Of a DNA stretch of 64,000 nt, positions 1 through 64,000 are shown in pieces; position 1 is the stretch's first letter, and every line of letters starts with the position of its first letter. A program made the position numbers and the translations under genes. The notes below the pieces were generated by a model that did no database searches, had not been told where the DNA came from, and worked only from the letters and a program-made list of their open reading frames with translations. The DNA is from Klebsiella electrica (GTDB taxonomy: Bacteria; Pseudomonadota; Gammaproteobacteria; Enterobacterales; Enterobacteriaceae): positions 1,612,001-1,676,000 of the forward strand of contig NZ_CP041247.1 in assembly GCF_006711645.1 (NCBI RefSeq), read 5' to 3'.

Positions 1-162
1 GTGCGCTATCCTGTTATGTCAATGGCGAAACTGGCAACGGAGCTGGCGCTGCTGGGGGCGGCAGGCAAACTCGATCATGAAGCGCGGCATTGCTTTATGC
101 CGACGCTGGTACGCCGCCATTCGGTGATGCCGCAGCAAATTGCGGGGCCGATCACTAACTGA
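1..162 (+). CDS. galS: mgl/gal repressor GalS, C-terminal end (partial)
   Basis: The window opens inside a gene that is open from base 1 to a TGA at 160-162 and encodes the last 53 residues. The tail contains [10 protein letters not shown] and [13 protein letters not shown], which match the C-terminus of the LacI-family galactose isorepressor GalS as I know it. GalS represses the mgl operon when galactose is absent and is encoded immediately upstream of mglB in enterobacteria, as here. The DNA-binding domain lies outside the window. Identity rests on the short tail plus position, and both agree. Confidence 0.88.
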
Positions 163-173
163 TGATGTGTCTT

Positions 174-241
174 ATGTAACCGTTTTCAATCTGTGAGTAA
201 ATTCACAGTATATTAACATTCAACTGATTATGATGGCCTCG
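174..241 (+). promoter_or_regulatory. mglBAC promoter: Gal operator, CRP site and -10 box
   Basis: A textbook CRP site (TGTGA-N6-TCACA) lies at 192-207. A -10 box TATGAT at 229-234 puts the start point near 241, so CRP is centred at about -41.5, a class II arrangement. Just upstream, TGTAACCGTTTTCAA (175-189) fits a GalR/GalS operator half-pair around a central CG, at about -60. This predicts galactose induction through GalS/GalR and strong catabolite control. The resulting mRNA leader of about 215 nt is unusually long. Confidence 0.8.
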
Positions 242-455
242 TTTACTAGTCTGAACCACTATATCACGGTGATTAATCACTTTTACCGTAGGGATAAGGC
301 GCAGTACGCTTAATTAATTCGTGTTTCTGGAGCGTTACCCTACACGGAAGACAGAATTTATAGTCGTGAATGTTGTTGTGCGGTAACACTAATGTAACAA
401 GTCCCCGCCGGCTATTTTCACACCAACGACCCTGCATAATAAAACCGGAGATTCC

Positions 456-1454
456 ATGAATAAGAAGGTGTTAACCCTGTCTGCTGTTATGGCTGGTATG
501 TTATTTGGCGCCGCGGCACACGCAGCGGATACCCGTATCGGCGTAACCATTTATAAATATGACGACAACTTTATGTCGGTCGTGCGCAAGGCGATTGAGA
601 AAGACGGCAAATCAGCGCCAGACGTTCAGCTGCTGATGAATGACTCGCAGAATGACCAGTCCAAACAGAACGATCAGATTGACGTCCTGCTGGCCAAAGG
701 GGTGAAGGCGCTGGCGATTAACCTGGTGGACCCGGCAGCCGCTGGCACCGTTATCGAAAAAGCGCGCGGCCAGAACGTGCCGGTGGTGTTCTTTAACAAA
801 GAGCCGTCCCGCAAAGCGCTGGACAGCTATGACAAAGCTTACTATGTCGGCACCGACTCAAAAGAGTCCGGGATTATTCAGGGCGACCTGATTGCCAAGC
901 ACTGGAAAGCCAATCCGAACTGGGATCTGAACAAAGACGGTCAGATTCAATATGTTCTGCTGAAAGGCGAGCCGGGCCACCCGGATGCTGAAGCGCGTAC
1001 CACCTACGTGATTAAAGAGCTGAATGACAAAGGTCTGAAGACTCAGCAGCTGCAGATGGATACCGCGATGTGGGATACCGCTCAGGCGAAAGATAAGATG
1101 GATGCCTGGCTGTCTGGCCCGAACGCCAACAAAATTGAAGTGGTTATCGCCAATAACGATGCGATGGCAATGGGCGCGGTTGAAGCTCTGAAAGCGCATA
1201 ACAAGAGCAGCATTCCAGTATTCGGCGTCGATGCCCTGCCTGAAGCGCTGGCGCTGGTAAAATCTGGCGCGATGGCCGGTACCGTGCTGAACGACGCGAA
1301 CAACCAGGCGAAAGCCACCTTCGATCTGGCGAAAAACCTGGCCGATGGTAAAGAAGCGGCGGCGGGTACTAAGTGGAAGATTGAGAATAAGATTGTCCGC
1401 GTACCTTATGTTGGCGTAGATAAAGACAATCTGAGCCAGTTTATCGGTAAATAA
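456..1454 (+). CDS. mglB: D-galactose/D-glucose-binding periplasmic protein MglB
   Basis: A 332-residue periplasmic sugar-binding protein, the same length as E. coli MglB. It begins with a clear signal peptide (basic MNKK, hydrophobic core, cleavage after AHA at about residue 23), followed by the mature start [17 protein letters not shown]. The type I binding-protein fold and the family Ca-binding loop (DLNKDGQIQ) are visible. It delivers galactose or glucose to the MglAC importer and, in the family, also to the Trg chemoreceptor. It is the first gene of mglBAC; CCGGAG at 445-450 is the ribosome site. A 176-base gap with a possible GGTTGC/GCAACC hairpin separates it from mglA, which would fit higher expression of the binding protein. 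Confidence 0.97.
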
Positions 1455-1630
1455 TTATTGAGTTACGGGCGTGAGCTCTCCCCGGAACAGGTCGGGTTGC
1501 TGACAGCGAATGCTGCGGCAACCTGAAATATCCGGATATTCGCGCCCGATTATTCCTGATACAGAACCCGACCCTGATGGCGGCGCGAATGCGTCGGTTG
1601 GGGTGTGCATGAACGCAGCCAGGTATAACT

Positions 1631-3151
1631 ATGGTCAGCAATAATAGCGAACGGTCAGGCGAATTCTTGTTGGAAATGAGCAATATCAACAAATCGTTTC
1701 CTGGCGTCAAGGCACTCGATAATGTCAATCTGAAAGTCCGTCCTCATTCTATTCATGCATTGATGGGAGAGAACGGTGCTGGTAAGTCGACATTATTAAA
1801 ATGCCTTTTTGGAATCTATCAAAAAGATTCCGGTAGTATTCTTTTTCAGGGGCAAGAGATCGATTTCCATTCCGCGAAAGAAGCGCTGGAAAACGGTATT
1901 TCAATGGTTCACCAGGAATTAAATCTGGTATTGCAGCGTTCGGTGATGGACAACATGTGGCTGGGGCGTTATCCCACCAAAGGAATGTTTGTCGATCAGG
2001 AAAAAATGTATAGCGATACCAAAGGGATATTTGATGAGCTCGATATAGATATCGATCCGCGTGCCCGCGTCGGCACGTTATCCGTATCGCAAATGCAGAT
2101 GATTGAAATCGCCAAGGCATTTTCTTATGACGCCAAAATCGTCATTATGGATGAGCCTACGTCATCATTGACCGAGAAAGAAGTTAATCATCTGTTTAAG
2201 ATTATCCGCAAGCTGAAAGAACGCGGCTGCGGTATTGTCTATATTTCTCACAAGATGGAAGAGATCTTCCAGCTGTGCGACGAAATAACGATTTTGCGCG
2301 ATGGTCAGTGGATTGCCACCCAGCCGTTGGAAGGCCTGGATATGGATAAGATCATCGCCATGATGGTAGGGCGCTCGTTAACCCAGCGCTTCCCGGAGAA
2401 ACACAATACGCCGGGTGAAACTATTCTGGAAGTGCGCAACCTGACTTCGCTGCGTCAGCCATCGATTCGTGATGTCTCCTTCGATCTGCGTAAAGGGGAG
2501 ATCCTCGGTATCGCCGGGCTGGTGGGAGCGAAGCGTACCGATATAGTCGAAACGCTTTTCGGTATCCGCGAAAAATCAGGCGGCACGATTACGCTGCACG
2601 GCAAGAAGATCAATAACCATAGCGCGAACGAAGCGATTAACCATGGTTTTGCGTTAGTCACCGAAGAGCGCCGCTCCACCGGTATTTATGCGTATCTGGA
2701 TATTGGCTTTAACTCGCTGATCTCCAATATTAAGAAATATAAAAACAAGGTGGGTCTGCTGGACAATTCCCGCATGAAAAGCGATACCCAGTGGGTTATT
2801 GACTCGATGCGCGTGAAAACCCCCGGCCAGCATACGCAAATTGGTTCGTTGTCCGGTGGTAACCAGCAAAAGGTTATTATTGGTCGCTGGCTATTAACCC
2901 AGCCGGAAATTCTGATGCTTGATGAACCCACGCGTGGGATTGACGTTGGCGCGAAGTTCGAAATTTATCAGCTGATTGCTGAGCTGGCGAATAAAAATAA
3001 AGGGATCATCATTATTTCCTCCGAGATGCCGGAGCTGCTGGGTATTACCGACCGTATTCTGGTAATGAGCAACGGTCTCGTTGCCGGAATTGTTGAGACA
3101 AAAACGACTACGCAGAACGAAATTTTACGTCTTGCGTCGTTGCATCTTTAA
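1631..3151 (+). CDS. mglA: Galactose/methyl-galactoside ABC importer ATP-binding protein MglA
   Basis: A 506-residue double ATPase of the sugar ABC importer class, the E. coli length. The first half has Walker [10 protein letters not shown] (46-54) and Walker [12 protein letters not shown]. The second half has a degenerate Walker A (GLVGAKRTD), the signature LSGGNQQK and Walker [13 protein letters not shown]. This asymmetry is normal for RbsA/MglA/XylG proteins. It energises uptake of galactose and methyl-galactosides through MglC from the cytoplasmic face. It is followed 15 bases later by mglC in the same operon. Confidence 0.97.
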
Positions 3152-3166
3152 GAGCAGGGGCTTCTC

Positions 3167-4177
3167 ATGAGTGCGTTAAATAAAAAAAGTTTTCTCACGT
3201 ACCTGAAAGACGGTGGGATTTACGTTGTGCTGTTGGTTTTGCTGGCGATTATTATTTTCCAGGACCCCACGTTCTTAAGTTTGCTGAACTTGAGTAACAT
3301 CCTGACTCAGTCTTCGGTGCGTATTATTATCGCGCTCGGCGTTGCCGGACTGATTGTAACCCAGGGTACCGACCTCTCTGCCGGTCGCCAGGTCGGGCTG
3401 GCGGCGGTTATCGCCGCGACCATGCTGCAGGCGGTCGACAATGCCAACAAGGTCTTCCCGGATATGGCGACTATGCCGATTCCGCTGGTGATCCTGCTGG
3501 TCTGCGCGATCGGTGCGGTTATCGGGCTGATTAACGGGATTATTATCGCTTATCTGAACGTGACGCCGTTTATCACCACCCTGGGTACGATGATCATCGT
3601 CTACGGCATCAACTCCCTGTACTACGATTTTGTCGGCGCATCGCCCATTTCCGGTTTTGACAGCCACTTCTCGCACTTCGCGCAAGGGTTTATCGCGCTG
3701 GGGTCGTTCCGCCTGTCGTACATTACGTTCTACGCGGCGATTGCGGTCTTCTTCGTGTGGATCCTGTGGAATAAAACCCGTTTTGGTAAAAACATTTTTG
3801 CCATCGGCGGTAACCCGGAAGCGGCCAAAGTTTCGGGTGTCAACGTGGCGCTGAACCTGCTGATGATTTATGCCCTGTCCGGTGTGTTCTATGCTTTTGG
3901 CGGTCTGCTGGAGGCCGGTCGTATCGGTTCGGCCACCAACAACCTCGGCTTTATGTATGAGCTGGATGCGATTGCGGCCTGCGTCGTTGGCGGCGTGTCG
4001 TTTAGCGGCGGTGTGGGTACGGTGCTTGGCGTGGTGACCGGGGTAATTATCTTCACCGTCATCAACTACGGCCTGACCTATATCGGCGTCAACCCCTACT
4101 GGCAGTACATCATCAAAGGGGCGATCATTATCTTCGCCGTGGCGCTGGATTCATTGAAATACGCGCGCAAAAAATAA
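3167..4177 (+). CDS. mglC: Galactose ABC importer permease MglC
   Basis: A 336-residue polytopic inner-membrane permease of the RbsC/MglC family. Long hydrophobic segments are separated by short loops, and the family motif AIGGNPEAAKVSGVNV lies in the cytoplasmic loop that contacts the ATPase. It presumably forms the homodimeric galactose channel with MglA and MglB. It is the last gene of mglBAC and is followed 17 bases later by a strong terminator. Confidence 0.96.
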   Translation: MSALNKKSFLTYLKDGGIYVVLLVLLAIIIFQDPTFLSLLNLSNILTQSSVRIIIALGVAGLIVTQGTDLSAGRQVGLAAVIAATMLQAVDNANKVFPDMATMPIPLVILLVCAIGAVIGLINGIIIAYLNVTPFITTLGTMIIVYGINSLYYDFVGASPISGFDSHFSHFAQGFIALGSFRLSYITFYAAIAVFFVWILWNKTRFGKNIFAIGGNPEAAKVSGVNVALNLLMIYALSGVFYAFGGLLEAGRIGSATNNLGFMYELDAIAACVVGGVSFSGGVGTVLGVVTGVIIFTVINYGLTYIGVNPYWQYIIKGAIIIFAVALDSLKYARKK

Positions 4178-4194
4178 TCGTCCGTTGCTATCCC

Positions 4195-4221
4195 GCCCGC
4201 GCCATTCGCGCGGGCTTTTTT
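4195..4221 (+). terminator. Intrinsic terminator of mglBAC
   Basis: A perfect 8-bp stem GCCCGCGC / GCGCGGGC with a 5-base loop (CATTC) is followed by six T residues, 17 bases after the mglC stop codon. Confidence 0.9.
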
Positions 4222-4276
4222 GGGTCTTTTTTACGCCGACTGACCCGGGGGAAAGTATGCCGATATCAACGGCCCG

Positions 4277-4990
<714 letters not shown>

Positions 4991-5116
4991 TCACCTGACT
5001 CATGTGGACAATGGAGCTATCAGGCTACTTTACCCGCCGGGCAAGAGCAAGAAACCATCGTTTAATTGCGGGGATTTTCAACAATGCGGGCCAATGGGGC
5101 CCGCATGACGGGAAAA

Positions 5117-6013
<897 letters not shown>

Positions 6014-6026
6014 TAACAATGTAATG

Positions 6027-6127
6027 GGAATCTAGTGTACGGGCGAGGGGAGCCCGTATATGTGATTAATATCTCATTGTTTATGCAACTTTATTATGTT
6101 GCACTGATAAATGTGATTAAGATCACA
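6027..6127 (-). promoter_or_regulatory. cdd promoter with two CRP sites flanking a CytR operator
   Basis: Reading towards cdd, the -10 box is TACACT (6039-6034), giving a start near 6027. CRP-like site 1 (6061-6076, TGTGATTAATATCTCA) is centred at about -41.5. CRP site 2 (6112-6127, TGTGATTAAGATCACA, near perfect) is at about -92.5. Between them ATGCAAC (6083-6089) and GTTGCAC (6098-6104) form the inverted octamer pair recognised by CytR. This spacing reproduces the architecture known for the E. coli cdd promoter, where CytR binds cooperatively between two CRP dimers and cytidine relieves repression. Confidence 0.85.
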
Positions 6128-6128
6128 T

Positions 6129-6824
6129 TTATCCGACGATAGCCAGAATCACCGGGAACAAAAAGGGCGCCACCAGCGAGGTGATAATCCCGCACAGCAC
6201 CAGCGCCAGGGAGCTGAAAGCCCCTTCCTGATAGTCCAGCTCCGCACAGCGGGCGGTCCCCAGGGCATGCGATGCGGTGCCCATCGACAGACCGCGTGAG
6301 GCTTTGGTGCGAATGCGCATCAGGTTCAGCAGGCTGTGGCCGAAAACCGCGCCGAGAATCCCCACGAAAATAACGCACACCGCGCTGATGGCCGGAATAC
6401 CGCCAATGCTTCCGCTGACCGCCATCGCAATCGGCGTGGTGACCGACTTCGGCATAATGGAGGCGGCGATTTGCGGCGTCGCGCCGAGCAGCAGCGCGAC
6501 GGTAGTGCCGGTCACCATCGCCACGACGCTGCCGATAAAGCAGATCGTAATAATCGATTTCCAGCGGGCGCGGATCTGGTGCAACTGCTCATACAGCGGG
6601 AAGGCCAGCGCCACGACCGCAGGCTGAAGCAAATCGTTGAGAATTTTACTGCCCTGAAAATAGCGATCGTAGGAGATACCGCTGAGCAGCAAAAAGGGGA
6701 TGATTACGATCATCGCCACCAGCAATGGATTCAGCAGCGGAAATTTAAACCGCGCGGCCAGCTTGCGGGCGAGGAAAAAAACGATCAGCGTCAGCGGCAA
6801 GGACCACCAGATTTCATGCATCAT
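6129..6824 (-). CDS. yohK: LrgB/CidB-family inner-membrane protein YohK
   Basis: A 231-residue polytopic membrane protein of the LrgB/CidB family. The start at [10 protein letters not shown] (6824) gives the E. coli YohK length and overlaps the end of yohJ by 11 bases, so the two are translationally coupled. The conserved [14 protein letters not shown] segment ([13 protein letters not shown]) is present. LrgAB/CidAB pairs have been linked to murein hydrolase control and, in some bacteria, pyruvate or short-acid transport. The function of YohJK itself is inferred. Confidence 0.92.
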
Positions 6825-7221
6825 CTTTGACGTCCTTAGTTTGACCGACCACTTTACGTTCGCCATGAACCAGATGTGAGCTCCAGCTCACCACAAGGAA
6901 GACCACTAATGTACTGATCGTGCAGGAGATTGCCACCGGGCCGAGCTGCGCGCGCAGCAGATCCCAGTATTGCATGACGCCAACGCCGATAGGCACAAAC
7001 AGCAGCGCCATATAGCGAATCAATATGTTGCACCCGGGGTTGACCCATTTCGGCGGCATAATCTGTAGCGCCAGAAGAACGAACAAAATCAGCATGCCGA
7101 TAATGCTGCCGGGAATAGTAATGGGCAGCAGGGAAGCAACAAAAATCCCGGCGTATAAACAAGCATAGATCAGGACAAAAGCCCGCAGGTACTGCCAGAT
7201 AATATTCAGCGATTTACTCAT
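6814..7221 (-). CDS. yohJ: LrgA/CidA-family inner-membrane protein YohJ
   Basis: A 135-residue holin-like membrane protein of the LrgA/CidA family, with four predicted hydrophobic segments including [20 protein letters not shown]. It is the partner of yohK. The start at [13 protein letters not shown] (7221) is the family start. An upstream in-frame ATG exists at 7257, but the extra residues are polar and not conserved in E. coli YohJ. A CRP-like site lies 50-65 bases upstream. Confidence 0.92.
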
Positions 7222-7270
7222 GGTAATAACCCTTGATGAACCGTATTCATCATACAATTAAACCTTGAAA

Positions 7271-7286
7271 TGTGCTATCGATCACA
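7271..7286 (-). promoter_or_regulatory. CRP-like site upstream of yohJK
   Basis: TGTGCTATCGATCACA matches the CRP consensus in nine of ten core positions (TGTGC-N6-TCACA) and lies 50 bases upstream of yohJ. A TATGAT box (7254-7249) lies between it and the gene. It suggests carbon control of yohJK; binding is not shown. Confidence 0.55.
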
Positions 7287-7399
7287 TCATGAATTCCAGG
7301 CATAGATTTAATAGAGTAATGGAACCTTCGGGCATGCGGAATGCATGTTGATGAATCCGGCAATAAATAATAGTGAGAATGGCTCAGGCAGAGCGGGAG

Positions 7400-7577
7400 C
7401 GCTGCGTTTTTTTGCGCCACCACGACGCAACTTCGCCGCTCCTGCGCGGCAAAAACGCATCATGCTTATGGCGGTATCCATGCCTTCGCGTACGCCCCGA
7501 CCCGCTAACCATAGCCGAAGCGCATTGAGATCTTTCAACCGACGCACAGAGGCGCTACCATAGCGCCTCTTTTTTTT
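7400..7577 (+). terminator. Intrinsic terminator and structured leader directly before dusC
   Basis: A perfect 10-bp stem AGAGGCGCTA (7548-7557) / TAGCGCCTCT (7561-7570) with a 3-base loop is followed by seven more T residues (7571-7577) and ends 12 bases before the dusC start. Further upstream TGCGTTTTT and AAAAACGCA (about 7402-7464) form a second inverted repeat. I see no convincing gene in 7222-7589. The terminator must end a short + strand transcript, either an attenuated dusC leader or a small RNA. Confidence 0.75.
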
Positions 7578-7589
7578 CCGGGTAACAAT

Positions 7590-8522
7590 ATGCGTGTATT
7601 ACTGGCGCCGATGGAAGGTGTGCTCGATTCGCTGGTGCGCGAGCTGCTGACCGAGGTTAACGATTACGATCTGTGCATCACCGAATTTCTACGGGTGGTG
7701 GATCAGCTGCTGCCGGTAAAATCGTTCTACAAACTGTGCCCGGAACTTCATCATCAAAGCCGCACGCCTTCCGGCACCCGCGTCCGGGTGCAGCTGCTGG
7801 GGCAATATCCGCAATGGCTGGCGGAAAATGCCGCGCGGGCGGTGGCGCTGGGTTCGTGGGGCGTCGATCTGAACTGCGGCTGTCCGTCAAAGCTGGTGAA
7901 CGGCAGCGGCGGCGGGGCGACGCTGCTTAAAGACCCTGAGCTTATCTATCGCGGTGCAAAAGCGATGCGCGAAGCGGTGCCGGATCATCTGCCGGTGACG
8001 GTCAAAATTCGCCTGGGCTGGGACAGCGGAGCGCGTCAGTTTGAAATTGCCGATGCGGTAGAGCAGGCCGGCGTGACGGAGCTGGTGGTTCACGGACGCA
8101 CGAAAGAAGACGCTTATAAAGCCGAGCGGATCAACTGGGCAGCGATTGGCGAAATCCGCCAGCGGCTGTCAATTCCGGTTATCGCTAACGGCGAAATCTG
8201 GGACTGGCAAAGCGCGCAGGAGTGTCTGGCGGTCACCGGCTGCGACTCGGTGATGATTGGTCGCGGCGCGCTGAACGTGCCAAATTTAAGCCGGGTCATC
8301 AAATATAACGAACCGCGCATGCCGTGGCCACAGGTTGTGGAGCTACTGAAAAAATATACGCGTCTGGAAAAACAGGGCGATACCGGGTTGTATCATGTTG
8401 CGCGAATTAAACAGTGGCTCAGTTATTTACGCAAAGAATATGATGAGGCGTTGATCGTGTTTAATGAAATACGTACGCTGAAAACCTCTGCGGACATTGC
8501 GCTGGCCATAGCCCGTTATTAG
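7590..8522 (+). CDS. dusC: tRNA-dihydrouridine(16) synthase DusC
   Basis: A 310-residue FMN-dependent tRNA-dihydrouridine synthase. It has the family signature [10 protein letters not shown] with the catalytic Cys98, the N-terminal [11 protein letters not shown] loop, and the flavin-binding stretches VKIRLGW and [10 protein letters not shown]. coli DusC (315 residues) reduces U16 of tRNA. The gene stands alone. In E. coli its neighbour is mdtQ; here about 10.5 kb of sugar genes come between. Its expression may depend on read-through of the terminator at 7548-7577. Confidence 0.95.
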
Positions 8523-8617
8523 GGAATATTGTTAAATCGCTCACACTTTATTACTCCGGGAGCATCTGCTGATGGGCATTTCTGCCGCTGAGTGATATTG
8601 TAGTATTCATATATTCA

Positions 8618-8689
8618 GGGTTGCTACTGATTACAGGCAAAACCTAAGCACTTCCGCCATTCGTGGCTGGAGTGCTTAGGTTTTTTTTT
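8618..8689 (+). promoter_or_regulatory. BglG-type RAT antiterminator overlapping a terminator, upstream of the OprB-like porin
   Basis: GGGTTGCTACTG-ATTA-CAGGCAAAACC (8618-8644) matches the ribonucleic antiterminator (RAT) bound by BglG-type proteins; compare the copies at 14463 and 15396. Its 3' end overlaps the 5' arm of an intrinsic terminator: CCTAAGCACT (8643-8652) pairs perfectly with AGTGCTTAGG (8671-8680), followed by nine T residues. RAT folding and the terminator are mutually exclusive. The rest of 8523-8875 holds no gene that I can support. Confidence 0.85.
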
Positions 8690-8875
8690 GCTTTTTATTT
8701 CTTGAGGAATTAAATGATTATCTAAAACAATAGGTTATGCTCGAATCGGTTGCGCTAATAAAGCGGTTGAATGGCTGACGGGCAGGTATTGAAAAATAAA
8801 TATAAAGACTAAAAACGGGCAGGTTTATTGCCTGGGGCCAGCTATTACCCTTATTCAGTCACAATGGATATCATT

Positions 8876-10240
8876 ATGCACAACAAAAAAATAAATCACC
8901 TTCTGTTGATAGTGACATTGACTCTGTTGACTCCCGGCGCGTTCGCTGCGGAAACAGAAAAATGGAACGGTACGGTATTAGGTTTTGAGAAGCCGCAAAA
9001 AGGCTTGCTCGGGGAGATGGCCGGGATTCGTCCGATCCTCGAAGATAACGGATTTAATTATAATCTCGGCTACCTCAATGAAATGGGATACAACGCCGGC
9101 GGCGGATATAACCATGACAAACAGCTGGCTTATATCGATCAGGTCGCCCTGACCTTTACCCAGGACCTGGAGCGCTGGACCGGGATCCCGGATGCGCGCA
9201 TTGAGGGCAATATCGTTAACCGTAACCACGATGACAACCTGACCACCCAGCGGCTACAGGATCCGCGGGTTAATTTTAACGATCTGGCGCAGGAAAGCTG
9301 GGGAGGCCAGTCCATTACCCGTCTTGGCTGGCTGACCTTTGCCCGTAGCTTCGATGAGCGTCGTATGACCTGGCGTATCGGGATGATGAATAAGGTGCAG
9401 ACCTTCGATCAGATTATCCCCTGCGATTTTCAGTTGCTTTCACAGTGTGGCGGTAAGTCTGCCAACTCGCTGACCTGGAACAACTGGAACGTCCATACCT
9501 GGGGCACGACCGTCGAATATAAGCTGACCCCGACGCTGACGCTGAAGGGCGGTGTCATGGAGCAGAATCCGCAGGCCTCTTCCCGCAGCCACGCGTGGAG
9601 CTGGTCGACAAAAGGCAGTAAGGGCATTTTGCTGCCGGTAGAGATCGAAGCGCGTCCGGTGATCAACGGCCTTCCCGGCGCGTATAACCTCGGCGTGCTC
9701 TATACCAACGCCCCGCAGAACGATCTGTATACGGGAAAATCCGGCGGTCCCGGGGCCAGCGACCCGCAAGGATATGCGCAACACGATCGCACCTGGTTTC
9801 TGTATGGCGGGCTGAATCAGCAGATAACCCGCCATGCTGACGACCCTGAGCGCGGGATGAGCGTTTCGCTGAGCGGCAGCTATAGCGATAAGCGCAGCAA
9901 CTACATCCATACCTCCGTGGCCGCATCAATGCGCTATCGCGGCCTCTTTGACGCCCGCCCGCAAGACTGGCTGGGCTTTGGCCTGACCTGGATGGATATG
10001 AGCAACCATTACGCGCGCAACCAGCAGTACAGGAATGAGGTCAGCGGGGCTACGGACTATTCTGCGGCAAACTATCAGCCGGTAGCCGGGCATTCGGTGA
10101 ATGCTGAACTGTACTACCGCCTGCGTCCGGTGTCGTGGCTTGAGCTGCAGCCGGGCCTGCAGTACTGGCATCGCCCGGGTGGCGTCGCTCAGACTCAGGA
10201 TGCCTGGGTCATCGAGTGGAAAACCGTGGTGACTTTCTGA
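8876..10240 (+). CDS. OprB-family carbohydrate-selective outer-membrane porin
   Basis: A 454-residue outer-membrane beta-barrel protein of the OprB carbohydrate-porin type, starting at MHNKKINHLLLIV. An alternative ATG at 8864 adds four residues. A signal peptide ends at TPGAFA|AETEK. The C-terminus is aromatic (KTVVTF), as expected for Bam-inserted porins. OprB proteins admit sugars across the outer membrane; the substrate here is not known. The upstream RAT-terminator implies control by a BglG-type antiterminator and hence beta-glucosides. It differs from E. coli BglH, which is a LamB-type porin. It converges with the AraC gene. Confidence 0.82.
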   Translation: MHNKKINHLLLIVTLTLLTPGAFAAETEKWNGTVLGFEKPQKGLLGEMAGIRPILEDNGFNYNLGYLNEMGYNAGGGYNHDKQLAYIDQVALTFTQDLERWTGIPDARIEGNIVNRNHDDNLTTQRLQDPRVNFNDLAQESWGGQSITRLGWLTFARSFDERRMTWRIGMMNKVQTFDQIIPCDFQLLSQCGGKSANSLTWNNWNVHTWGTTVEYKLTPTLTLKGGVMEQNPQASSRSHAWSWSTKGSKGILLPVEIEARPVINGLPGAYNLGVLYTNAPQNDLYTGKSGGPGASDPQGYAQHDRTWFLYGGLNQQITRHADDPERGMSVSLSGSYSDKRSNYIHTSVAASMRYRGLFDARPQDWLGFGLTWMDMSNHYARNQQYRNEVSGATDYSAANYQPVAGHSVNAELYYRLRPVSWLELQPGLQYWHRPGGVAQTQDAWVIEWKTVVTF

Positions 10241-10279
10241 ATCGACAGGACGGACAGCTGCCCGCGGTGCGGGCGGGTG

Positions 10280-11140
10280 TCATCCGACGCGGCGGTTGTC
10301 CAGACGGTCGCGAAATTCCAGCGGCGTGCAGCCGAGGTGCTGGCGGAAGCGTAAACAGAAATAGGCGCTATCGGTAAAGCCCGCGGTCTGGGCTACATCG
10401 ACAATTTTTAGCTGGCTGGAGGTCAGCAGTTGTACCGCCACCTTGAGCTTACGCAGAAAAATATACTCTTTAAACGTCATATTAAACAGCTGCTTAAACA
10501 TGCGTGAAAAGTAGGACTTCGACACCTGGCACCGCTGCGCCGCCTCCAGCGTGGTGGTCTCCCAGGCTTTATGCTCTTCAATCTCATACAATAATTGCCG
10601 CACCCTGCTCACAAAGTCGCCGCCGGGAACATGGGGGAACGTCTCATCGTCGTGGTTGAGCGAGAAAACGAACTCCATCAGCAGAGCGATGCTTTTCAAA
10701 AATACCGCCTGGTTATCCGCTTTCTTTCCCAGACCAATGGCCCAGTCAAAAAGCGCCGTCAACTGCACGCCGGTTGCGGGATCCGGATACAGCACCCGGA
10801 TGCGATCCTTTTGCCGGGAAAAATGGCTCACCGCCAGCGGGTTTAAAAAATCAAATTCAAACTGGAACAGATAGCGGTTGTGATTGTACTCTGGGATCAG
10901 GTACATCGCATGGGGAATGAGCGCCGGAACGAAAATCAAGGTGCCGTTTTTTATCGGGATCTGTCGATCGTTGATGCCAAAATAACCACAGGAACGATCG
11001 AACCACATTAATTCATACATAAAGTGAAAATGTGTCTTCACATCATCGCCGGAATACTCGGGAAGCTGATATTGCTGCAGGTAGTAGAGTTCCTGGGTCA
11101 GCGTAATGATATTTTCATATGTTACCGGGTCATCATGCAT
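10280..11140 (-). CDS. AraC-family regulator of the xyloside genes
   Basis: A 286-residue regulator with an N-terminal cupin-like sensory half (about 1-150, with HFHFMYELMWFDRSCGYF) and two C-terminal helix-turn-helix motifs (about 180-280, ending CTPLEFRDR). A strong ribosome site (GGAGG, 7 bases before ATG) supports the start at 11140. It is divergent from the xyloside transporter and GH43 xylosidase genes, so it most likely activates them in response to a xyloside or xylose. The inducer is an inference from context. Confidence 0.85.
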   Translation of the reverse strand: MHDDPVTYENIITLTQELYYLQQYQLPEYSGDDVKTHFHFMYELMWFDRSCGYFGINDRQIPIKNGTLIFVPALIPHAMYLIPEYNHNRYLFQFEFDFLNPLAVSHFSRQKDRIRVLYPDPATGVQLTALFDWAIGLGKKADNQAVFLKSIALLMEFVFSLNHDDETFPHVPGGDFVSRVRQLLYEIEEHKAWETTTLEAAQRCQVSKSYFSRMFKQLFNMTFKEYIFLRKLKVAVQLLTSSQLKIVDVAQTAGFTDSAYFCLRFRQHLGCTPLEFRDRLDNRRVG

Positions 11141-11165
11141 AAAACGCCTCCTTTTTTATACTATA

Positions 11166-11222
11166 TGCCGAACGGCAAATAAAATAAAAAGCGTTCTTAA
11201 TGTAAATGCGATAGCCATCACA
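11166..11222. promoter_or_regulatory. Divergent control region of the AraC and xyloside genes with a CRP-like site
   Basis: Between the divergent genes, TGCGATAGCCATCACA (11207-11222) matches CRP (TGCGA-N6-TCACA). A short palindrome, TGCCGAACGGCA (11166-11177), is a possible AraC-protein site. The surrounding DNA is AT-rich, as expected for two promoters. Confidence 0.5.
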
Positions 11223-11338
11223 GGGCAGGTTCACTTTTATTATATAGCTATCCTCTCTTTATACATATTGAAGAAGCCGATGGGCCTACAATGGCCTTGT
11301 CAGCAGCAACAACCTTTCCTTGTATGGGGTTATCGTCA

Positions 11339-12679
11339 ATGAACAAAATAATGCCATTAAACTGGTATCAGAAAATGGGTTATGGACTTGGAGACACCGC
11401 CTGTAATTTGGTCTGGTCATCCATCATGTTATTTATGGCCTATTTTTATACGGATATATTTGGTTTGTCACCGGCGCATATGGGGACCATGTTTTTAGCC
11501 GTCCGGGTAATTGATGCCTTTTTTGATGTGGGGATCGGCGCAGTGACGGACCGCACGCGGACCAAATATGGTCAATTTCGCCCTTATTTACTGTGGTTCG
11601 CCATTCCTTTTGGCGTAATGTGCATGTTGACCTTTTATACGCCAGATTTTTCCTATACCGGCAAGCTGATTTACGCCTACGTTTCTTATACCCTGCTCTC
11701 GCTGTTATATAGTGCTATTAATGTTCCCTATTGCGCGATGATTAACAATATCAGCCAGAGCTCCGTCGAACGGGTGTCGTTGCAATCGTGGCGCTTCGCC
11801 ATGAGCTCCGCCGGCGGGCTATTAGTCTCCGTGGCCGCGCTTCCTGCGGTGGCGTGGTTGGGGAAAGGGAATATCCAGCACGGCTATTTTTATGCCATGG
11901 TGCTGATTAGTAGCCTGGGTATTATGTTGTTTTACCTTTGTTTCTTCCTGACCAAAGAGACCGCGATCGCGGCAATCGATGCCAATCGCGGGAGTCTGTT
12001 GCAGGATCTGCGTATATTATTGAAAAACCGCGACTGGCGTATTCTCTTTACGCTCAACGTCGTCAATCTGGTGGCGGTTATCTTTAAAATGGGGATCATT
12101 ATTTACTTCTGTAATTATGTTCTGCGACGCAGCGATCTAAGCAGCATGATGATCACCGTATCCATTATTTCTGGGTTAGCCGGGACAATTTTATCGGTCT
12201 ATATTTTCCGTGGTATGGATAAAGTCCGGGGATTTAAGCTGGCGATGTTGCTTGAAGCGATATTACTTGCGCTGCTCTATGTCTTTGCCCAGTCGTCGCT
12301 AATCATTATTTTTGCCTTTATTATTGTGATTAATTTTATTCAACTGGCGGCCACACCGTTGCAATGGGCGATGCTCTCGGATGTCGTCGATGCAATTGAA
12401 AGAGATACCGGTAAGAAAATGAGCGGTATCGTTTTTTCCACCAATCTTTTTGCCATCAAATTAGGTATTGCAATCGGCGGCGCGCTAATGGGCTGGCTAT
12501 TGTCATGGAGTGGTTATATCGGTGGCGCGGCGCAGCAACCGCCGATGGCCATTCTGACGATTAAACTTATTTTTACCGTATTACCGGCGGTTCTGGTGCT
12601 GGCGCTGGTGATCATTATGCGCCGTTATTCTTTATCCGATCGGTCGCTGGCGATGGTGGAAAAAACCAGTACGTTATAA
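11339..12679 (+). CDS. GPH-family sugar:cation symporter, XynT/YagG-like xyloside transporter
   Basis: A 446-residue, 12-segment transporter of the glycoside-pentoside-hexuronide (GPH) family. GYGLGDTACNLVW, the DRTRTKYGQFRPYLLW loop and WAMLSDVVDAIERDTGKKMSGIVFS-type segments are all family features. It most resembles E. coli YagG (XynT), which is paired with a beta-xylosidase. I start it at MNKIMPLNW (11339, with GGGG about 9 bases upstream); in-frame ATGs at 11291 and 11324 would add non-conserved residues. It probably imports xylobiose or another xyloside with H+ or Na+ for the next gene. Confidence 0.87.
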   Translation: MNKIMPLNWYQKMGYGLGDTACNLVWSSIMLFMAYFYTDIFGLSPAHMGTMFLAVRVIDAFFDVGIGAVTDRTRTKYGQFRPYLLWFAIPFGVMCMLTFYTPDFSYTGKLIYAYVSYTLLSLLYSAINVPYCAMINNISQSSVERVSLQSWRFAMSSAGGLLVSVAALPAVAWLGKGNIQHGYFYAMVLISSLGIMLFYLCFFLTKETAIAAIDANRGSLLQDLRILLKNRDWRILFTLNVVNLVAVIFKMGIIIYFCNYVLRRSDLSSMMITVSIISGLAGTILSVYIFRGMDKVRGFKLAMLLEAILLALLYVFAQSSLIIIFAFIIVINFIQLAATPLQWAMLSDVVDAIERDTGKKMSGIVFSTNLFAIKLGIAIGGALMGWLLSWSGYIGGAAQQPPMAILTIKLIFTVLPAVLVLALVIIMRRYSLSDRSLAMVEKTSTL

Positions 12680-12698
12680 TTTAAAAAGGACGTGGTTA

Positions 12699-14378
12699 AT
12701 GATTAAAAATCCAGTATTACGTGGTTTTAATCCTGATCCGGCAATCTGTCGGCGGGGCGATGACTATTATATTGCCGTTTCGTCATTCGAGTGGTTTCCC
12801 GGCATTCCGGTCTATCATTCCACCGACTTAGAGAACTGGACGTTATGCGCCCATGTGCTCAACGATCCACACACGCTGGATCTGCGCAAACTGCGCTCCG
12901 CCAAGGGTATCTGGGCACCCTGTCTGACCTGGTGTGAAGCCGACCAGCTCTTTTACGTGGTGTACGGCATCATGAACGCTATGAATGGCCGCTATTTTGA
13001 TGTCGATAATTATCTGGTCAGCGCGGCGGACATTCGCGGTCCGTGGAGCGAGCCGGTCTACATCCACTCCGTGGGCTATGACGCCTCTGTTTTCCACGAC
13101 GACGACGGCAGAAAATGGATTGTCGCCGTCGACTGGGAGACCCGGGATGACTATACCGGGGCGATCTCCATCGTGGAGTACGATCCGCAGTCGAAAATGA
13201 CGATTGGCTATCCGCAGCGTATCTGGCAGGGGGTGTATGGCATGGCGGAAGGGGCGCATATCACCCGGCGCAATGGCTATTATTACATAATGTGCGCCGA
13301 GGGCGGCACTGGCTACGGCCACTGCGTAACCCTCGGACGGGCGCGGCATATTCTCGGCCCTTATGAAAAAGATCCGCACAGCCCGCTGCTAACCTCGGCG
13401 CGAGCGGAGGATTTGCAAAAGCCGGTACATATCGAGAAAACCTCGGCATCGGCGTTTGATAAAGATTATCTGCGGCGGCAGTGTTTTAACCCGGCGTCGG
13501 CGCTGCAAAAATCCGGTCACGCCAGCTATGTCGAAGATGACCATGGGAATGTCATTATGGCCCACCTGTGCGCCAGGCCGCTGCTTCCGGAACTGGCCTG
13601 TACGCTGGGGCGGGAGACCGCCATTCAAAAAATGCGCTGGACTGAGGAGGGGTGGCTGCGCCTGAGTGCGGGCGGCAACCTGGCGCAGGAATATGTCGGG
13701 CTGGGGCCATCGACCGCCGTTGATGAGCAGGCGGAGCGGGTTGAGCGAGTCGATTTTGCTGCGCAGGTATTGCCGCCTGGCTGGTACGCGCCGCGTATTC
13801 CGCCTGCGGACTTTACGCGCTATGCGCCCGAAGAAGGCGCTCTGATGCTACGCGGTCAGGAGTCGCTGTGTTCGGAGAACCGCGTCAGTCTGCTGGCGCG
13901 GAAGCTGACCTCGGTGTACGCCACGCTGACGGCATGCATGGATTTTCAACCCGAGGTGTTCCAGCACAGCGCCGGGCTGGTGCTGTACTACGACAATATG
14001 AACTATCTGTTCTTGCACAAAACCTTTGACGATCGGCTGCGGTGCTCGCGCTTTTATGTCATTCATGTCGATAACGGTCTGAAGCGGGAAGATCATCTGG
14101 GAACGGTGGCTGGCGTCGAGGGGCCGGTGTATCTGCGGCTGGCGATTGACGGCAAGTCGACGCGGTTTTTCTGGTCGCCAGACAATCAGACCTTTCATGC
14201 GATAGGTCAGACCTACAGCACCGCCTTGTTTTCCGATGAGTACAGCCGCTATGGCGAATTTACCGGCGCCTTTGTCGGGATTGGCTGCGTGGATTCCGCC
14301 TACCATCGGCGGCAGGCGGCGTTTTACTCGCTGGAATATCGCGCGTTTGAGCAGCGTTCGTTACCCCAACCGGAGTAA
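12699..14378 (+). CDS. GH43 beta-xylosidase (XynB/YagH-like)
   Basis: A 559-residue glycoside hydrolase of family 43 with no signal peptide, so cytoplasmic. The five-bladed propeller catalytic residues can be placed: Asp13 in GFNPDPAI (base), Asp128 in GYDAS (pKa modulator) and Glu184 in GMAEGAH (acid). A C-terminal beta-sandwich follows (about 330-559), as in YagH and SXA-type xylosidases. It should release xylose, possibly with alpha-arabinofuranosidase side activity, from imported xylo-oligosaccharides. It starts 20 bases after the transporter, with AAAAAGGA as ribosome site, in the same operon. Confidence 0.92.
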   Translation: MIKNPVLRGFNPDPAICRRGDDYYIAVSSFEWFPGIPVYHSTDLENWTLCAHVLNDPHTLDLRKLRSAKGIWAPCLTWCEADQLFYVVYGIMNAMNGRYFDVDNYLVSAADIRGPWSEPVYIHSVGYDASVFHDDDGRKWIVAVDWETRDDYTGAISIVEYDPQSKMTIGYPQRIWQGVYGMAEGAHITRRNGYYYIMCAEGGTGYGHCVTLGRARHILGPYEKDPHSPLLTSARAEDLQKPVHIEKTSASAFDKDYLRRQCFNPASALQKSGHASYVEDDHGNVIMAHLCARPLLPELACTLGRETAIQKMRWTEEGWLRLSAGGNLAQEYVGLGPSTAVDEQAERVERVDFAAQVLPPGWYAPRIPPADFTRYAPEEGALMLRGQESLCSENRVSLLARKLTSVYATLTACMDFQPEVFQHSAGLVLYYDNMNYLFLHKTFDDRLRCSRFYVIHVDNGLKREDHLGTVAGVEGPVYLRLAIDGKSTRFFWSPDNQTFHAIGQTYSTALFSDEYSRYGEFTGAFVGIGCVDSAYHRRQAAFYSLEYRAFEQRSLPQPE

Positions 14379-14462
14379 ATCAGTGGATTAGTCGCGATCC
14401 GTATCACGTTTTACTACTTCGCTGGTTGAGACGGCGGAAGAAATTGCTAGAGTGCGGGTGTT

Positions 14463-15376
<914 letters not shown>

Positions 15377-15395
15377 TTGCCCTTACCTGAAAACT

Positions 15396-18784
<3,389 letters not shown>

Positions 18785-18876
18785 TCACCGCCTGCGGTTC
18801 CGGTGGCCGGGAAAGCGCTAACCGCCACCCGAAGAGCGGCGGGCACAGCCGCTAAAATCGCGTCGTCACCCTGCTC

Positions 18877-18900
18877 AAGGCCCGGATAATCCCGGGCCTT
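18877..18900 (+). terminator. Hairpin downstream of the bgl operon
   Basis: AAGGCCCGG (18877-18885) pairs perfectly with CCGGGCCTT (18892-18900). There is only a short T tail, so termination strength is uncertain. It lies between the bgl operon and a convergent gene remnant. Confidence 0.5.
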
Positions 18901-18908
18901 TGCGCTGA

Positions 18909-19074
18909 TTATGTCGGCTTACGGGCATGCGGCACAAAGAGCATCGGCCACTCTTTTTCCTCATCCAGCCCCGGCTGAGCGGCGATGTGCTCCGTCGTCG
19001 AGCCCTTTTACCGGGCGGTCGAGAGTGGCATATCCTGCAAAAAATTCCGCATCGTCATAGATGTTCTGGCTCAT
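18909..19074 (-). pseudogene. Remnant of a class I SAM-dependent methyltransferase gene
   Basis: Reading the minus strand from an ATG at 19074 (GGAG upstream) gives MSQNIYDDAEFFAGYATLDR, then VKGLDDG, the N-terminus of a small SAM-dependent methyltransferase family seen in enterobacteria. After about 27 codons the frame shifts, and the next frame reads STTEHIAAQPGLDEEKEWPM, then LFVPHARKPT and a stop, the C-terminus of the same family. Some 180 codons of the core, including the SAM-binding DLGCG region, are missing. An internal deletion that removed the centre and broke the frame explains this. No product is expected. Confidence 0.75.
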
Positions 19075-19197
19075 TATCACTCCATGAATTATTTGTTTAT
19101 TTTTAATTATCTGAGCATTTAGTCACACACTTTACTAAACGGCTTAATTCCATTTAATTTAGTATAACCAACCTTGTTGAGTTACCTGACCTGTCTG

Positions 19198-20643
19198 ATG
19201 AATCTTACTCTGAGAAAACGCGTATTGGCTGGGTTCCCCCTGGTCATCGTTCTGGCTGGCTGCGCGCCGTCCCATGATATTGGCCATCCGCCTGCGCAGC
19301 AGACACCGGCCTCTCATGTGTCAATGGATCTGCCCGCGGCGGTTAAAAATGGCTGGCCGCAAAGCAACTGGTGGCAGGATTACCACGACCCGCAGTTGAA
19401 TAGCCTGATTCAGCGCGCGCTGGCGAATGCGCCGGATATGCAGATTGCCGCTCAGCGCATCAGGCTGGCGGAAGCACAGGCACGAATGTCGCAAGCCAGT
19501 CTTGGGCCGGAGATGGATTTCTCCGCCGATGTTGAACGGCAGAAAATGTCGGCGGAGGGGCTGACGGGGCCGTTTGCCACGGACAGCGGCGGCAATACCG
19601 GGCCCTGGTACACCAACGGCACCTTTGGCCTGACGGCGGGCTGGGATCTGGATCTGTGGGGGAAAAACCGGGCGCTGGTGAAAGCCCGTATTGGTGAACT
19701 CAAAGCGCAAGTGGCGGAAGAGGCGCAAACCCGCGAACTGCTGGTCAGCAGCGTGGCGCGACTCTACTGGCAGTGGCAGACCGAGGCCGCGGTGAAAACC
19801 GTGCTCCAGCAGGTGAAAAGCGAACAAAATAATATTGTCAGCGTAGACCAGTCGCTGTATCAGCGCGGGATCACCAACTCGGCCGCAGGAGCGGAAAACA
19901 ACATCAATGTCAGTAAAACCGACCAGCAGCTGGCGGACGCTGCGGGCAACATGAAAGAGATCGAAGCACGTCTGATGGCGCTGACCAACAGCCAGAGCCA
20001 GGCGCTGAATCTGCATCCGGTTAATCTTCCGCCGGTGAGCGCGCAGATGCCGACGGTGTTGGGGTATGAACTGCTGGCGCGTCGCCCGGATCTGCAGGTG
20101 GCCCACTGGTATATCGAGGCCTCGCTGAGCGAGGTCGATGCGGCGAAAGCGGCGTTCTATCCGGACATCAATCTGATGGCCTTCCTGCAGCAGGATGCGC
20201 TGCACTTAAGCGATCTGTTCCGTCACTCCGCGCAGCAGATGGGGCTGTCCGCCGGGTTGACGCTGCCTGTTTTCGATAGCGGCAGGCTGAACGCCAACCT
20301 CGATATTGCCAGCGCGCAGAATAATCTGTCGGTGGCAAAATATAACAAAGCGGTTGTTGACGCGGTGAACCAGGTAGCGAAGAGCGCAAGCCAGGTTGAG
20401 ACCTTGATGGAGAAGAACCAGCGGCAGCAACAGGTTGAAAAGGATGCGCAGCGGACGGTGAATCTGGCGGAGGCCCGCAGGAACGCCGGGATCCTTCCTG
20501 GGTCGCGTGTCAGTATGGCCAGGCTGCCTGCGCTCCAGGAGCGCATTACCGCGCTGCGCCTGCGTGGCCAGTGGCTGGATGCCAGTATTCAGCTGACCTC
20601 AGCGCTGGGCGGCGGCTACCACCAGACCACCGGGTCGGATTAA
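19198..20643 (+). CDS. mdtQ: RND-type outer-membrane efflux lipoprotein MdtQ
   Basis: A 481-residue TolC-like outer-membrane factor of the NodT/OprM class. The signal peptide ends in the lipobox LAGC, and two outer-membrane efflux repeats follow. YTNGTFGLTAGWDLDLWGKN and AAFYPDINLMAFLQQDALHL are family signatures. It matches E. coli MdtQ (YohG), which is disrupted in K-12 but intact here. No periplasmic adaptor or RND pump gene is next to it, so its partners must be elsewhere. Start chosen at ATG 19198; the ribosome site is weak and an upstream TTG exists. Confidence 0.9.
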   Translation: MNLTLRKRVLAGFPLVIVLAGCAPSHDIGHPPAQQTPASHVSMDLPAAVKNGWPQSNWWQDYHDPQLNSLIQRALANAPDMQIAAQRIRLAEAQARMSQASLGPEMDFSADVERQKMSAEGLTGPFATDSGGNTGPWYTNGTFGLTAGWDLDLWGKNRALVKARIGELKAQVAEEAQTRELLVSSVARLYWQWQTEAAVKTVLQQVKSEQNNIVSVDQSLYQRGITNSAAGAENNINVSKTDQQLADAAGNMKEIEARLMALTNSQSQALNLHPVNLPPVSAQMPTVLGYELLARRPDLQVAHWYIEASLSEVDAAKAAFYPDINLMAFLQQDALHLSDLFRHSAQQMGLSAGLTLPVFDSGRLNANLDIASAQNNLSVAKYNKAVVDAVNQVAKSASQVETLMEKNQRQQQVEKDAQRTVNLAEARRNAGILPGSRVSMARLPALQERITALRLRGQWLDASIQLTSALGGGYHQTTGSD

Positions 20644-20698
20644 CGCCTGGCAAGGCACCTTCTGCGCGACCGGGCCTCCCGGCCGCGCCGGTTCGTCG

Positions 20699-21268
20699 CT
20701 ACTCTTTCTTTCTCGCCTCGCGGCGCCGGAACCACCATCGTGCGGCCACCACCAGCGCGACCGCCAGAACAAGCCAGATCCCGTGCTTCAGATGCGCATC
20801 AAGATGATGCAGCCACGGTCCAATGGCTTCCCCGCCCAGATAGCCCAGCGTGGTAAATAACAGCGCCCACACCAGCGCGCCGAGCACATTCAGCGGCAGG
20901 AATACTTTTGGCGGCAGACGGCTGGCGCCGATCAATAATGGCCCGATCACCCGGAAACCGTACATAAAACGGGTCCCAATCACAAACAGATAGGGGCGGC
21001 GCTGAATCATGCGCTGTGCCTTGCGTATCCGCGCCTGATGGTGGGAAAAGCGTTTCAGCAGCTTGCCGCCAAAGCGTCGACCCAGAAGGTACAGCAGCTG
21101 ATCGCCAATCATTCCGCCCAGGGCAACCGAGATAACGACCAGGGGAAATTTTAATAAGCCCTGATGCGCGGCCACGCCGCCCAGCAGGGTGATGGTCTCA
21201 CCTTCCGCTATGCTGCCAATCACCAGCGCAGCGTAGCCATAATGGGAAATCAAATTATTGATATCCAT
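20699..21268 (-). CDS. yohD: DedA-family inner-membrane protein YohD
   Basis: A 189-residue DedA (SNARE-associated/VTT domain) membrane protein. It has the family G-E-T region (GSIAEGETITLLGGVAA) and the FMYGFRVIGP motif with the conserved arginine, then a basic C-terminus. DedA proteins are linked to polyprenyl-phosphate or phospholipid recycling and membrane homeostasis. The particular role of YohD is unknown. It converges with mdtQ and is divergent from yohC. The E. coli yohF gene that separates it from mdtQ is absent. Confidence 0.92.
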   Translation of the reverse strand: MDINNLISHYGYAALVIGSIAEGETITLLGGVAAHQGLLKFPLVVISVALGGMIGDQLLYLLGRRFGGKLLKRFSHHQARIRKAQRMIQRRPYLFVIGTRFMYGFRVIGPLLIGASRLPPKVFLPLNVLGALVWALLFTTLGYLGGEAIGPWLHHLDAHLKHGIWLVLAVALVVAARWWFRRREARKKE

Positions 21269-21647
21269 GAAAAAATAAACTCCCTTACCCTTGTGCTTCC
21301 GCCGCGTGTCTGGCGGCTAATCGTGCCGGTCAGGCAACGTGAAGAATCAACGGGATCAATCATTAATGGGTTAATCATACACCCTGGGGCTTAAAACCAC
21401 GTTAACCGCCTGTCTGATTAAGACTATTTTGCTTGTCATTTGAACCCGTCAGCGCTCACCAGGCGTTATTCGGGAACGTCCTTCAGGGCGGGCAGAAGAG
21501 GTGTACGCTCCGGTTTCGCCACCCTGTCGCCAATCACGCCTGGCAGGACAGGCTGTGAGCGCATTTTTATTGCTGTACATAAAATAATCTCTGAGGGTGA
21601 ATTATACTTGGATCAGTGCTGTACCAGGCCGTGACAAGGGGGACGCT
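21269..21647. other. Gap between yohD and yohC containing a long-range inverted repeat
   Basis: I see no coding gene in this 379-base gap. GCGCTCAC plus CAGGCGT (21452-21466) can pair with ACGCCTG (21536-21542) and GTGAGCGC (21555-21562), followed by ATTTTTATT. An inner CAGGG/CCCTG pair is possible. This resembles a folded RNA ending in a U-rich tail on the + strand, upstream of yohC. Confidence 0.4.
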
Positions 21648-22235
21648 ATGAACCATGTCTGGGGACTATTCTCTCATCCGAATCAAGAGATGAGCGTTAT
21701 CAAGAGCGAAAACGAGACCATTTCGCATCACTATACGCACCATGTGCTGGTCATGGCAGCGGTTCCGGTTATCTGCGCCTTTATTGGCACCACGCAGCTT
21801 GGCTGGAACTTTGGCGATGGCACCGTGGTAAAACTTTCACTGTTTACCGGTCTGGCGCTGGCGGTGGTGTTCTACGCCGTGATGCTGGGCGGGGTAGCGG
21901 TGATGGGGAGGATTATCTGGTGGATGGCCAGAAACTACCCGCAGCGGCCATCGCTTAAACGCTGCATGGTGTTTGCCGGGTACGTCGCCACGCCGCTGTT
22001 TCTCAGCGGGCTGGTTGCGCTTTATCCGCTGGTCTGGCTGTGCGCGCTGGTGGGGACGATCGCGCTGTTTTACACCGGCTACCTGCTGTATCTCGGTATC
22101 CCGACCTTCCTGAGCATCAATAAAGAAGAGGGACTCAGTTTTGCCAGTTCCACCCTCGCCATCGGGGTGCTGGTGCTTGAAGTCCTGCTGGCGATAACCG
22201 TGATTCTCTGGGGATACGGCTACCGACTGTTTTAA
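21648..22235 (+). CDS. yohC: Yip1-family inner-membrane protein YohC
   Basis: A 195-residue membrane protein with about five hydrophobic segments, identical in length to E. coli YohC. It begins MNHVWGLFSHPNQEM after a strong ribosome site (AAGGGGGA). ETISHHYTHHVL and MVFAGYVATPLFLSGL are family landmarks. It belongs to the YIP1 domain group; its function is not known. Confidence 0.92.
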   Translation: MNHVWGLFSHPNQEMSVIKSENETISHHYTHHVLVMAAVPVICAFIGTTQLGWNFGDGTVVKLSLFTGLALAVVFYAVMLGGVAVMGRIIWWMARNYPQRPSLKRCMVFAGYVATPLFLSGLVALYPLVWLCALVGTIALFYTGYLLYLGIPTFLSINKEEGLSFASSTLAIGVLVLEVLLAITVILWGYGYRLF

Positions 22236-22284
22236 TGCCGTTGCGCCAGGCGACCGTCGCCTGAATCGTTTGATGAGTAAATAT

Positions 22285-22318
22285 ATTGCCGGCATGAATG
22301 GATATTTATGCCGGCAAT
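22285..22318. repeat. Inverted repeat downstream of yohC
   Basis: ATTGCCGGCAT (22285-22295) and ATGCCGGCAAT (22308-22318) are perfect 11-bp arms with a 12-base loop. A second compact hairpin, CAGGCGAC/GTCGCCTG, lies at 22247-22263. Neither has a clear T run. Both probably mark the 3' end of the yohC message. Confidence 0.55.
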
Positions 22319-22453
22319 GCAGCATTTGTTCACGATTCTTATTAGTCAGCCAGCATTCTGCCGGGGTATGATAGGGTTTGCCAGCGTTGCCTGTTTCCCC
22401 GGCCACGCAGCGTACGTTTATAACGTGCAAGAATACTTTTCAGAATGCTCACG

Positions 22454-23401
22454 ATGCCGAAATTTCGAGTTTCTTTGCTCAGCCTGACCTTGCTTCTGGC
22501 TGTGCCTTTTGCGCCCCAGGCGCTAGCAAAAACCCCCGTGGCCGCGACGGCCCTACAGCCGGAAATTGCTTCCGGCAGCGCGATGATCGTTGATCTTGCG
22601 AGCAAAAAGATTATTTACCAGAGCCAGCCGGATCTGGTTCGCCCCATTGCGTCGATCACCAAAGTGATGACGGCGATGGTGGTTCTGGATGCGCATCTGC
22701 CGTTAGACGAGATGCTCACCGTTGATATCAGCCACACGCCGGAGATGAAAGGCATCTATTCACGCGTGCGTCTGAACAGCCAAATCAGCCGCCGCAATAT
22801 GCTGCTGCTGGCGCTGATGTCTTCCGAAAATCGCGCCGCCGCGAGCCTGGCTCACCATTATCCTGGCGGCTATGACGCCTTTATTCGCGCCATGAACGCC
22901 AAGGCTCAGGCGCTGGGCATGACCCATACGCGCTACGTTGAACCGACGGGCCTGTCGATTCACAACGTATCGACCGCGCGCGACCTGACGAAGCTGCTGA
23001 TGGCCACCGAGCAATATCCGCTGATCGGCCAGCTGAGCACCACCAAAGAAGACACCGCCACCTTCGCCCATCCGGCCTATACGCTGCCGTTTCGCAATAC
23101 CAACCACCTGGTCTATCGGGATAACTGGAATATCCAGCTGACCAAAACCGGGTTTACGAATGCTGCGGGCCATTGCCTGGTGATGAGAACGGTGATTAAT
23201 CAGCGCCCGGTGGCGCTGGTGGTGATGGATGCATTCGGGAAATATACTCACTTTGCCGACGCCAGCCGTCTGCGTACGTGGGTTGAAACCGGGAAGGTGA
23301 TGCCGGTTCCAGCGTCCGCGCTGAGCTATAAAAAGCAGCGTGAAGCGCAAATGGCGGATGCGATGCTCAAAGGCGGCACGCAGACCGCGCAGAACGATTA
23401 A
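22454..23401 (+). CDS. pbpG: D-alanyl-D-alanine endopeptidase PBP7
   Basis: A low-molecular-weight penicillin-binding protein of 315 residues from MPKFRVSL; an ATG three codons upstream at 22445 is an alternative start. The signal peptide ends at QALA|K (about residue 25). Catalytic motifs: SITK (Ser67-Lys70), SEN (124-126) and KTG (231-233). PbpG cleaves D-Ala-meso-DAP cross-links in the periplasm and contributes to cell-wall remodelling with PBP4. It is monocistronic and followed by a REP-like hairpin. Confidence 0.95.
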
Positions 23402-23434
23402 TTTTTCCCCGGCTTCCCCCGACTTCCCGACTTC

Positions 23435-23555
23435 CCCCGGCTCGCGGCGCGTTGCGCCTTAGCCGGGCTACAGAACTGCGCAAGGGTAGCGCCTAGCCGG
23501 GCTACAGAACTGCGCATGGGTAGCCCGGCTAAGGCGTTTACGCCGCGAGCCGGGG
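23435..23555. repeat. REP/BIME-like extragenic palindrome after pbpG
   Basis: A 15-bp perfect arm pair (23435-23449 with 23541-23555) encloses a second pair, GCCTTAGCCGGGCTA against TAGCCCGGCTAAGGC. A direct repeat TAGCCGGGCTACAGAACTGC lies inside. This is the Klebsiella-style bacterial interspersed element between pbpG and the convergent acetyltransferase gene; related copies lie at 36421-36702. Confidence 0.85.
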
Positions 23556-23571
23556 ATTTCGCAGCCTGATA

Positions 23572-24126
23572 TCACTCCGGCAGCGTCCAGTCGCCATCGC
23601 CGAGCGGGCGCTGCATAATCAAGGTATCCCGCCAGTCGCCCATTTTGTAACCGACGCTGCGCAGTTGGCCCGCCACGCTAAAACCAAATTTCTTATGTAT
23701 AGCAATCGACCCGACGTTACTGTGTCCGTCGCCGATAATCGCCAGCATTTGTCGCCACGGACCCTGCTCGCACTTTTCAATCAGGCGAGAGAGCAGGGCG
23801 CTACCGATGCCGCGTCCGCCCATGCCGGACTCGACATAAATCGACTCTTCAAGCGTGTAGCGATAGGCGGGGCGAGGACGGTAAAACGTCGCGTAGCAGT
23901 AGCCGACAATCGTGCCGCGCCACAGCGCCACCAGCCAGGGCAGCCCGTTGTCGCGCACGGTTTTGATCCGCTGGCGCATTTCGTCGACGGTGGGGGGAAT
24001 ATCTTCAAAGGAGGCGCGCCCGTTCAGCACGTGCCAGACATACAGCGCCGCGATGGCGTGCGCGTCATCGGGCAGAGCTTCGCGGATCTCTAATTCAGCG
24101 CCGTGCAACATATCCGCTTCGGACAT
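23572..24126 (-). CDS. GNAT-family N-acetyltransferase (phosphinothricin acetyltransferase-like)
   Basis: A 184-residue acetyltransferase. The acetyl-CoA loop GMGGRGIGSALLSRL fits the Q/R-x-x-G-x-G/A motif, and SFEDIPPTVDEMRQRI plus HKKFGFSVAGQLRSVGYK-type segments place it near the PAT/MddA group acting on small amino compounds such as phosphinothricin or methionine sulfoximine. The substrate is not known. It lies downstream of dld on the same strand, separated by a GCCGGAGA/TCTCCGGC hairpin (24150-24171), and is not part of the E. coli order. Confidence 0.82.
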   Translation of the reverse strand: MSEADMLHGAELEIREALPDDAHAIAALYVWHVLNGRASFEDIPPTVDEMRQRIKTVRDNGLPWLVALWRGTIVGYCYATFYRPRPAYRYTLEESIYVESGMGGRGIGSALLSRLIEKCEQGPWRQMLAIIGDGHSNVGSIAIHKKFGFSVAGQLRSVGYKMGDWRDTLIMQRPLGDGDWTLPE

Positions 24127-24211
24127 GACGGGACTCCTTAACCAGGTTTGCCGGAGAGGCGTTTCTCCGGCGTGCAGCGTAATACAGAATCCCGTCGCTC
24201 GTCATCCCTGA

Positions 24212-25957
24212 TTAGTGCTCTTCAGAGACATGGCTCCCGTTTGCCTGGCGCTCGCCCCAGTACTTCTGCTTACTGGTTTTACCGAGCCCCGGGTTCATGC
24301 TGTTGGTCGGGTCATTCTGGCGGTAGAACTGCTTTAAGCTTTCCGGCGCTTCATAGAGGTGGCCGACGTTATGCTCGGCCGGGTACTGCGCGCCGCGCGC
24401 CTGCAGCAGTTCCAGCATCTTCTCTTTCAGTTCGTGGGCATCGACGCCTTTTTTGACGATGTAATCCTGGTGGAAGACGTGGCACATAAAGTGACCATAA
24501 TAGAGCTTATGCACCAGCTGACTGTCTATCTCGGGCGGCAGCTGCTCAAACCACTCGGTATCGTTACGGCGCAGGGCGATATCCAGTGCCAGAATATCTT
24601 CCACTTCGTCGGCGTGTACTGCCTGATAACGGATGGCGGCTCCCGCGGCGGCGAAGCGATGAAGAAACGCTTTGCTGCCTTCTTCCGGCGTGCAGGCAAA
24701 GAAATCGCCCTCGGCATTGCGGAAGTATTCCTTCAGCCAGGCCTGCGCTTCTTCGATGCCGTCGCCGGCCATTTTCAGCAGCAGGTGATGTTCATATTTA
24801 TCGCGCCAGCTTTTCATCCGCTCCGGCAGGTGCGCCGGGAAGACGTGTCCGAGCTTTTGCATGAAGCGGTCGGTAAAGTGCGGCTTAAACAGCGACACTT
24901 TCTCCAGCATGGCGTCGGTGCGGCCTTTCATGGTGAAGAAGAACGGCATTTTGTCGGTGCCGAGCTTGTCGATCATCAGGAAGGTGTCTTTCCCGTAGCG
25001 CTCGGCGATGTCGTAGATATCGCGATGCATGTACTCGCCCGCCACCGGCAGATGCTCAAACCCGGCGAGGATATGGCGACGGATTTCCGTCAGCACCGCC
25101 GGGTTATTGCTGCCGATGTAAAAGACCTGCTGGCGTTTTTCCGCCGGGAAGGTATCGAGGCGCGCGGCGAATACCGCCAGCTTGCCGGCGCAGCCGGAGG
25201 ATTCAAACAGACGATCCGGATCGGCATTGTAGCGCGCAGGGGTGTCGGCGTTAACGTCGCGCACGCGGGTGACGTAATCGTGGTCATGGGCGTGGCGGCC
25301 ATCGTGCTGAATATCATCGTCTTTGATACGATCGTCGTCGAGGCGGCTGAGGATCTGTTCCGGCGTGGTGCCGAGGTCAATCCCGAGGTGGTTCACCAGC
25401 CGCAGCTTGCCGTTTTCGTCAATCCGGGCAAATAACGACATCTCGGTGTAGGCCGGGCCGCGCTGTACCAGCGAACCGCCGGAGTTGTTGCAGATCCCGC
25501 CGATCACCGAGGCGCCGATGCAGGACGATCCGATCACCGAATGCGGCTCGCGACCCAGCGGCTTCAGCGCTTTTTCCAGCGAGTAGAGGGTGGTGCCCGG
25601 GAACGCCAGCACCTGTTCGCCTTTATCCAGCAGGTGCAGCTTATCGAGGCGCAGAGTGCTGATGATGACTATCTCGCGGTCGTAGTCGTTGCCGCTGGGG
25701 GTTGAACCTTCGGTCAGTCCGGTGTTCGCCGCCTGCATCAAAATGATTTTATCGGCGTCGACGCAGGCGCTCAGCACGCGCCATAGTTCCAGCAGGGTAC
25801 CGGGGAAGACCACCGCCAGCGCGTCGCCCTGGCCGGAGCGGAAACCTTTACGGTAGCGCTGGGTTTTTGCCGGATCGGTTAACAGATGGGAGGGGCCAAC
25901 CAGTCTTGCCAGTTCCGCCAGAAAATCAGAATTCTTCGATGTTGTTGCAGGTGACAT
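24212..25957 (-). CDS. dld: FAD-dependent D-lactate dehydrogenase (quinone)
   Basis: A 581-residue peripheral membrane flavoenzyme that oxidises D-lactate to pyruvate and passes electrons to quinone. An N-terminal FAD-binding PCMH domain has the stretch ILMQAANTGLTEGSTPSG, and a C-terminal Dld membrane-binding domain follows. The start at MSPATTSKN (25957) has an ideal ribosome site (AAGGAG, 6 bases away). Divergent from bglX. Confidence 0.95.
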   Translation of the reverse strand: MSPATTSKNSDFLAELARLVGPSHLLTDPAKTQRYRKGFRSGQGDALAVVFPGTLLELWRVLSACVDADKIILMQAANTGLTEGSTPSGNDYDREIVIISTLRLDKLHLLDKGEQVLAFPGTTLYSLEKALKPLGREPHSVIGSSCIGASVIGGICNNSGGSLVQRGPAYTEMSLFARIDENGKLRLVNHLGIDLGTTPEQILSRLDDDRIKDDDIQHDGRHAHDHDYVTRVRDVNADTPARYNADPDRLFESSGCAGKLAVFAARLDTFPAEKRQQVFYIGSNNPAVLTEIRRHILAGFEHLPVAGEYMHRDIYDIAERYGKDTFLMIDKLGTDKMPFFFTMKGRTDAMLEKVSLFKPHFTDRFMQKLGHVFPAHLPERMKSWRDKYEHHLLLKMAGDGIEEAQAWLKEYFRNAEGDFFACTPEEGSKAFLHRFAAAGAAIRYQAVHADEVEDILALDIALRRNDTEWFEQLPPEIDSQLVHKLYYGHFMCHVFHQDYIVKKGVDAHELKEKMLELLQARGAQYPAEHNVGHLYEAPESLKQFYRQNDPTNSMNPGLGKTSKQKYWGERQANGSHVSEEH

Positions 25958-26151
25958 GTTCCACTCCTTGTGGTGGTACCGAAATATCGGCATTAAGCAT
26001 AGCGCTTTGTATGACAATTTTGTGCGCGAATGTGTCGAAAAATCAGAGAAGAACCTTAGCATTGTGCAGGCGTCTTGTTTATATATATGGCAAACTGCGG
26101 TTTTTATTATGTTTTGCCGTAATCCCGGTTCTGAGAGAAAGAGAGATAAAA

Positions 26152-28449
26152 ATGAAATGGCTCTGCACGATAGGCGTCGCCGTCAGTCTGGCGCTGCAAC
26201 CCGCTCTGGCGGATGAACTGTTCGGCAATCACACTCTGACGCCGCAGGCCCGCGATGCGTTTGTGAGTGAACTGCTCAAGAAGATGACCGTCGATGAAAA
26301 AATTGGCCAGCTAAGGCTGATCAGCGTCGGGCCGGATAACCCGAAAGAGGCGATCCGCGAGATGATCAAAGACGGTCAGGTCGGGGCTATCTTTAATACC
26401 GTGACCCGCCCGGATATCCGCGCGATGCAGGACCAGGTCATGCAGCTCAGCCGGTTGAAAATCCCGTTGTTTTTCGCCTATGACGTGATTCACGGCCAGC
26501 GCACGGTGTTCCCGATAAGCCTGGGTCTGGCCTCTTCCTTTAACCTGGATGCGGTCAGTACGGTGGGGCGTATTTCGGCCTATGAAGCCGCTGACGACGG
26601 TCTCAACATGACCTGGGCGCCGATGGTCGACGTCTCCCGCGATCCGCGCTGGGGCCGCGCCTCGGAAGGTTTCGGCGAAGATACCTATCTGACCACCGAA
26701 ATGGGACGGGCGATGGTCGAGTCGATGCAGGGTAAGAGCCCGGCGGATCGCTACTCGGTGATGACCAGCGTGAAGCACTTTGCCGCCTATGGCGCGGTGG
26801 AGGGGGGCAAAGAGTACAATACCGTCGATATGAGCCCGCAGCGCCTGTTCAACGACTATATGCCGCCGTATAAAGCGGGGCTGGATGCCGGGAGCGGCGC
26901 GGTGATGGTGGCGCTCAACTCGCTCAACGGCACGCCGGCGACCTCCGATGCCTGGCTGCTGAAAGAGGTGCTGCGCGATGACTGGGGCTTTAAAGGCATC
27001 ACCGTCTCCGATCATGGCGCAATCAAAGAGCTGATCAAACACGGCGTCGCCTCCGATCCACAAGATGCGGTACGGGTGGCGCTGAAGTCGGGCATCAACA
27101 TGAGCATGAGCGATGAGTACTACAGCAAATACCTGCCGGGACTGGTTAAATCCGGTAAGGTGACGATGGCGGAGCTGGATGATGCGACGCGCCACGTACT
27201 CAACGTCAAATATGATATGGGTCTGTTTAACGATCCGTACAGCCACCTCGGCCCGCAGGGGTCCGACCCGCAGGATACCAACGCCGAAAGCCGTCTGCAT
27301 CGCAAAGAGGCGCGCGAAGTCGCGCAGCAAAGCCTGGTGCTGCTGAAGAACCGTCTGGAGACGCTGCCGCTGAACAAATCGGCGACCGTTGCGGTTATCG
27401 GGCCGTTGGCCGACAGCAAGCGCGACATGATGGGCAGCTGGTCGGCGGCGGGCGTGGCGGATCAGTCGGTAACGGTGCTGACCGGCATCAAAGACGCGCT
27501 GGGTGACAAAGGCAAGGTGATATATGCCCGCGGCGCCAACGTGACCGACGATAAGGGCATTGTCGATTTCCTTAACCTGTATGAGAAAGCGGTGCAGGTC
27601 GATCCGCGCTCGCCGCAGGCGATGATCGATGAAGCGGTAGCCGCGGCGAAACAGTCCGACGTGGTGGTGGCCGTGGTGGGCGAGGCGCAGGGCATGGCCC
27701 ATGAGGCTTCCAGCCGCACCGACATTACCCTGCCGCAGAGCCAGCGCGATTTGATTAGCGCCCTGAAAGCCACCGGCAAACCGCTGGTACTGGTGCTGAT
27801 GAACGGTCGTCCGCTGGCGCTGGTGAAAGAGGATCAGCAGGCTGACGCTATCCTCGAAACCTGGTTCGCCGGGACCGAGGGCGGCCATGCTATTGCCGAT
27901 GTGCTGTTCGGCGATGCCAACCCGTCCGGTAAACTGCCGATGTCGTTCCCGCGCTCGGTGGGGCAGATTCCGGTGTACTACAGCCACCTCAATACCGGCC
28001 GTCCGTACAATGCTGACAAACCGAACAAATACACCTCCCGCTACTTTGATGAAGCGAATGGCCCGCTGTATCCGTTTGGCTACGGTCTGAGCTACACCAC
28101 CTTTAGCGTCTCCGACGTGAAAATGTCGGCGCCGACCATGCCGCGCAATGGCAGCGTCACCGCCAGCGTGCAGGTGACCAATACCGGTAAACGCGAAGGG
28201 GCGACGGTGATTCAGCTCTACCTGCAGGATGTGACCGCCTCGTTGAGTCGTCCGGTGAAAATGCTGCGTGGCTTCAAACGGGTGACGCTGAAACCAGGCG
28301 AGACGCAAACCGTCAGCTTCCCGATTGAGGTGGATGCGCTGAAGTTCTGGAATCAGAAAATGAAATACGACGCCGAGCCGGGCAAATTTAACGTCTTTAT
28401 TGGCGTCGACTCCGCCCGCGTCAAGCAGAGTGAGTTTGAGCTGCTCTAA
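26152..28449 (+). CDS. bglX: Periplasmic beta-glucosidase BglX (GH3)
   Basis: A 765-residue secreted family 3 glycosidase, identical in length to E. coli BglX. The signal peptide ends at PALA|DE (about residue 20). The catalytic nucleophile is Asp287 in ITVSDHGAIKEL, with the GH3 N-terminal, C-terminal and fibronectin-III-like domains in order. It hydrolyses terminal beta-glucosyl residues in the periplasm, complementing the PTS/phospho-glucosidase route at 15518-18784. Upstream ATGs in frame do not encode a signal peptide, so the start is 26152. Confidence 0.96.
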   Translation: MKWLCTIGVAVSLALQPALADELFGNHTLTPQARDAFVSELLKKMTVDEKIGQLRLISVGPDNPKEAIREMIKDGQVGAIFNTVTRPDIRAMQDQVMQLSRLKIPLFFAYDVIHGQRTVFPISLGLASSFNLDAVSTVGRISAYEAADDGLNMTWAPMVDVSRDPRWGRASEGFGEDTYLTTEMGRAMVESMQGKSPADRYSVMTSVKHFAAYGAVEGGKEYNTVDMSPQRLFNDYMPPYKAGLDAGSGAVMVALNSLNGTPATSDAWLLKEVLRDDWGFKGITVSDHGAIKELIKHGVASDPQDAVRVALKSGINMSMSDEYYSKYLPGLVKSGKVTMAELDDATRHVLNVKYDMGLFNDPYSHLGPQGSDPQDTNAESRLHRKEAREVAQQSLVLLKNRLETLPLNKSATVAVIGPLADSKRDMMGSWSAAGVADQSVTVLTGIKDALGDKGKVIYARGANVTDDKGIVDFLNLYEKAVQVDPRSPQAMIDEAVAAAKQSDVVVAVVGEAQGMAHEASSRTDITLPQSQRDLISALKATGKPLVLVLMNGRPLALVKEDQQADAILETWFAGTEGGHAIADVLFGDANPSGKLPMSFPRSVGQIPVYYSHLNTGRPYNADKPNKYTSRYFDEANGPLYPFGYGLSYTTFSVSDVKMSAPTMPRNGSVTASVQVTNTGKREGATVIQLYLQDVTASLSRPVKMLRGFKRVTLKPGETQTVSFPIEVDALKFWNQKMKYDAEPGKFNVFIGVDSARVKQSEFELL

Positions 28450-28473
28450 CAGGGGACGCGGCGGGTTTCACCG

Positions 28474-28502
28474 GCCGGGTAAGGCGCCCGTCGTCGCCCG
28501 GC
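28474..28502. repeat. REP-like palindrome after bglX
   Basis: GCCGGG and CCCGGC arms enclose TAAGGCGCCCGTCGTCG, a single REP-type unit of the same general sequence as the larger copies after pbpG and yehS. Confidence 0.6.
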
Positions 28503-28546
28503 GGAAACGCCGGCGCCCCGTTTAAAACAGGTTTGTCAGCAGTCGC

Positions 28547-28575
28547 AAAGGCCGAATATTCGGCCTTTTCTTTTT
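28547..28575 (+). terminator. Intrinsic terminator of bglX
   Basis: AAAGGCCGAAT/ATTCGGCCTTT is a perfect 11-bp self-complementary stretch followed by T-rich sequence (TCTTTTT). It separates bglX from osmF. Confidence 0.85.
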
Positions 28576-28649
28576 ACGCAGCGCTAAATGAACTACGCTT
28601 TTCTCTTAAGCTCCTGTTAATGGAGCGCAAATTAAAGAGGGACGCGGGG

Positions 28650-29567
28650 ATGATAAAGGCACGTATTTGGTCAGGTGCGCTGGCGCTGGCCGCGCTGATC
28701 AGCCTGCCGCTTCAGGCGGCGGAGCCGGTCAAAGTGGGCTCAAAAATCGACACCGAAGGGGCGCTGCTGGGCAATATCATTTTGCAGGTTCTGGAAAGTC
28801 ATGGCGTGAAAACCGTGAATAAGATCCAACTGGGCACCACCCCGGTGGTACGCGGGGCGATTACGGCGGGGGAACTGGACATTTACCCGGAATACACCGG
28901 CAACGGCGCCTTCTTCTTTAAAGACGAAAACGATCCGGCGTGGAAGAACGCACTGCAGGGTTATGAGAAGGTCAAAACCCTCGATGCGCAGAAGAATAAG
29001 CTTATCTGGCTGACGCCCGCGCCGGCCAATAACACCTGGACCATTGCCGTGCGTCGGGATCTGGCGGAAAAAAATCATCTGACCTCGCTGGCCGACCTCA
29101 GCACCTGGCTGCAAAAAGGGGGCGACTTTAAGCTCGCCGCCTCCGCCGAATTTATCGAACGCCCGGATGCGCTCCCGGCCTTTGAAAAAGCCTACGGCTT
29201 CAAGCTCAAGCAAAGTCAACTGCTGTCGCTGGCCGGGGGCGATACGGCGGTGACCATCAAAGCGGCGGCCCAGCAAACCTCCGGGGTGAATGCGGCAATG
29301 GCCTACGGAACCGACGGACCGGTGGCGGCGCTGGGGCTGCAAACGCTCAGCGATCCGCAGGGCGTACAGCCGATCTATGCTCCGACCCCGGTGGTGCGCG
29401 AAGCGGTGCTGAAAGCCTATCCGCAAATCGGCCAGTGGCTGCAGCCGGTCTTTGCCAGCCTTGACGAGAAAACGCTGCAACAGCTCAATGCCAGCATTGC
29501 CGTGGAAGGGCTGGACGCGAAAAAAGTTGCCGCAGATTATCTGCAGCAAAAAGGGCTGCTGAAGTAG
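28650..29567 (+). CDS. osmF: Osmoprotectant ABC importer binding protein OsmF
   Basis: A 305-residue periplasmic substrate-binding protein of the OpuAC/OsmX type, the E. coli YehZ length. The signal peptide ends at LPLQA|AEP (residue 23). [16 protein letters not shown] and [12 protein letters not shown] are family signatures. It is the first gene of osmF-yehY-yehX-yehW, a low-affinity glycine betaine-type importer that in E. coli is sigma-S dependent. The start at ATG 28650 is chosen because it gives the signal peptide. Confidence 0.94.
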
Positions 29568-29574
29568 ATTATTC

Positions 29575-30732
29575 GTGGCTATTCGCTGTTATAACCGCGT
29601 ATCGCTGCTGCTGGCCAGTTTACTGCTGCTGGTGGTGGCCCTGCCGTTCGTCAACTATGCGCCTAACCGTCTGCTGTCCGGGGAAGGGCGCTGGCTTTGG
29701 CAGCTCGCGCCGTGGCTGATGGCGCTACAGGTCGGCGGCGCGCTGCTGCTGATTCTGCTCTGCTGGTTGCCGGGGCGCAGGCCGCTGCTGCTGAGCTTGC
29801 TGATGCTGGATGCGCTGCTGGCGCTGCTGTTCTGGGGGACGGGGCAGACGGCGGTACAGCTGGCGCACAGCGGCTCCCCGCTGGCCCGCACGTCACCGGG
29901 AAGCGGCCTGTGGCTGGCTCTGGCGCTGTGCTTACTGCTGGCCAGCGAGACTATCCGGCGTCTGACCACCCGGGCACACTGGCGCTGGCTGCTCAATGCG
30001 CAAATCTGGTTGATTCCCTGTGTGCTGCTCGGCAGCGGAGCGCTGAATCAGCTCTCGCTACTGAAAGAGTATGCCAACCGCCAGGAGGTGTTTGATGACG
30101 CCCTGCGTCAACATTTGACCCTGCTGTTTGGCACGCTGCTGCCGGGTCTGCTGATCGGGCTGCCGGTGGGCATCGGCCTCTGGCGTCGGCCGCGCTGGCA
30201 GGCCCCGGTGTTCACCTTTCTCAATGTTATTCAAACCATTCCCTCCGTCGCGCTCTTTGGTCTGCTGATCGCGCCGCTGGCCGGCCTCGCCCGCCATTTT
30301 CCCGGGCTGGCTGAACGCGGTATTTCCGGCACCGGGATGACGCCCGCGCTGATTGCGCTGGTGCTGTATGCGTTACTGCCGCTGGTTCGCGGGGTGGTTA
30401 CCGGTTTACAGCAGGTACCGCGCGATGCGCTGGAGAGCGCTGCGGCGATGGGGATGAGCGGCGCGCAGCGCTTCTGGCACGTGCAGCTGCCGCTGGCGCT
30501 GCCGGTTCTGCTACGCAGTCTGCGGGTGGTGAGCGTGCAAACCGTCGGCATGGCGGTGGTCGCGGCCCTGATCGGCGCCGGCGGGTTTGGCGCGCTGGTG
30601 TTCCAGGGACTGTTGAGCAGCGCGCTGGATTTGGTACTGCTAGGGGTGATTCCGACGATTGCGCTGGCGGTGGTCGTCGACGCGCTGTTTGCGCTGTGGG
30701 GGGCATTATTGAAAGGAGAGGCGGGTGATTGA
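29575..30732 (+). CDS. yehY: Osmoprotectant ABC importer permease YehY
   Basis: A 385-residue permease that starts with GTG at 29575. An N-terminal hydrophobic extension of four to five segments precedes the BPD_transp_1 core, whose EAA-type loop is [28 protein letters not shown]. This long form is the usual one for YehY. Its end overlaps the yehX start by 8 bases, so translation is coupled. Confidence 0.94.
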
Positions 30733-31672
30733 ATTTGACGGGGTGAACAAATCCTTCGCCGGGCTGCCGGCGGTGAAAAACCTGAACCTGCACCTGCGCG
30801 AAGGCGCGTTCTCGGTCCTGATCGGCACCTCCGGCTCGGGGAAATCGACCACCCTGAAAATGATTAACCGGCTGGTCGAGCATGACAGCGGCACCATCCG
30901 TTTTGCCGGGCAGGATATTCGCCAGCAGCCGGTGCTGACGTTGCGTCGGCGGATGGGCTACGCCATTCAGTCTATCGGCCTGTTTCCGCACTGGACGGTC
31001 GCGCAGAACATTGCCACCGTCCCACAGCTGCAAAAATGGCCGGCGCGCAAAATCACCGCGCGCATTGACGAATTAATGGCGCTGCTGGGGCTGGAGCCGA
31101 CGCTGCGGGCGCGCTATCCGCATCAGCTCTCCGGCGGACAGCAGCAGCGCGTTGGCGTGGCGCGGGCGCTGGCGGCCAATCCTGAAGTCCTGCTGATGGA
31201 CGAACCGTTTGGCGCGCTGGATCCGGTTACCCGGGAGGCGCTCCAGCAGGAGATGATCCGCATCCATCGGCTGCTCGGGCGGACGATTGTGCTGGTGACC
31301 CACGATATTGATGAAGCGCTGCGGCTGGCGGATCACCTGGTGCTGATGGACGGCGGCGAGGTGGTGCAGCAGGGGACGCCGCTGCAGATGCTGCTTGAGC
31401 CTGAAAATACCTTCGTCGAGACTTTTTTTGGCCGCAGCGAACTGGGCGTCCGGCTGCTGTCGCTGCGCGGGGTGGGCGACTATCTGCGGCGCGATGAACG
31501 GCTTACCGGCGATACGCTGAACGTCGCGATGACGCTGCGCGAAGCGCTGTCGCAGTTTATTGCCCATCGCTGCGAAGTATTGCCGGTCGTGGATGAACAG
31601 GGGCAAGCGTGCGGGACGCTGCATTTTGCCGATCTGCTCGGCGAGGAGGTGCGGCATGCGCGTACTTCGTGA
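30725..31672 (+). CDS. yehX: Osmoprotectant ABC importer ATPase YehX
   Basis: A 315-residue ATPase, GTG start. Walker [10 protein letters not shown] (34-42), signature [15 protein letters not shown], Walker [14 protein letters not shown] and the H-loop VTHDIDEAL are intact. A C-terminal CBS-like region follows, the part that in OpuA-type systems senses ionic strength. It powers YehY/YehW. Confidence 0.95.
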
Positions 31673-32393
31673 TCCGCTGCTGTGGCTGCTGGCGCTGTTT
31701 ATCGCTATTTTGCTGCTGCTGCCTTACAGCACGCCGTTGTTCAGCGCGCTGTTTCCCGATCTGCCGCGCCCGGTGTATCAGCAGGAGAGTTTTGTCGCCC
31801 TGACTTTTGCCCATTGTTGGCTGGTGGCGTTTTCCAGCCTGGCGGCGACGGCGGTGGGCGTCGGGGCCGGGGTGGCGGTGACGCGTCCCGCTGGCCGCGA
31901 GTTTCGTCCATTGGTGGAGACCATTGCCGCGATGGGGCAAACGTTCCCGCCGGTGGCGGTGCTGGCGATTGCCGTTCCGGTGCTGGGGTTTGGCTGGCAG
32001 CCGGCGCTGATTGCGCTGGCGCTGTATGGCATATTGCCGGTCCTGCAGGGGACCCTGGCCGGACTGAGCGCCGTGCCGCCGGGGGGCGTGAGTATCGCTA
32101 AAGGGATGGGCATGACGGGCTGGCAGAGACTTATCCGCGTGGAGCTGCCGCTGGCCGCACCGGTGATGCTGGCCGGTATCCGCACCTCGACCATCGTCAA
32201 TATCGGTACGGCGACCATTGCGTCAACGGTCGGGGCGAATACGCTCGGCACGCCTATCGTTATCGGCCTGAGCGGATTTAATACCGCCTATGTTATTCAG
32301 GGGGCGCTACTGGTGGCGCTGGCGGCGATTATCGTCGACCGCGGCTTTGAGCGGTTGCACCGGCGAATCAGCCGACACCACCGCGCACAATAA
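31656..32393 (+). CDS. yehW: Osmoprotectant ABC importer permease YehW
   Basis: A 245-residue second permease, starting at [10 protein letters not shown] (31656) with a strong GAGGAGG ribosome site inside the yehX coding end (17-base overlap). The EAA loop [26 protein letters not shown] is present. Its last 26 bases overlap, on the opposite strand, the end of the small gene yohO. Confidence 0.94.
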
Positions 32394-32481
32394 ACGAGTA
32401 ACCGGCCAGCATGACGCCGCCGATGCCGCTGATGGCCATGAATAAGAAGAGGGTGATAACCGCAATTTTCGCTGGCTTCAT
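32368..32481 (-). CDS. yohO: Small membrane protein YohO
   Basis: A 37-residue single-pass peptide, [20 protein letters not shown] followed by [17 protein letters not shown]. It matches E. coli YohO (35 residues) in sequence and in position between yehW and mlrA. A GGAG ribosome site precedes ATG at 32481. Function unknown. Its 3' end overlaps yehW antisense by 26 bases. Confidence 0.9.
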
Positions 32482-32540
32482 AACAGGCTCCTGATGTTAA
32501 CGGAGGGATTATACGGTGAAGCACAGGTGTTAATGAAACA

Positions 32541-33272
32541 TTAATTGCTATTTAGCCAGATAACGTGACCCTGCTGCTGCCAGGCCTGGAGCTGCTCCTG
32601 CTGCGCGAGGGTCGGCGTTTCGCCGCACCAGACCAGCAGGGTGCTGTCAGGAAACAGATCGGGGCGAATCTGCGTCAGAGAGTGGGGGAGGACATCGACC
32701 CGCCAGCCTTGTTCGCAGGCGATCCAGCCCTCCATCCACAGCCGCGTGGTATCGTTGACATTCCAGCCGAGCACCAGCGCATGGCTGCCCGGACGTTTCC
32801 AGGCGCTGGCGAGGCTATGCGCGACATGGTTGATCAGAATCCCGTCGAGGATGCTGCGCAAGGCGCTAAGCGTCGGCTGCGGGCTGAGCAGGCGGTGGCG
32901 TAAGGGGATAAACAGATGGTTGACCAGGGTCAGCGCCGTATAACTATGGTTGCGCTCTTTGATCCACAGCCGTAAACGCGAGTAGTTGCCGTCGTGGAGA
33001 TACCCCAGCAGAATCTCCTGCTGCTGCCGCCAGCCGTCTTCTTCTCCGCTCATGTTGTCGTTAAGCAAGGTTTTGACCTTACTCACCTGAACGCCGGAAT
33101 CAATCCAGCGCTTAATCTCGCGGATACGGTCAATTTCCTGCTCGTTAAACAGGCGATGCCCGCCGTCGGTGCGCTGCGGTTTCAGCAATCCATAGCGCCG
33201 TTGCCAGGCGCGAAGCGTTACGGGATTGATGTCACAAAGCTGAGCCACTTCACCAATCGTATAAAGCGCCAT
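32541..33272 (-). CDS. mlrA: MerR-family regulator MlrA (curli/csgD activator)
   Basis: A 243-residue regulator with an N-terminal MerR helix-turn-helix (YTIGEVAQLCDINPVTLRAW and the wing RRYGLLKPQRTDGGHRLF) and a C-terminal domain of the B12-binding fold class without an obvious cobalamin motif. In E. coli, MlrA acts with the YciR/YdaM c-di-GMP pathway to activate csgD and biofilm matrix genes. Confidence 0.93.
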   Translation of the reverse strand: MALYTIGEVAQLCDINPVTLRAWQRRYGLLKPQRTDGGHRLFNEQEIDRIREIKRWIDSGVQVSKVKTLLNDNMSGEEDGWRQQQEILLGYLHDGNYSRLRLWIKERNHSYTALTLVNHLFIPLRHRLLSPQPTLSALRSILDGILINHVAHSLASAWKRPGSHALVLGWNVNDTTRLWMEGWIACEQGWRVDVLPHSLTQIRPDLFPDSTLLVWCGETPTLAQQEQLQAWQQQGHVIWLNSN

Positions 33273-33481
33273 ATATCCCCTCCCGCAAAGTCTCCCCTAT
33301 AACTGTAGAAGCTGTTTACGGAAGAGGAAATATTCGCTTATTTTTTGTTCATTTAGTCGGCGAAAGGCGGGCAAGAAGTGTGATCCTGACCATGATTTGT
33401 GATTTTCTTGTAGTGCTTCAAAGAAAGTGATGACCGGGCAGTGTATGTTACGCGCTTTCGAGTGAAGCGTGGTCTGTGGGT

Positions 33482-35170
33482 ATGTACGAGTTTGATCTGG
33501 TGTTGCTGCTGCTTCAGCAGATGTGCGTGTTTTTGGTCATCGCGTGGCTGATGAGCAAGACGCGGCTGTTCATCCCGCTGATGCAGGTTACCGTTCGCTT
33601 ACCACATAAGCTGCTGTGCTACGTGACCTTCTCCATTTTTTGCATTATGGGGACCTATTTCGGTCTGCATATCGAAGATTCGATCGCCAATACCCGCGCC
33701 ATCGGCGCCGTGATGGGCGGCCTGCTCGGCGGCCCGGTCGTTGGCGGCCTGGTGGGGTTGACCGGCGGTCTGCATCGCTACTCCCTCGGCGGCATGACGG
33801 CATTAAGCTGCATGGTTTCGACGATTGTCGAAGGGCTGCTGGGTGGCCTGGTCCACAGCGTGCTGGTCAAACGCGGGCGCCCGGATAAGGTCTTCAGCCC
33901 GCTCACCGCCGGCGCGATCACCTTCTTTGCCGAGCTGGTGCAGATGATGATCATTTTGCTGATCGCCCGTCCGTTTCAGGACGCGCTGCATCTGGTGCAA
34001 AGCATCGCCGCGCCGATGATGGTCACCAACACCGTGGGTGCCGCGCTGTTTATGCGTATCCTGCTCGATAAGCGGGCGATGTTTGAGAAATACACCTCGG
34101 CGTTTTCCGCCACTGCGCTCAAGGTGGCGGCTTCGACCGAGGGGATCCTGCGCCAGGGGTTCAACGAAGAGAACAGCATGAAGGTGGCGCAGGTGCTTAT
34201 TCAGGAACTTGATATCGGCGCGGTCGCCATCACCGATCGCGACAAGCTGCTGGCGTTCACCGGTATTGGCGACGACCACCATCTGCCGGGCAAGCCTATC
34301 TCTTCTTCCTATACGCAAAAAGCGATTGATAGCGGCGAAGTGGTGTATGCCGACGGCAACGAGGTTCCTTACCGCTGTTCCATTCATCCCGGCTGCAAGC
34401 TGGGGTCGACGCTGGTTATCCCGCTGCGCGGCGAAAACCAGCGGGTGATCGGCACTATCAAGCTGTATGAAGCGAAAAACCGCCTGTTCAGCTCCATCAA
34501 CCGCACGCTCGGGGAGGGGATAGCCCAGCTGCTGTCGGCGCAAATCCTCGCCGGGCAGTATGAGCGGCAGAAGGCGCTGCTGACGCAATCGGAGATCAAG
34601 CTGCTTCACGCGCAGGTGAATCCCCATTTTCTGTTTAATGCATTGAATACCCTGAAGGCGGTGATTCGCCGCGACAGCGATCAGGCCGGGCAACTGGTGC
34701 AGTACCTGTCGACCTTTTTCCGCAAGAATCTGAAACGGCCGTCGGAGTTTGTGACGCTGGCGGATGAGATTGAGCACGTGAATGCCTATCTGCAAATTGA
34801 GAAAGCGCGTTTCCAGGCCAATTTACAGATTCAGATGCTGGTGCCCGACACGCTGGCTCACCATCAGCTGCCGGCGTTTACGCTGCAGCCCATTGTTGAA
34901 AACGCCATTAAACACGGCACGTCGCAGCATCTCGGGGTAGGGGAAATTACCATTCGCGCCAGCCAGTACGAGCGCTGGCTGCAATTAGATATTGAGGATA
35001 ACGCCGGCCTGTACCAGGACAATCCCAACGCCAGCGGGCTGGGAATGAGTCTGGTTGACCGCCGGTTACGGGCGCGTTTCGGCGCTGACTGCGGCATTAC
35101 CGTGACCTGTGAAGCGGAACGTTTCACCCGCGTCACGCTGCGACTGCCTCTGGAGGAGAGCGCGTGTTAA
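33482..35170 (+). CDS. btsS: Pyruvate-sensing histidine kinase BtsS (LytS type)
   Basis: A 562-residue LytS-type sensor kinase from ATG 33482; a GTG two codons upstream is possible. Five to six membrane segments form the 5TM-LYT receptor (about 1-195), followed by a GAF domain (about 220-355) and the catalytic part with phospho-accepting His382 in [15 protein letters not shown] and N-box IVENAIKHG. In E. coli, BtsS binds extracellular pyruvate and signals to BtsR to switch on the pyruvate transporter btsT. It overlaps btsR by 7 bases. Confidence 0.95.
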
Positions 35171-35883
35171 AAGTGTTGATAGTTGATGATGAGCCGCTGG
35201 CACGAGAAAATCTGCGGGTTTTGCTGGAGTCCGCCAGCGACATGGAGATAGTCGGGGAGTGCGCCAACGCGGTTGAGGCGATTGGCGCGGTGCACAAGCT
35301 GCGCCCGGACGTGCTGTTTCTCGACATTCAGATGCCGCGCATCAGCGGCCTGGAAATGGTCGGGATGCTCGACCCTGAACACCGGCCTTACATCGTGTTT
35401 CTCACCGCCTTCGACGAGTATGCGGTGAAGGCGTTCGAAGAGCATGCGTTTGATTATCTGCTGAAACCCATCGAGGCGCCGCGGCTGGAAAAGACCCTGG
35501 CGCGCCTGCGCCAGGAGCGCAGTCTGCAGGATATCTCGTTGCTCGACGATACCCAGCAGGCGCTGAAATATATTCCCTGCACCGGTCACAGCCGGATCTG
35601 GCTGCTGCAGATGGAGGATGTCGCCTTTGTCAGTAGCCGAATGAGCGGAATTTATGTTACCGACCGCGAGGGGAAGGAGGGGTTCACGGAGCTGACCTTA
35701 CGCACCCTTGAGAGCCGGACGCCGCTGCTGCGCTGTCATCGGCAGTATCTGGTGAATATGGCCCACCTGAAAGAGATTCGCCTTGAGGAAAACGGCCAGG
35801 CGGAGCTGCTGATGCGGGCCGGACAAACCGTGCCGGTGAGCCGCCGCTACTTAAAAAGTCTGAAAGAGGCGATTGGTCTGTAA
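35164..35883 (+). CDS. btsR: LytTR response regulator BtsR
   Basis: A 239-residue response regulator, GTG start. The receiver domain carries Asp54 in [10 protein letters not shown] with the acidic pair DDE at 8-10. A LytTR DNA-binding domain fills the C-terminal half ([28 protein letters not shown]). It is partner of BtsS in the same transcript. Confidence 0.96.
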
Positions 35884-35936
35884 AACGACGGAATCATGGT
35901 AGACTTAGCGCCAGCATTTTTCATCATGAAGGCATT

Positions 35937-36404
35937 ATGATCAGTAACGATATTTTACGTAGCCTGCGCTACATCCTGAAAACTAATAATAACGACCTGG
36001 CGCGCATTTTTGCGCTGGGCGATTCCGTCGTCAGCGCAGAGCAGCTGGTACCGTGGCTGAAAAAGGAGGACGAAGAGGGCTTCCAGCGCTGCCCGGACAT
36101 TATGCTGTCGCTCTTCCTCAACGGCCTGATCTATGACAAACGTGGCAAAGACGAGGCGGCCCCGCCGCTGGCGGTTGAGCGTCGGGTGAATAACAATATC
36201 GTGCTGAAAAAGCTGCGCATCGCCTTCTCCCTGAAGACCGATGATATTCTTGCCATTATGACCCAGCAGAAGTTTCGCGTTTCGATGCCGGAAATCACCG
36301 CCATGATGCGCGCGCCGGAGCATAAGAATTTCCGTGAATGCGGCGATCAGTTCCTGCGCTATTTCCTGCGCGGGCTGACCGAGCGCGTCCACGCTAAGCC
36401 CTGA
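35937..36404 (+). CDS. yehS: DUF1456 protein YehS
   Basis: A 155-residue cytoplasmic protein made of two tandem DUF1456 repeats: LRSLRYILKTNNNDLARIFALG and LKKLRIAFSLKTDDILAIM are the matching starts. Function unknown. It follows btsR by 53 bases and may share its transcript; a TAGACT -10-like box (35901-35906) could give it a separate promoter. Confidence 0.9.
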   Translation: MISNDILRSLRYILKTNNNDLARIFALGDSVVSAEQLVPWLKKEDEEGFQRCPDIMLSLFLNGLIYDKRGKDEAAPPLAVERRVNNNIVLKKLRIAFSLKTDDILAIMTQQKFRVSMPEITAMMRAPEHKNFRECGDQFLRYFLRGLTERVHAKP

Positions 36405-36420
36405 ATTTACCCCCGCTTCA

Positions 36421-36702
36421 TTCCCGGGTCGCGCTGCGCTTAGCCGGGCTACGGGTTACAGCCGTTTGCGGTCGGTAGCCCGGGTAAGGCGTTGACGCCG
36501 CGACCCGGGAAAACCTGCCGCTTCAGGCTATCTTCCCGGCTCGCGCTGCGCTCAGCCGGGCTACGGGTTACAGCCGTTTGCGGTCGGTAGCCCGGGTAAG
36601 GCGTTGACGCCGCGACCCGGGAAAGCCCGCCGCTTCAGGCTATCTTCCCGGCTCGCGCTGCGCTCAGCCGGGCTACGGATTACAGCCGTTTGCGACCCGG
36701 GA
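36421..36702. repeat. Tandem REP/BIME-like array, 2.5 copies of a 112-bp unit
   Basis: Unit 1 is 36421-36532 and unit 2 is 36533-36644, almost identical. Unit 3 (36645-36702) has lost about 32 internal bases between TTTGCG and ACCCGGGAA. Each full unit is a palindrome: CCCGGGTCGCG...GCTTAGCCGGGCTAC against GTAGCCCGGGTAAGGCG...CGCGACCCGGG. It fills the gap between convergent yehS and yehR and is related to the copy after pbpG. Confidence 0.9.
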
Positions 36703-36714
36703 ATACTCTGCGGT

Positions 36715-37176
36715 CTACTTCACTTCCTGGAATCCCTGCTCTTTAAGCAATTTCTCTGACTCCGCCATCGAGACCTCCTTGAGCGCGCAGTTGGTGAACA
36801 TCGACCCCGGCAGCTTACACAGTTCGCTAATCTGAGCCTGGGTAAAATCAACGCTGAGATGCTCCAGGGCATAGCTGTCTTGATAATCGATGCGCTGTTC
36901 CACACCCTTTACATGGTGATAAACGTTGCTCATCTGCTCGATCAACGCCTGCGCCTGCTCTTTACTGGCGGCACCGATACTCTGATAGGGAATGGTGTTA
37001 TTCGCATCCTGACGCAGCACTTTGTCACCGGTGTAATGGTAGGTAAAACTCAGCTCGACGCCGTTGGCGGTACGGGTGAAGGTTTTGCTCTCTTCTTTTG
37101 GGTTATCGCAGCCCGAGAGGCCGACAACCAGCAGGCAGACCGCCACAGCGGCCGCCAGCTTGCGGTAAAGTTTCAT
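36715..37176 (-). CDS. yehR: DUF1307 lipoprotein YehR
   Basis: A 153-residue lipoprotein. The signal peptide ends in lipobox LSGC, then a periplasmic DUF1307 domain (KVLRQDANNTIPYQSIGA, QGFQEVK end) matching E. coli YehR. Started at MKLYRKLAAAV (37176) with AAGGA upstream. In K-12 yehR precedes yehQP, which are absent here. Function unknown. Confidence 0.88.
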   Translation of the reverse strand: MKLYRKLAAAVAVCLLVVGLSGCDNPKEESKTFTRTANGVELSFTYHYTGDKVLRQDANNTIPYQSIGAASKEQAQALIEQMSNVYHHVKGVEQRIDYQDSYALEHLSVDFTQAQISELCKLPGSMFTNCALKEVSMAESEKLLKEQGFQEVK

Positions 37177-37345
37177 CACAGTCCTTATGTTGGTCATGAG
37201 GGGCGTCGCGTTTATCAGACGATATGTCGATTGATTATTGTCACGATTGCCGTCGCGCGCAATGCGCAGAGGGTGGCAGAATCGTCCGGCGGAGGGGGCG
37301 AAAGGACGAAAAAAAAGCGCTGCCGGAGCAGCGCTTGATGCGGGA

Positions 37346-39379
37346 TTATTTTACCTGCTGACCCGGCTGGGCGCCGCTGTCAGGGCTTAACAGGAAGATA
37401 TCCTTCCCGCCAGGACCTGCCGCCATCACCATCCCTTCCGAGATGCCGAAGCGCATTTTACGCGGCGCCAGGTTGGCGACCATCACCGTCAGGCGACCGA
37501 TCAACGCCTGCGGATCCGGGTAGGCGCTGCGAATGCCGGAGAAGACATTACGTTTCTCGCCGCCCAGATCGAGGCTCAGGCGCAGCAGCTTGTCAGAACC
37601 GTCGACAAATTCGGCGTTTTCAATCAGCGCGATGCGCAGATCGACTTTGGCGAAATCGTCAAAGGTGATGGTGTCCTGAATCGGATCGTCCGCCAGCGGG
37701 CCGGTGACCGGCGCGGCGGTGGCTTTCACCTCTTCTTTCGAGGCTTCCACCAGGGCTTCAACCTGCTTCATCTCGATGCGGTTGTACAGCGCCTTGAAGG
37801 TGTTGACCTTATGCGACAGCAGCGGCTGCTGAATAGCATCCCAGCTCAGTTCGCTGTTGAGGAACGCTTCGGCGCGCGCGGCCAGCTGCGGCAGAACCGG
37901 TTTCAGCCAGGTCATCAGCACGCGGAACATATTCAGACCCATGGTGCAGATGGCCTGCAGGTCAGCATCGCGGCCTTCCTGTCTGGCGACCACCCACGGG
38001 GCCTGCTCATCAACGTAGCGGTTAGCCACGTCGGCCAGCGCCATGATTTCACGGATGGCTTTGCCGAACTCGCGGCTTTCCCACGCTTCGCCAATGCTTG
38101 CTGCCGCATCGGTGAAGGTTTTGTACAGCGCCGGATCGGCCAGCTCAGCGGACAGCATGCCGTCGAAACGCTTATTGATAAAACCGGCGTTGCGCGAGGC
38201 GAGGTTAACCACTTTGTTAACGATATCGGCGTTCACGCGCTGGACGAAATCTTCCAGGTTCAGGTCGATATCATCAATGCGGGAAGAGAGCTTGGCGGTG
38301 TAGTAATAGCGCAGGCTATCGGCGTCAAAATGGTTCAGCCAGGTGCTGGCCTTGATAAAGGTGCCGCGTGATTTGGACATCTTGGCCCCGTTGACCGTCA
38401 CGTAGCCATGAACGAACAGGTTGGTCGGCTTGCGGAAACCGCTGCCTTCCAGCATCGCCGGCCAGAACAGGCTGTGGAAGTAGACGATATCTTTGCCGAT
38501 AAAGTGATACAGCTCGGCATCGGAGTCTTTCTTCCAGTAGGCGTCAAAGCTTTCGCTATCGCCGCGTTTGTCGCACAGGTTTTTGAAGGAGCCCATGTAG
38601 CCGATCGGCGCATCCAGCCAGACGTAGAAATATTTGCCCGGCGCGTTGGGAATTTCGAAGCCAAAGTACGGCGCGTCGCGGGAAATGTCCCACTGCTGCA
38701 GGCCGGATTCGAACCACTCCTGCATTTTGTTCGCCACCTGTTCCTGCAGCGCGCCGCTGCGGGTCCACGCCTGCAGCATTTCGCTAAAGGACGGCAGGTC
38801 GAAGAAGAAGTGCTCGGATTCACGCATCACCGGGGTGGCGCCGGACACCACGGATTTCGGGTCGATCAGCTCGGTCGGGCTGTAGGTCGCGCCGCACACC
38901 TCGCAGTTATCGCCATACTGATCCGCTGATTTACACTTCGGACAGGTGCCTTTTACGAAACGGTCCGGCAGGAACATGCCTTTTTCCGGATCGTAAAGCT
39001 GAGAGATGGTGCGGTTTTTGATAAACCCGTTCTCTTTCAGGCGGCCGTAGATCAGCTCAGACAGCTCACGGTTCTCGTCGCTGTGCGTCGAGTGGTAGTT
39101 GTCATAGCTGATATCAAAGCCCGCAAAATCGGTCTGATGCTCCTGACTCATTTCGCCAATCATCTGCTCCGCAGAGATGCCAAGCTGCTGAGCTTTCAGC
39201 ATGATCGGCGTGCCGTGGGCGTCGTCGGCGCAGATGAAGTTGACCTCGTTGCCGCGCATTCGCTGGTAACGGACCCAGACATCAGCCTGGATGTGCTCCA
39301 GCATGTGGCCGAGGTGGATTGAGCCGTTAGCGTACGGCAGCGCGCACGTTACCAGAATTTTCTTCGCGACTTGAGTCAT
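37346..39379 (-). CDS. metG: Methionyl-tRNA synthetase
   Basis: A 677-residue class I synthetase, identical in length to the E. coli enzyme. The start is [19 protein letters not shown], with the HIGH-type motif HLGH. A zinc-binding knuckle CPKC...CEVC, the KMSKS loop and the anticodon-binding helical domain follow. The C-terminal OB-fold (about 575-677, [20 protein letters not shown]) is the tRNA-binding and dimerisation module. Essential gene, divergent from apbC. Confidence 0.98.
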
Positions 39380-39531
39380 AGTGGGCATTACATCTTCTGT
39401 TGTAAAAAGGGCTTTTGATATTACCAAAAGGGCACTGGGTGCGCCATAAATGGCTGACCATATATGGATAATCTCAGCTGTGATAAACTCAGTAATTACT
39501 GAAAGCCTCTCATAACAACAAAGGAGTCGGG

Positions 39532-40641
39532 ATGAATTCGCAATCCCAGGCCAAATCCCCCGAACGTCTACGCGCGATGGTCGCCGGAACGTTGGCTAAT
39601 TTCCAGCACCCCACTTTGCAGCATAATCTCACCGCGCTGAAAGCACTGCACCACGTCGCCTGGCTCGATGATACCGTGCATATCGAGATCCAGATGCCGT
39701 TCGTCTGGCACAGCGCTTTTGAAGATTTAAAAGAGCAATGTAGCGCCGACCTGCTGCGCATTACCGGCGCGCAGGCGATTGACTGGAAGCTGTCGCACAA
39801 CATCGCCACGTTGAAGCGGGTAAAAAATCAGCCGGGCGTCAACGGGGTCAAAAATATTATTGCCGTCAGCTCCGGCAAAGGTGGGGTGGGTAAATCGTCC
39901 ACGGCGGTGAACCTGGCGCTGGCGCTGGCCGCGGAAGGGGCCAAGGTCGGGATCCTTGATGCCGATATTTATGGCCCGTCAATTCCCACCATGCTGGGGG
40001 CGGAAGATCAGCGGCCGACCTCGCCAGACGGCACCCATATGGCGCCGATTATGAAATTTGGCCTCGCCACCAACTCCATCGGCTACCTGGTGACCGACGA
40101 TAACGCCATGGTATGGCGCGGTCCGATGGCCAGCAAGGCGCTGCTGCAGATGCTGCAGGAGACGCTGTGGCCGGATCTGGATTACCTGGTGCTGGATATG
40201 CCGCCGGGCACTGGCGACATTCAGCTGACGCTGGCGCAGAATATCCCGGTCACCGGCGCGGTGGTGGTGACGACGCCGCAGGATATCGCGCTGATCGATG
40301 CGAAAAAAGGCATCGTGATGTTTGAGAAGGTGGACGTTCCGGTGCTGGGCATCGTCGAAAACATGAGCATGCATATTTGCAGCAACTGCGGTCACCATGA
40401 GCCGATTTTCGGCACCGGCGGCGCCGAAAAACTGGCGGAGCAATATCACACTCAGCTGCTGGCCCAGCTGCCGCTGCACATCAATCTGCGCGAAGACCTG
40501 GATAACGGTAAGCCGACCGTGGTCGCCCGTCCGGAGAGCGAGTTCAGCGAAATTTACCGTCAGCTGGCGGGGCGCGTGGCGGCCCGACTCTACTGGCAGG
40601 GGGAAGTGATTCCCGGTGAGATTGCCTTCCGCGCGGTTTAA
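39532..40641 (+). CDS. apbC: Iron-sulfur cluster carrier ATPase ApbC/Mrp
   Basis: A 369-residue P-loop ATPase of the Mrp/NBP35 family. An N-terminal MIP18-like domain (about 1-90) precedes the deviant Walker [13 protein letters not shown] and the cluster-binding CSNC motif. It binds and transfers [4Fe-4S] clusters. Divergent from metG, as in E. coli, with AAGGAG before the start. Confidence 0.96.
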
Positions 40642-40654
40642 CGCCGCCCTATGA

Positions 40655-40708
40655 CAAACGCCCTGTGTTTCGCTATCCGTTATGGACAGAAGAAACGCAG
40701 GGCGTTTG
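40655..40708. terminator. Long hairpin between convergent apbC and rcnB-like genes
   Basis: CAAACGCCCTGTGTTTC (40655-40671) pairs with GAAACGCAGGGCGTTTG (40692-40708) over 17 bp with one G-U pair. There is no T run on either side, so it may act as a bidirectional, Rho-assisted or 3'-protecting structure. Confidence 0.6.
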
Positions 40709-40732
40709 CGTTAGCGCGATATCTGGCGGCAA

Positions 40733-41050
40733 TTAGTGCTGATAGAAGATCTCGCCATCGTAAATTTTGACAATTTTGCCTTCAGGTTCGGTGACCAGCA
40801 CGTAGCTACCGCCCATGTAGGTCCAGTGACTATTGGCTTCCGGGGCGGGCAGATTGCGCAACTGCCACTGTTTAATGGTGTATTCCGGGGTCATATATAA
40901 CGCGGGTACGGTATCGCCGACGCGAAACTGCTGGAAGTCCGAAGTGACCCCGTCCAGTTCATATTTCTGCAGTTCAGCGGCGGAAGCCGCCCAAACGCTA
41001 CTGGTGCAGGCCAACAGTGCGCCCAGCAGCATCATTTTTGTTTTACGCAT
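40733..41050 (-). CDS. rcnB: RcnB-family periplasmic protein
   Basis: A 105-residue exported protein. The signal peptide ends near VWA|AS, and the mature part, with GDTVPALYMTPEYTIKQWQL and NLPAPEANSHWTYMGGSYVL, is the RcnB domain. E. coli RcnB helps nickel/cobalt homeostasis with the RcnA exporter. No rcnA or rcnR lies nearby, so it is either a relocated RcnB or a paralogue with another role. Symbol tentative. Confidence 0.8.
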   Translation of the reverse strand: MRKTKMMLLGALLACTSSVWAASAAELQKYELDGVTSDFQQFRVGDTVPALYMTPEYTIKQWQLRNLPAPEANSHWTYMGGSYVLVTEPEGKIVKIYDGEIFYQH

Positions 41051-41237
41051 AATTTCCTCATTATTATCCTGGATTACCCTGGACACAAAATTGCAGCCTC
41101 GTATCATTCCTGAAGCATGGCCGGGAAGGCAAGCGTTGGTTGCGTTAAAAATGTAAGAAAACGATGGGCCGGTTGCCTGATTTGGCGCTGAGCGGCTGTT
41201 TTGAGAACAATCCGGGTAACAGGATTCGGGAGTCGAT

Positions 41238-42164
41238 ATGTTCAGACTGGAAGATCTGACGCTATTTGTTCGGGCGGCGGCGCTGGGTAGCTTCAGCGAT
41301 GCGGCGCGGGAGGTCGGGCAGCAGCCGGCGCAGGTGAGCGCGGCGATTAAGCGCCTGGAGACCACGCTCAATATTCGTCTTTTCGCGCGCTCCACCCGCA
41401 GCTTACGTCTGACGCCCGAAGGGGAAACCTGGCTGCCCTATGCCACCCAGATGCTGGATACGCTGCATGCCGGGCTGCAAAAAATTCAGGTCCCGGATGA
41501 CGAGGTCCGCGGGACGTTGCAAATTGCGGTGCCCTCCGACCTGGGGCGCAATCTGCTGCTGAACGTTTTTCGCGCCTTCCGCCAGCGGCACCCGGCGCTG
41601 AAACTGCGCATTCTCTTTTCCGACCATCGGACCGATGTGTTTAAAGATCCGGTCGACGTGGCCTTTCGCTATGGCGACAACGACGACGCCTCGTTTATTT
41701 CCCTCCCCGTGGCGCCGGAAAACCGACGGGTGCTGGTGGCTTCTCCGCAGTGGATCGCCAGGCACGGCGATCCGCAAACGCCGGAGGCGCTGGCGCAACA
41801 CAATGCGCTACTGTACGTACTGCGCGGCAGGCAGTTCGATCGCTGGACCTTAAGTCTCAACGGGGTGGTTGAACATATGCAGGTCTCTGGCGCCATCATC
41901 AGCGACGACGCCGAGGTGATTCGCCGCCTCGCCATTGCGGGGGAGGGCTTTGCCTATAAGTCTGCGCTGGATGTCAGCGACGATATTCGCGCCGGGCGCC
42001 TGCAGGTGCTGCTGCCGCACTATCAGGGCGACCGCGTCCCGCTCAATATGATTTGTCCGCACCGCAAGCAGCTTTCTGCGGCGGTGCGGTTGCTCTATGA
42101 AGAGGTCAAAGCGCACTGTGAAACGGTGCAGGCTGACGCGCTACGCGGGCCTGTAGACGCTTAG
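41238..42164 (+). CDS. LysR-family transcriptional regulator
   Basis: A 308-residue LysR regulator of the CrgA/DsdC-like subgroup. The winged helix-turn-helix is at about 1-60 (LEDLTLFVRAAALGSFSDAA, QVSAAIKRLE), with a substrate-binding domain behind it. Divergent from the rcnB-like gene; its end overlaps the convergent permease gene by 4 bases. Target genes are not evident. Divergence makes the rcnB-like gene a candidate. Confidence 0.87.
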   Translation: MFRLEDLTLFVRAAALGSFSDAAREVGQQPAQVSAAIKRLETTLNIRLFARSTRSLRLTPEGETWLPYATQMLDTLHAGLQKIQVPDDEVRGTLQIAVPSDLGRNLLLNVFRAFRQRHPALKLRILFSDHRTDVFKDPVDVAFRYGDNDDASFISLPVAPENRRVLVASPQWIARHGDPQTPEALAQHNALLYVLRGRQFDRWTLSLNGVVEHMQVSGAIISDDAEVIRRLAIAGEGFAYKSALDVSDDIRAGRLQVLLPHYQGDRVPLNMICPHRKQLSAAVRLLYEEVKAHCETVQADALRGPVDA

Positions 42165-43504
42165 TGCTTCACCAGGGTGGCGAAATAATAGACCAGCGGA
42201 ACGGCGAGGATCCATAAACCGAGCGGGATTTCTCGCCACTTTCCGGCAACCGTTTTAATCATGATGTAAAACAGCAGTCCGCCGGCGATACCGGTGCCGA
42301 AGCTGTTGGCAATCAGGGTGATCATCACCATCATTAATACCGGCAGCCCGTCGGTGAAGCTGGAGAGATCGACTTTGCGCAGGCCGCTGAACATGTTGAG
42401 GCCAATCAGGATCAGCGCCGGAGCGGTGGCCTCTTTTGGGATCATCAGGGCGATCGGCGTAAACAGCAGCATCAGCAGGAACATCACCGCCGCGGTCAGC
42501 GCGGTGAGCCCGGTTTTGCCGCCCGCTTCGGCGGCGGCGGAAGATTCGATCAGCGCGGTCGCTGCCGGGATCCCTAGCCACGGGCCGATGGCCGCCGCAA
42601 TCGAGTCGACCATAAACGGCCGGTTGATGTGCGGCATATTGCCTTCTTCATCCAGCAGTCCCGCTTCGCCGCCCACCGCCAGCGTGGTGCCCATGGTGGA
42701 GAAAAACTCAGAGGCGAAAAAGACAAACAGGAACGGCAGGAAAGCAATATTCAGCGCACCCAGCATATCGACGTGGCCGAAGACCGGCGCCAGCGAGTGC
42801 GGCATCGCGATAAAGCTGTCCGGCAGACGGGTGACCCCCGCCGGAATCCCCACCAGGGTGGCAAACAGAATCGCCCATAAAATGGCGCCCGGTATGCGCC
42901 GCGCCTGTAGCGCAATGGCCAGAAACAGGCCGCACAGCGCCACCAGCGCGCCGGGAGACAAGAAATCACCCAGCATCAGGGCATTGGTTTTGGCATTCGC
43001 CAGCACCAGGCCAGCATTGCGAAAACCGAGCACCGCCACGAACAGCCCGATAGAGGCCGTCAGCCCCAGTTTGATCGACTGGGGAACCGAACGGGTGACC
43101 ACTTCGCGCAGGCCGAATTTGGTTAACAGAAAGAACAGAATGCCTGACCAGCAGGCGATGCCGAGGCCAGTCTGCCAGCCGATCCCTTCGCTACCGGCCA
43201 GCGTGACGCCCACCAGCACCGAGCCGCCGATGCCTGGACCAACGATAAACGGCAGGTTAGCGTAAAACGCCATCAGCAGCGTACTGGCGACGAAAACCAG
43301 AATCGTTCCCGTGGTGACGGCGCCTTTGTCCATGCCACCCGCCGCCAGCAGGCCGGGGATGACCACCAGCAGATAGGCGGCGGCGAGAAAGCCGGTGACT
43401 CCCGCGAGGCACTCGGTACGTAGCGTGCTGCCGCGCGAGCGCAGGGCAAAACGGCGCTCCAGCCAGCTTCCTTGTGTTGCGGTGTGCAGTGTGTTGTCGG
43501 CCAT
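42161..43504 (-). CDS. AzgA-type NCS2 purine permease
   Basis: A 447-residue polytopic transporter of the AzgA branch of nucleobase:cation symporters (NCS2). LRTECLAGVTGFLAAAYLLVV, FIVGPGIGGSVL and SSAAAEAGGKTGLTAL are characteristic. E. coli relatives (AdeP, AdeQ, GhxP) carry adenine or guanine/hypoxanthine. It starts 2 bases after the adenine deaminase stop, so adenine is the likely substrate. Confidence 0.88.
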   Translation of the reverse strand: MADNTLHTATQGSWLERRFALRSRGSTLRTECLAGVTGFLAAAYLLVVIPGLLAAGGMDKGAVTTGTILVFVASTLLMAFYANLPFIVGPGIGGSVLVGVTLAGSEGIGWQTGLGIACWSGILFFLLTKFGLREVVTRSVPQSIKLGLTASIGLFVAVLGFRNAGLVLANAKTNALMLGDFLSPGALVALCGLFLAIALQARRIPGAILWAILFATLVGIPAGVTRLPDSFIAMPHSLAPVFGHVDMLGALNIAFLPFLFVFFASEFFSTMGTTLAVGGEAGLLDEEGNMPHINRPFMVDSIAAAIGPWLGIPAATALIESSAAAEAGGKTGLTALTAAVMFLLMLLFTPIALMIPKEATAPALILIGLNMFSGLRKVDLSSFTDGLPVLMMVMITLIANSFGTGIAGGLLFYIMIKTVAGKWREIPLGLWILAVPLVYYFATLVKH

Positions 43505-43506
43505 GC

Positions 43507-45318
43507 TCAGGCTCCCCGGTGATTATTGTTGTGAGGGTTGGTGGCCGGGGTTTCCCGGCAGTCTATCAGCGGTTCGACAATCTGGCGGGTGGTGCCGTCG
43601 GTCAAACCTAAATCGGTCAAATGGGGACCGGCATTGCAGGCGAGGCAGGTTCCCTCGATGGCCTTAAATACCCGGTAGGGCGGCTCCCAGTCGGCAATTT
43701 CTGCGCTCAGGTCGCGTAATTCGCCGAACTGCCGCGCCAGCTCCGCCGCTGGAAGTTCGGAGAGCATGCCGGCAATTGGCATCGCCACATGGGCGAGAAT
43801 GGCCCCCTGGCGGGAGAGCGCCATCCCGCCGCCGGAGGCAATCAGCCGGTTGGCGGCCAGCGCCATATCCTCCGCGCTGCGTCCCAGCACCACCAGATTG
43901 TGTGAATCGTGCGAGTAGCTGGTGGCGATAGCGCCGCGCAGCTCACCCCAGCCTTCAAGCAGGGCGATTTGCGGCGTCGCCTGATGGCGGCCGTGGCGAT
44001 GCTTCACCCAAATCAGGATAAATCCCTCCGGCAGCTGAACTTCGCCGTGGCGCACCTGCACCTCGACCTCTCCCCACTGCGTAAAGCGCGCGCCGCGAAT
44101 ATGCCGCAGGCGGGCAACGCCATGGACAATACCGGGTACCCGTAGCACAAAATCATCCGCGCTCAGCGGCGCCAGACGCAGCGTATTGCGCGGCGGGGTG
44201 ACCCCCCCGGCGGCAGGAATGGACAGCAGCAGCGCGCCGTCGCGGGCGACCAGTTTCCCGGCGACGTACACTTCACGGGCCTTGAGCTTCTCCAGCGAAT
44301 CAAAGACCACCAGGTCGGCGCGGCGACCGGCGGCAATCAGCCCTGAATCGTGACGCTGCAGGCGAATGGCGGCGTTCAGCGTGGCGAAACGCAGGACGTC
44401 GGTGGCGGCGAGACCGAGTTCAATCAGCAGGTTGAGCAGGGCGATAATGCCGCCTTTTTCCAGCAGCAGATCCGGTGGCACATCGTCGGTGCACACCGTT
44501 ATCTGCGAGGAGAGGTGCGGCAGGGTTTTCAGGGCCTTGACGATATCCGGCAGCAGATACGGGTGCGAGCCGCGAATTTCGAGGGTCAAGCCGGCGCGCA
44601 GCTTTTCCAGCGCGTCTTCCGCGGAGGTCAGCTCATGATCGGAGGTGACGCCCGCCGCGAGGTAGGCCTGGAGATCGGCACCGCTCAGCCCGCGGGCGTG
44701 GCCTTCAATCAACTTGCCGCTGTCGAGACCGGCCTGAACAATCTCCTGCATGCGGGCGCTGCCGTTAAGTACGCCATGCATGTCCATGACTTCCGCCACG
44801 CCGCGTACTTCCGGCCATGCCAGCATGGTCGCCATCTCCGCCCCGGCAAAATCGGCGCCGGACATTTCCAGCCCCGGTGTCGAGGGCACGCTGGAGGGGG
44901 CGGCGACCATTACCTGTAGCGGCAGGTGGCGGCTGGCGGCGATGGCATAGCGCACGCCTTCGACTCCGAGGACATTGGCCAGCTCATGCGGGTCCCAGAA
45001 GACCGCCGTGGTGCCCTGGGCGAGGACAATTTCCGCGTAGCGCTCGGGAGGGAGGTGGGAACTTTCGAGATGGACATGGGTATCCATTAGCCCCGGTGAC
45101 AGATAGGCGCCATCCAGCGCATGGCGCTGGTGGGCATCGGCGCGGCTGCCGCGCGGGTGCACGCTGGCGATCATTTCGCCGGTGATGCCGACATCGGCTT
45201 CGCGGACTTCGCCGGTGACCATGTCGACTATCTGCGCCCCGGTCAGGAGCAGGTCAAAAGGTATTTCACCCCGGGCGGCCATGACGGCGCGGCGGCGGTT
45301 TTCAGCATTGCTGGACAT
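43507..45318 (-). CDS. ade: Adenine deaminase
   Basis: A 603-residue amidohydrolase converting adenine to hypoxanthine and ammonia. It has the metal motif DTHVHLESS, later ligands around EGHARGLSG and TSDHELTS, and the C-terminal Ade domain (ATSYSHDSHNLVVLGRS). E. coli Ade is 588 residues. Upstream of the permease in a two-gene operon and divergent from a LysR gene, it forms a self-contained adenine use unit. In E. coli ade is elsewhere on the chromosome (near uhpT), so this location is distinctive. Confidence 0.94.
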   Translation of the reverse strand: MSSNAENRRRAVMAARGEIPFDLLLTGAQIVDMVTGEVREADVGITGEMIASVHPRGSRADAHQRHALDGAYLSPGLMDTHVHLESSHLPPERYAEIVLAQGTTAVFWDPHELANVLGVEGVRYAIAASRHLPLQVMVAAPSSVPSTPGLEMSGADFAGAEMATMLAWPEVRGVAEVMDMHGVLNGSARMQEIVQAGLDSGKLIEGHARGLSGADLQAYLAAGVTSDHELTSAEDALEKLRAGLTLEIRGSHPYLLPDIVKALKTLPHLSSQITVCTDDVPPDLLLEKGGIIALLNLLIELGLAATDVLRFATLNAAIRLQRHDSGLIAAGRRADLVVFDSLEKLKAREVYVAGKLVARDGALLLSIPAAGGVTPPRNTLRLAPLSADDFVLRVPGIVHGVARLRHIRGARFTQWGEVEVQVRHGEVQLPEGFILIWVKHRHGRHQATPQIALLEGWGELRGAIATSYSHDSHNLVVLGRSAEDMALAANRLIASGGGMALSRQGAILAHVAMPIAGMLSELPAAELARQFGELRDLSAEIADWEPPYRVFKAIEGTCLACNAGPHLTDLGLTDGTTRQIVEPLIDCRETPATNPHNNNHRGA

Positions 45319-45442
45319 AACAACTCCGGCACAAGGATAATGGGGCTACTCTAGGGGCACGGCAAACGTTTGCCCAGATGAATAAATTTATCACCCGATA
45401 AGCCCGGGTTATTCTGCCCGATTACCCTTAGCGAAGAATAAG

Positions 45443-46384
45443 ATGACCGAACCGTGGCAGCGCCTGCCTGCGCTTTCTCTTAAACAGCTGCAGTACTTTG
45501 TTACCCTGGCGGAGCTGCGTCATTTTACCGATACCGCCAGTCGTCTGGCCATCAGCCAACCGGCGTTGAGCAGCGCGCTGCGGCAAATCGAAACGGTGCT
45601 GGGCGGCAAGCTGGTGAACCGCACCGCCTCGTCGGTCACGCTGACCGAACTGGGCGCCGCCATTCTGCCGCACGCCCGGCGCGTGCTGAGCGTGGCCCAG
45701 CTGGCGTTTCATGATATGGAACAGATCGTGGCGGCCGGCGGCGATGGTACCGTACGTATTGGTCTGGTGCCTTCGGTGAGCTCGCTGCTCTTTCCACTGC
45801 TGCCGCAGGTGCTGGCGCAAACTTTTCCCCGCCTGCGGGTCGAGTTCCACGATCAGACCAATGATGCGCTGGTGCGTGAGCTGCAAAGCGGGCAGATTGA
45901 TTTCGGTATCGGCGCCATAGACAGCTCGCTACCCGCCGCGTTACAGGTCTACCCGCTGCGTGAAGACCCGTTTGTGGCAGTGCTGCATGGTGACGATCCG
46001 CTGGCAGATCAGCCGCACCTGCCGTGGAAACTTCTGGCCGGACGCGATATTGCGGTGTTCTCGAAGGGGAATATCCAGCGGCTGGTTGGCGCGCTGGCGG
46101 AGAGCCATCGTCTGACGCTGAACACGCGTTTTCAGGTGGACTATATTGAAACGTTGTATGGCCTGGTGCGCTCGCGTCTGGCGATTGCCATCCTGCCCGA
46201 ACTGTATACCGCCCATCTGCAGGACCCGGTGCTGAAAATCGCGCAGCTCCAGCAGCCGGCGCTGGCGCGGACCGTGGCGTTAATGCGCGGGCCGCAGCCA
46301 TTGCCGCCGCTGATTGAGCAGTGCTTTACGCTGCTGCTCAATTCGCTACGCGAGTCGTCCGCGCGGTTCAGGGCAGATGCCTGA
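45443..46384 (+). CDS. LysR-family regulator of the adenine deaminase operon
   Basis: A 313-residue LysR protein with N-terminal helix-turn-helix (LSLKQLQYFVTLAELRHFTD, QPALSSALRQIE) and a CynR/CbbR-like effector domain. It is divergent from ade, 124 bases away, the standard LysR geometry, so it likely controls ade and the permease. Its end overlaps the convergent Usp gene by 17 bases. Confidence 0.88.
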   Translation: MTEPWQRLPALSLKQLQYFVTLAELRHFTDTASRLAISQPALSSALRQIETVLGGKLVNRTASSVTLTELGAAILPHARRVLSVAQLAFHDMEQIVAAGGDGTVRIGLVPSVSSLLFPLLPQVLAQTFPRLRVEFHDQTNDALVRELQSGQIDFGIGAIDSSLPAALQVYPLREDPFVAVLHGDDPLADQPHLPWKLLAGRDIAVFSKGNIQRLVGALAESHRLTLNTRFQVDYIETLYGLVRSRLAIAILPELYTAHLQDPVLKIAQLQQPALARTVALMRGPQPLPPLIEQCFTLLLNSLRESSARFRADA

Positions 46385-46790
46385 TCAGCACGTCTATCGT
46401 CAGATGATTAATATACTCCAGCGAATGAGATGCCATCACTCCCAGCAGGCGGTTGCGGTGCCCGGCGATAATCAGGTCGATCCCCCGCTGATTTACGCAG
46501 GCTTCGACATCTTCAAAACGGCGGGTGGTGACCAGCGACAGGGTTTGCACCGGCAGTGAGACGCTGGCCGCCAGTTCATTGAGCAGCACTTTCGCCTGCA
46601 GCACCTCCTGAGACACATCATCATTCAGCAGGCTGTCGGAAACGTAATTCAGCGTCCGATAGTCGGTGCTGATATGGGCGAGCGTGATGCGCATAGCGTT
46701 CTCTTCCGCCATTCTGGCTGCATGCTGGAGCAGCGGAACGCCGTCCTGGCTGCTGTTAATCAGCACCAGGGCATGATGATAAACGGGCAT
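46368..46790 (-). CDS. Universal stress protein (UspC/UspD-like)
   Basis: A 140-residue single-domain Usp, from MPVYHHALVLINSSQDG (46790, GAGGT upstream). DLIIAGHRNRLLGVMASHSL and the end IDVLIRHLP match the UspD/UspC subgroup. The GHR-x-GS ATP motif is changed to GHRNRLLGVMASHS, so nucleotide binding is doubtful. Which paralogue it corresponds to is unclear. Confidence 0.82.
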   Translation of the reverse strand: MPVYHHALVLINSSQDGVPLLQHAARMAEENAMRITLAHISTDYRTLNYVSDSLLNDDVSQEVLQAKVLLNELAASVSLPVQTLSLVTTRRFEDVEACVNQRGIDLIIAGHRNRLLGVMASHSLEYINHLTIDVLIRHLP

Positions 46791-47288
46791 AGCCGTACCT
46801 CGAGATATGAGTAACTGAAAACACGGGCCCCTGAGGTTAATTTTGTGCCCGCCTGGACCTGAAAGCAAACGGATAAATGGCTAATGGCAGAACCACTCAG
46901 CATTATTTACATTTATTCCCTTTATCTTCACTTTCTTATGTGATTAATGGAAACCATTGCGAGTGGCAAATTTTTTAAAAAAATAGCCAGGTGTATGCCC
47001 TGTGGTTTTTATTTCCCCTTTCAATTAACGGCGGAAAATATAAAACTACTAACAGCATAAATAATAAAGCAACACCAGTGATGGATATTATCATCTTGAC
47101 ACGTAACCAATCTTTGAACTCACCGGGATAACGTATAGCGCTGATGGGGCCCTCACTCTGCCGTCGCCTTAAATGACGCTGAGGTTCTGTTACCCGCGGC
47201 GGATCCAATCCGGGTGAAAGTCATATAAACTACGCAATGAAAACAGACCTGCATCCATTCTGGATATTTACCCTAAGGCGATCATACG
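46791..47288. other. AT-rich gap between usp and polygalacturonase genes
   Basis: About 500 bases, clearly more AT-rich than either side (for example 46900-47090). The only frame of note is the small membrane ORF at 46975-47208. I find no repeat, IS end or tRNA. The composition fits acquired DNA together with the neighbouring polygalacturonase gene. Confidence 0.5.
46975..47208 (-). CDS. Possible small single-pass membrane protein
   Basis: A 77-codon frame with a TTG start, or 39 codons from the ATG at 47094. It encodes a basic N-terminal half (RHLRRRQSEGPISAIRYPGEF) and one strong hydrophobic segment (MIISITGVALLFMLLVVLYF). No convincing ribosome site is seen. It could be a real small protein or the end of a decayed gene; I do not recognise it. 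Confidence 0.3.
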   Translation of the reverse strand: MDPPRVTEPQRHLRRRQSEGPISAIRYPGEFKDWLRVKMIISITGVALLFMLLVVLYFPPLIERGNKNHRAYTWLFF

Positions 47289-48635
47289 ATGATTAAACGT
47301 ATCAGAATATGTCAGTCCGTCGTCGTTTCCTTGAGCGGAATAATATTACTTTTCGCTACTAGCGCGCAGGCTTCCGGCGACCGCCGCGTTGTTCGACCAC
47401 CACAGCTGTCGCAACCTGTTTGTACGACCCTCTCACCGGAAGCGCATCAGAGCAGCACCAGCGTACAGCACCGTCTGCAGCAGGCTCTGAACCAATGTCC
47501 CGCAGGTCAGGCCGTACGCCTGACCTCTGGTCCGCAGGGCAATACGTTCAAAAGTGGTCCGTTACAAATACCCTCTGGCGTATTTCTGCGACTTGATGCA
47601 GGGAGTGTGTTGCTCGCAGATAATGACCCCCGACGCTATGACACAGGACAGGGACATTGTGGAACCATCGACCAGAAAGGGGGCGGCTGCAGGGCTTTTA
47701 TTTCTATGGTCAACAGCGTCGGCGGCGGGATTGAAGGGGAAGGGACGATTGACGGGCAGGGAGGTGAACGAATAGTCGGTCAGAATGAAACATGGTGGGA
47801 AATGGCGCGCCGTGCCCAATCTGTTACCGGCGGCAGGCAGAACGCCCCGAGGTTAATTCAGATAGATGATGCGCATGATATTGTCATTTATGGCGTGCGC
47901 CTGCGTCATGCTCCAAACTTTCATATCGTTCTCAACCATGTCCAGGGGGCAACTCTGTGGGGCGTTATTATTGATACGCCTGCGACGGCAAGAAATACGG
48001 ACGGAATAGACCCCGGCGCCTCGCAGGATGTCACCATTACTCACAGTTTCATTCGTACCGGTGATGACAATATTGCCATCAAAGCCGGAAGCGGGCCTTC
48101 ACGACACCTGTCCATCACGAACAATCACTTCTATTCAGGGCACGGCATGTCTATCGGAAGTGAGGTGAACGCGGGCGTCAGCGACGTACTGGTACGTAAC
48201 CTTACGCTTGACGGGACCACATCAGGATTACGTATTAAAAGTGATGCCAGTCGTGGAGGGTTGGTCAGCGATATTCTGTATTCGCACATCTGTATGCGCA
48301 ACACGCGCTGGCCCGTTTCGTTTGATACCCACTATTCGCCGACAGCTTCCGGTACATCTCTCCCGGAATACCGGAATATTATACTGCGGGATGTCAATGC
48401 CAGCGGCGACCGGCCTGCCACGGTCATTCTGCGGGGGTATGACGCTTCACATCCTCTTATGGTCCGGATGGATGGCGTAACATTCAGCCCCGGCACCCAA
48501 TGGGTAACAGAATTTGCCCGCTTAACATCTGGCGCAAACGGTATACAGCCCTCGCCACCAGCAACCATTAACCCTGTAGCCGCGCATTACTCACCGATTG
48601 ACTGCTCTGAGCAATGGGTTCCTTTTCCGGCATAG
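47289..48635 (+). CDS. pehX: Secreted GH28 polygalacturonase
   Basis: A 448-residue parallel beta-helix pectinase. A signal peptide ends near AQA|SGD. The four GH28 motifs are intact: NTDGID (catalytic Asp), TGDDNIAIK (Asp pair), SGHGMSIGSE (His) and RIK. It should hydrolyse homogalacturonan, with product import needed elsewhere. Codon choice is less GC-biased than in neighbours. K. oxytoca-complex strains carry such a gene, called pehX, used as a marker; the symbol is given on that basis and is tentative. Monocistronic. Confidence 0.9.
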   Translation: MIKRIRICQSVVVSLSGIILLFATSAQASGDRRVVRPPQLSQPVCTTLSPEAHQSSTSVQHRLQQALNQCPAGQAVRLTSGPQGNTFKSGPLQIPSGVFLRLDAGSVLLADNDPRRYDTGQGHCGTIDQKGGGCRAFISMVNSVGGGIEGEGTIDGQGGERIVGQNETWWEMARRAQSVTGGRQNAPRLIQIDDAHDIVIYGVRLRHAPNFHIVLNHVQGATLWGVIIDTPATARNTDGIDPGASQDVTITHSFIRTGDDNIAIKAGSGPSRHLSITNNHFYSGHGMSIGSEVNAGVSDVLVRNLTLDGTTSGLRIKSDASRGGLVSDILYSHICMRNTRWPVSFDTHYSPTASGTSLPEYRNIILRDVNASGDRPATVILRGYDASHPLMVRMDGVTFSPGTQWVTEFARLTSGANGIQPSPPATINPVAAHYSPIDCSEQWVPFPA

Positions 48636-48844
48636 TGGTATTGGCTTCTCACTCAGCGGGCAGGCGCATCTGATAAACCTCCGGCGATAGCGGAGGATAT
48701 TGATGATCCCGGTTTAAAGAAGCGCCTGGGACACCATCCGGGACACATGCAGGTTTTAACGCTTGTTTGTTGGACTTCCCGCTGGCATTATCCTCAGCAG
48801 GGATTAACGCGACGTTAATCGCAAGTATTTGATTTTGATTTAAA

Positions 48845-48924
48845 TGACTCGGGGTGCCCTTCTTCGTGAAGGCTGAGAAATACCCGTACCACCTGATCTG
48901 GATAATGCCAGCGTAGGGAAGTCA
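48845..48924 (+). promoter_or_regulatory. TPP riboswitch (THI element) upstream of thiM
   Basis: The conserved THI box is plain: GGGGTGCCCTTC...GAAGGCTGAGAAATACCC, then ACCTGATCTGGATAATGCCA and GCGTAGGGAAGTCA. P1 closes with TGACT (48845-48849) and AGTCA (48920-48924). It is almost identical to the E. coli thiM riboswitch, which blocks translation when thiamine pyrophosphate is bound; the thiM start is 46 bases downstream. The preceding 48636-48844 shows no gene. Confidence 0.97.
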
Positions 48925-48970
48925 GAGACCAAAGGGTCGTTGCTTCTTCATCGCCTGGCTGGAGCTAACG

Positions 48971-49747
48971 ATGCAAGCTGAGCCTCTCAATTCCGCGCAT
49001 ATTGCGCATCTGCAACATCTCTTTCGCCATCATTCCCCCCTTGTTCACTGCATGACTAACGATGTGGTACAGACCTTTACTGCCAACGTCCTGCTGGCGG
49101 TCGGCGCCTCGCCCGCAATGGTGATTGATCCACAGGAGGCGAGCCAGTTTGCGGCGATAGCGGATGCGCTGCTGATTAACGTCGGAACCTTAACCGTCGA
49201 TCGTGCGCAGGCAATGCGCGCTGCGGCGCTCAGTGCGCAAAGCGCAGGCAAGCCGTGGGCGCTGGATCCGGTGGCGGTCGGGGCGTTAACTTTGCGCAGC
49301 GCGTTTTGTCATGAATTGCTGAGCCTGCAACCGGCCGCCATTCGCGGCAATGCGTCCGAGATTATGGCGCTGGCCGGAATGAGCGGTGGCGGGCGCGGGG
49401 TCGATACCACCGATACCGCGGCGGCGGCACTGCCCGCCGCGCAGGCACTGGCGCGGCAGATCAATACCATCGTCGCGGTGACCGGTGAAGTGGATTACAT
49501 CACCGACGGCCAGAGAACACGTGCGGTTACCGGCGGCGATCGGTTAATGACCCGTGTCGTGGGGACCGGCTGCGCGCTTTCGGCGGTGGTGGCGGCCAGT
49601 ACCGCCATGCCAGGCGATCGTCTCGAAAACGTCGCCGCCGCCTGCGGCCTGATGAAACAGGCGGGCGGCGCGGCGGCGCACGGCAGAGGACCGGGCAGCT
49701 TTATCCCGGCGTTTCTCGACGCGCTGTACGGGGAGAACAACGGATGA
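48971..49747 (+). CDS. thiM: Hydroxyethylthiazole kinase ThiM
   Basis: A 258-residue salvage kinase phosphorylating 4-methyl-5-(2-hydroxyethyl)thiazole. [21 protein letters not shown] and the [12 protein letters not shown] anion-hole loop near the C-terminus are family signatures. GGAG lies 7 bases before ATG. Its stop overlaps the thiD start by 4 bases (ATGA). Confidence 0.96.
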
Positions 49748-50544
49748 AACGCATTAATGCGCTGAGCATCGCCGGTACCGATCCCAGCGGCGGCGCGGGG
49801 ATCCAGGCCGACCTGAAAACCTTCTCTGCCCTCGGGGCCTACGGCTGTTCGGTGATCACCGCGCTGGTGGCGCAAAACACCCGCGGCGTGCAGTCGGTCT
49901 ATCGCATCGACCCGGATTTTGTTGCCGCGCAGCTGGATTCGGTATTCAGCGACGTCCGCATCGATACCACGAAAATTGGCATGCTGGCGGAAACGGATAT
50001 CGTCGAAGCCGTAGCGGAGCGTTTAGCGCGCTATCGGATTAACAACGTTGTCCTGGATACGGTGATGCTGGCGAAAAGCGGCGATCCGCTGCTCCCGGCT
50101 TCGGCGGTGGCGACGTTACGCACTCGCCTGCTGCCGCAGGTTTCGCTGATCACGCCGAATCTGCCGGAGGCGGCGGCGCTGCTGGATGCGCCACACGCGC
50201 AGAATGAAAAAGAGATGCTGGAGCAGGGGCGGGCGCTGCTGGCGATGGGCTGTGGCGCGGTGCTGATGAAAGGCGGTCATCTCGACAACGCGGAAAGCCC
50301 GGACTGGCTGTTTACCCGCGATGGCGAGCAGCGCTTCACCGCGCCGCGCGTCCAGACTAAAAATACCCACGGAACCGGCTGTACGCTCTCCGCGGCGCTG
50401 GCGGCGCTGCGCCCACGCTATCGCGACTGGGGAGAGACGGTGGCCGAGGCCAAAGGCTGGCTCTCTGCGGCGCTGGCGCAGGCGGATTCGCTGGAGGTGG
50501 GCCACGGTATCGGGCCGGTTCACCATTTCCACGCGTGGTGGTAA
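49744..50544 (+). CDS. thiD: Hydroxymethylpyrimidine/phosphomethylpyrimidine kinase ThiD
   Basis: A 266-residue ribokinase-fold kinase adding both phosphates to HMP in thiamine synthesis. It starts [20 protein letters not shown] and has the C-terminal catalytic loop [13 protein letters not shown]. It is coupled to thiM by a 4-base overlap and so falls under the same TPP riboswitch. Confidence 0.96.
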
Positions 50545-50547
50545 GCC

Positions 50548-50556
50548 TGATATACT
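50548..50556 (+). promoter_or_regulatory. Extended -10 promoter of yegW
   Basis: TGATATACT is a TG-N-TATACT extended -10 element just after the thiD stop. It gives the GntR gene its own start point, independent of the riboswitch transcript. The matching -35 is weak. Confidence 0.5.
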
Positions 50557-50585
50557 GGCGTGAGGATTCTGCCAGGAAAAGATAA

Positions 50586-51332
50586 ATGGAACAGGCGCAT
50601 ACCCGGTTAATTAGCCAGCTTGTTGAACGGATTGCGGCGTCGGATAACGCGCCGCTCTATCTGAAGTTTGCCGACACGATCAAGGATGCCGTGCGCAGCG
50701 GCTGGCTGGAAAATGGCAATATTCTTCCCGGTGAACGCGATCTCAGCCAGCTGACCGGCGTATCGCGCATCACCGTACGCAAAGCGCTCCAGTTGCTGGA
50801 AGACGAGGGCGTGGTGACCCGCTCGCGGGGTTACGGGACACAAATCAATAATATCTTTGAATATTCGCTGAAAGAAGCGCGCGGATTTACTCAGCAGGTG
50901 GTGTTACGCGGTAAGAAGCCGGATACGCTGTGGGTGAACAAACGCGTGGTCAAATGTCCGGAAGAGGTTGCCCAGCAGCTGGCAATCGCCGCGGGCAGCG
51001 ATGTGTTTATGCTCAAACGCATTCGCTATGTTGACGAGGACGCGGTCTCGCTCGAAGAGTCCTGGGTGCCTGCGCATCTGATCCATGACGTCGATGCGAT
51101 CAGCGTCTCGCTGTATGACTACTTTCGCAGCCAGCAGATTCTGCCGCAGCGCACCCGCTCGCGCGTTAGCGCCCGGATGCCAGACGCCGAATTTCAGTCG
51201 CATATTAAGATGGACAGCGCCATCCCGGTGCTGGTTATCAAGCAGGTTGCCCTCGATCAGTACCAGCAGCCCATCGAATACAGCATCAGCTATTGCCGCA
51301 GCGACCTATACGTTTTTGTGTGCGAGGAGTAG
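50586..51332 (+). CDS. yegW: GntR/HutC-family regulator YegW
   Basis: A 248-residue regulator. The GntR winged helix at about 15-85 contains ILPGERDLSQLTGVSRITVRKAL; a UTRA effector domain follows (AGSDVFMLKRIRYVDEDAVS, IEYSISYCRSDLYVF). In E. coli it neighbours yegTUV. Here it is convergent with yegV, overlapping its end by 27 bases, and is the obvious candidate regulator of that operon. Ligand unknown. Confidence 0.92.
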   Translation: MEQAHTRLISQLVERIAASDNAPLYLKFADTIKDAVRSGWLENGNILPGERDLSQLTGVSRITVRKALQLLEDEGVVTRSRGYGTQINNIFEYSLKEARGFTQQVVLRGKKPDTLWVNKRVVKCPEEVAQQLAIAAGSDVFMLKRIRYVDEDAVSLEESWVPAHLIHDVDAISVSLYDYFRSQQILPQRTRSRVSARMPDAEFQSHIKMDSAIPVLVIKQVALDQYQQPIEYSISYCRSDLYVFVCEE

Positions 51333-52271
51333 CGCTTCGCGGTGCGGGGCGCAATCGCCGCCGCGATGACCCACGACCCAGGCGGCGACGGCATTACCCA
51401 GCGTAACCGCTTCCCCCAGGCTCCAGCCAGCGGCCAGCCCGGCAAGCGTACCGCCGGCATGACTGTCCCCGGCGCCGATCGTATCGACGACCTCGGTCGG
51501 AAAAGGGGCGGCGAGGCCGCTCTCCTGCGGGCTGAAATAGCAGGCGCCTTCTTTATCCAGACGCACGATCAGTGGGGCGGCATATTTGTTCAGCCAGGCG
51601 GCGCCAAATGCGCTGACCTCGGGCGAGAATCCGTGCGCTTCGGCCGCGATGGCGGCCTCCTGGCGATTGACGGACACCAGCGGCTTCAGGGCCATCAGGC
51701 GTGCCATCAGCGTGCCGGGAATATCGGCAATCCGCGGACCAAAGTCGATAAAGGCGCTTACCTGCGGCTGCCGCTCCAGCCAGCAGACCAGCCGTTCGCC
51801 GCTGGCGGATGCCAGCTGATAGCCGGAAAGATAGACCAGGCCGCCGGAGGGGGAATGCAACCGGTCGAGCCACGCATCGCACCACTGATTTTCCACGCCG
51901 CTGAAGGACATAAAGGTGCGCTCGCCGTCCGGCTCAACCAGCGCCAGGCACCAGCCGTTGTCGCCATCTGCCTGGCTGATGACGCTGGTTAATCCCTCTT
52001 TGGCGAGGCGCTGGCGGATAATTTCCGCCCACACGCCCTGGCCAATCGGTAGCGCATTTTGCGCGTCGATCCCCAGCCTTTTTAACGCCACGGCGATGTT
52101 CAGCGCGCAGCCGCCGACATTGACGCTCTGCTGTTGCAGTTCGATATCGCACCCGCGCCAGGGCAGGGCATAGGCGTCGGCAATCACGTCAATCACCGCG
52201 GCGCCGAGGACGGTGACCGGACGCTGCGCTTTCAGCACGGCCAGTTTAGCCGTTAACTGTCGGGCATTCAT
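51306..52271 (-). CDS. yegV: PfkB-family sugar/nucleoside kinase YegV
   Basis: A 321-residue PfkB carbohydrate kinase. It has GGCALNIAVALKRLGID near the N-terminus and the catalytic signature DTIGAGDSHAGGTLAGLA with its base Asp in GAGDS. The substrate is unknown; co-transcription with a nucleoside transporter and a glycohydrolase points to a nucleoside or its ribose. It overlaps yegU by 4 bases. Confidence 0.92.
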   Translation of the reverse strand: MNARQLTAKLAVLKAQRPVTVLGAAVIDVIADAYALPWRGCDIELQQQSVNVGGCALNIAVALKRLGIDAQNALPIGQGVWAEIIRQRLAKEGLTSVISQADGDNGWCLALVEPDGERTFMSFSGVENQWCDAWLDRLHSPSGGLVYLSGYQLASASGERLVCWLERQPQVSAFIDFGPRIADIPGTLMARLMALKPLVSVNRQEAAIAAEAHGFSPEVSAFGAAWLNKYAAPLIVRLDKEGACYFSPQESGLAAPFPTEVVDTIGAGDSHAGGTLAGLAAGWSLGEAVTLGNAVAAWVVGHRGGDCAPHREALLLAHKNV

Positions 52272-53272
52272 TTGGCCTCCCGCTGCTGGCGATAGTGCAT
52301 CAGGGCATCGGCGTAGCGCGTGAAGTCCAGCTTGTTGACCTCATCCAGCTGCGCTTTAAACGCGCGATCGATGGCGGAAATCCCGTGTAACGCGCCGCAA
52401 ATCGCCGTCGCCATGGCCCCGATGGTGTCGGTATCGCCGCCCAGGTTGGCGCAGAGAATGGCGCAGCGGTTAGGGTCGGTACCGGCCAGTTCAACCATCG
52501 CTATCGCGCACGGGACGGATTCAATGGTGCTGGTGCCGGCGCCAATCAGTTGATAAAGCCGCTCGCTGGCGGACTCGGGACTCTCGGCCTCGCGTACGGT
52601 GCGGAGCGCCAGCTCAATACGCAGCGCCAGCGAGGCGCTGAAGGTGGTGATCTTCCTTTCCTGCGCGTGACGCGCCACGGCCGGCAGGGCGTTCACAATC
52701 GCTGGCCAGCCGACGCCGTCGATGGCGCGGGAGATAGCCCAGGCGATAACCGTCGCGCCGGCGATGGCTAAATCCGATTTATGCGTCGGGCTGGAGGCCG
52801 CGGCCACGTCGCGGATAAATGCATCGAGATTGTCGCCCGGCAGCAGGCAGCCCAGCGGCGAGGCGCGCATCGCTGCGCCGTTGGTCACCCCGTTATTGTC
52901 CAGCTCGCTCACCGGTTTGCCGTGGCGAATCGCGTTGAGGGCAATTTTCGATGTCGGTCCTAAGACGTTTTTATTAAATGCATCAAAGCCTTCTGCCCAA
53001 CGCAGAATATGTCGGCCGATGACATCCGGGACGATTTGCCCGTCGCATTCCATGATGGCGTCGGCGAGGCACAGGGCCATCGAGGTGTCATCGGTAAACT
53101 CCGCCTCGGCAAAGTAGCAGGCGGCGTTATTCTCCGCCGGGCCTGGCAGGAAGCGGTCGATCCAGCCAAAATGGGCTTTCACCCGTGTTCGTGGCCATAG
53201 TTCCGACGGCATACCCATCGCATCCCCTAACGCCTGCCCGTAAAGAGCACCGAGAATACGTTCTGCTTTCAT
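52268..53272 (-). CDS. yegU: ADP-ribosylglycohydrolase-family protein YegU
   Basis: A 334-residue DraG/ARH-fold hydrolase. The Mg-binding motifs are visible: FTDDTSMALCLADAI near the N-terminus and NLGGDTDTIGAMATAI near the C-terminus. Family members cleave ADP-ribose N- or O-glycosidic bonds. The operon with a transporter and kinase suggests catabolism of a ribosylated compound rather than protein de-modification. It has 4-base overlaps with both neighbours. Confidence 0.92.
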   Translation of the reverse strand: MKAERILGALYGQALGDAMGMPSELWPRTRVKAHFGWIDRFLPGPAENNAACYFAEAEFTDDTSMALCLADAIMECDGQIVPDVIGRHILRWAEGFDAFNKNVLGPTSKIALNAIRHGKPVSELDNNGVTNGAAMRASPLGCLLPGDNLDAFIRDVAAASSPTHKSDLAIAGATVIAWAISRAIDGVGWPAIVNALPAVARHAQERKITTFSASLALRIELALRTVREAESPESASERLYQLIGAGTSTIESVPCAIAMVELAGTDPNRCAILCANLGGDTDTIGAMATAICGALHGISAIDRAFKAQLDEVNKLDFTRYADALMHYRQQREAK

Positions 53273-54546
53273 TTCACTTCCCCTTGTTTAAGCTCAGCAT
53301 GTTCTGTATCGACGTCGATGGTCGTAATCTCTTTGTCCGATTCGCGGAAAAACACCATGAACAGCACGGCGATAATCGCAATCATGATCGCGCCGAATGT
53401 CCACATGCCCGCCCAGTTGAAGGTGAGTCCGTTGACCGGTTGCGAATAGGCGAACATTTTTTCCATCATCACGCCGCCGAGGCGGTAGCCGAGCAGGCTG
53501 CCAAAGCCCTGGCAGCAGAGCGTAATCAGCCCCTGGGCCGCATTGCGCATCGATACCGGCGCTTTCTTATCGACGTAGATATAGGCGGTAACGTAGTAAA
53601 AATCGTAGCTGACGCCGTGCAGCAGAATACCGAGGAACATCAGCGTATAGGTGAAATAGTTCTCCGCGCCGCCGAAGACAAAAAAGCCGTAGCGAATCGC
53701 GGCGGTAATCAGACCAAGCAACAGAACCTTTTTAATACCAAAGCGTTTGGTAAAGAACGGCAGAGCCAGCATAAAGAAGATTTCAGAGAACTGGCCGAGG
53801 GTCATCCATCCGGTGGCGTGCTTCATGCCGGCTTCGGTGAGGTAGCCGTTGGCGAAGATGTAATAGAAGGCCAGGGGCATGGCAAACAGGAAAGAGCAGA
53901 AGAAAAAGACGAGGAAGTTTTTGTCGCGCAGCAGGATGAGTGCATCCAGCCCCAGCATCACTTTCAGGTCCAGTTTTCCACGGCTTTTCGGCGGTGTGTC
54001 CGGCAGGAACAGGGCAAAGACGCCGAGCAGCGCCGAGCTGCCGGCGGCAATCAGCAGCGGGACGTTGGTGGGCGAAATGTCGCTCAGACCGAACATCTGC
54101 GGTAAAAATCCGCACACCAGGCCGGAGCCGATCCAGCCGATGGTCCCCATTACCCGGATCCGCGGGAAATCGCGCTCAACGTCCGCCACGTTAGAAAAGG
54201 CGATGCCGTTGGTCAGCGCGATAGTCGGCATGTAGGTTAACGAGTAGGCGAGCAGGAGCGGGAAGAAGCCGGCGAAGGTCGTCTGCTGCGCGGCGAAGTA
54301 CATCAATATCGCCCCGGCGAACATCAGCACCGCCAGCACTCTCTGTGCGGAAAAGAAACGGTCGGTCAGCGAGCCCACCAGGATCGGCGAAACAATCGCT
54401 GCGATGGCGGTACAGGCGTAGGACCAGCCGATCTCACCGGCGCTGAAGCCGCTTTTGCTCAGCCACAGCCAGAGGGGGACAAACCAGGCTCCCCAGATAA
54501 ACCATTCAACGAACATCATGAACGACAGCTTTGCTGTAGTTTTCAT
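53269..54546 (-). CDS. yegT: NupG-type nucleoside:H+ symporter YegT
   Basis: A 425-residue MFS transporter of the nucleoside:H+ symporter family (NupG, XapB). The start is MKTTAKLSFMMFVEWFIWGA, the family N-terminus, and VERDFPRIRVMGTIGWI plus YDFYYVTAYIYVDKKAP are typical loops. It is the first gene of yegTUV. AAGGA precedes ATG 54546; an in-frame ATG at 54561 is less likely. Direct repeats in its promoter region are listed separately. Confidence 0.93.
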   Translation of the reverse strand: MKTTAKLSFMMFVEWFIWGAWFVPLWLWLSKSGFSAGEIGWSYACTAIAAIVSPILVGSLTDRFFSAQRVLAVLMFAGAILMYFAAQQTTFAGFFPLLLAYSLTYMPTIALTNGIAFSNVADVERDFPRIRVMGTIGWIGSGLVCGFLPQMFGLSDISPTNVPLLIAAGSSALLGVFALFLPDTPPKSRGKLDLKVMLGLDALILLRDKNFLVFFFCSFLFAMPLAFYYIFANGYLTEAGMKHATGWMTLGQFSEIFFMLALPFFTKRFGIKKVLLLGLITAAIRYGFFVFGGAENYFTYTLMFLGILLHGVSYDFYYVTAYIYVDKKAPVSMRNAAQGLITLCCQGFGSLLGYRLGGVMMEKMFAYSQPVNGLTFNWAGMWTFGAIMIAIIAVLFMVFFRESDKEITTIDVDTEHAELKQGEVK

Positions 54547-54578
54547 CTTTAGATCCTTCATGACAGGTAGGGTACGCC

Positions 54579-54613
54579 TTTAAGATACCATTTGATAATA
54601 CCTTTAAAATACC
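54579..54613 (-). promoter_or_regulatory. Three 12-bp direct repeats upstream of yegT (putative YegW operators)
   Basis: TTTAAGATACCA (54579-54590), TTTGATAATACC (54591-54602) and TTTAAAATACCT (54603-54614) follow each other with a 12-base period, 33-68 bases before yegT. On the yegT strand each contains GGTATNNTNAA. A TATTAT box overlaps the middle copy, so a bound protein would cover the promoter. Confidence 0.5.
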
Positions 54614-54793
54614 TTTGGGTGGTTTTTTTGAACAGGCTAACACTTTTTATTCCTGAATCGTGCCAGCTGAAATGGCTGAAAAATGCGATCCCGGCTGGAA
54701 AATATGCTAAGACGGTACCAGGCTTAACCTGCCCAAATAAGTGGGTCAGGAAAATACATGCCGGCTGCGGCCGGTACTTACGGGAGCATAGCT

Positions 54794-55846
54794 ATGACTG
54801 ATATTACGCAGTTGCTTGGCAAAGATGCCGACAGCCTTTTACAGCACCGTTGTATGACCATTCCAGCCGACCAGCTTTATCTGCCGGGGGCGGATTACGT
54901 TGACCGGGTGATGGTGGATAACAATCGTCCGCCGGCGGTGCTGCGTAATATGCAGACCCTGTACAATACGGGGCGCCTGGCCGGAACCGGATACCTCTCC
55001 ATCCTGCCGGTAGACCAGGGCGTGGAACACTCGGCAGGGGCCTCTTTTGCCGCCAACCCGCTCTACTTTGATCCGAAAAATATCGTCGAACTGGCTATCG
55101 AAGCCGGTTGTAACTGCGTCGCGTCCACCTATGGCGTGCTGGCCTCGGTATCGCGGCGTTATGCGCACCGCATTCCCTTCCTCGTGAAGCTCAATCATAA
55201 CGAGACGCTGAGTTACCCGAACACCTTCGACCAGACGCTGTACGCCAGCGTTGAGCAGGCCTTTAATATGGGCGCGGTGGCGGTAGGAGCGACTATCTAT
55301 TTCGGTTCGGAAGAGTCGCGTCGGCAGATTGAAGAGATCTCCGCGGCGTTCGAACGCGCGCATGAACTGGGACTGGTGACGGTACTGTGGGCCTATCTGC
55401 GCAACCCGGCGTTTAAGAAAGATGGCGTTGATTATCATGTGTCGGCCGATTTAACCGGGCAGGCTAACCATCTGGCGGCCACCATCGGCGCTGATATCGT
55501 CAAGCAGAAAATGGCGGAAAATAACGGCGGCTACAAGGCGGTGAACTTTGGTTATACCGACGATCGCGTCTATAGCAAGCTGACTTCGGAGAACCCTATC
55601 GATCTGGTGCGTTATCAGCTGGCGAACTGCTATATGGGGCGCGCCGGGTTGATTAACTCCGGTGGCGCGGCGGGCGGTGAAACTGACCTGTCGGATGCCG
55701 TACGTACCGCGGTTATCAATAAGCGCGCGGGCGGGATGGGGCTGATTCTCGGTCGTAAAGCGTTTAAAAAATCGATGAGCGACGGCGTGAAGTTGATCAA
55801 CGCCGTTCAGGATGTTTACCTCGACGGCAAAGTGACGATTGCCTGA
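54794..55846 (+). CDS. fbaB: Class I fructose-bisphosphate aldolase FbaB
   Basis: A 350-residue DhnA-type class I aldolase, the E. coli length, started at [11 protein letters not shown] (54794; GGGAG upstream). [17 protein letters not shown] and the Schiff-base region [13 protein letters not shown] are present. It cleaves fructose 1,6-bisphosphate mainly during gluconeogenic growth. A GC-rich hairpin AAACCCCTC/GAGGGGTTT (55865-55890) follows and separates it from rbtK. Confidence 0.96.
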
Positions 55847-55864
55847 TCCTCAATGCGGTGACGC

Positions 55865-55890
55865 AAACCCCTCTCTGTCGGGAGGGGTTT
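55865..55890. terminator. Hairpin between convergent fbaB and rbtK
   Basis: AAACCCCTC and GAGGGGTTT form a perfect 9-bp stem 18 bases after fbaB. The A and T ends make it readable as a terminator in both directions. Confidence 0.7.
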
Positions 55891-55924
55891 CATTGGTCAA
55901 AGAGTGGGGAAGAGCCGCGGGTTG

Positions 55925-57532
55925 CTACTGCCGAATCAACCGGGCGACCTGTTGTAACGCCAGATAAGCCTCGTAGCGACGCTGGTGCAGCGGCTGATAT
56001 TGCGTTGTACAGCGGTAGGTTTTGTCCACCCGGGTAAATTGTTGCATGGCCTCCGGCAGCGAGGCGGAAACCCGGCCAGCCACGGCGCCAAGAATGGCCG
56101 AACCTAACAGCACCGGTTCGCTGCATTCGGTGCTGACAACCGTCATCCCGCAGGTATCGGCCAGCAGCTGACGCACCAGCGGATGCTGCCCCGCGCCGCC
56201 GCTGATAACGATATTCTCGCTGTTAATCCCGCAGGCCTGTTGCGCGTCAACAATCTGCCGCAGGCCGTAGCCGATACCGCATAATCCCGCGACGTAGAGC
56301 GCCAGCAGATTATCCAGATCGCGCTCCATGCCTAACCCGGCAATCAGCGCTTTGGCATCCGGGTCCGCCAGCGGCGCGCGGTTGCCTGAGAACTCCGGCA
56401 CCACGTGCAGTCCGGCGGCGAGTCCGGCGGCTTCGGACGGGGTCGCCACCTGAGCCAGCACCCGATCGGCGAGATAGACCGGCAGCGGCACGCCCGCTTC
56501 CTGCGCCAGCTCGCGCGCCTGCGCGGCGGCAGGATGGAAACTTAACAGCTGGTCGATGGCGGCGCCAGCCGCGCTTTGCCCGCCTTCGCTCAGCCACAGG
56601 CCCGGTACCATAGCGGAATAGTAAGGCCCCCAGACGCCGGGCACGAAGACAGCGTCTGGCGTGGTGGTCATGGTGCAGGAGGAGGTGCCGAAAACATAGG
56701 CCATATTACTCACCGCGCCATTGAGAACCCCGACCGTGCCGATGCCGCCAGCGTGAGCGTCAATCATGCCCACCGCCACGGGGGTACCGACCGGCAGGCC
56801 CATCTCGTGCGCCGCTTGCGCACAAAGACCCTCGCCGCACGGCGTTCCCGGATCGACAATACGCTGGCCAATGCGCGCAAAATCATCCTCGGCCAGATCT
56901 CCCAGGCCAATCTGCCGGAAGTAGCCGGCATCCCAGCGTTGCTCATGGGCCAGGTAAGTCCATTTGCAGGTGACGGTACACACCGAACGCGCCAGATCGC
57001 CGGTGGCGCGCCAGGTCAGGTAATCGGCAAGGTCGAAAAAGTGGCGCGCCTGCTCATAGATATGCGGGCGGTTCTCCTTAAGCCAGAGGATTTTCGGCGT
57101 TTCCATCTCCGGCGAAATCCTGCCGCCGACGTACCGCAATACGGCATGTCCGGTGGCGTTAATCTGCTCCGCCTGGCCGATGGCGCGGTGATCCATCCAG
57201 ACGATGATGTTGCGGTCCGGATCGTCGGAAGGCCCGACCGCCAGTGGTTCTCCGCTTTCGCCGACCACGACGAGCGAGCAGGTGGCGTCGAAACCCATCC
57301 CGGCGACCGACTCCGGCGGCATGCCGGAGCGCGCCACGGCGGTTTTTATGCAGACGCAGACCGCCTGCCAAATCTCGCGGCTGGATTGTTCCACCTGATT
57401 GCCAGCGCTGCGAAACAGGGTGATGTCCCGCGTGGCATGGGCGAGCAGCTGGCCCTGAAGGTTGAAGATGCCGGCGCGCACGCTGCCGGAGCCGACATCG
57501 ACGCCAATAATGGTTTGGGTATCGTCATTCAT
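55925..57532 (-). CDS. rbtK: D-ribulokinase RbtK
   Basis: A 535-residue FGGY kinase. It begins MNDDTQTIIGVDVGSGSVRA (ATP loop) and has WMDHRAIGQAEQIN and VISGGAGQHPLVRQLLAD. It phosphorylates the D-ribulose made by RbtD. The start at 57532 has AAGGA upstream; a longer frame open to 57568 overlaps rbtD. In the known Klebsiella ribitol operon a transporter gene rbtT follows; here the next gene is fbaB, 79 bases away. Confidence 0.93.
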   Translation of the reverse strand: MNDDTQTIIGVDVGSGSVRAGIFNLQGQLLAHATRDITLFRSAGNQVEQSSREIWQAVCVCIKTAVARSGMPPESVAGMGFDATCSLVVVGESGEPLAVGPSDDPDRNIIVWMDHRAIGQAEQINATGHAVLRYVGGRISPEMETPKILWLKENRPHIYEQARHFFDLADYLTWRATGDLARSVCTVTCKWTYLAHEQRWDAGYFRQIGLGDLAEDDFARIGQRIVDPGTPCGEGLCAQAAHEMGLPVGTPVAVGMIDAHAGGIGTVGVLNGAVSNMAYVFGTSSCTMTTTPDAVFVPGVWGPYYSAMVPGLWLSEGGQSAAGAAIDQLLSFHPAAAQARELAQEAGVPLPVYLADRVLAQVATPSEAAGLAAGLHVVPEFSGNRAPLADPDAKALIAGLGMERDLDNLLALYVAGLCGIGYGLRQIVDAQQACGINSENIVISGGAGQHPLVRQLLADTCGMTVVSTECSEPVLLGSAILGAVAGRVSASLPEAMQQFTRVDKTYRCTTQYQPLHQRRYEAYLALQQVARLIRQ

Positions 57533-57564
57533 AAAGCCGTCCTTAAGCCTCCCGGGTTGCACCA

Positions 57565-58314
57565 TCACAGATCGACGCTGTTAGGCAGGATAACGAGATC
57601 GCGTACGGTGACGTTTTTCGAGCGCGTCACCATAAACAGGACCGACTCCGCAACTTCAATTGGCTGCATCAGGCTGCCGTTAGCCAGCGCCTCTTCCATT
57701 TTTTCTTTCGGCCAGTCGTCAAGCAGGGCGGTCACCACCGGGCCCGGTAAGACGGCGCCGACGCGCACCCCGTGCTGCGAAACCTGGCGGCGGGTGGTGT
57801 GCACAAACGCCTGCACGGCGAATTTTGAGGCGGTGTAAATTGGTTCCCAGATGACCGGCACGACGCCGGCGATGGAGCTGGTAAAAATGATGTCGCCGGA
57901 TTTTTGCGCAATCATGTGCGGGAGTACGCTGCGCACACAGCGGAAGGCGGCATTGGTGTTGAGATGTAGGACGCGATCCCAGACGTCCGGGTCGCCTTCG
58001 GCCACCGGCCCGCCGATGTAGGCGCCGGCGTTAGCGTGGAAAATATCCAGTCGCCCGGCGAGATGGAGAATGCCGGTCAGAAGATTATCGACCTGATCGC
58101 CCTGCATTAAATCCACCTGCAGCGCGAAGGCGTTTTCGCCGAGTTCAGCCACAATCTTCGAGAGTTTTTCGCCTTCCCGGTCGATCAGCACCACTTTGGC
58201 GCCCGCCGCGAGCAGGGTTCTGGCGCATTCGAGGCCGATACCGGATGCCGCACCGGTGACGGCGGCGACTTTACCATTGAGAGAAGTATTCATAGAGGAT
58301 ACAGAGTGGTTCAT
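57565..58314 (-). CDS. rbtD: Ribitol 2-dehydrogenase RbtD
   Basis: A 249-residue short-chain dehydrogenase, near identical as I recall it to the Klebsiella enzyme oxidising ribitol to D-ribulose with NAD. The Rossmann motif is TGAASGIG and the catalytic YTASK is intact. The start MNHSVSSMN (58314) follows AAGGA; in-frame ATGs upstream lie in the leader. First gene of rbtDK, divergent from rbtR. Confidence 0.96.
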
Positions 58315-58487
58315 TTTATAATCCTTCATTGAGTCTGTTTGGTCAGTCGATCTGGTCCTCGATAAGCATGGGCCAGCATTGATGTTGTGCATGAAAAATT
58401 TTAAGGTGTTGAATAAAAGCGTTATTTATAAATACGCGCTGCCAATTGAGCGCTGAGTAACGTCATTCGCCATGGAGCACAATGGTT

Positions 58488-58532
58488 GCTCAATCGATGA
58501 AGCTAATGTTGCGCCAGCTCCATCGATTGAGC
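58488..58532. promoter_or_regulatory. Paired LacI-type operators between rbtD and rbtR
   Basis: GCTCAATCGATGAAGC (58488-58503) and GCTCCATCGATTGAGC (58517-58532) are 16-bp imperfect palindromes centred on CG, the form used by LacI-family repressors, with centres 29 bases apart. Together they also form an inverted repeat with 14-bp arms (TTGCTCAATCGATG / CATCGATTGAGCAA). Position and family point to RbtR. Confidence 0.6.
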
Positions 58533-58580
58533 AAGTGGGGAAATTAACAGCGAAATGAATTTGTGACGCAAGTTGGGAAA

Positions 58581-59591
58581 ATGAAAAAAATCACTATCTA
58601 CGATCTGGCGGAATTGTCCGGCGTTTCGGCCAGCGCGGTCAGTGCTATCCTCAATGGCAACTGGAAAAAGCGGCGCATCAGCGCCAGACTGGCGGAAAAA
58701 GTGACGCGGATCGCTGAAGAGCAGGGCTACGCGATAAACCGCCAGGCCAGCATGCTGCGCAGTAAAAAATCGCATGTGATCGGCATGATTGTTCCCAAAT
58801 ACGACAACCGTTACTTCGGCTCCGTTGCGGAAAACTTTGAAGAGATGGCGCGCGAGCGCGGCCTGCTGCCGATTATCACCTGTACTCGCCGTCGCCCTGA
58901 GCTGGAAATCGAAGCGGTGAAGGCGATGCTCTCATGGCAGGTGGATTGGGTGGTGGCAACCGGGGCGACGAACCCGGATAAAATTACCGAGCTGTGTCAG
59001 CAGGCGGGGGTGCCTACCGTGAATCTCGATCTGCCGGGGACGCTTGCGCCGTCGGTTATCTCGGACAACTACGCCGGCGCCCGAGCGCTGACGGATAAGA
59101 TCCTCGACAACAGCGTCGGGCGTCACGGCAGGCTGGCGCCGCTGATCTTCGTCGGCGGGCGCGGCAGCGACCACAATACCCTCGAACGTCTGCGCGGTTT
59201 TCGCGACGCGCACCAGGCGCGGGGTCTGAGCGTTCCCGATGAGAACGTGCTGGCTCCCGGCTATTCAAAGGGCAAAGTCGAAGCCTGTATGCAGGCCCGG
59301 TTCAGCACCCCGGAAGAACATCTGCAGGGGTTCTTCGTTAACTCGACGATTTCGCTGGAAGGGGTGGTCAGATGGCTGGCGCAGCAGGGATTAACCGGTA
59401 CCGAACAGCCGCCGATGGGCTGCTTCGACTGGGACCCGTTTGTCTATCTTCTCGGCCACGACATCGATATGGTGCAGCAGAATGTCCCGGCGATGCTCGA
59501 GGCGGTGTTCAGCATTATTGACGCCGGTGAAGCCCGCCAACAGCGGGTCGAGATCCCGCCGCTGCTGATCGGTAGCCGCGAACACCTCTGA
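58581..59591 (+). CDS. rbtR: LacI-family ribitol operon repressor RbtR
   Basis: A 336-residue LacI-type regulator. The HTH is KKITIYDLAELSGVSASAVS at the very N-terminus, with hinge and periplasmic-binding-like core (VIGMIVPKYDNRYFGSVAENF). Start at ATG 58581 with GGGA close upstream; a GTG six codons earlier is possible. It represses rbtDK until D-ribulose accumulates, by analogy with the characterised Klebsiella rbt regulator. Convergent with dalR. Confidence 0.9.
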   Translation: MKKITIYDLAELSGVSASAVSAILNGNWKKRRISARLAEKVTRIAEEQGYAINRQASMLRSKKSHVIGMIVPKYDNRYFGSVAENFEEMARERGLLPIITCTRRRPELEIEAVKAMLSWQVDWVVATGATNPDKITELCQQAGVPTVNLDLPGTLAPSVISDNYAGARALTDKILDNSVGRHGRLAPLIFVGGRGSDHNTLERLRGFRDAHQARGLSVPDENVLAPGYSKGKVEACMQARFSTPEEHLQGFFVNSTISLEGVVRWLAQQGLTGTEQPPMGCFDWDPFVYLLGHDIDMVQQNVPAMLEAVFSIIDAGEARQQRVEIPPLLIGSREHL

Positions 59592-59623
59592 GTCGTTGAG
59601 CGCGGCGGCAGTGAGAACCGCCG

Positions 59624-60565
59624 CTAGCGCGTCAGCAGCCAGCGGGCGGTGTGCTCATCCGTGACCAGGCCGTTGATCCAGCCCCCTTTCAGCGCCGCCA
59701 GTATCGCCGGGCGTTTATATTCTCCGCAGGCCACCGCAATGCGCGGGCACTGATTCTGGCGAATATCGTAGCTGGTGATCATCCGGTTGATATTACTCTC
59801 CACCACGCCGCCGTCGGCATCAATGAAGCGGCCGAGAATTTCGCCAATCCCGCCCTGGGTCGTCAGCTCATCCAGCTGCGCCTGGTTGATAAAGCCGTCT
59901 TTAAAGATGGGGCTGTTGGTGCCAAGCGGGCCGATGCCGACGAAAATCACGTCCGCCTGCTGCGCCACGCCTGAGACGTTGCGGAACAGGCGGCTGGTGC
60001 ACCACATTTCATGTTCATCTACGGTTTGCGCGTAGCGCGGCGCGGGCCATTGATAATATTTGGCCTGGATTTTTCGCGCCAGCAGCAGAGGAACATCGTC
60101 GTAATAGTTGCACTGGCCGTCGGCGTCCATGGCGCTAATCAGCGCCACGCAGCGCGTATTCAGGCTGTCGAAGTCGATCCGCTGCATGGTCTTTTTCAGC
60201 GTCAGCCCGGAGCCGATGCCGATAATTTTCGCTTTATCATCCTGCAGATAGCGGGCCATCAGCTGGTAACAGCCGAAAGAGACGCTGTCCAGCGTGCTCT
60301 CTTCGCTCCACGCGGGAACGATATTGCAGTCGACCAGCCGGTATTTCTCCTGCAACAGCTGCGCGTAGTCGAGGCAGTTGGCCACCGGATGGTGAAGGCC
60401 GATCGAGACGATTCCCTCTTCTTTAGCGGCGGCGATCATTCGCTGTACCACCGGCCTTGAAGTCCCCAGCTGGCTGGCGATCTCGCTTTGATTCAGACCG
60501 GCAATATAGTACATCCATGCGGCGCGAACCTTCTGATCCAGCCTGATGTCTTCTTCTTTACCCAT
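59624..60565 (-). CDS. dalR: SorC-family D-arabinitol operon regulator DalR
   Basis: A 313-residue SorC/DeoR-class regulator. The N-terminal HTH is YIAGLNQSEIASQLGTSRPVVQRMI. The sugar-binding domain contains IGIGSGLTLKKTMQ and FVGIGPLGTNSPIFKDG. The start at MGKEEDIRL (60565) leaves a 268-base regulatory gap before divergent dalD. It presumably controls dalDKT in response to D-arabinitol or D-xylulose. Confidence 0.88.
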   Translation of the reverse strand: MGKEEDIRLDQKVRAAWMYYIAGLNQSEIASQLGTSRPVVQRMIAAAKEEGIVSIGLHHPVANCLDYAQLLQEKYRLVDCNIVPAWSEESTLDSVSFGCYQLMARYLQDDKAKIIGIGSGLTLKKTMQRIDFDSLNTRCVALISAMDADGQCNYYDDVPLLLARKIQAKYYQWPAPRYAQTVDEHEMWCTSRLFRNVSGVAQQADVIFVGIGPLGTNSPIFKDGFINQAQLDELTTQGGIGEILGRFIDADGGVVESNINRMITSYDIRQNQCPRIAVACGEYKRPAILAALKGGWINGLVTDEHTARWLLTR

Positions 60566-60833
60566 GATTCCCTGCCTTAAGCGTATGGTCATAAACAGGC
60601 CCGGCCTCATTCGATCCGATAAAGGGTTCCCGCGGTCTCTGGCGTCAGGAGTCTGCATGGCGAATGATTCAGGTGATAGCCGCATTCTCGCCGCGGTTTT
60701 TAAATCAGGCAAGCTTTTGCTCTTATTTGGTCATTTGTAATTTTATTGGGTAATTGCTCTTTTGTGATCTATAGCTCTTGTTTGGAACAAATGATCATCT
60801 ACAGTGAGTCCCATCACTCAAGGAGATCAGAAT
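60566..60833. promoter_or_regulatory. dalR-dalD divergent control region with repeated GCTCTT motifs
   Basis: GCTCTTATTTGG (60719), GCTCTTTTGTG (60756) and GCTCTTGTTTGG (60774) are three direct copies in an AT-rich stretch just upstream of dalD. They are candidate DalR sites. TGTGATCTATAG at 60763 resembles the left half of a CRP site. AAGGAG before 60834 is the dalD ribosome site. Confidence 0.45.
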
Positions 60834-62201
60834 ATGAATCAGCAATTCACATGGCTTCACATCGGTCTGGGTTCATTTCATCGTGCGCACCAGGCGTGGT
60901 ATCTGCATCGTTTGATCGCATCCGGCGATACGCGCTGGCATATCGCGGCGGGCAATATTCGTCAGGATGCCGAGCAGGTGGTTGAGGCGCTTATCGCCCA
61001 GAACGGGCGCTACGTTCTGGAAACCGTCAGCCCGGAAGGGGAGCGCGAATATGAAGAGATCGCCTCGATTCAAAAACTGCTGCCGTGGCAGAACGGACTG
61101 CAGCCGCTGATTGACGAAGGGGCAAACCCGCAGACCAAAGTTATCGCCTTTACCGTGACGGAAGGGGGGTACTACCTGAATACCAGCCATAAGCTGGAGA
61201 CCAGCAATGCGGATTTAATCAACGATCTGCAGGGGGGCTGCAAAACCATCTACGGCACCATCGCACGCATTCTGGAAAAACGCATGGCGGATAACGCCGG
61301 ACCGCTGACGCTGCTCAACTGCGATAACGTTCGCCACAACGGCGAGCGCTTTCACGACGGGCTGGTGGAGTTTCTCCAGTTAACCGGCAAGCGGGCGGTA
61401 ATAGCATGGCTGGGGGCGAATGCGACCTGCCCGAACACCATGGTGGACCGCATCACGCCGCGGCCAGCGGCCGATCTGCCGGCGCGCATCAAGGCGCAAA
61501 CCGGTATTGACGATAAAGCGCCGGTGATGGGCGAGACCTTTATTCAGTGGGTGGTCGAAGATAATTTCCGCGCTGAGCGTCCGAACCTGGAGGCCGTCGG
61601 CGTGGAGATGGTTGACTCGGTTATCCCTTACGAAGAGGCTAAAATCCGCATTCTGAATGCGTCGCACAGCTGTATCGCGTGGGCCGGTACGTTAATGGGT
61701 CAACGCTATATCCACGAAAGCACGTTGACCGATTTTATTTACGCTATTGCCGACCGCTACGTCACCGAAGATGTGATTCCGTGCCTCGGCGACAACGGAA
61801 TCGATCTGGCGACCTACCGCGACGTGGTCCTTAAGCGCTTCACCAACCCCTATATTCAGGACACCAACCAGCGGGTTGCGGCGGATGGGTTCTCAAAAAT
61901 CCCGGCGATGATCGCCCCGACCCTACAGGAGTGCTATCAGCGCGGCGCCCGCCCGGAGGCGACGGCCATGCTGCCCGCGCTGTTCTTTGTCTTTATGGAA
62001 CAGTGGCACAAAGGCACTCTGCCTTACGAATACCAGGATGGCATTCTCGATGCTCAGGCGGTCCATGAAATGTTTGAATCCAGCGACCCGATTGCGCTTT
62101 ATGCCAAAGATCGGGCGCTGTTTGGTTCCCTGGCTGAACGGGCTGATTTCCTGGCGCTGATGCGCGAGAAGATTGCCGCCGTCTATTCCCTGATTCAGTA
62201 G
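60834..62201 (+). CDS. dalD: D-arabinitol 4-dehydrogenase DalD
   Basis: A 455-residue long-chain (mannitol-type) dehydrogenase oxidising D-arabinitol to D-xylulose. [19 protein letters not shown] at the N-terminus, [11 protein letters not shown], and the catalytic region [17 protein letters not shown] mark the family. Length and sequence agree with Klebsiella DalD from MNQQFTW (60834). First gene of dalDKT; dalK follows after 9 bases. Confidence 0.96.
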
Positions 62202-62210
62202 GAGCGGGCT

Positions 62211-63674
62211 ATGTACTTAGGCATCGATCTTGGCACCTCGGAAGTGAAAGCGCTGGTTATTGATGAGAATAATGCGGTTGTCGCCAGCCATAGCGCGCCG
62301 TTGACTATTCAGCGGCCTCATCCGCACTGGTCAGAACAGGCGCCGCAGGCGTGGTGGGAAGCCACGGAATATCTGGTCGCCACGCTGCGGGAAAAATGTG
62401 GCCATCACTGGTCCGCGATTAAGGCCGTTGGCCTCTCCGGGCAGATGCACGGGGCGGTACTGCTGGATAGCGGCGGGGAGGTGATCCGTCCGGCCATTTT
62501 GTGGAACGATACGCGCTGTGCCCAGGAGTGTCGTGAGCTGGAGGAGAGGGCGCCTGAGCTGCATCAGGTCGCCGGAAACCTGGCGATGCCGGGCTTCACC
62601 GCACCAAAACTGCTGTGGGTGCGCCGTCACGAGCCGGCAAACTTTCAGCGCACGGCAACGGTGATGCTGCCGAAGGATTATCTGCGCTACAAAATGACCG
62701 GTAAAAAAATCTCCGATATGTCGGATGCCGCCGGGACGCTGTGGCTGGACGTGGCGAAACGCGACTGGTCCGATGCGCTGCTGGATAAGTGTGGCCTGTC
62801 GCGCAGTCAGATGCCGACGCTGGTTGAAGGTTGCGAGGTGTCCGCCACCCTGGACCCGCAGGTTGCCGCGCGCTGGGGCCTGAATCCCTCGGTGGTGGTG
62901 GCCGGCGGCGGTGGCGATAACGCGGTCAGCGCGATCGGCGTCGGCGCGGTCTCGCCGGGCGATGCATTTATCTCGCTGGGCACTTCCGGGGTGTTGTTCG
63001 TGGTGACCGATGCCTATCGGCCGGCGCCGCAGTCGGCGGTGCACGCCTTCTGCCACGTCTTACCGAACCTGTGGCATCAGATGAGCGTGATGCTCAGCGC
63101 CGCCAGCTGCCTGCAGTGGTTCTGCCGTTTAACCAGCACCACCGAAGTGGCGCTGCTGGAAGAGATTGCCCAGTTGAGCGAGGAAGAGAAAGCCAACGCA
63201 CCGTTCTTTCTGCCCTATCTTTCCGGGGAACGTACGCCGCATAACGATCCGGACGCGCGCGGAATGTTCTGGGGCATGACCCATTCCAGCCTACGTGCCC
63301 AGCTGGGTTACGCGGTGCTGGAGGGGGTGAGTTTCGGTATCAACGATGGCTTGCAGGTACTGAAAGAGAGCGGCACGCGGATTGAACAGTGTTCGCTGGT
63401 CGGCGGCGGCGCCCGCAGTCCGTTCTGGGCGCAGCTGCTGGCGGATATTCTTGCTATGCCGGTTGTGACCCACAAAGGCGGCGAAACCGGCGGCGCGCTG
63501 GGGGCGGCGCGGTTGGCCTGTCTGGCGGCGGGGAAACCGCTGGCTGCCGTCTGCGAAAAACCAGAGGTCTACCAGACCTGGCGCGCCGCACCTGAACGCC
63601 ATCACATTCTGATGCAACGCTATGCGCAATTTAAAGCGCTATATCTCAACGACCTGAATTACCGACATCACTGA
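62211..63674 (+). CDS. dalK: D-xylulokinase DalK
   Basis: A 487-residue FGGY kinase (MYLGIDLGTSEVKAL; LSGQMHGAVLL; SLVGGGARSPFWAQLLADIL) that phosphorylates D-xylulose to the pentose-phosphate intermediate. Close to XylB of the xylose pathway, but linked here to dalD and dalT. GGAG precedes the start. Confidence 0.95.
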   Translation: MYLGIDLGTSEVKALVIDENNAVVASHSAPLTIQRPHPHWSEQAPQAWWEATEYLVATLREKCGHHWSAIKAVGLSGQMHGAVLLDSGGEVIRPAILWNDTRCAQECRELEERAPELHQVAGNLAMPGFTAPKLLWVRRHEPANFQRTATVMLPKDYLRYKMTGKKISDMSDAAGTLWLDVAKRDWSDALLDKCGLSRSQMPTLVEGCEVSATLDPQVAARWGLNPSVVVAGGGGDNAVSAIGVGAVSPGDAFISLGTSGVLFVVTDAYRPAPQSAVHAFCHVLPNLWHQMSVMLSAASCLQWFCRLTSTTEVALLEEIAQLSEEEKANAPFFLPYLSGERTPHNDPDARGMFWGMTHSSLRAQLGYAVLEGVSFGINDGLQVLKESGTRIEQCSLVGGGARSPFWAQLLADILAMPVVTHKGGETGGALGAARLACLAAGKPLAAVCEKPEVYQTWRAAPERHHILMQRYAQFKALYLNDLNYRHH

Positions 63675-63684
63675 TTTTAATAAT

Positions 63685-63712
63685 AAAAAATCCTCCGGTG
63701 GTTGCACCGGAG
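63685..63712 (-). terminator. Hairpin between dalK and dalT, terminator-like on the minus strand
   Basis: CTCCGGTG (63693-63700) pairs perfectly with CACCGGAG (63705-63712). Read on the minus strand the stem is followed by GATTTTTT, a complete intrinsic terminator. On the operon strand there is no T run, so it would act only as an mRNA structure. Confidence 0.6.
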
Positions 63713-63743
63713 AGTCTTCCTGCACCCTGAAAACGAGGTCATT

Positions 63744-64000
63744 ATGTCCGTGAATAGCAAACAGTGGTTCGGTCTGCCGCTGAATCTGATCTGGGGATAC
63801 ATCGCCATCGCCGTGTTTATGACCGGCGACGGCTTTGAGCTGGCTTTTCTCTCGCACTACATCAAGGAGCTGGGCTTCACCCCGGCCCAGGCTTCTTTCG
63901 CCTTTACCCTCTACGGCCTCGCCGCCGCCCTGTCGGCGTGGATCTCCGGCGTGGTCGCCGAGATCATCACCCCGCAGAAAACCATGCTGATCGGCTTTGT
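63744..64000 (+). CDS. dalT: D-arabinitol transporter DalT, N-terminal part (cut by window end)
   Basis: 85 codons are visible, beginning MSVNSKQWFGLPLNLIWGYI and running to the last base. Two or three hydrophobic segments and DGFELAFLSHYIKELGFTPA are consistent with the MFS polyol:H+ symporters DalT and RbtT. Position after dalK gives the assignment. Start at ATG 63744 with GAGG upstream. Confidence 0.9.
   Translation, partial: MSVNSKQWFGLPLNLIWGYIAIAVFMTGDGFELAFLSHYIKELGFTPAQASFAFTLYGLAAALSAWISGVVAEIITPQKTMLIGF

Follow-up and report, generated by a model that had tools for sequence, protein, structure and literature searches.

A carbohydrate-selective porin gene of Klebsiella electrica is preceded by an RNA element of the type that governs the bgl operon, although the likely regulator, bglG, lies almost 6 kb further along. 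The question raised by this locus is whether the porin belongs to the BglG regulon and which other genes carry the same switch. The window (the whole stretch of 64,000 nucleotides that was analysed) comes from a 5.8-Mb, Raoultella-like genome, and its porin is 96% identical to that of R. planticola. Judged from the sequence, the porin is very probably a transcription unit of its own within a dispersed BglG beta-glucoside regulon and controlled by antitermination. The porin and its leader contain the following features.

8530..8545, + strand: CRP-like site TGTTA-N6-TCACA of the porin promoter, one mismatch to TGTGA-N6-TCACA, putative in function
8593..8601, + strand: putative extended -10 (TGATATTGT) of the porin promoter, a weak element read by eye from the leader alignment
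8618..8644, + strand: RAT before the porin (predicted BglG antiterminator site), 27 nt long with an upper stem of 3 bp and a loop of 4 nt
8639..8689, + strand: intrinsic terminator of the porin leader, overlapping the RAT by AAAACC
8876..10240, + strand: OprB-family carbohydrate-selective porin, 454 aa (PF04966, 232.8 bits; match to Porin B, 4gey/4gf4)

The RAT at 8618-8644 (GGGTTGCTACTGATTACAGGCAAAACC) was identified by its likeness to what we take to be the BglG-type consensus. A pattern combining that consensus with the porin site itself, which was kept in view while the pattern was written, matched once in the window and had no match in any of 100 shuffled windows. The last six bases of the RAT (AAAACC) open the intrinsic terminator, which ends in nine T, and the segment 8618-8692 folds with a minimum free energy of -32.2 kcal/mol (z = -4.54; 1 of 200 shuffles was equally stable). 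A gathering-threshold Rfam search of the window reported no RAT family; its matches were a Peptidase-S11 RNA (22365-22449) and a TPP riboswitch (48840-48936). Two further RAT-terminators stand in the bgl operon itself.

14463..14491, + strand: RAT t1, before bglG
14486..14527, + strand: terminator t1
14543..15376, + strand: bglG antiterminator, CAT_RBD and two PRD domains (match to LicT, SacY and BglG-family structures)
15396..15425, + strand: RAT t2, before bglF
15420..15464, + strand: terminator t2
15518..17377, + strand: bglF, beta-glucoside PTS EII (PTS_EIIA_1, EIIC, EIIB), its start placed at ATG 15518 by our choice
17393..18784, + strand: 6-phospho-beta-glucosidase, which we take to be bglB

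In relatives, genes 75 to 98% identical to bglB follow bglF. The sequence-only reading had described three RAT-terminator modules, with a stem one base pair shorter in the porin leader and about 6 kb to the regulator. This description is accurate: the modules precede the porin, bglG and bglF, the upper stem has 3 bp (CTG/CAG) before the porin and 4 bp in t1 and t2, and the first base of the porin RAT lies 5.9 kb upstream of the start codon of bglG.

For a covariance model, 25 RATs were aligned, among them the porin site, t1 and the site of a distal histidine phosphatase; a site before a SurE-type gene was not part of it. Five sites in the genome had E < 1e-3 (150 of 5044 first-look candidates were scored): t2 (45.3 bits), t1 (43.4), the distal histidine phosphatase (42.0), the porin (37.5) and the neighbouring SurE-type gene (24.6). 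The last was the weakest (E 6.8e-4), and the next site in the genome had an E of 0.44.

The porin is of the OprB family. PF04966 covers residues 82-454 (profile positions 2-372 of 372), the solved Porin B structures 4gey and 4gf4 match by sequence, OprB was the sole family found, and there was no match to the LamB domain (PF02264). The proposal that an unrelated porin family stands behind the BglG switch thus holds. Porin B shares the family with the window porin, whose own feature is the RAT control.

How the porin is transcribed can be read less firmly. CRP-like sites are enriched in the window (six matches to the TGTGA-N6-TCACA pattern, 1.0 expected), and the TCACA half of the site before the porin is kept in 18 of 18 aligned leaders, while the left half varies. 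The bgl promoter of E. coli is described as CRP-dependent (PMC9499468). Porin transcripts would begin roughly 10 nt upstream of the RAT, and CRP probably takes part; a start near 8608, some 71 bases after the CRP-like site, is weakly indicated. A strict sigma-70 promoter and terminator scan of 8500-8900 found nothing, but as the obvious terminator escaped it too, this is weak evidence either way.

Of 43 named loci that encode a relative of the porin, 27 have a RAT at most 600 nt upstream of it, so that the element passes the check on orthologous loci that the sequence-only reading had proposed. All but one of these 27 RATs fit 23 of 23 scored positions (C7 and G3 allowed); the exception, L011, fits 21. 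The porin follows bglB in 14 of the 16 RAT-less loci, an arrangement seen in Serratia, Yersinia, Providencia, Zobellella and the contig L028; at two Tatumella porin loci neither a RAT nor a nearby bgl gene was found. In an alignment of 23 leaders (the window and 22 of the 27 RAT-porin loci), 14 of the 20 base pairs of the terminator stem had changed at both positions, a figure reached by none of 500 shuffles, and there were 32 covarying cells against a shuffled mean of 7.6. The RAT was invariant across these leaders except for the loop and positions 3 and 7. The covariation of the terminator stem and the constancy of the RAT suggest selection on both, in the one case for base pairing and in the other for the sequence itself.

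The same alignment bears on a rival explanation, in which the element merely terminates dusC and a BglG-independent promoter below it drives the porin. The end of dusC at 8522, upstream of the porin and in the same direction, would suit such a terminator, and the 186 nt between the hairpin and the porin start codon could hold a promoter. A terminator that does nothing else would, however, have no need of an invariant RAT, and the RAT is kept where tblastn found no dusC upstream (L018, L021, L023, L027 and others). The strict scan of 8500-8900 showed no promoter, which counts little because it missed the putative upstream promoter as well. Taken together, it is improbable that the element serves dusC alone.

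The commonest gene order is RAT-porin-RAT-bglG-RAT-bglF-bglB; the porin adjoins bglG in most RAT-porin loci with readable sequence beyond, and lies directly 5' of it in Klebsiella, Enterobacter, Lelliottia, Silvania, Pantoea and others. Upstream of the porin, dusC is present in Klebsiella and Enterobacter kin and was not found at Pantoea porin loci. The unclassified Enterobacterales contig L028 has the order bglB-porin-RAT-bglG, which may represent a step between the two arrangements. In the window, porin and bglG are separated by a 4.1-kb unit of three genes.

10280..11140, - strand: AraC-type regulator (of the 43 loci, only L001 and L003 have it between porin and bglG)
11291..12679, + strand: MFS sugar transporter (PF13347)
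12699..14378, + strand: GH43 beta-xylosidase-like protein

Of the loci compared, just three have porin and bglG separated by this AraC-MFS-GH43 unit: the window, R. planticola (L001) and Raoultella sp. BIGb0138 (L003). The 'split' is thus a local feature. The split regulon of the sequence-only reading is therefore real in the window but is not a general design, as the porin mostly adjoins bglG. Compared with R. ornithinolytica, which has no such unit, the unit extends from after the porin stop codon to before GATTAGTCGCGATCC, the start of the conserved region upstream of bglG. Its G+C content is 0.517 (window, 0.573). In a tree built for eight genomes from a concatenation of five genes, R. ornithinolytica grouped beside R. 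planticola and within the unit-bearing group; this placement is most simply explained if R. ornithinolytica has lost the unit.

Two CAT_RBD proteins were found in the window's genome, BglG and one encoded at G000:C1:1826863, so that the porin RAT might answer mainly to the second antiterminator rather than to BglG. This protein is 44% identical to BglG, and the gene after it is presumably GH1-like. Its own leader (L045:1350-1442) has a long, different hairpin followed by a 22-bp terminator stem (z -9.85), and scores 6.4 bits against the RAT model, whereas the porin RAT, itself a member of the model, scores 37.5; it is probably a RAT of other specificity. Furthermore, several relatives with a RAT-porin (G002, G029, G086, G121, G162 and others) show a single CAT_RBD protein. 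Main control by the second protein is therefore unlikely, and the cross-talk that the sequence-only reading had allowed for is disfavoured, although this antiterminator could bind the porin RAT weakly. As its leader differs, BglG is the likely regulator of the porin.

The switch is widespread in the family. The census pattern (GGNTTGYTACTGN{2,12}CAGGCAAAACC) matched all 20 genomes from the window's genus and 57 of 198 drawn evenly from the family, while the reversed pattern, used as a control, had no match in any genome listed. CAT_RBD proteins were found in 70 of the 198; the RAT was present in 57 of these 70 and in none of the 128 CAT_RBD-negative genomes (Fisher p 1.8e-37, kinship ignored). 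Because the genomes are related, the census counts are not independent events. That 13 CAT_RBD-positive genomes do not have this RAT means that other specificities exist. Gordon and colleagues reportedly published a RAT survey in 2015, and some of the sites found here may already appear in it.

The genus contributed 67 sites and the family draw 117, eight of them common, which gives 176; 151 were examined, including all 117, and the 25 left out belong to genomes of the window's genus. The target of a site was taken as the longest open reading frame (ORF) starting at most 450 nt from the RAT, and target families were checked on ten representatives. The 117 sites in 57 genomes precede bglF (38), bglG (31), porins (OprB 11, OprD 5, LamB 3) and genes for histidine phosphatases (12), SurE-type phosphatases (9), sulfatases (2) and an esterase (1). 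A NagB-like protein, an outer-membrane-like protein and an unassigned 675-aa membrane protein were each the target of a single site, and two sites had no ORF. Three census sites were without an ORF of at least 150 aa (one in G005 and two in G046, whose listed completeness is 49%). Of the 57 RAT genomes, 18 had a RAT-porin, 16 a RAT-phosphatase and 32 either; of the 32, 25 yielded just one CAT_RBD protein.

Several individual loci add to this range. At L089 (G014:C37:98934-99326) a second OprB porin gene and an alkyl-sulfatase-like gene diverge, each with its own RAT-terminator. LamB-type (BglH-like) porins, a third family besides OprB and OprD, have their own RAT-terminators at L093 (G010), L132 and L133. 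RAT-terminators precede sulfatases (PF00884) near bglF at L134 and L142, and at L134 a further one precedes an outer-membrane-like protein without a Pfam match. An esterase-like protein (Abhydrolase_2) at L115 (G186:C1:2613514) is preceded by a RAT-terminator about 0.9 Mb from bglG. The 675-aa membrane protein, preceded by a RAT at L155 (G159:C23:116566), is not obviously connected with glucosides.

By script, 116 of the 117 RATs are followed by a hairpin with a T run that resembles a terminator; inspection by eye shows one after the last (G133) too. It is most unlikely that the porin RAT binds BglG but affects RNA stability or BglG titration instead of antitermination: such roles are suggested by the question 'not only antitermination?' in the title of Gordon et al. 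2015, whereas a hairpin of this kind after 117 of 117 sites is as in classical switches.

Antitermination by BglG may also reach phosphatases encoded far from bglG. In the window's own genome, a secreted histidine phosphatase (G000:C1:4627965-4628872; L095, L049), about 3.0 Mb from bglG along contig C1, has a RAT-terminator in its leader with a 9-nt span between CTG and CAG. The same arrangement occurs in G008, G011 and G015. The SurE-type gene beside it (4626676-4627542) is preceded by a degenerate RAT (GGATTGTAACGGAATAACGGCAAAACC; 4627640-4627666, - strand) that fits 19 of 23 positions and stands with an intact terminator; it is a decaying or altered site.

With the histidine phosphatase as query, 23 matches (E of 1e-40 or better) were obtained in 20 of 198 genomes. 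Of those with at least 56% identity, 13 of 14 have a RAT at most 450 nt upstream (12 at 23/23 positions; G052 at 22), G060 being the one with no RAT within that distance; at 51% identity or less, none of nine has a RAT upstream. SurE-type matches (E of 1e-60 or better) occurred in 21 of 198 genomes, 10 of them with a RAT directly upstream, including the degenerate copy in the window's genome. Eight lie beside bglG or among RAT-controlled bgl genes (G035, G046, G089, G144, G180, G188, G209 and G210). The SurE-type genes of G104 and G166 have no RAT within 450 nt, and no CAT_RBD protein was found in these genomes; that of G160, with 78 nt readable upstream, was counted neither way. Phosphatases adjoin bgl genes in several genera (L101, L102, L103, L104, L135 and L146); this proximity speaks for a common function independently of the RAT. 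A home-made signal-peptide heuristic was positive for OprB (11/11), histidine phosphatases (12/12), SurE-type proteins (9/9) and sulfatases (1/2), but it is unspecific, being positive for 15 of 31 bglG and 15 of 55 window ORFs as well; export is therefore argued from family and visible N-termini alone.

RATs differ in length between targets. Among the 151 sites, those before OprB span 27-29 nt (14 sites) and those before SurE-type genes 26-27 nt in 18 of 20, while bglG and bglF sites span 29-30 nt in 61 of 78. Compared with bglG/bglF, the difference gave p 2.4e-7 for OprB, 3.1e-11 for SurE and 0.08 for histidine phosphatases (Mann-Whitney; the sites share descent). A 3-bp upper stem was found at 6 of 14 OprB, 19 of 20 SurE, 0 of 32 bglG and 5 of 46 bglF sites; the short stem is thus usual before SurE and non-uniform before OprB. 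These differences suggest a graded response. A 3-bp stem could lower the affinity for BglG, and RATs of different length may set the order or strength of the response.

The proposed control of the porin is as follows. When beta-glucosides are absent, transcription would stop at the terminator 8639-8689. When BglF is transporting beta-glucosides, BglG dimers would bind the RAT and block the terminator, and the OprB porin would be made in step with bglG, bglF and bglB. What the sequences show is the layout, conservation and covariation of the leader and the occurrence of RATs together with CAT_RBD proteins. Binding, read-through, the inducer and CRP action at the porin leader are inferred here, and by analogy with E. 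coli the outer membrane would be opened only while the PTS is active. Other RAT-terminators of the regulon would act on unlinked secreted phosphatases in this genome, and on OprB, OprD and LamB porins, phosphatases, sulfatases and an esterase in relatives.

The nearest known system is bglGFBH of E. coli, which likewise has a CAT_RBD/PRD regulator, an EII sensor and RATs that overlap intrinsic terminators. The window porin differs from it in being OprB rather than LamB, in having its own RAT-terminator and in preceding bglG, here at a distance of 4.1 kb; RAT-terminators also stand before unlinked genes. In Bacillus subtilis, BglG-family antiterminators reach a further secreted enzyme through a RAT, as in LicT/licS and SacY/sacB. 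NagY of Enterococcus faecalis is described as reaching secreted hylA in this way (PMC9981650). The RAT-terminator at the unlinked histidine phosphatase gene of G000 resembles NagY/hylA and LicT/licS, its regulation being predicted from sequence. Those systems and SacY/sacB, however, are Gram-positive and concern polysaccharide-active enzymes, whereas the targets here are enterobacterial porins, phosphatases and sulfatases.

That an OprB-type porin lies beside bgl in Klebsiella is already known. Sankar et al. 2009 (PMC2646131) drew the order yohI (dusC)-porin-bglG-bglF-bglB with a porin not homologous to bglH, and stated that the E. coli bgl operon includes a sugar porin; the available text gives two terminators per unit and mentions neither the porin RAT nor distal RATs. 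In searches that covered few subscription papers, no literature was found linking BglG with OprB or 'ribonucleic antiterminator' with a porin. Among the matches listed, no paper joined SurE with the bgl operon (co-mentions of SurE and BglG concern plant proteins and virus imaging), and for carbohydrate-selective porins and bgl only PMC2646131 has the porin term. In Rahnella grown on salicin, BglF- and BglB-type proteins rise (PMC9959693); the main text of that paper does not contain the words porin or phosphatase, and neither supports nor refutes a regulon of porins and phosphatases.

The families behind the RATs point to a BglG regulon that would provide openings in the outer membrane and may remove groups from conjugated glucosides. 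A BglG envelope programme is a tentative and rather doubtful proposal: three porin families would admit conjugated beta-glucosides, secreted enzymes would strip them and BglF would import the bare glucoside. SurE- and histidine-type phosphatases, sulfatases or an esterase would then remove phosphate, sulfate and acyl groups in the periplasm. The RAT targets fit such substrates: to be used by the PTS, a conjugate would have to pass a pore and lose its phosphate to a periplasmic enzyme, in some cases with the help of a sulfatase or esterase. Animals are known to make them. Whiteflies phosphorylate the glucose of linamarin at C3 (PMC8225905, which also cites C3-phosphorylated phenolic glycosides in gypsy moth), gypsy moth converts salicortinoids to a catechol glucoside phosphate (PMC10495269), and the modular glucosides of Caenorhabditis elegans are described as mostly phosphorylated (position 3 proposed) and acylated (PMC7641594). 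It is speculative that the substrates are animal-made conjugates of this kind, such as glucose-3-phosphate glucosides from whiteflies and gypsy moth or C. elegans modular glucosides.

The bgl operon, a textbook example of an RNA switch, is mostly regarded as self-contained and tested with salicin and arbutin. The present data suggest that its RAT also precedes unrelated porins and secreted phosphatases in many enterobacteria, sometimes megabases away. Secreted SurE-type and histidine phosphatases gain a testable regulator, and the natural length variants of the RAT provide material for measuring how BglG discriminates between sites. Conjugated glucosides from insects, nematodes or plants are a possible class of natural substrate.
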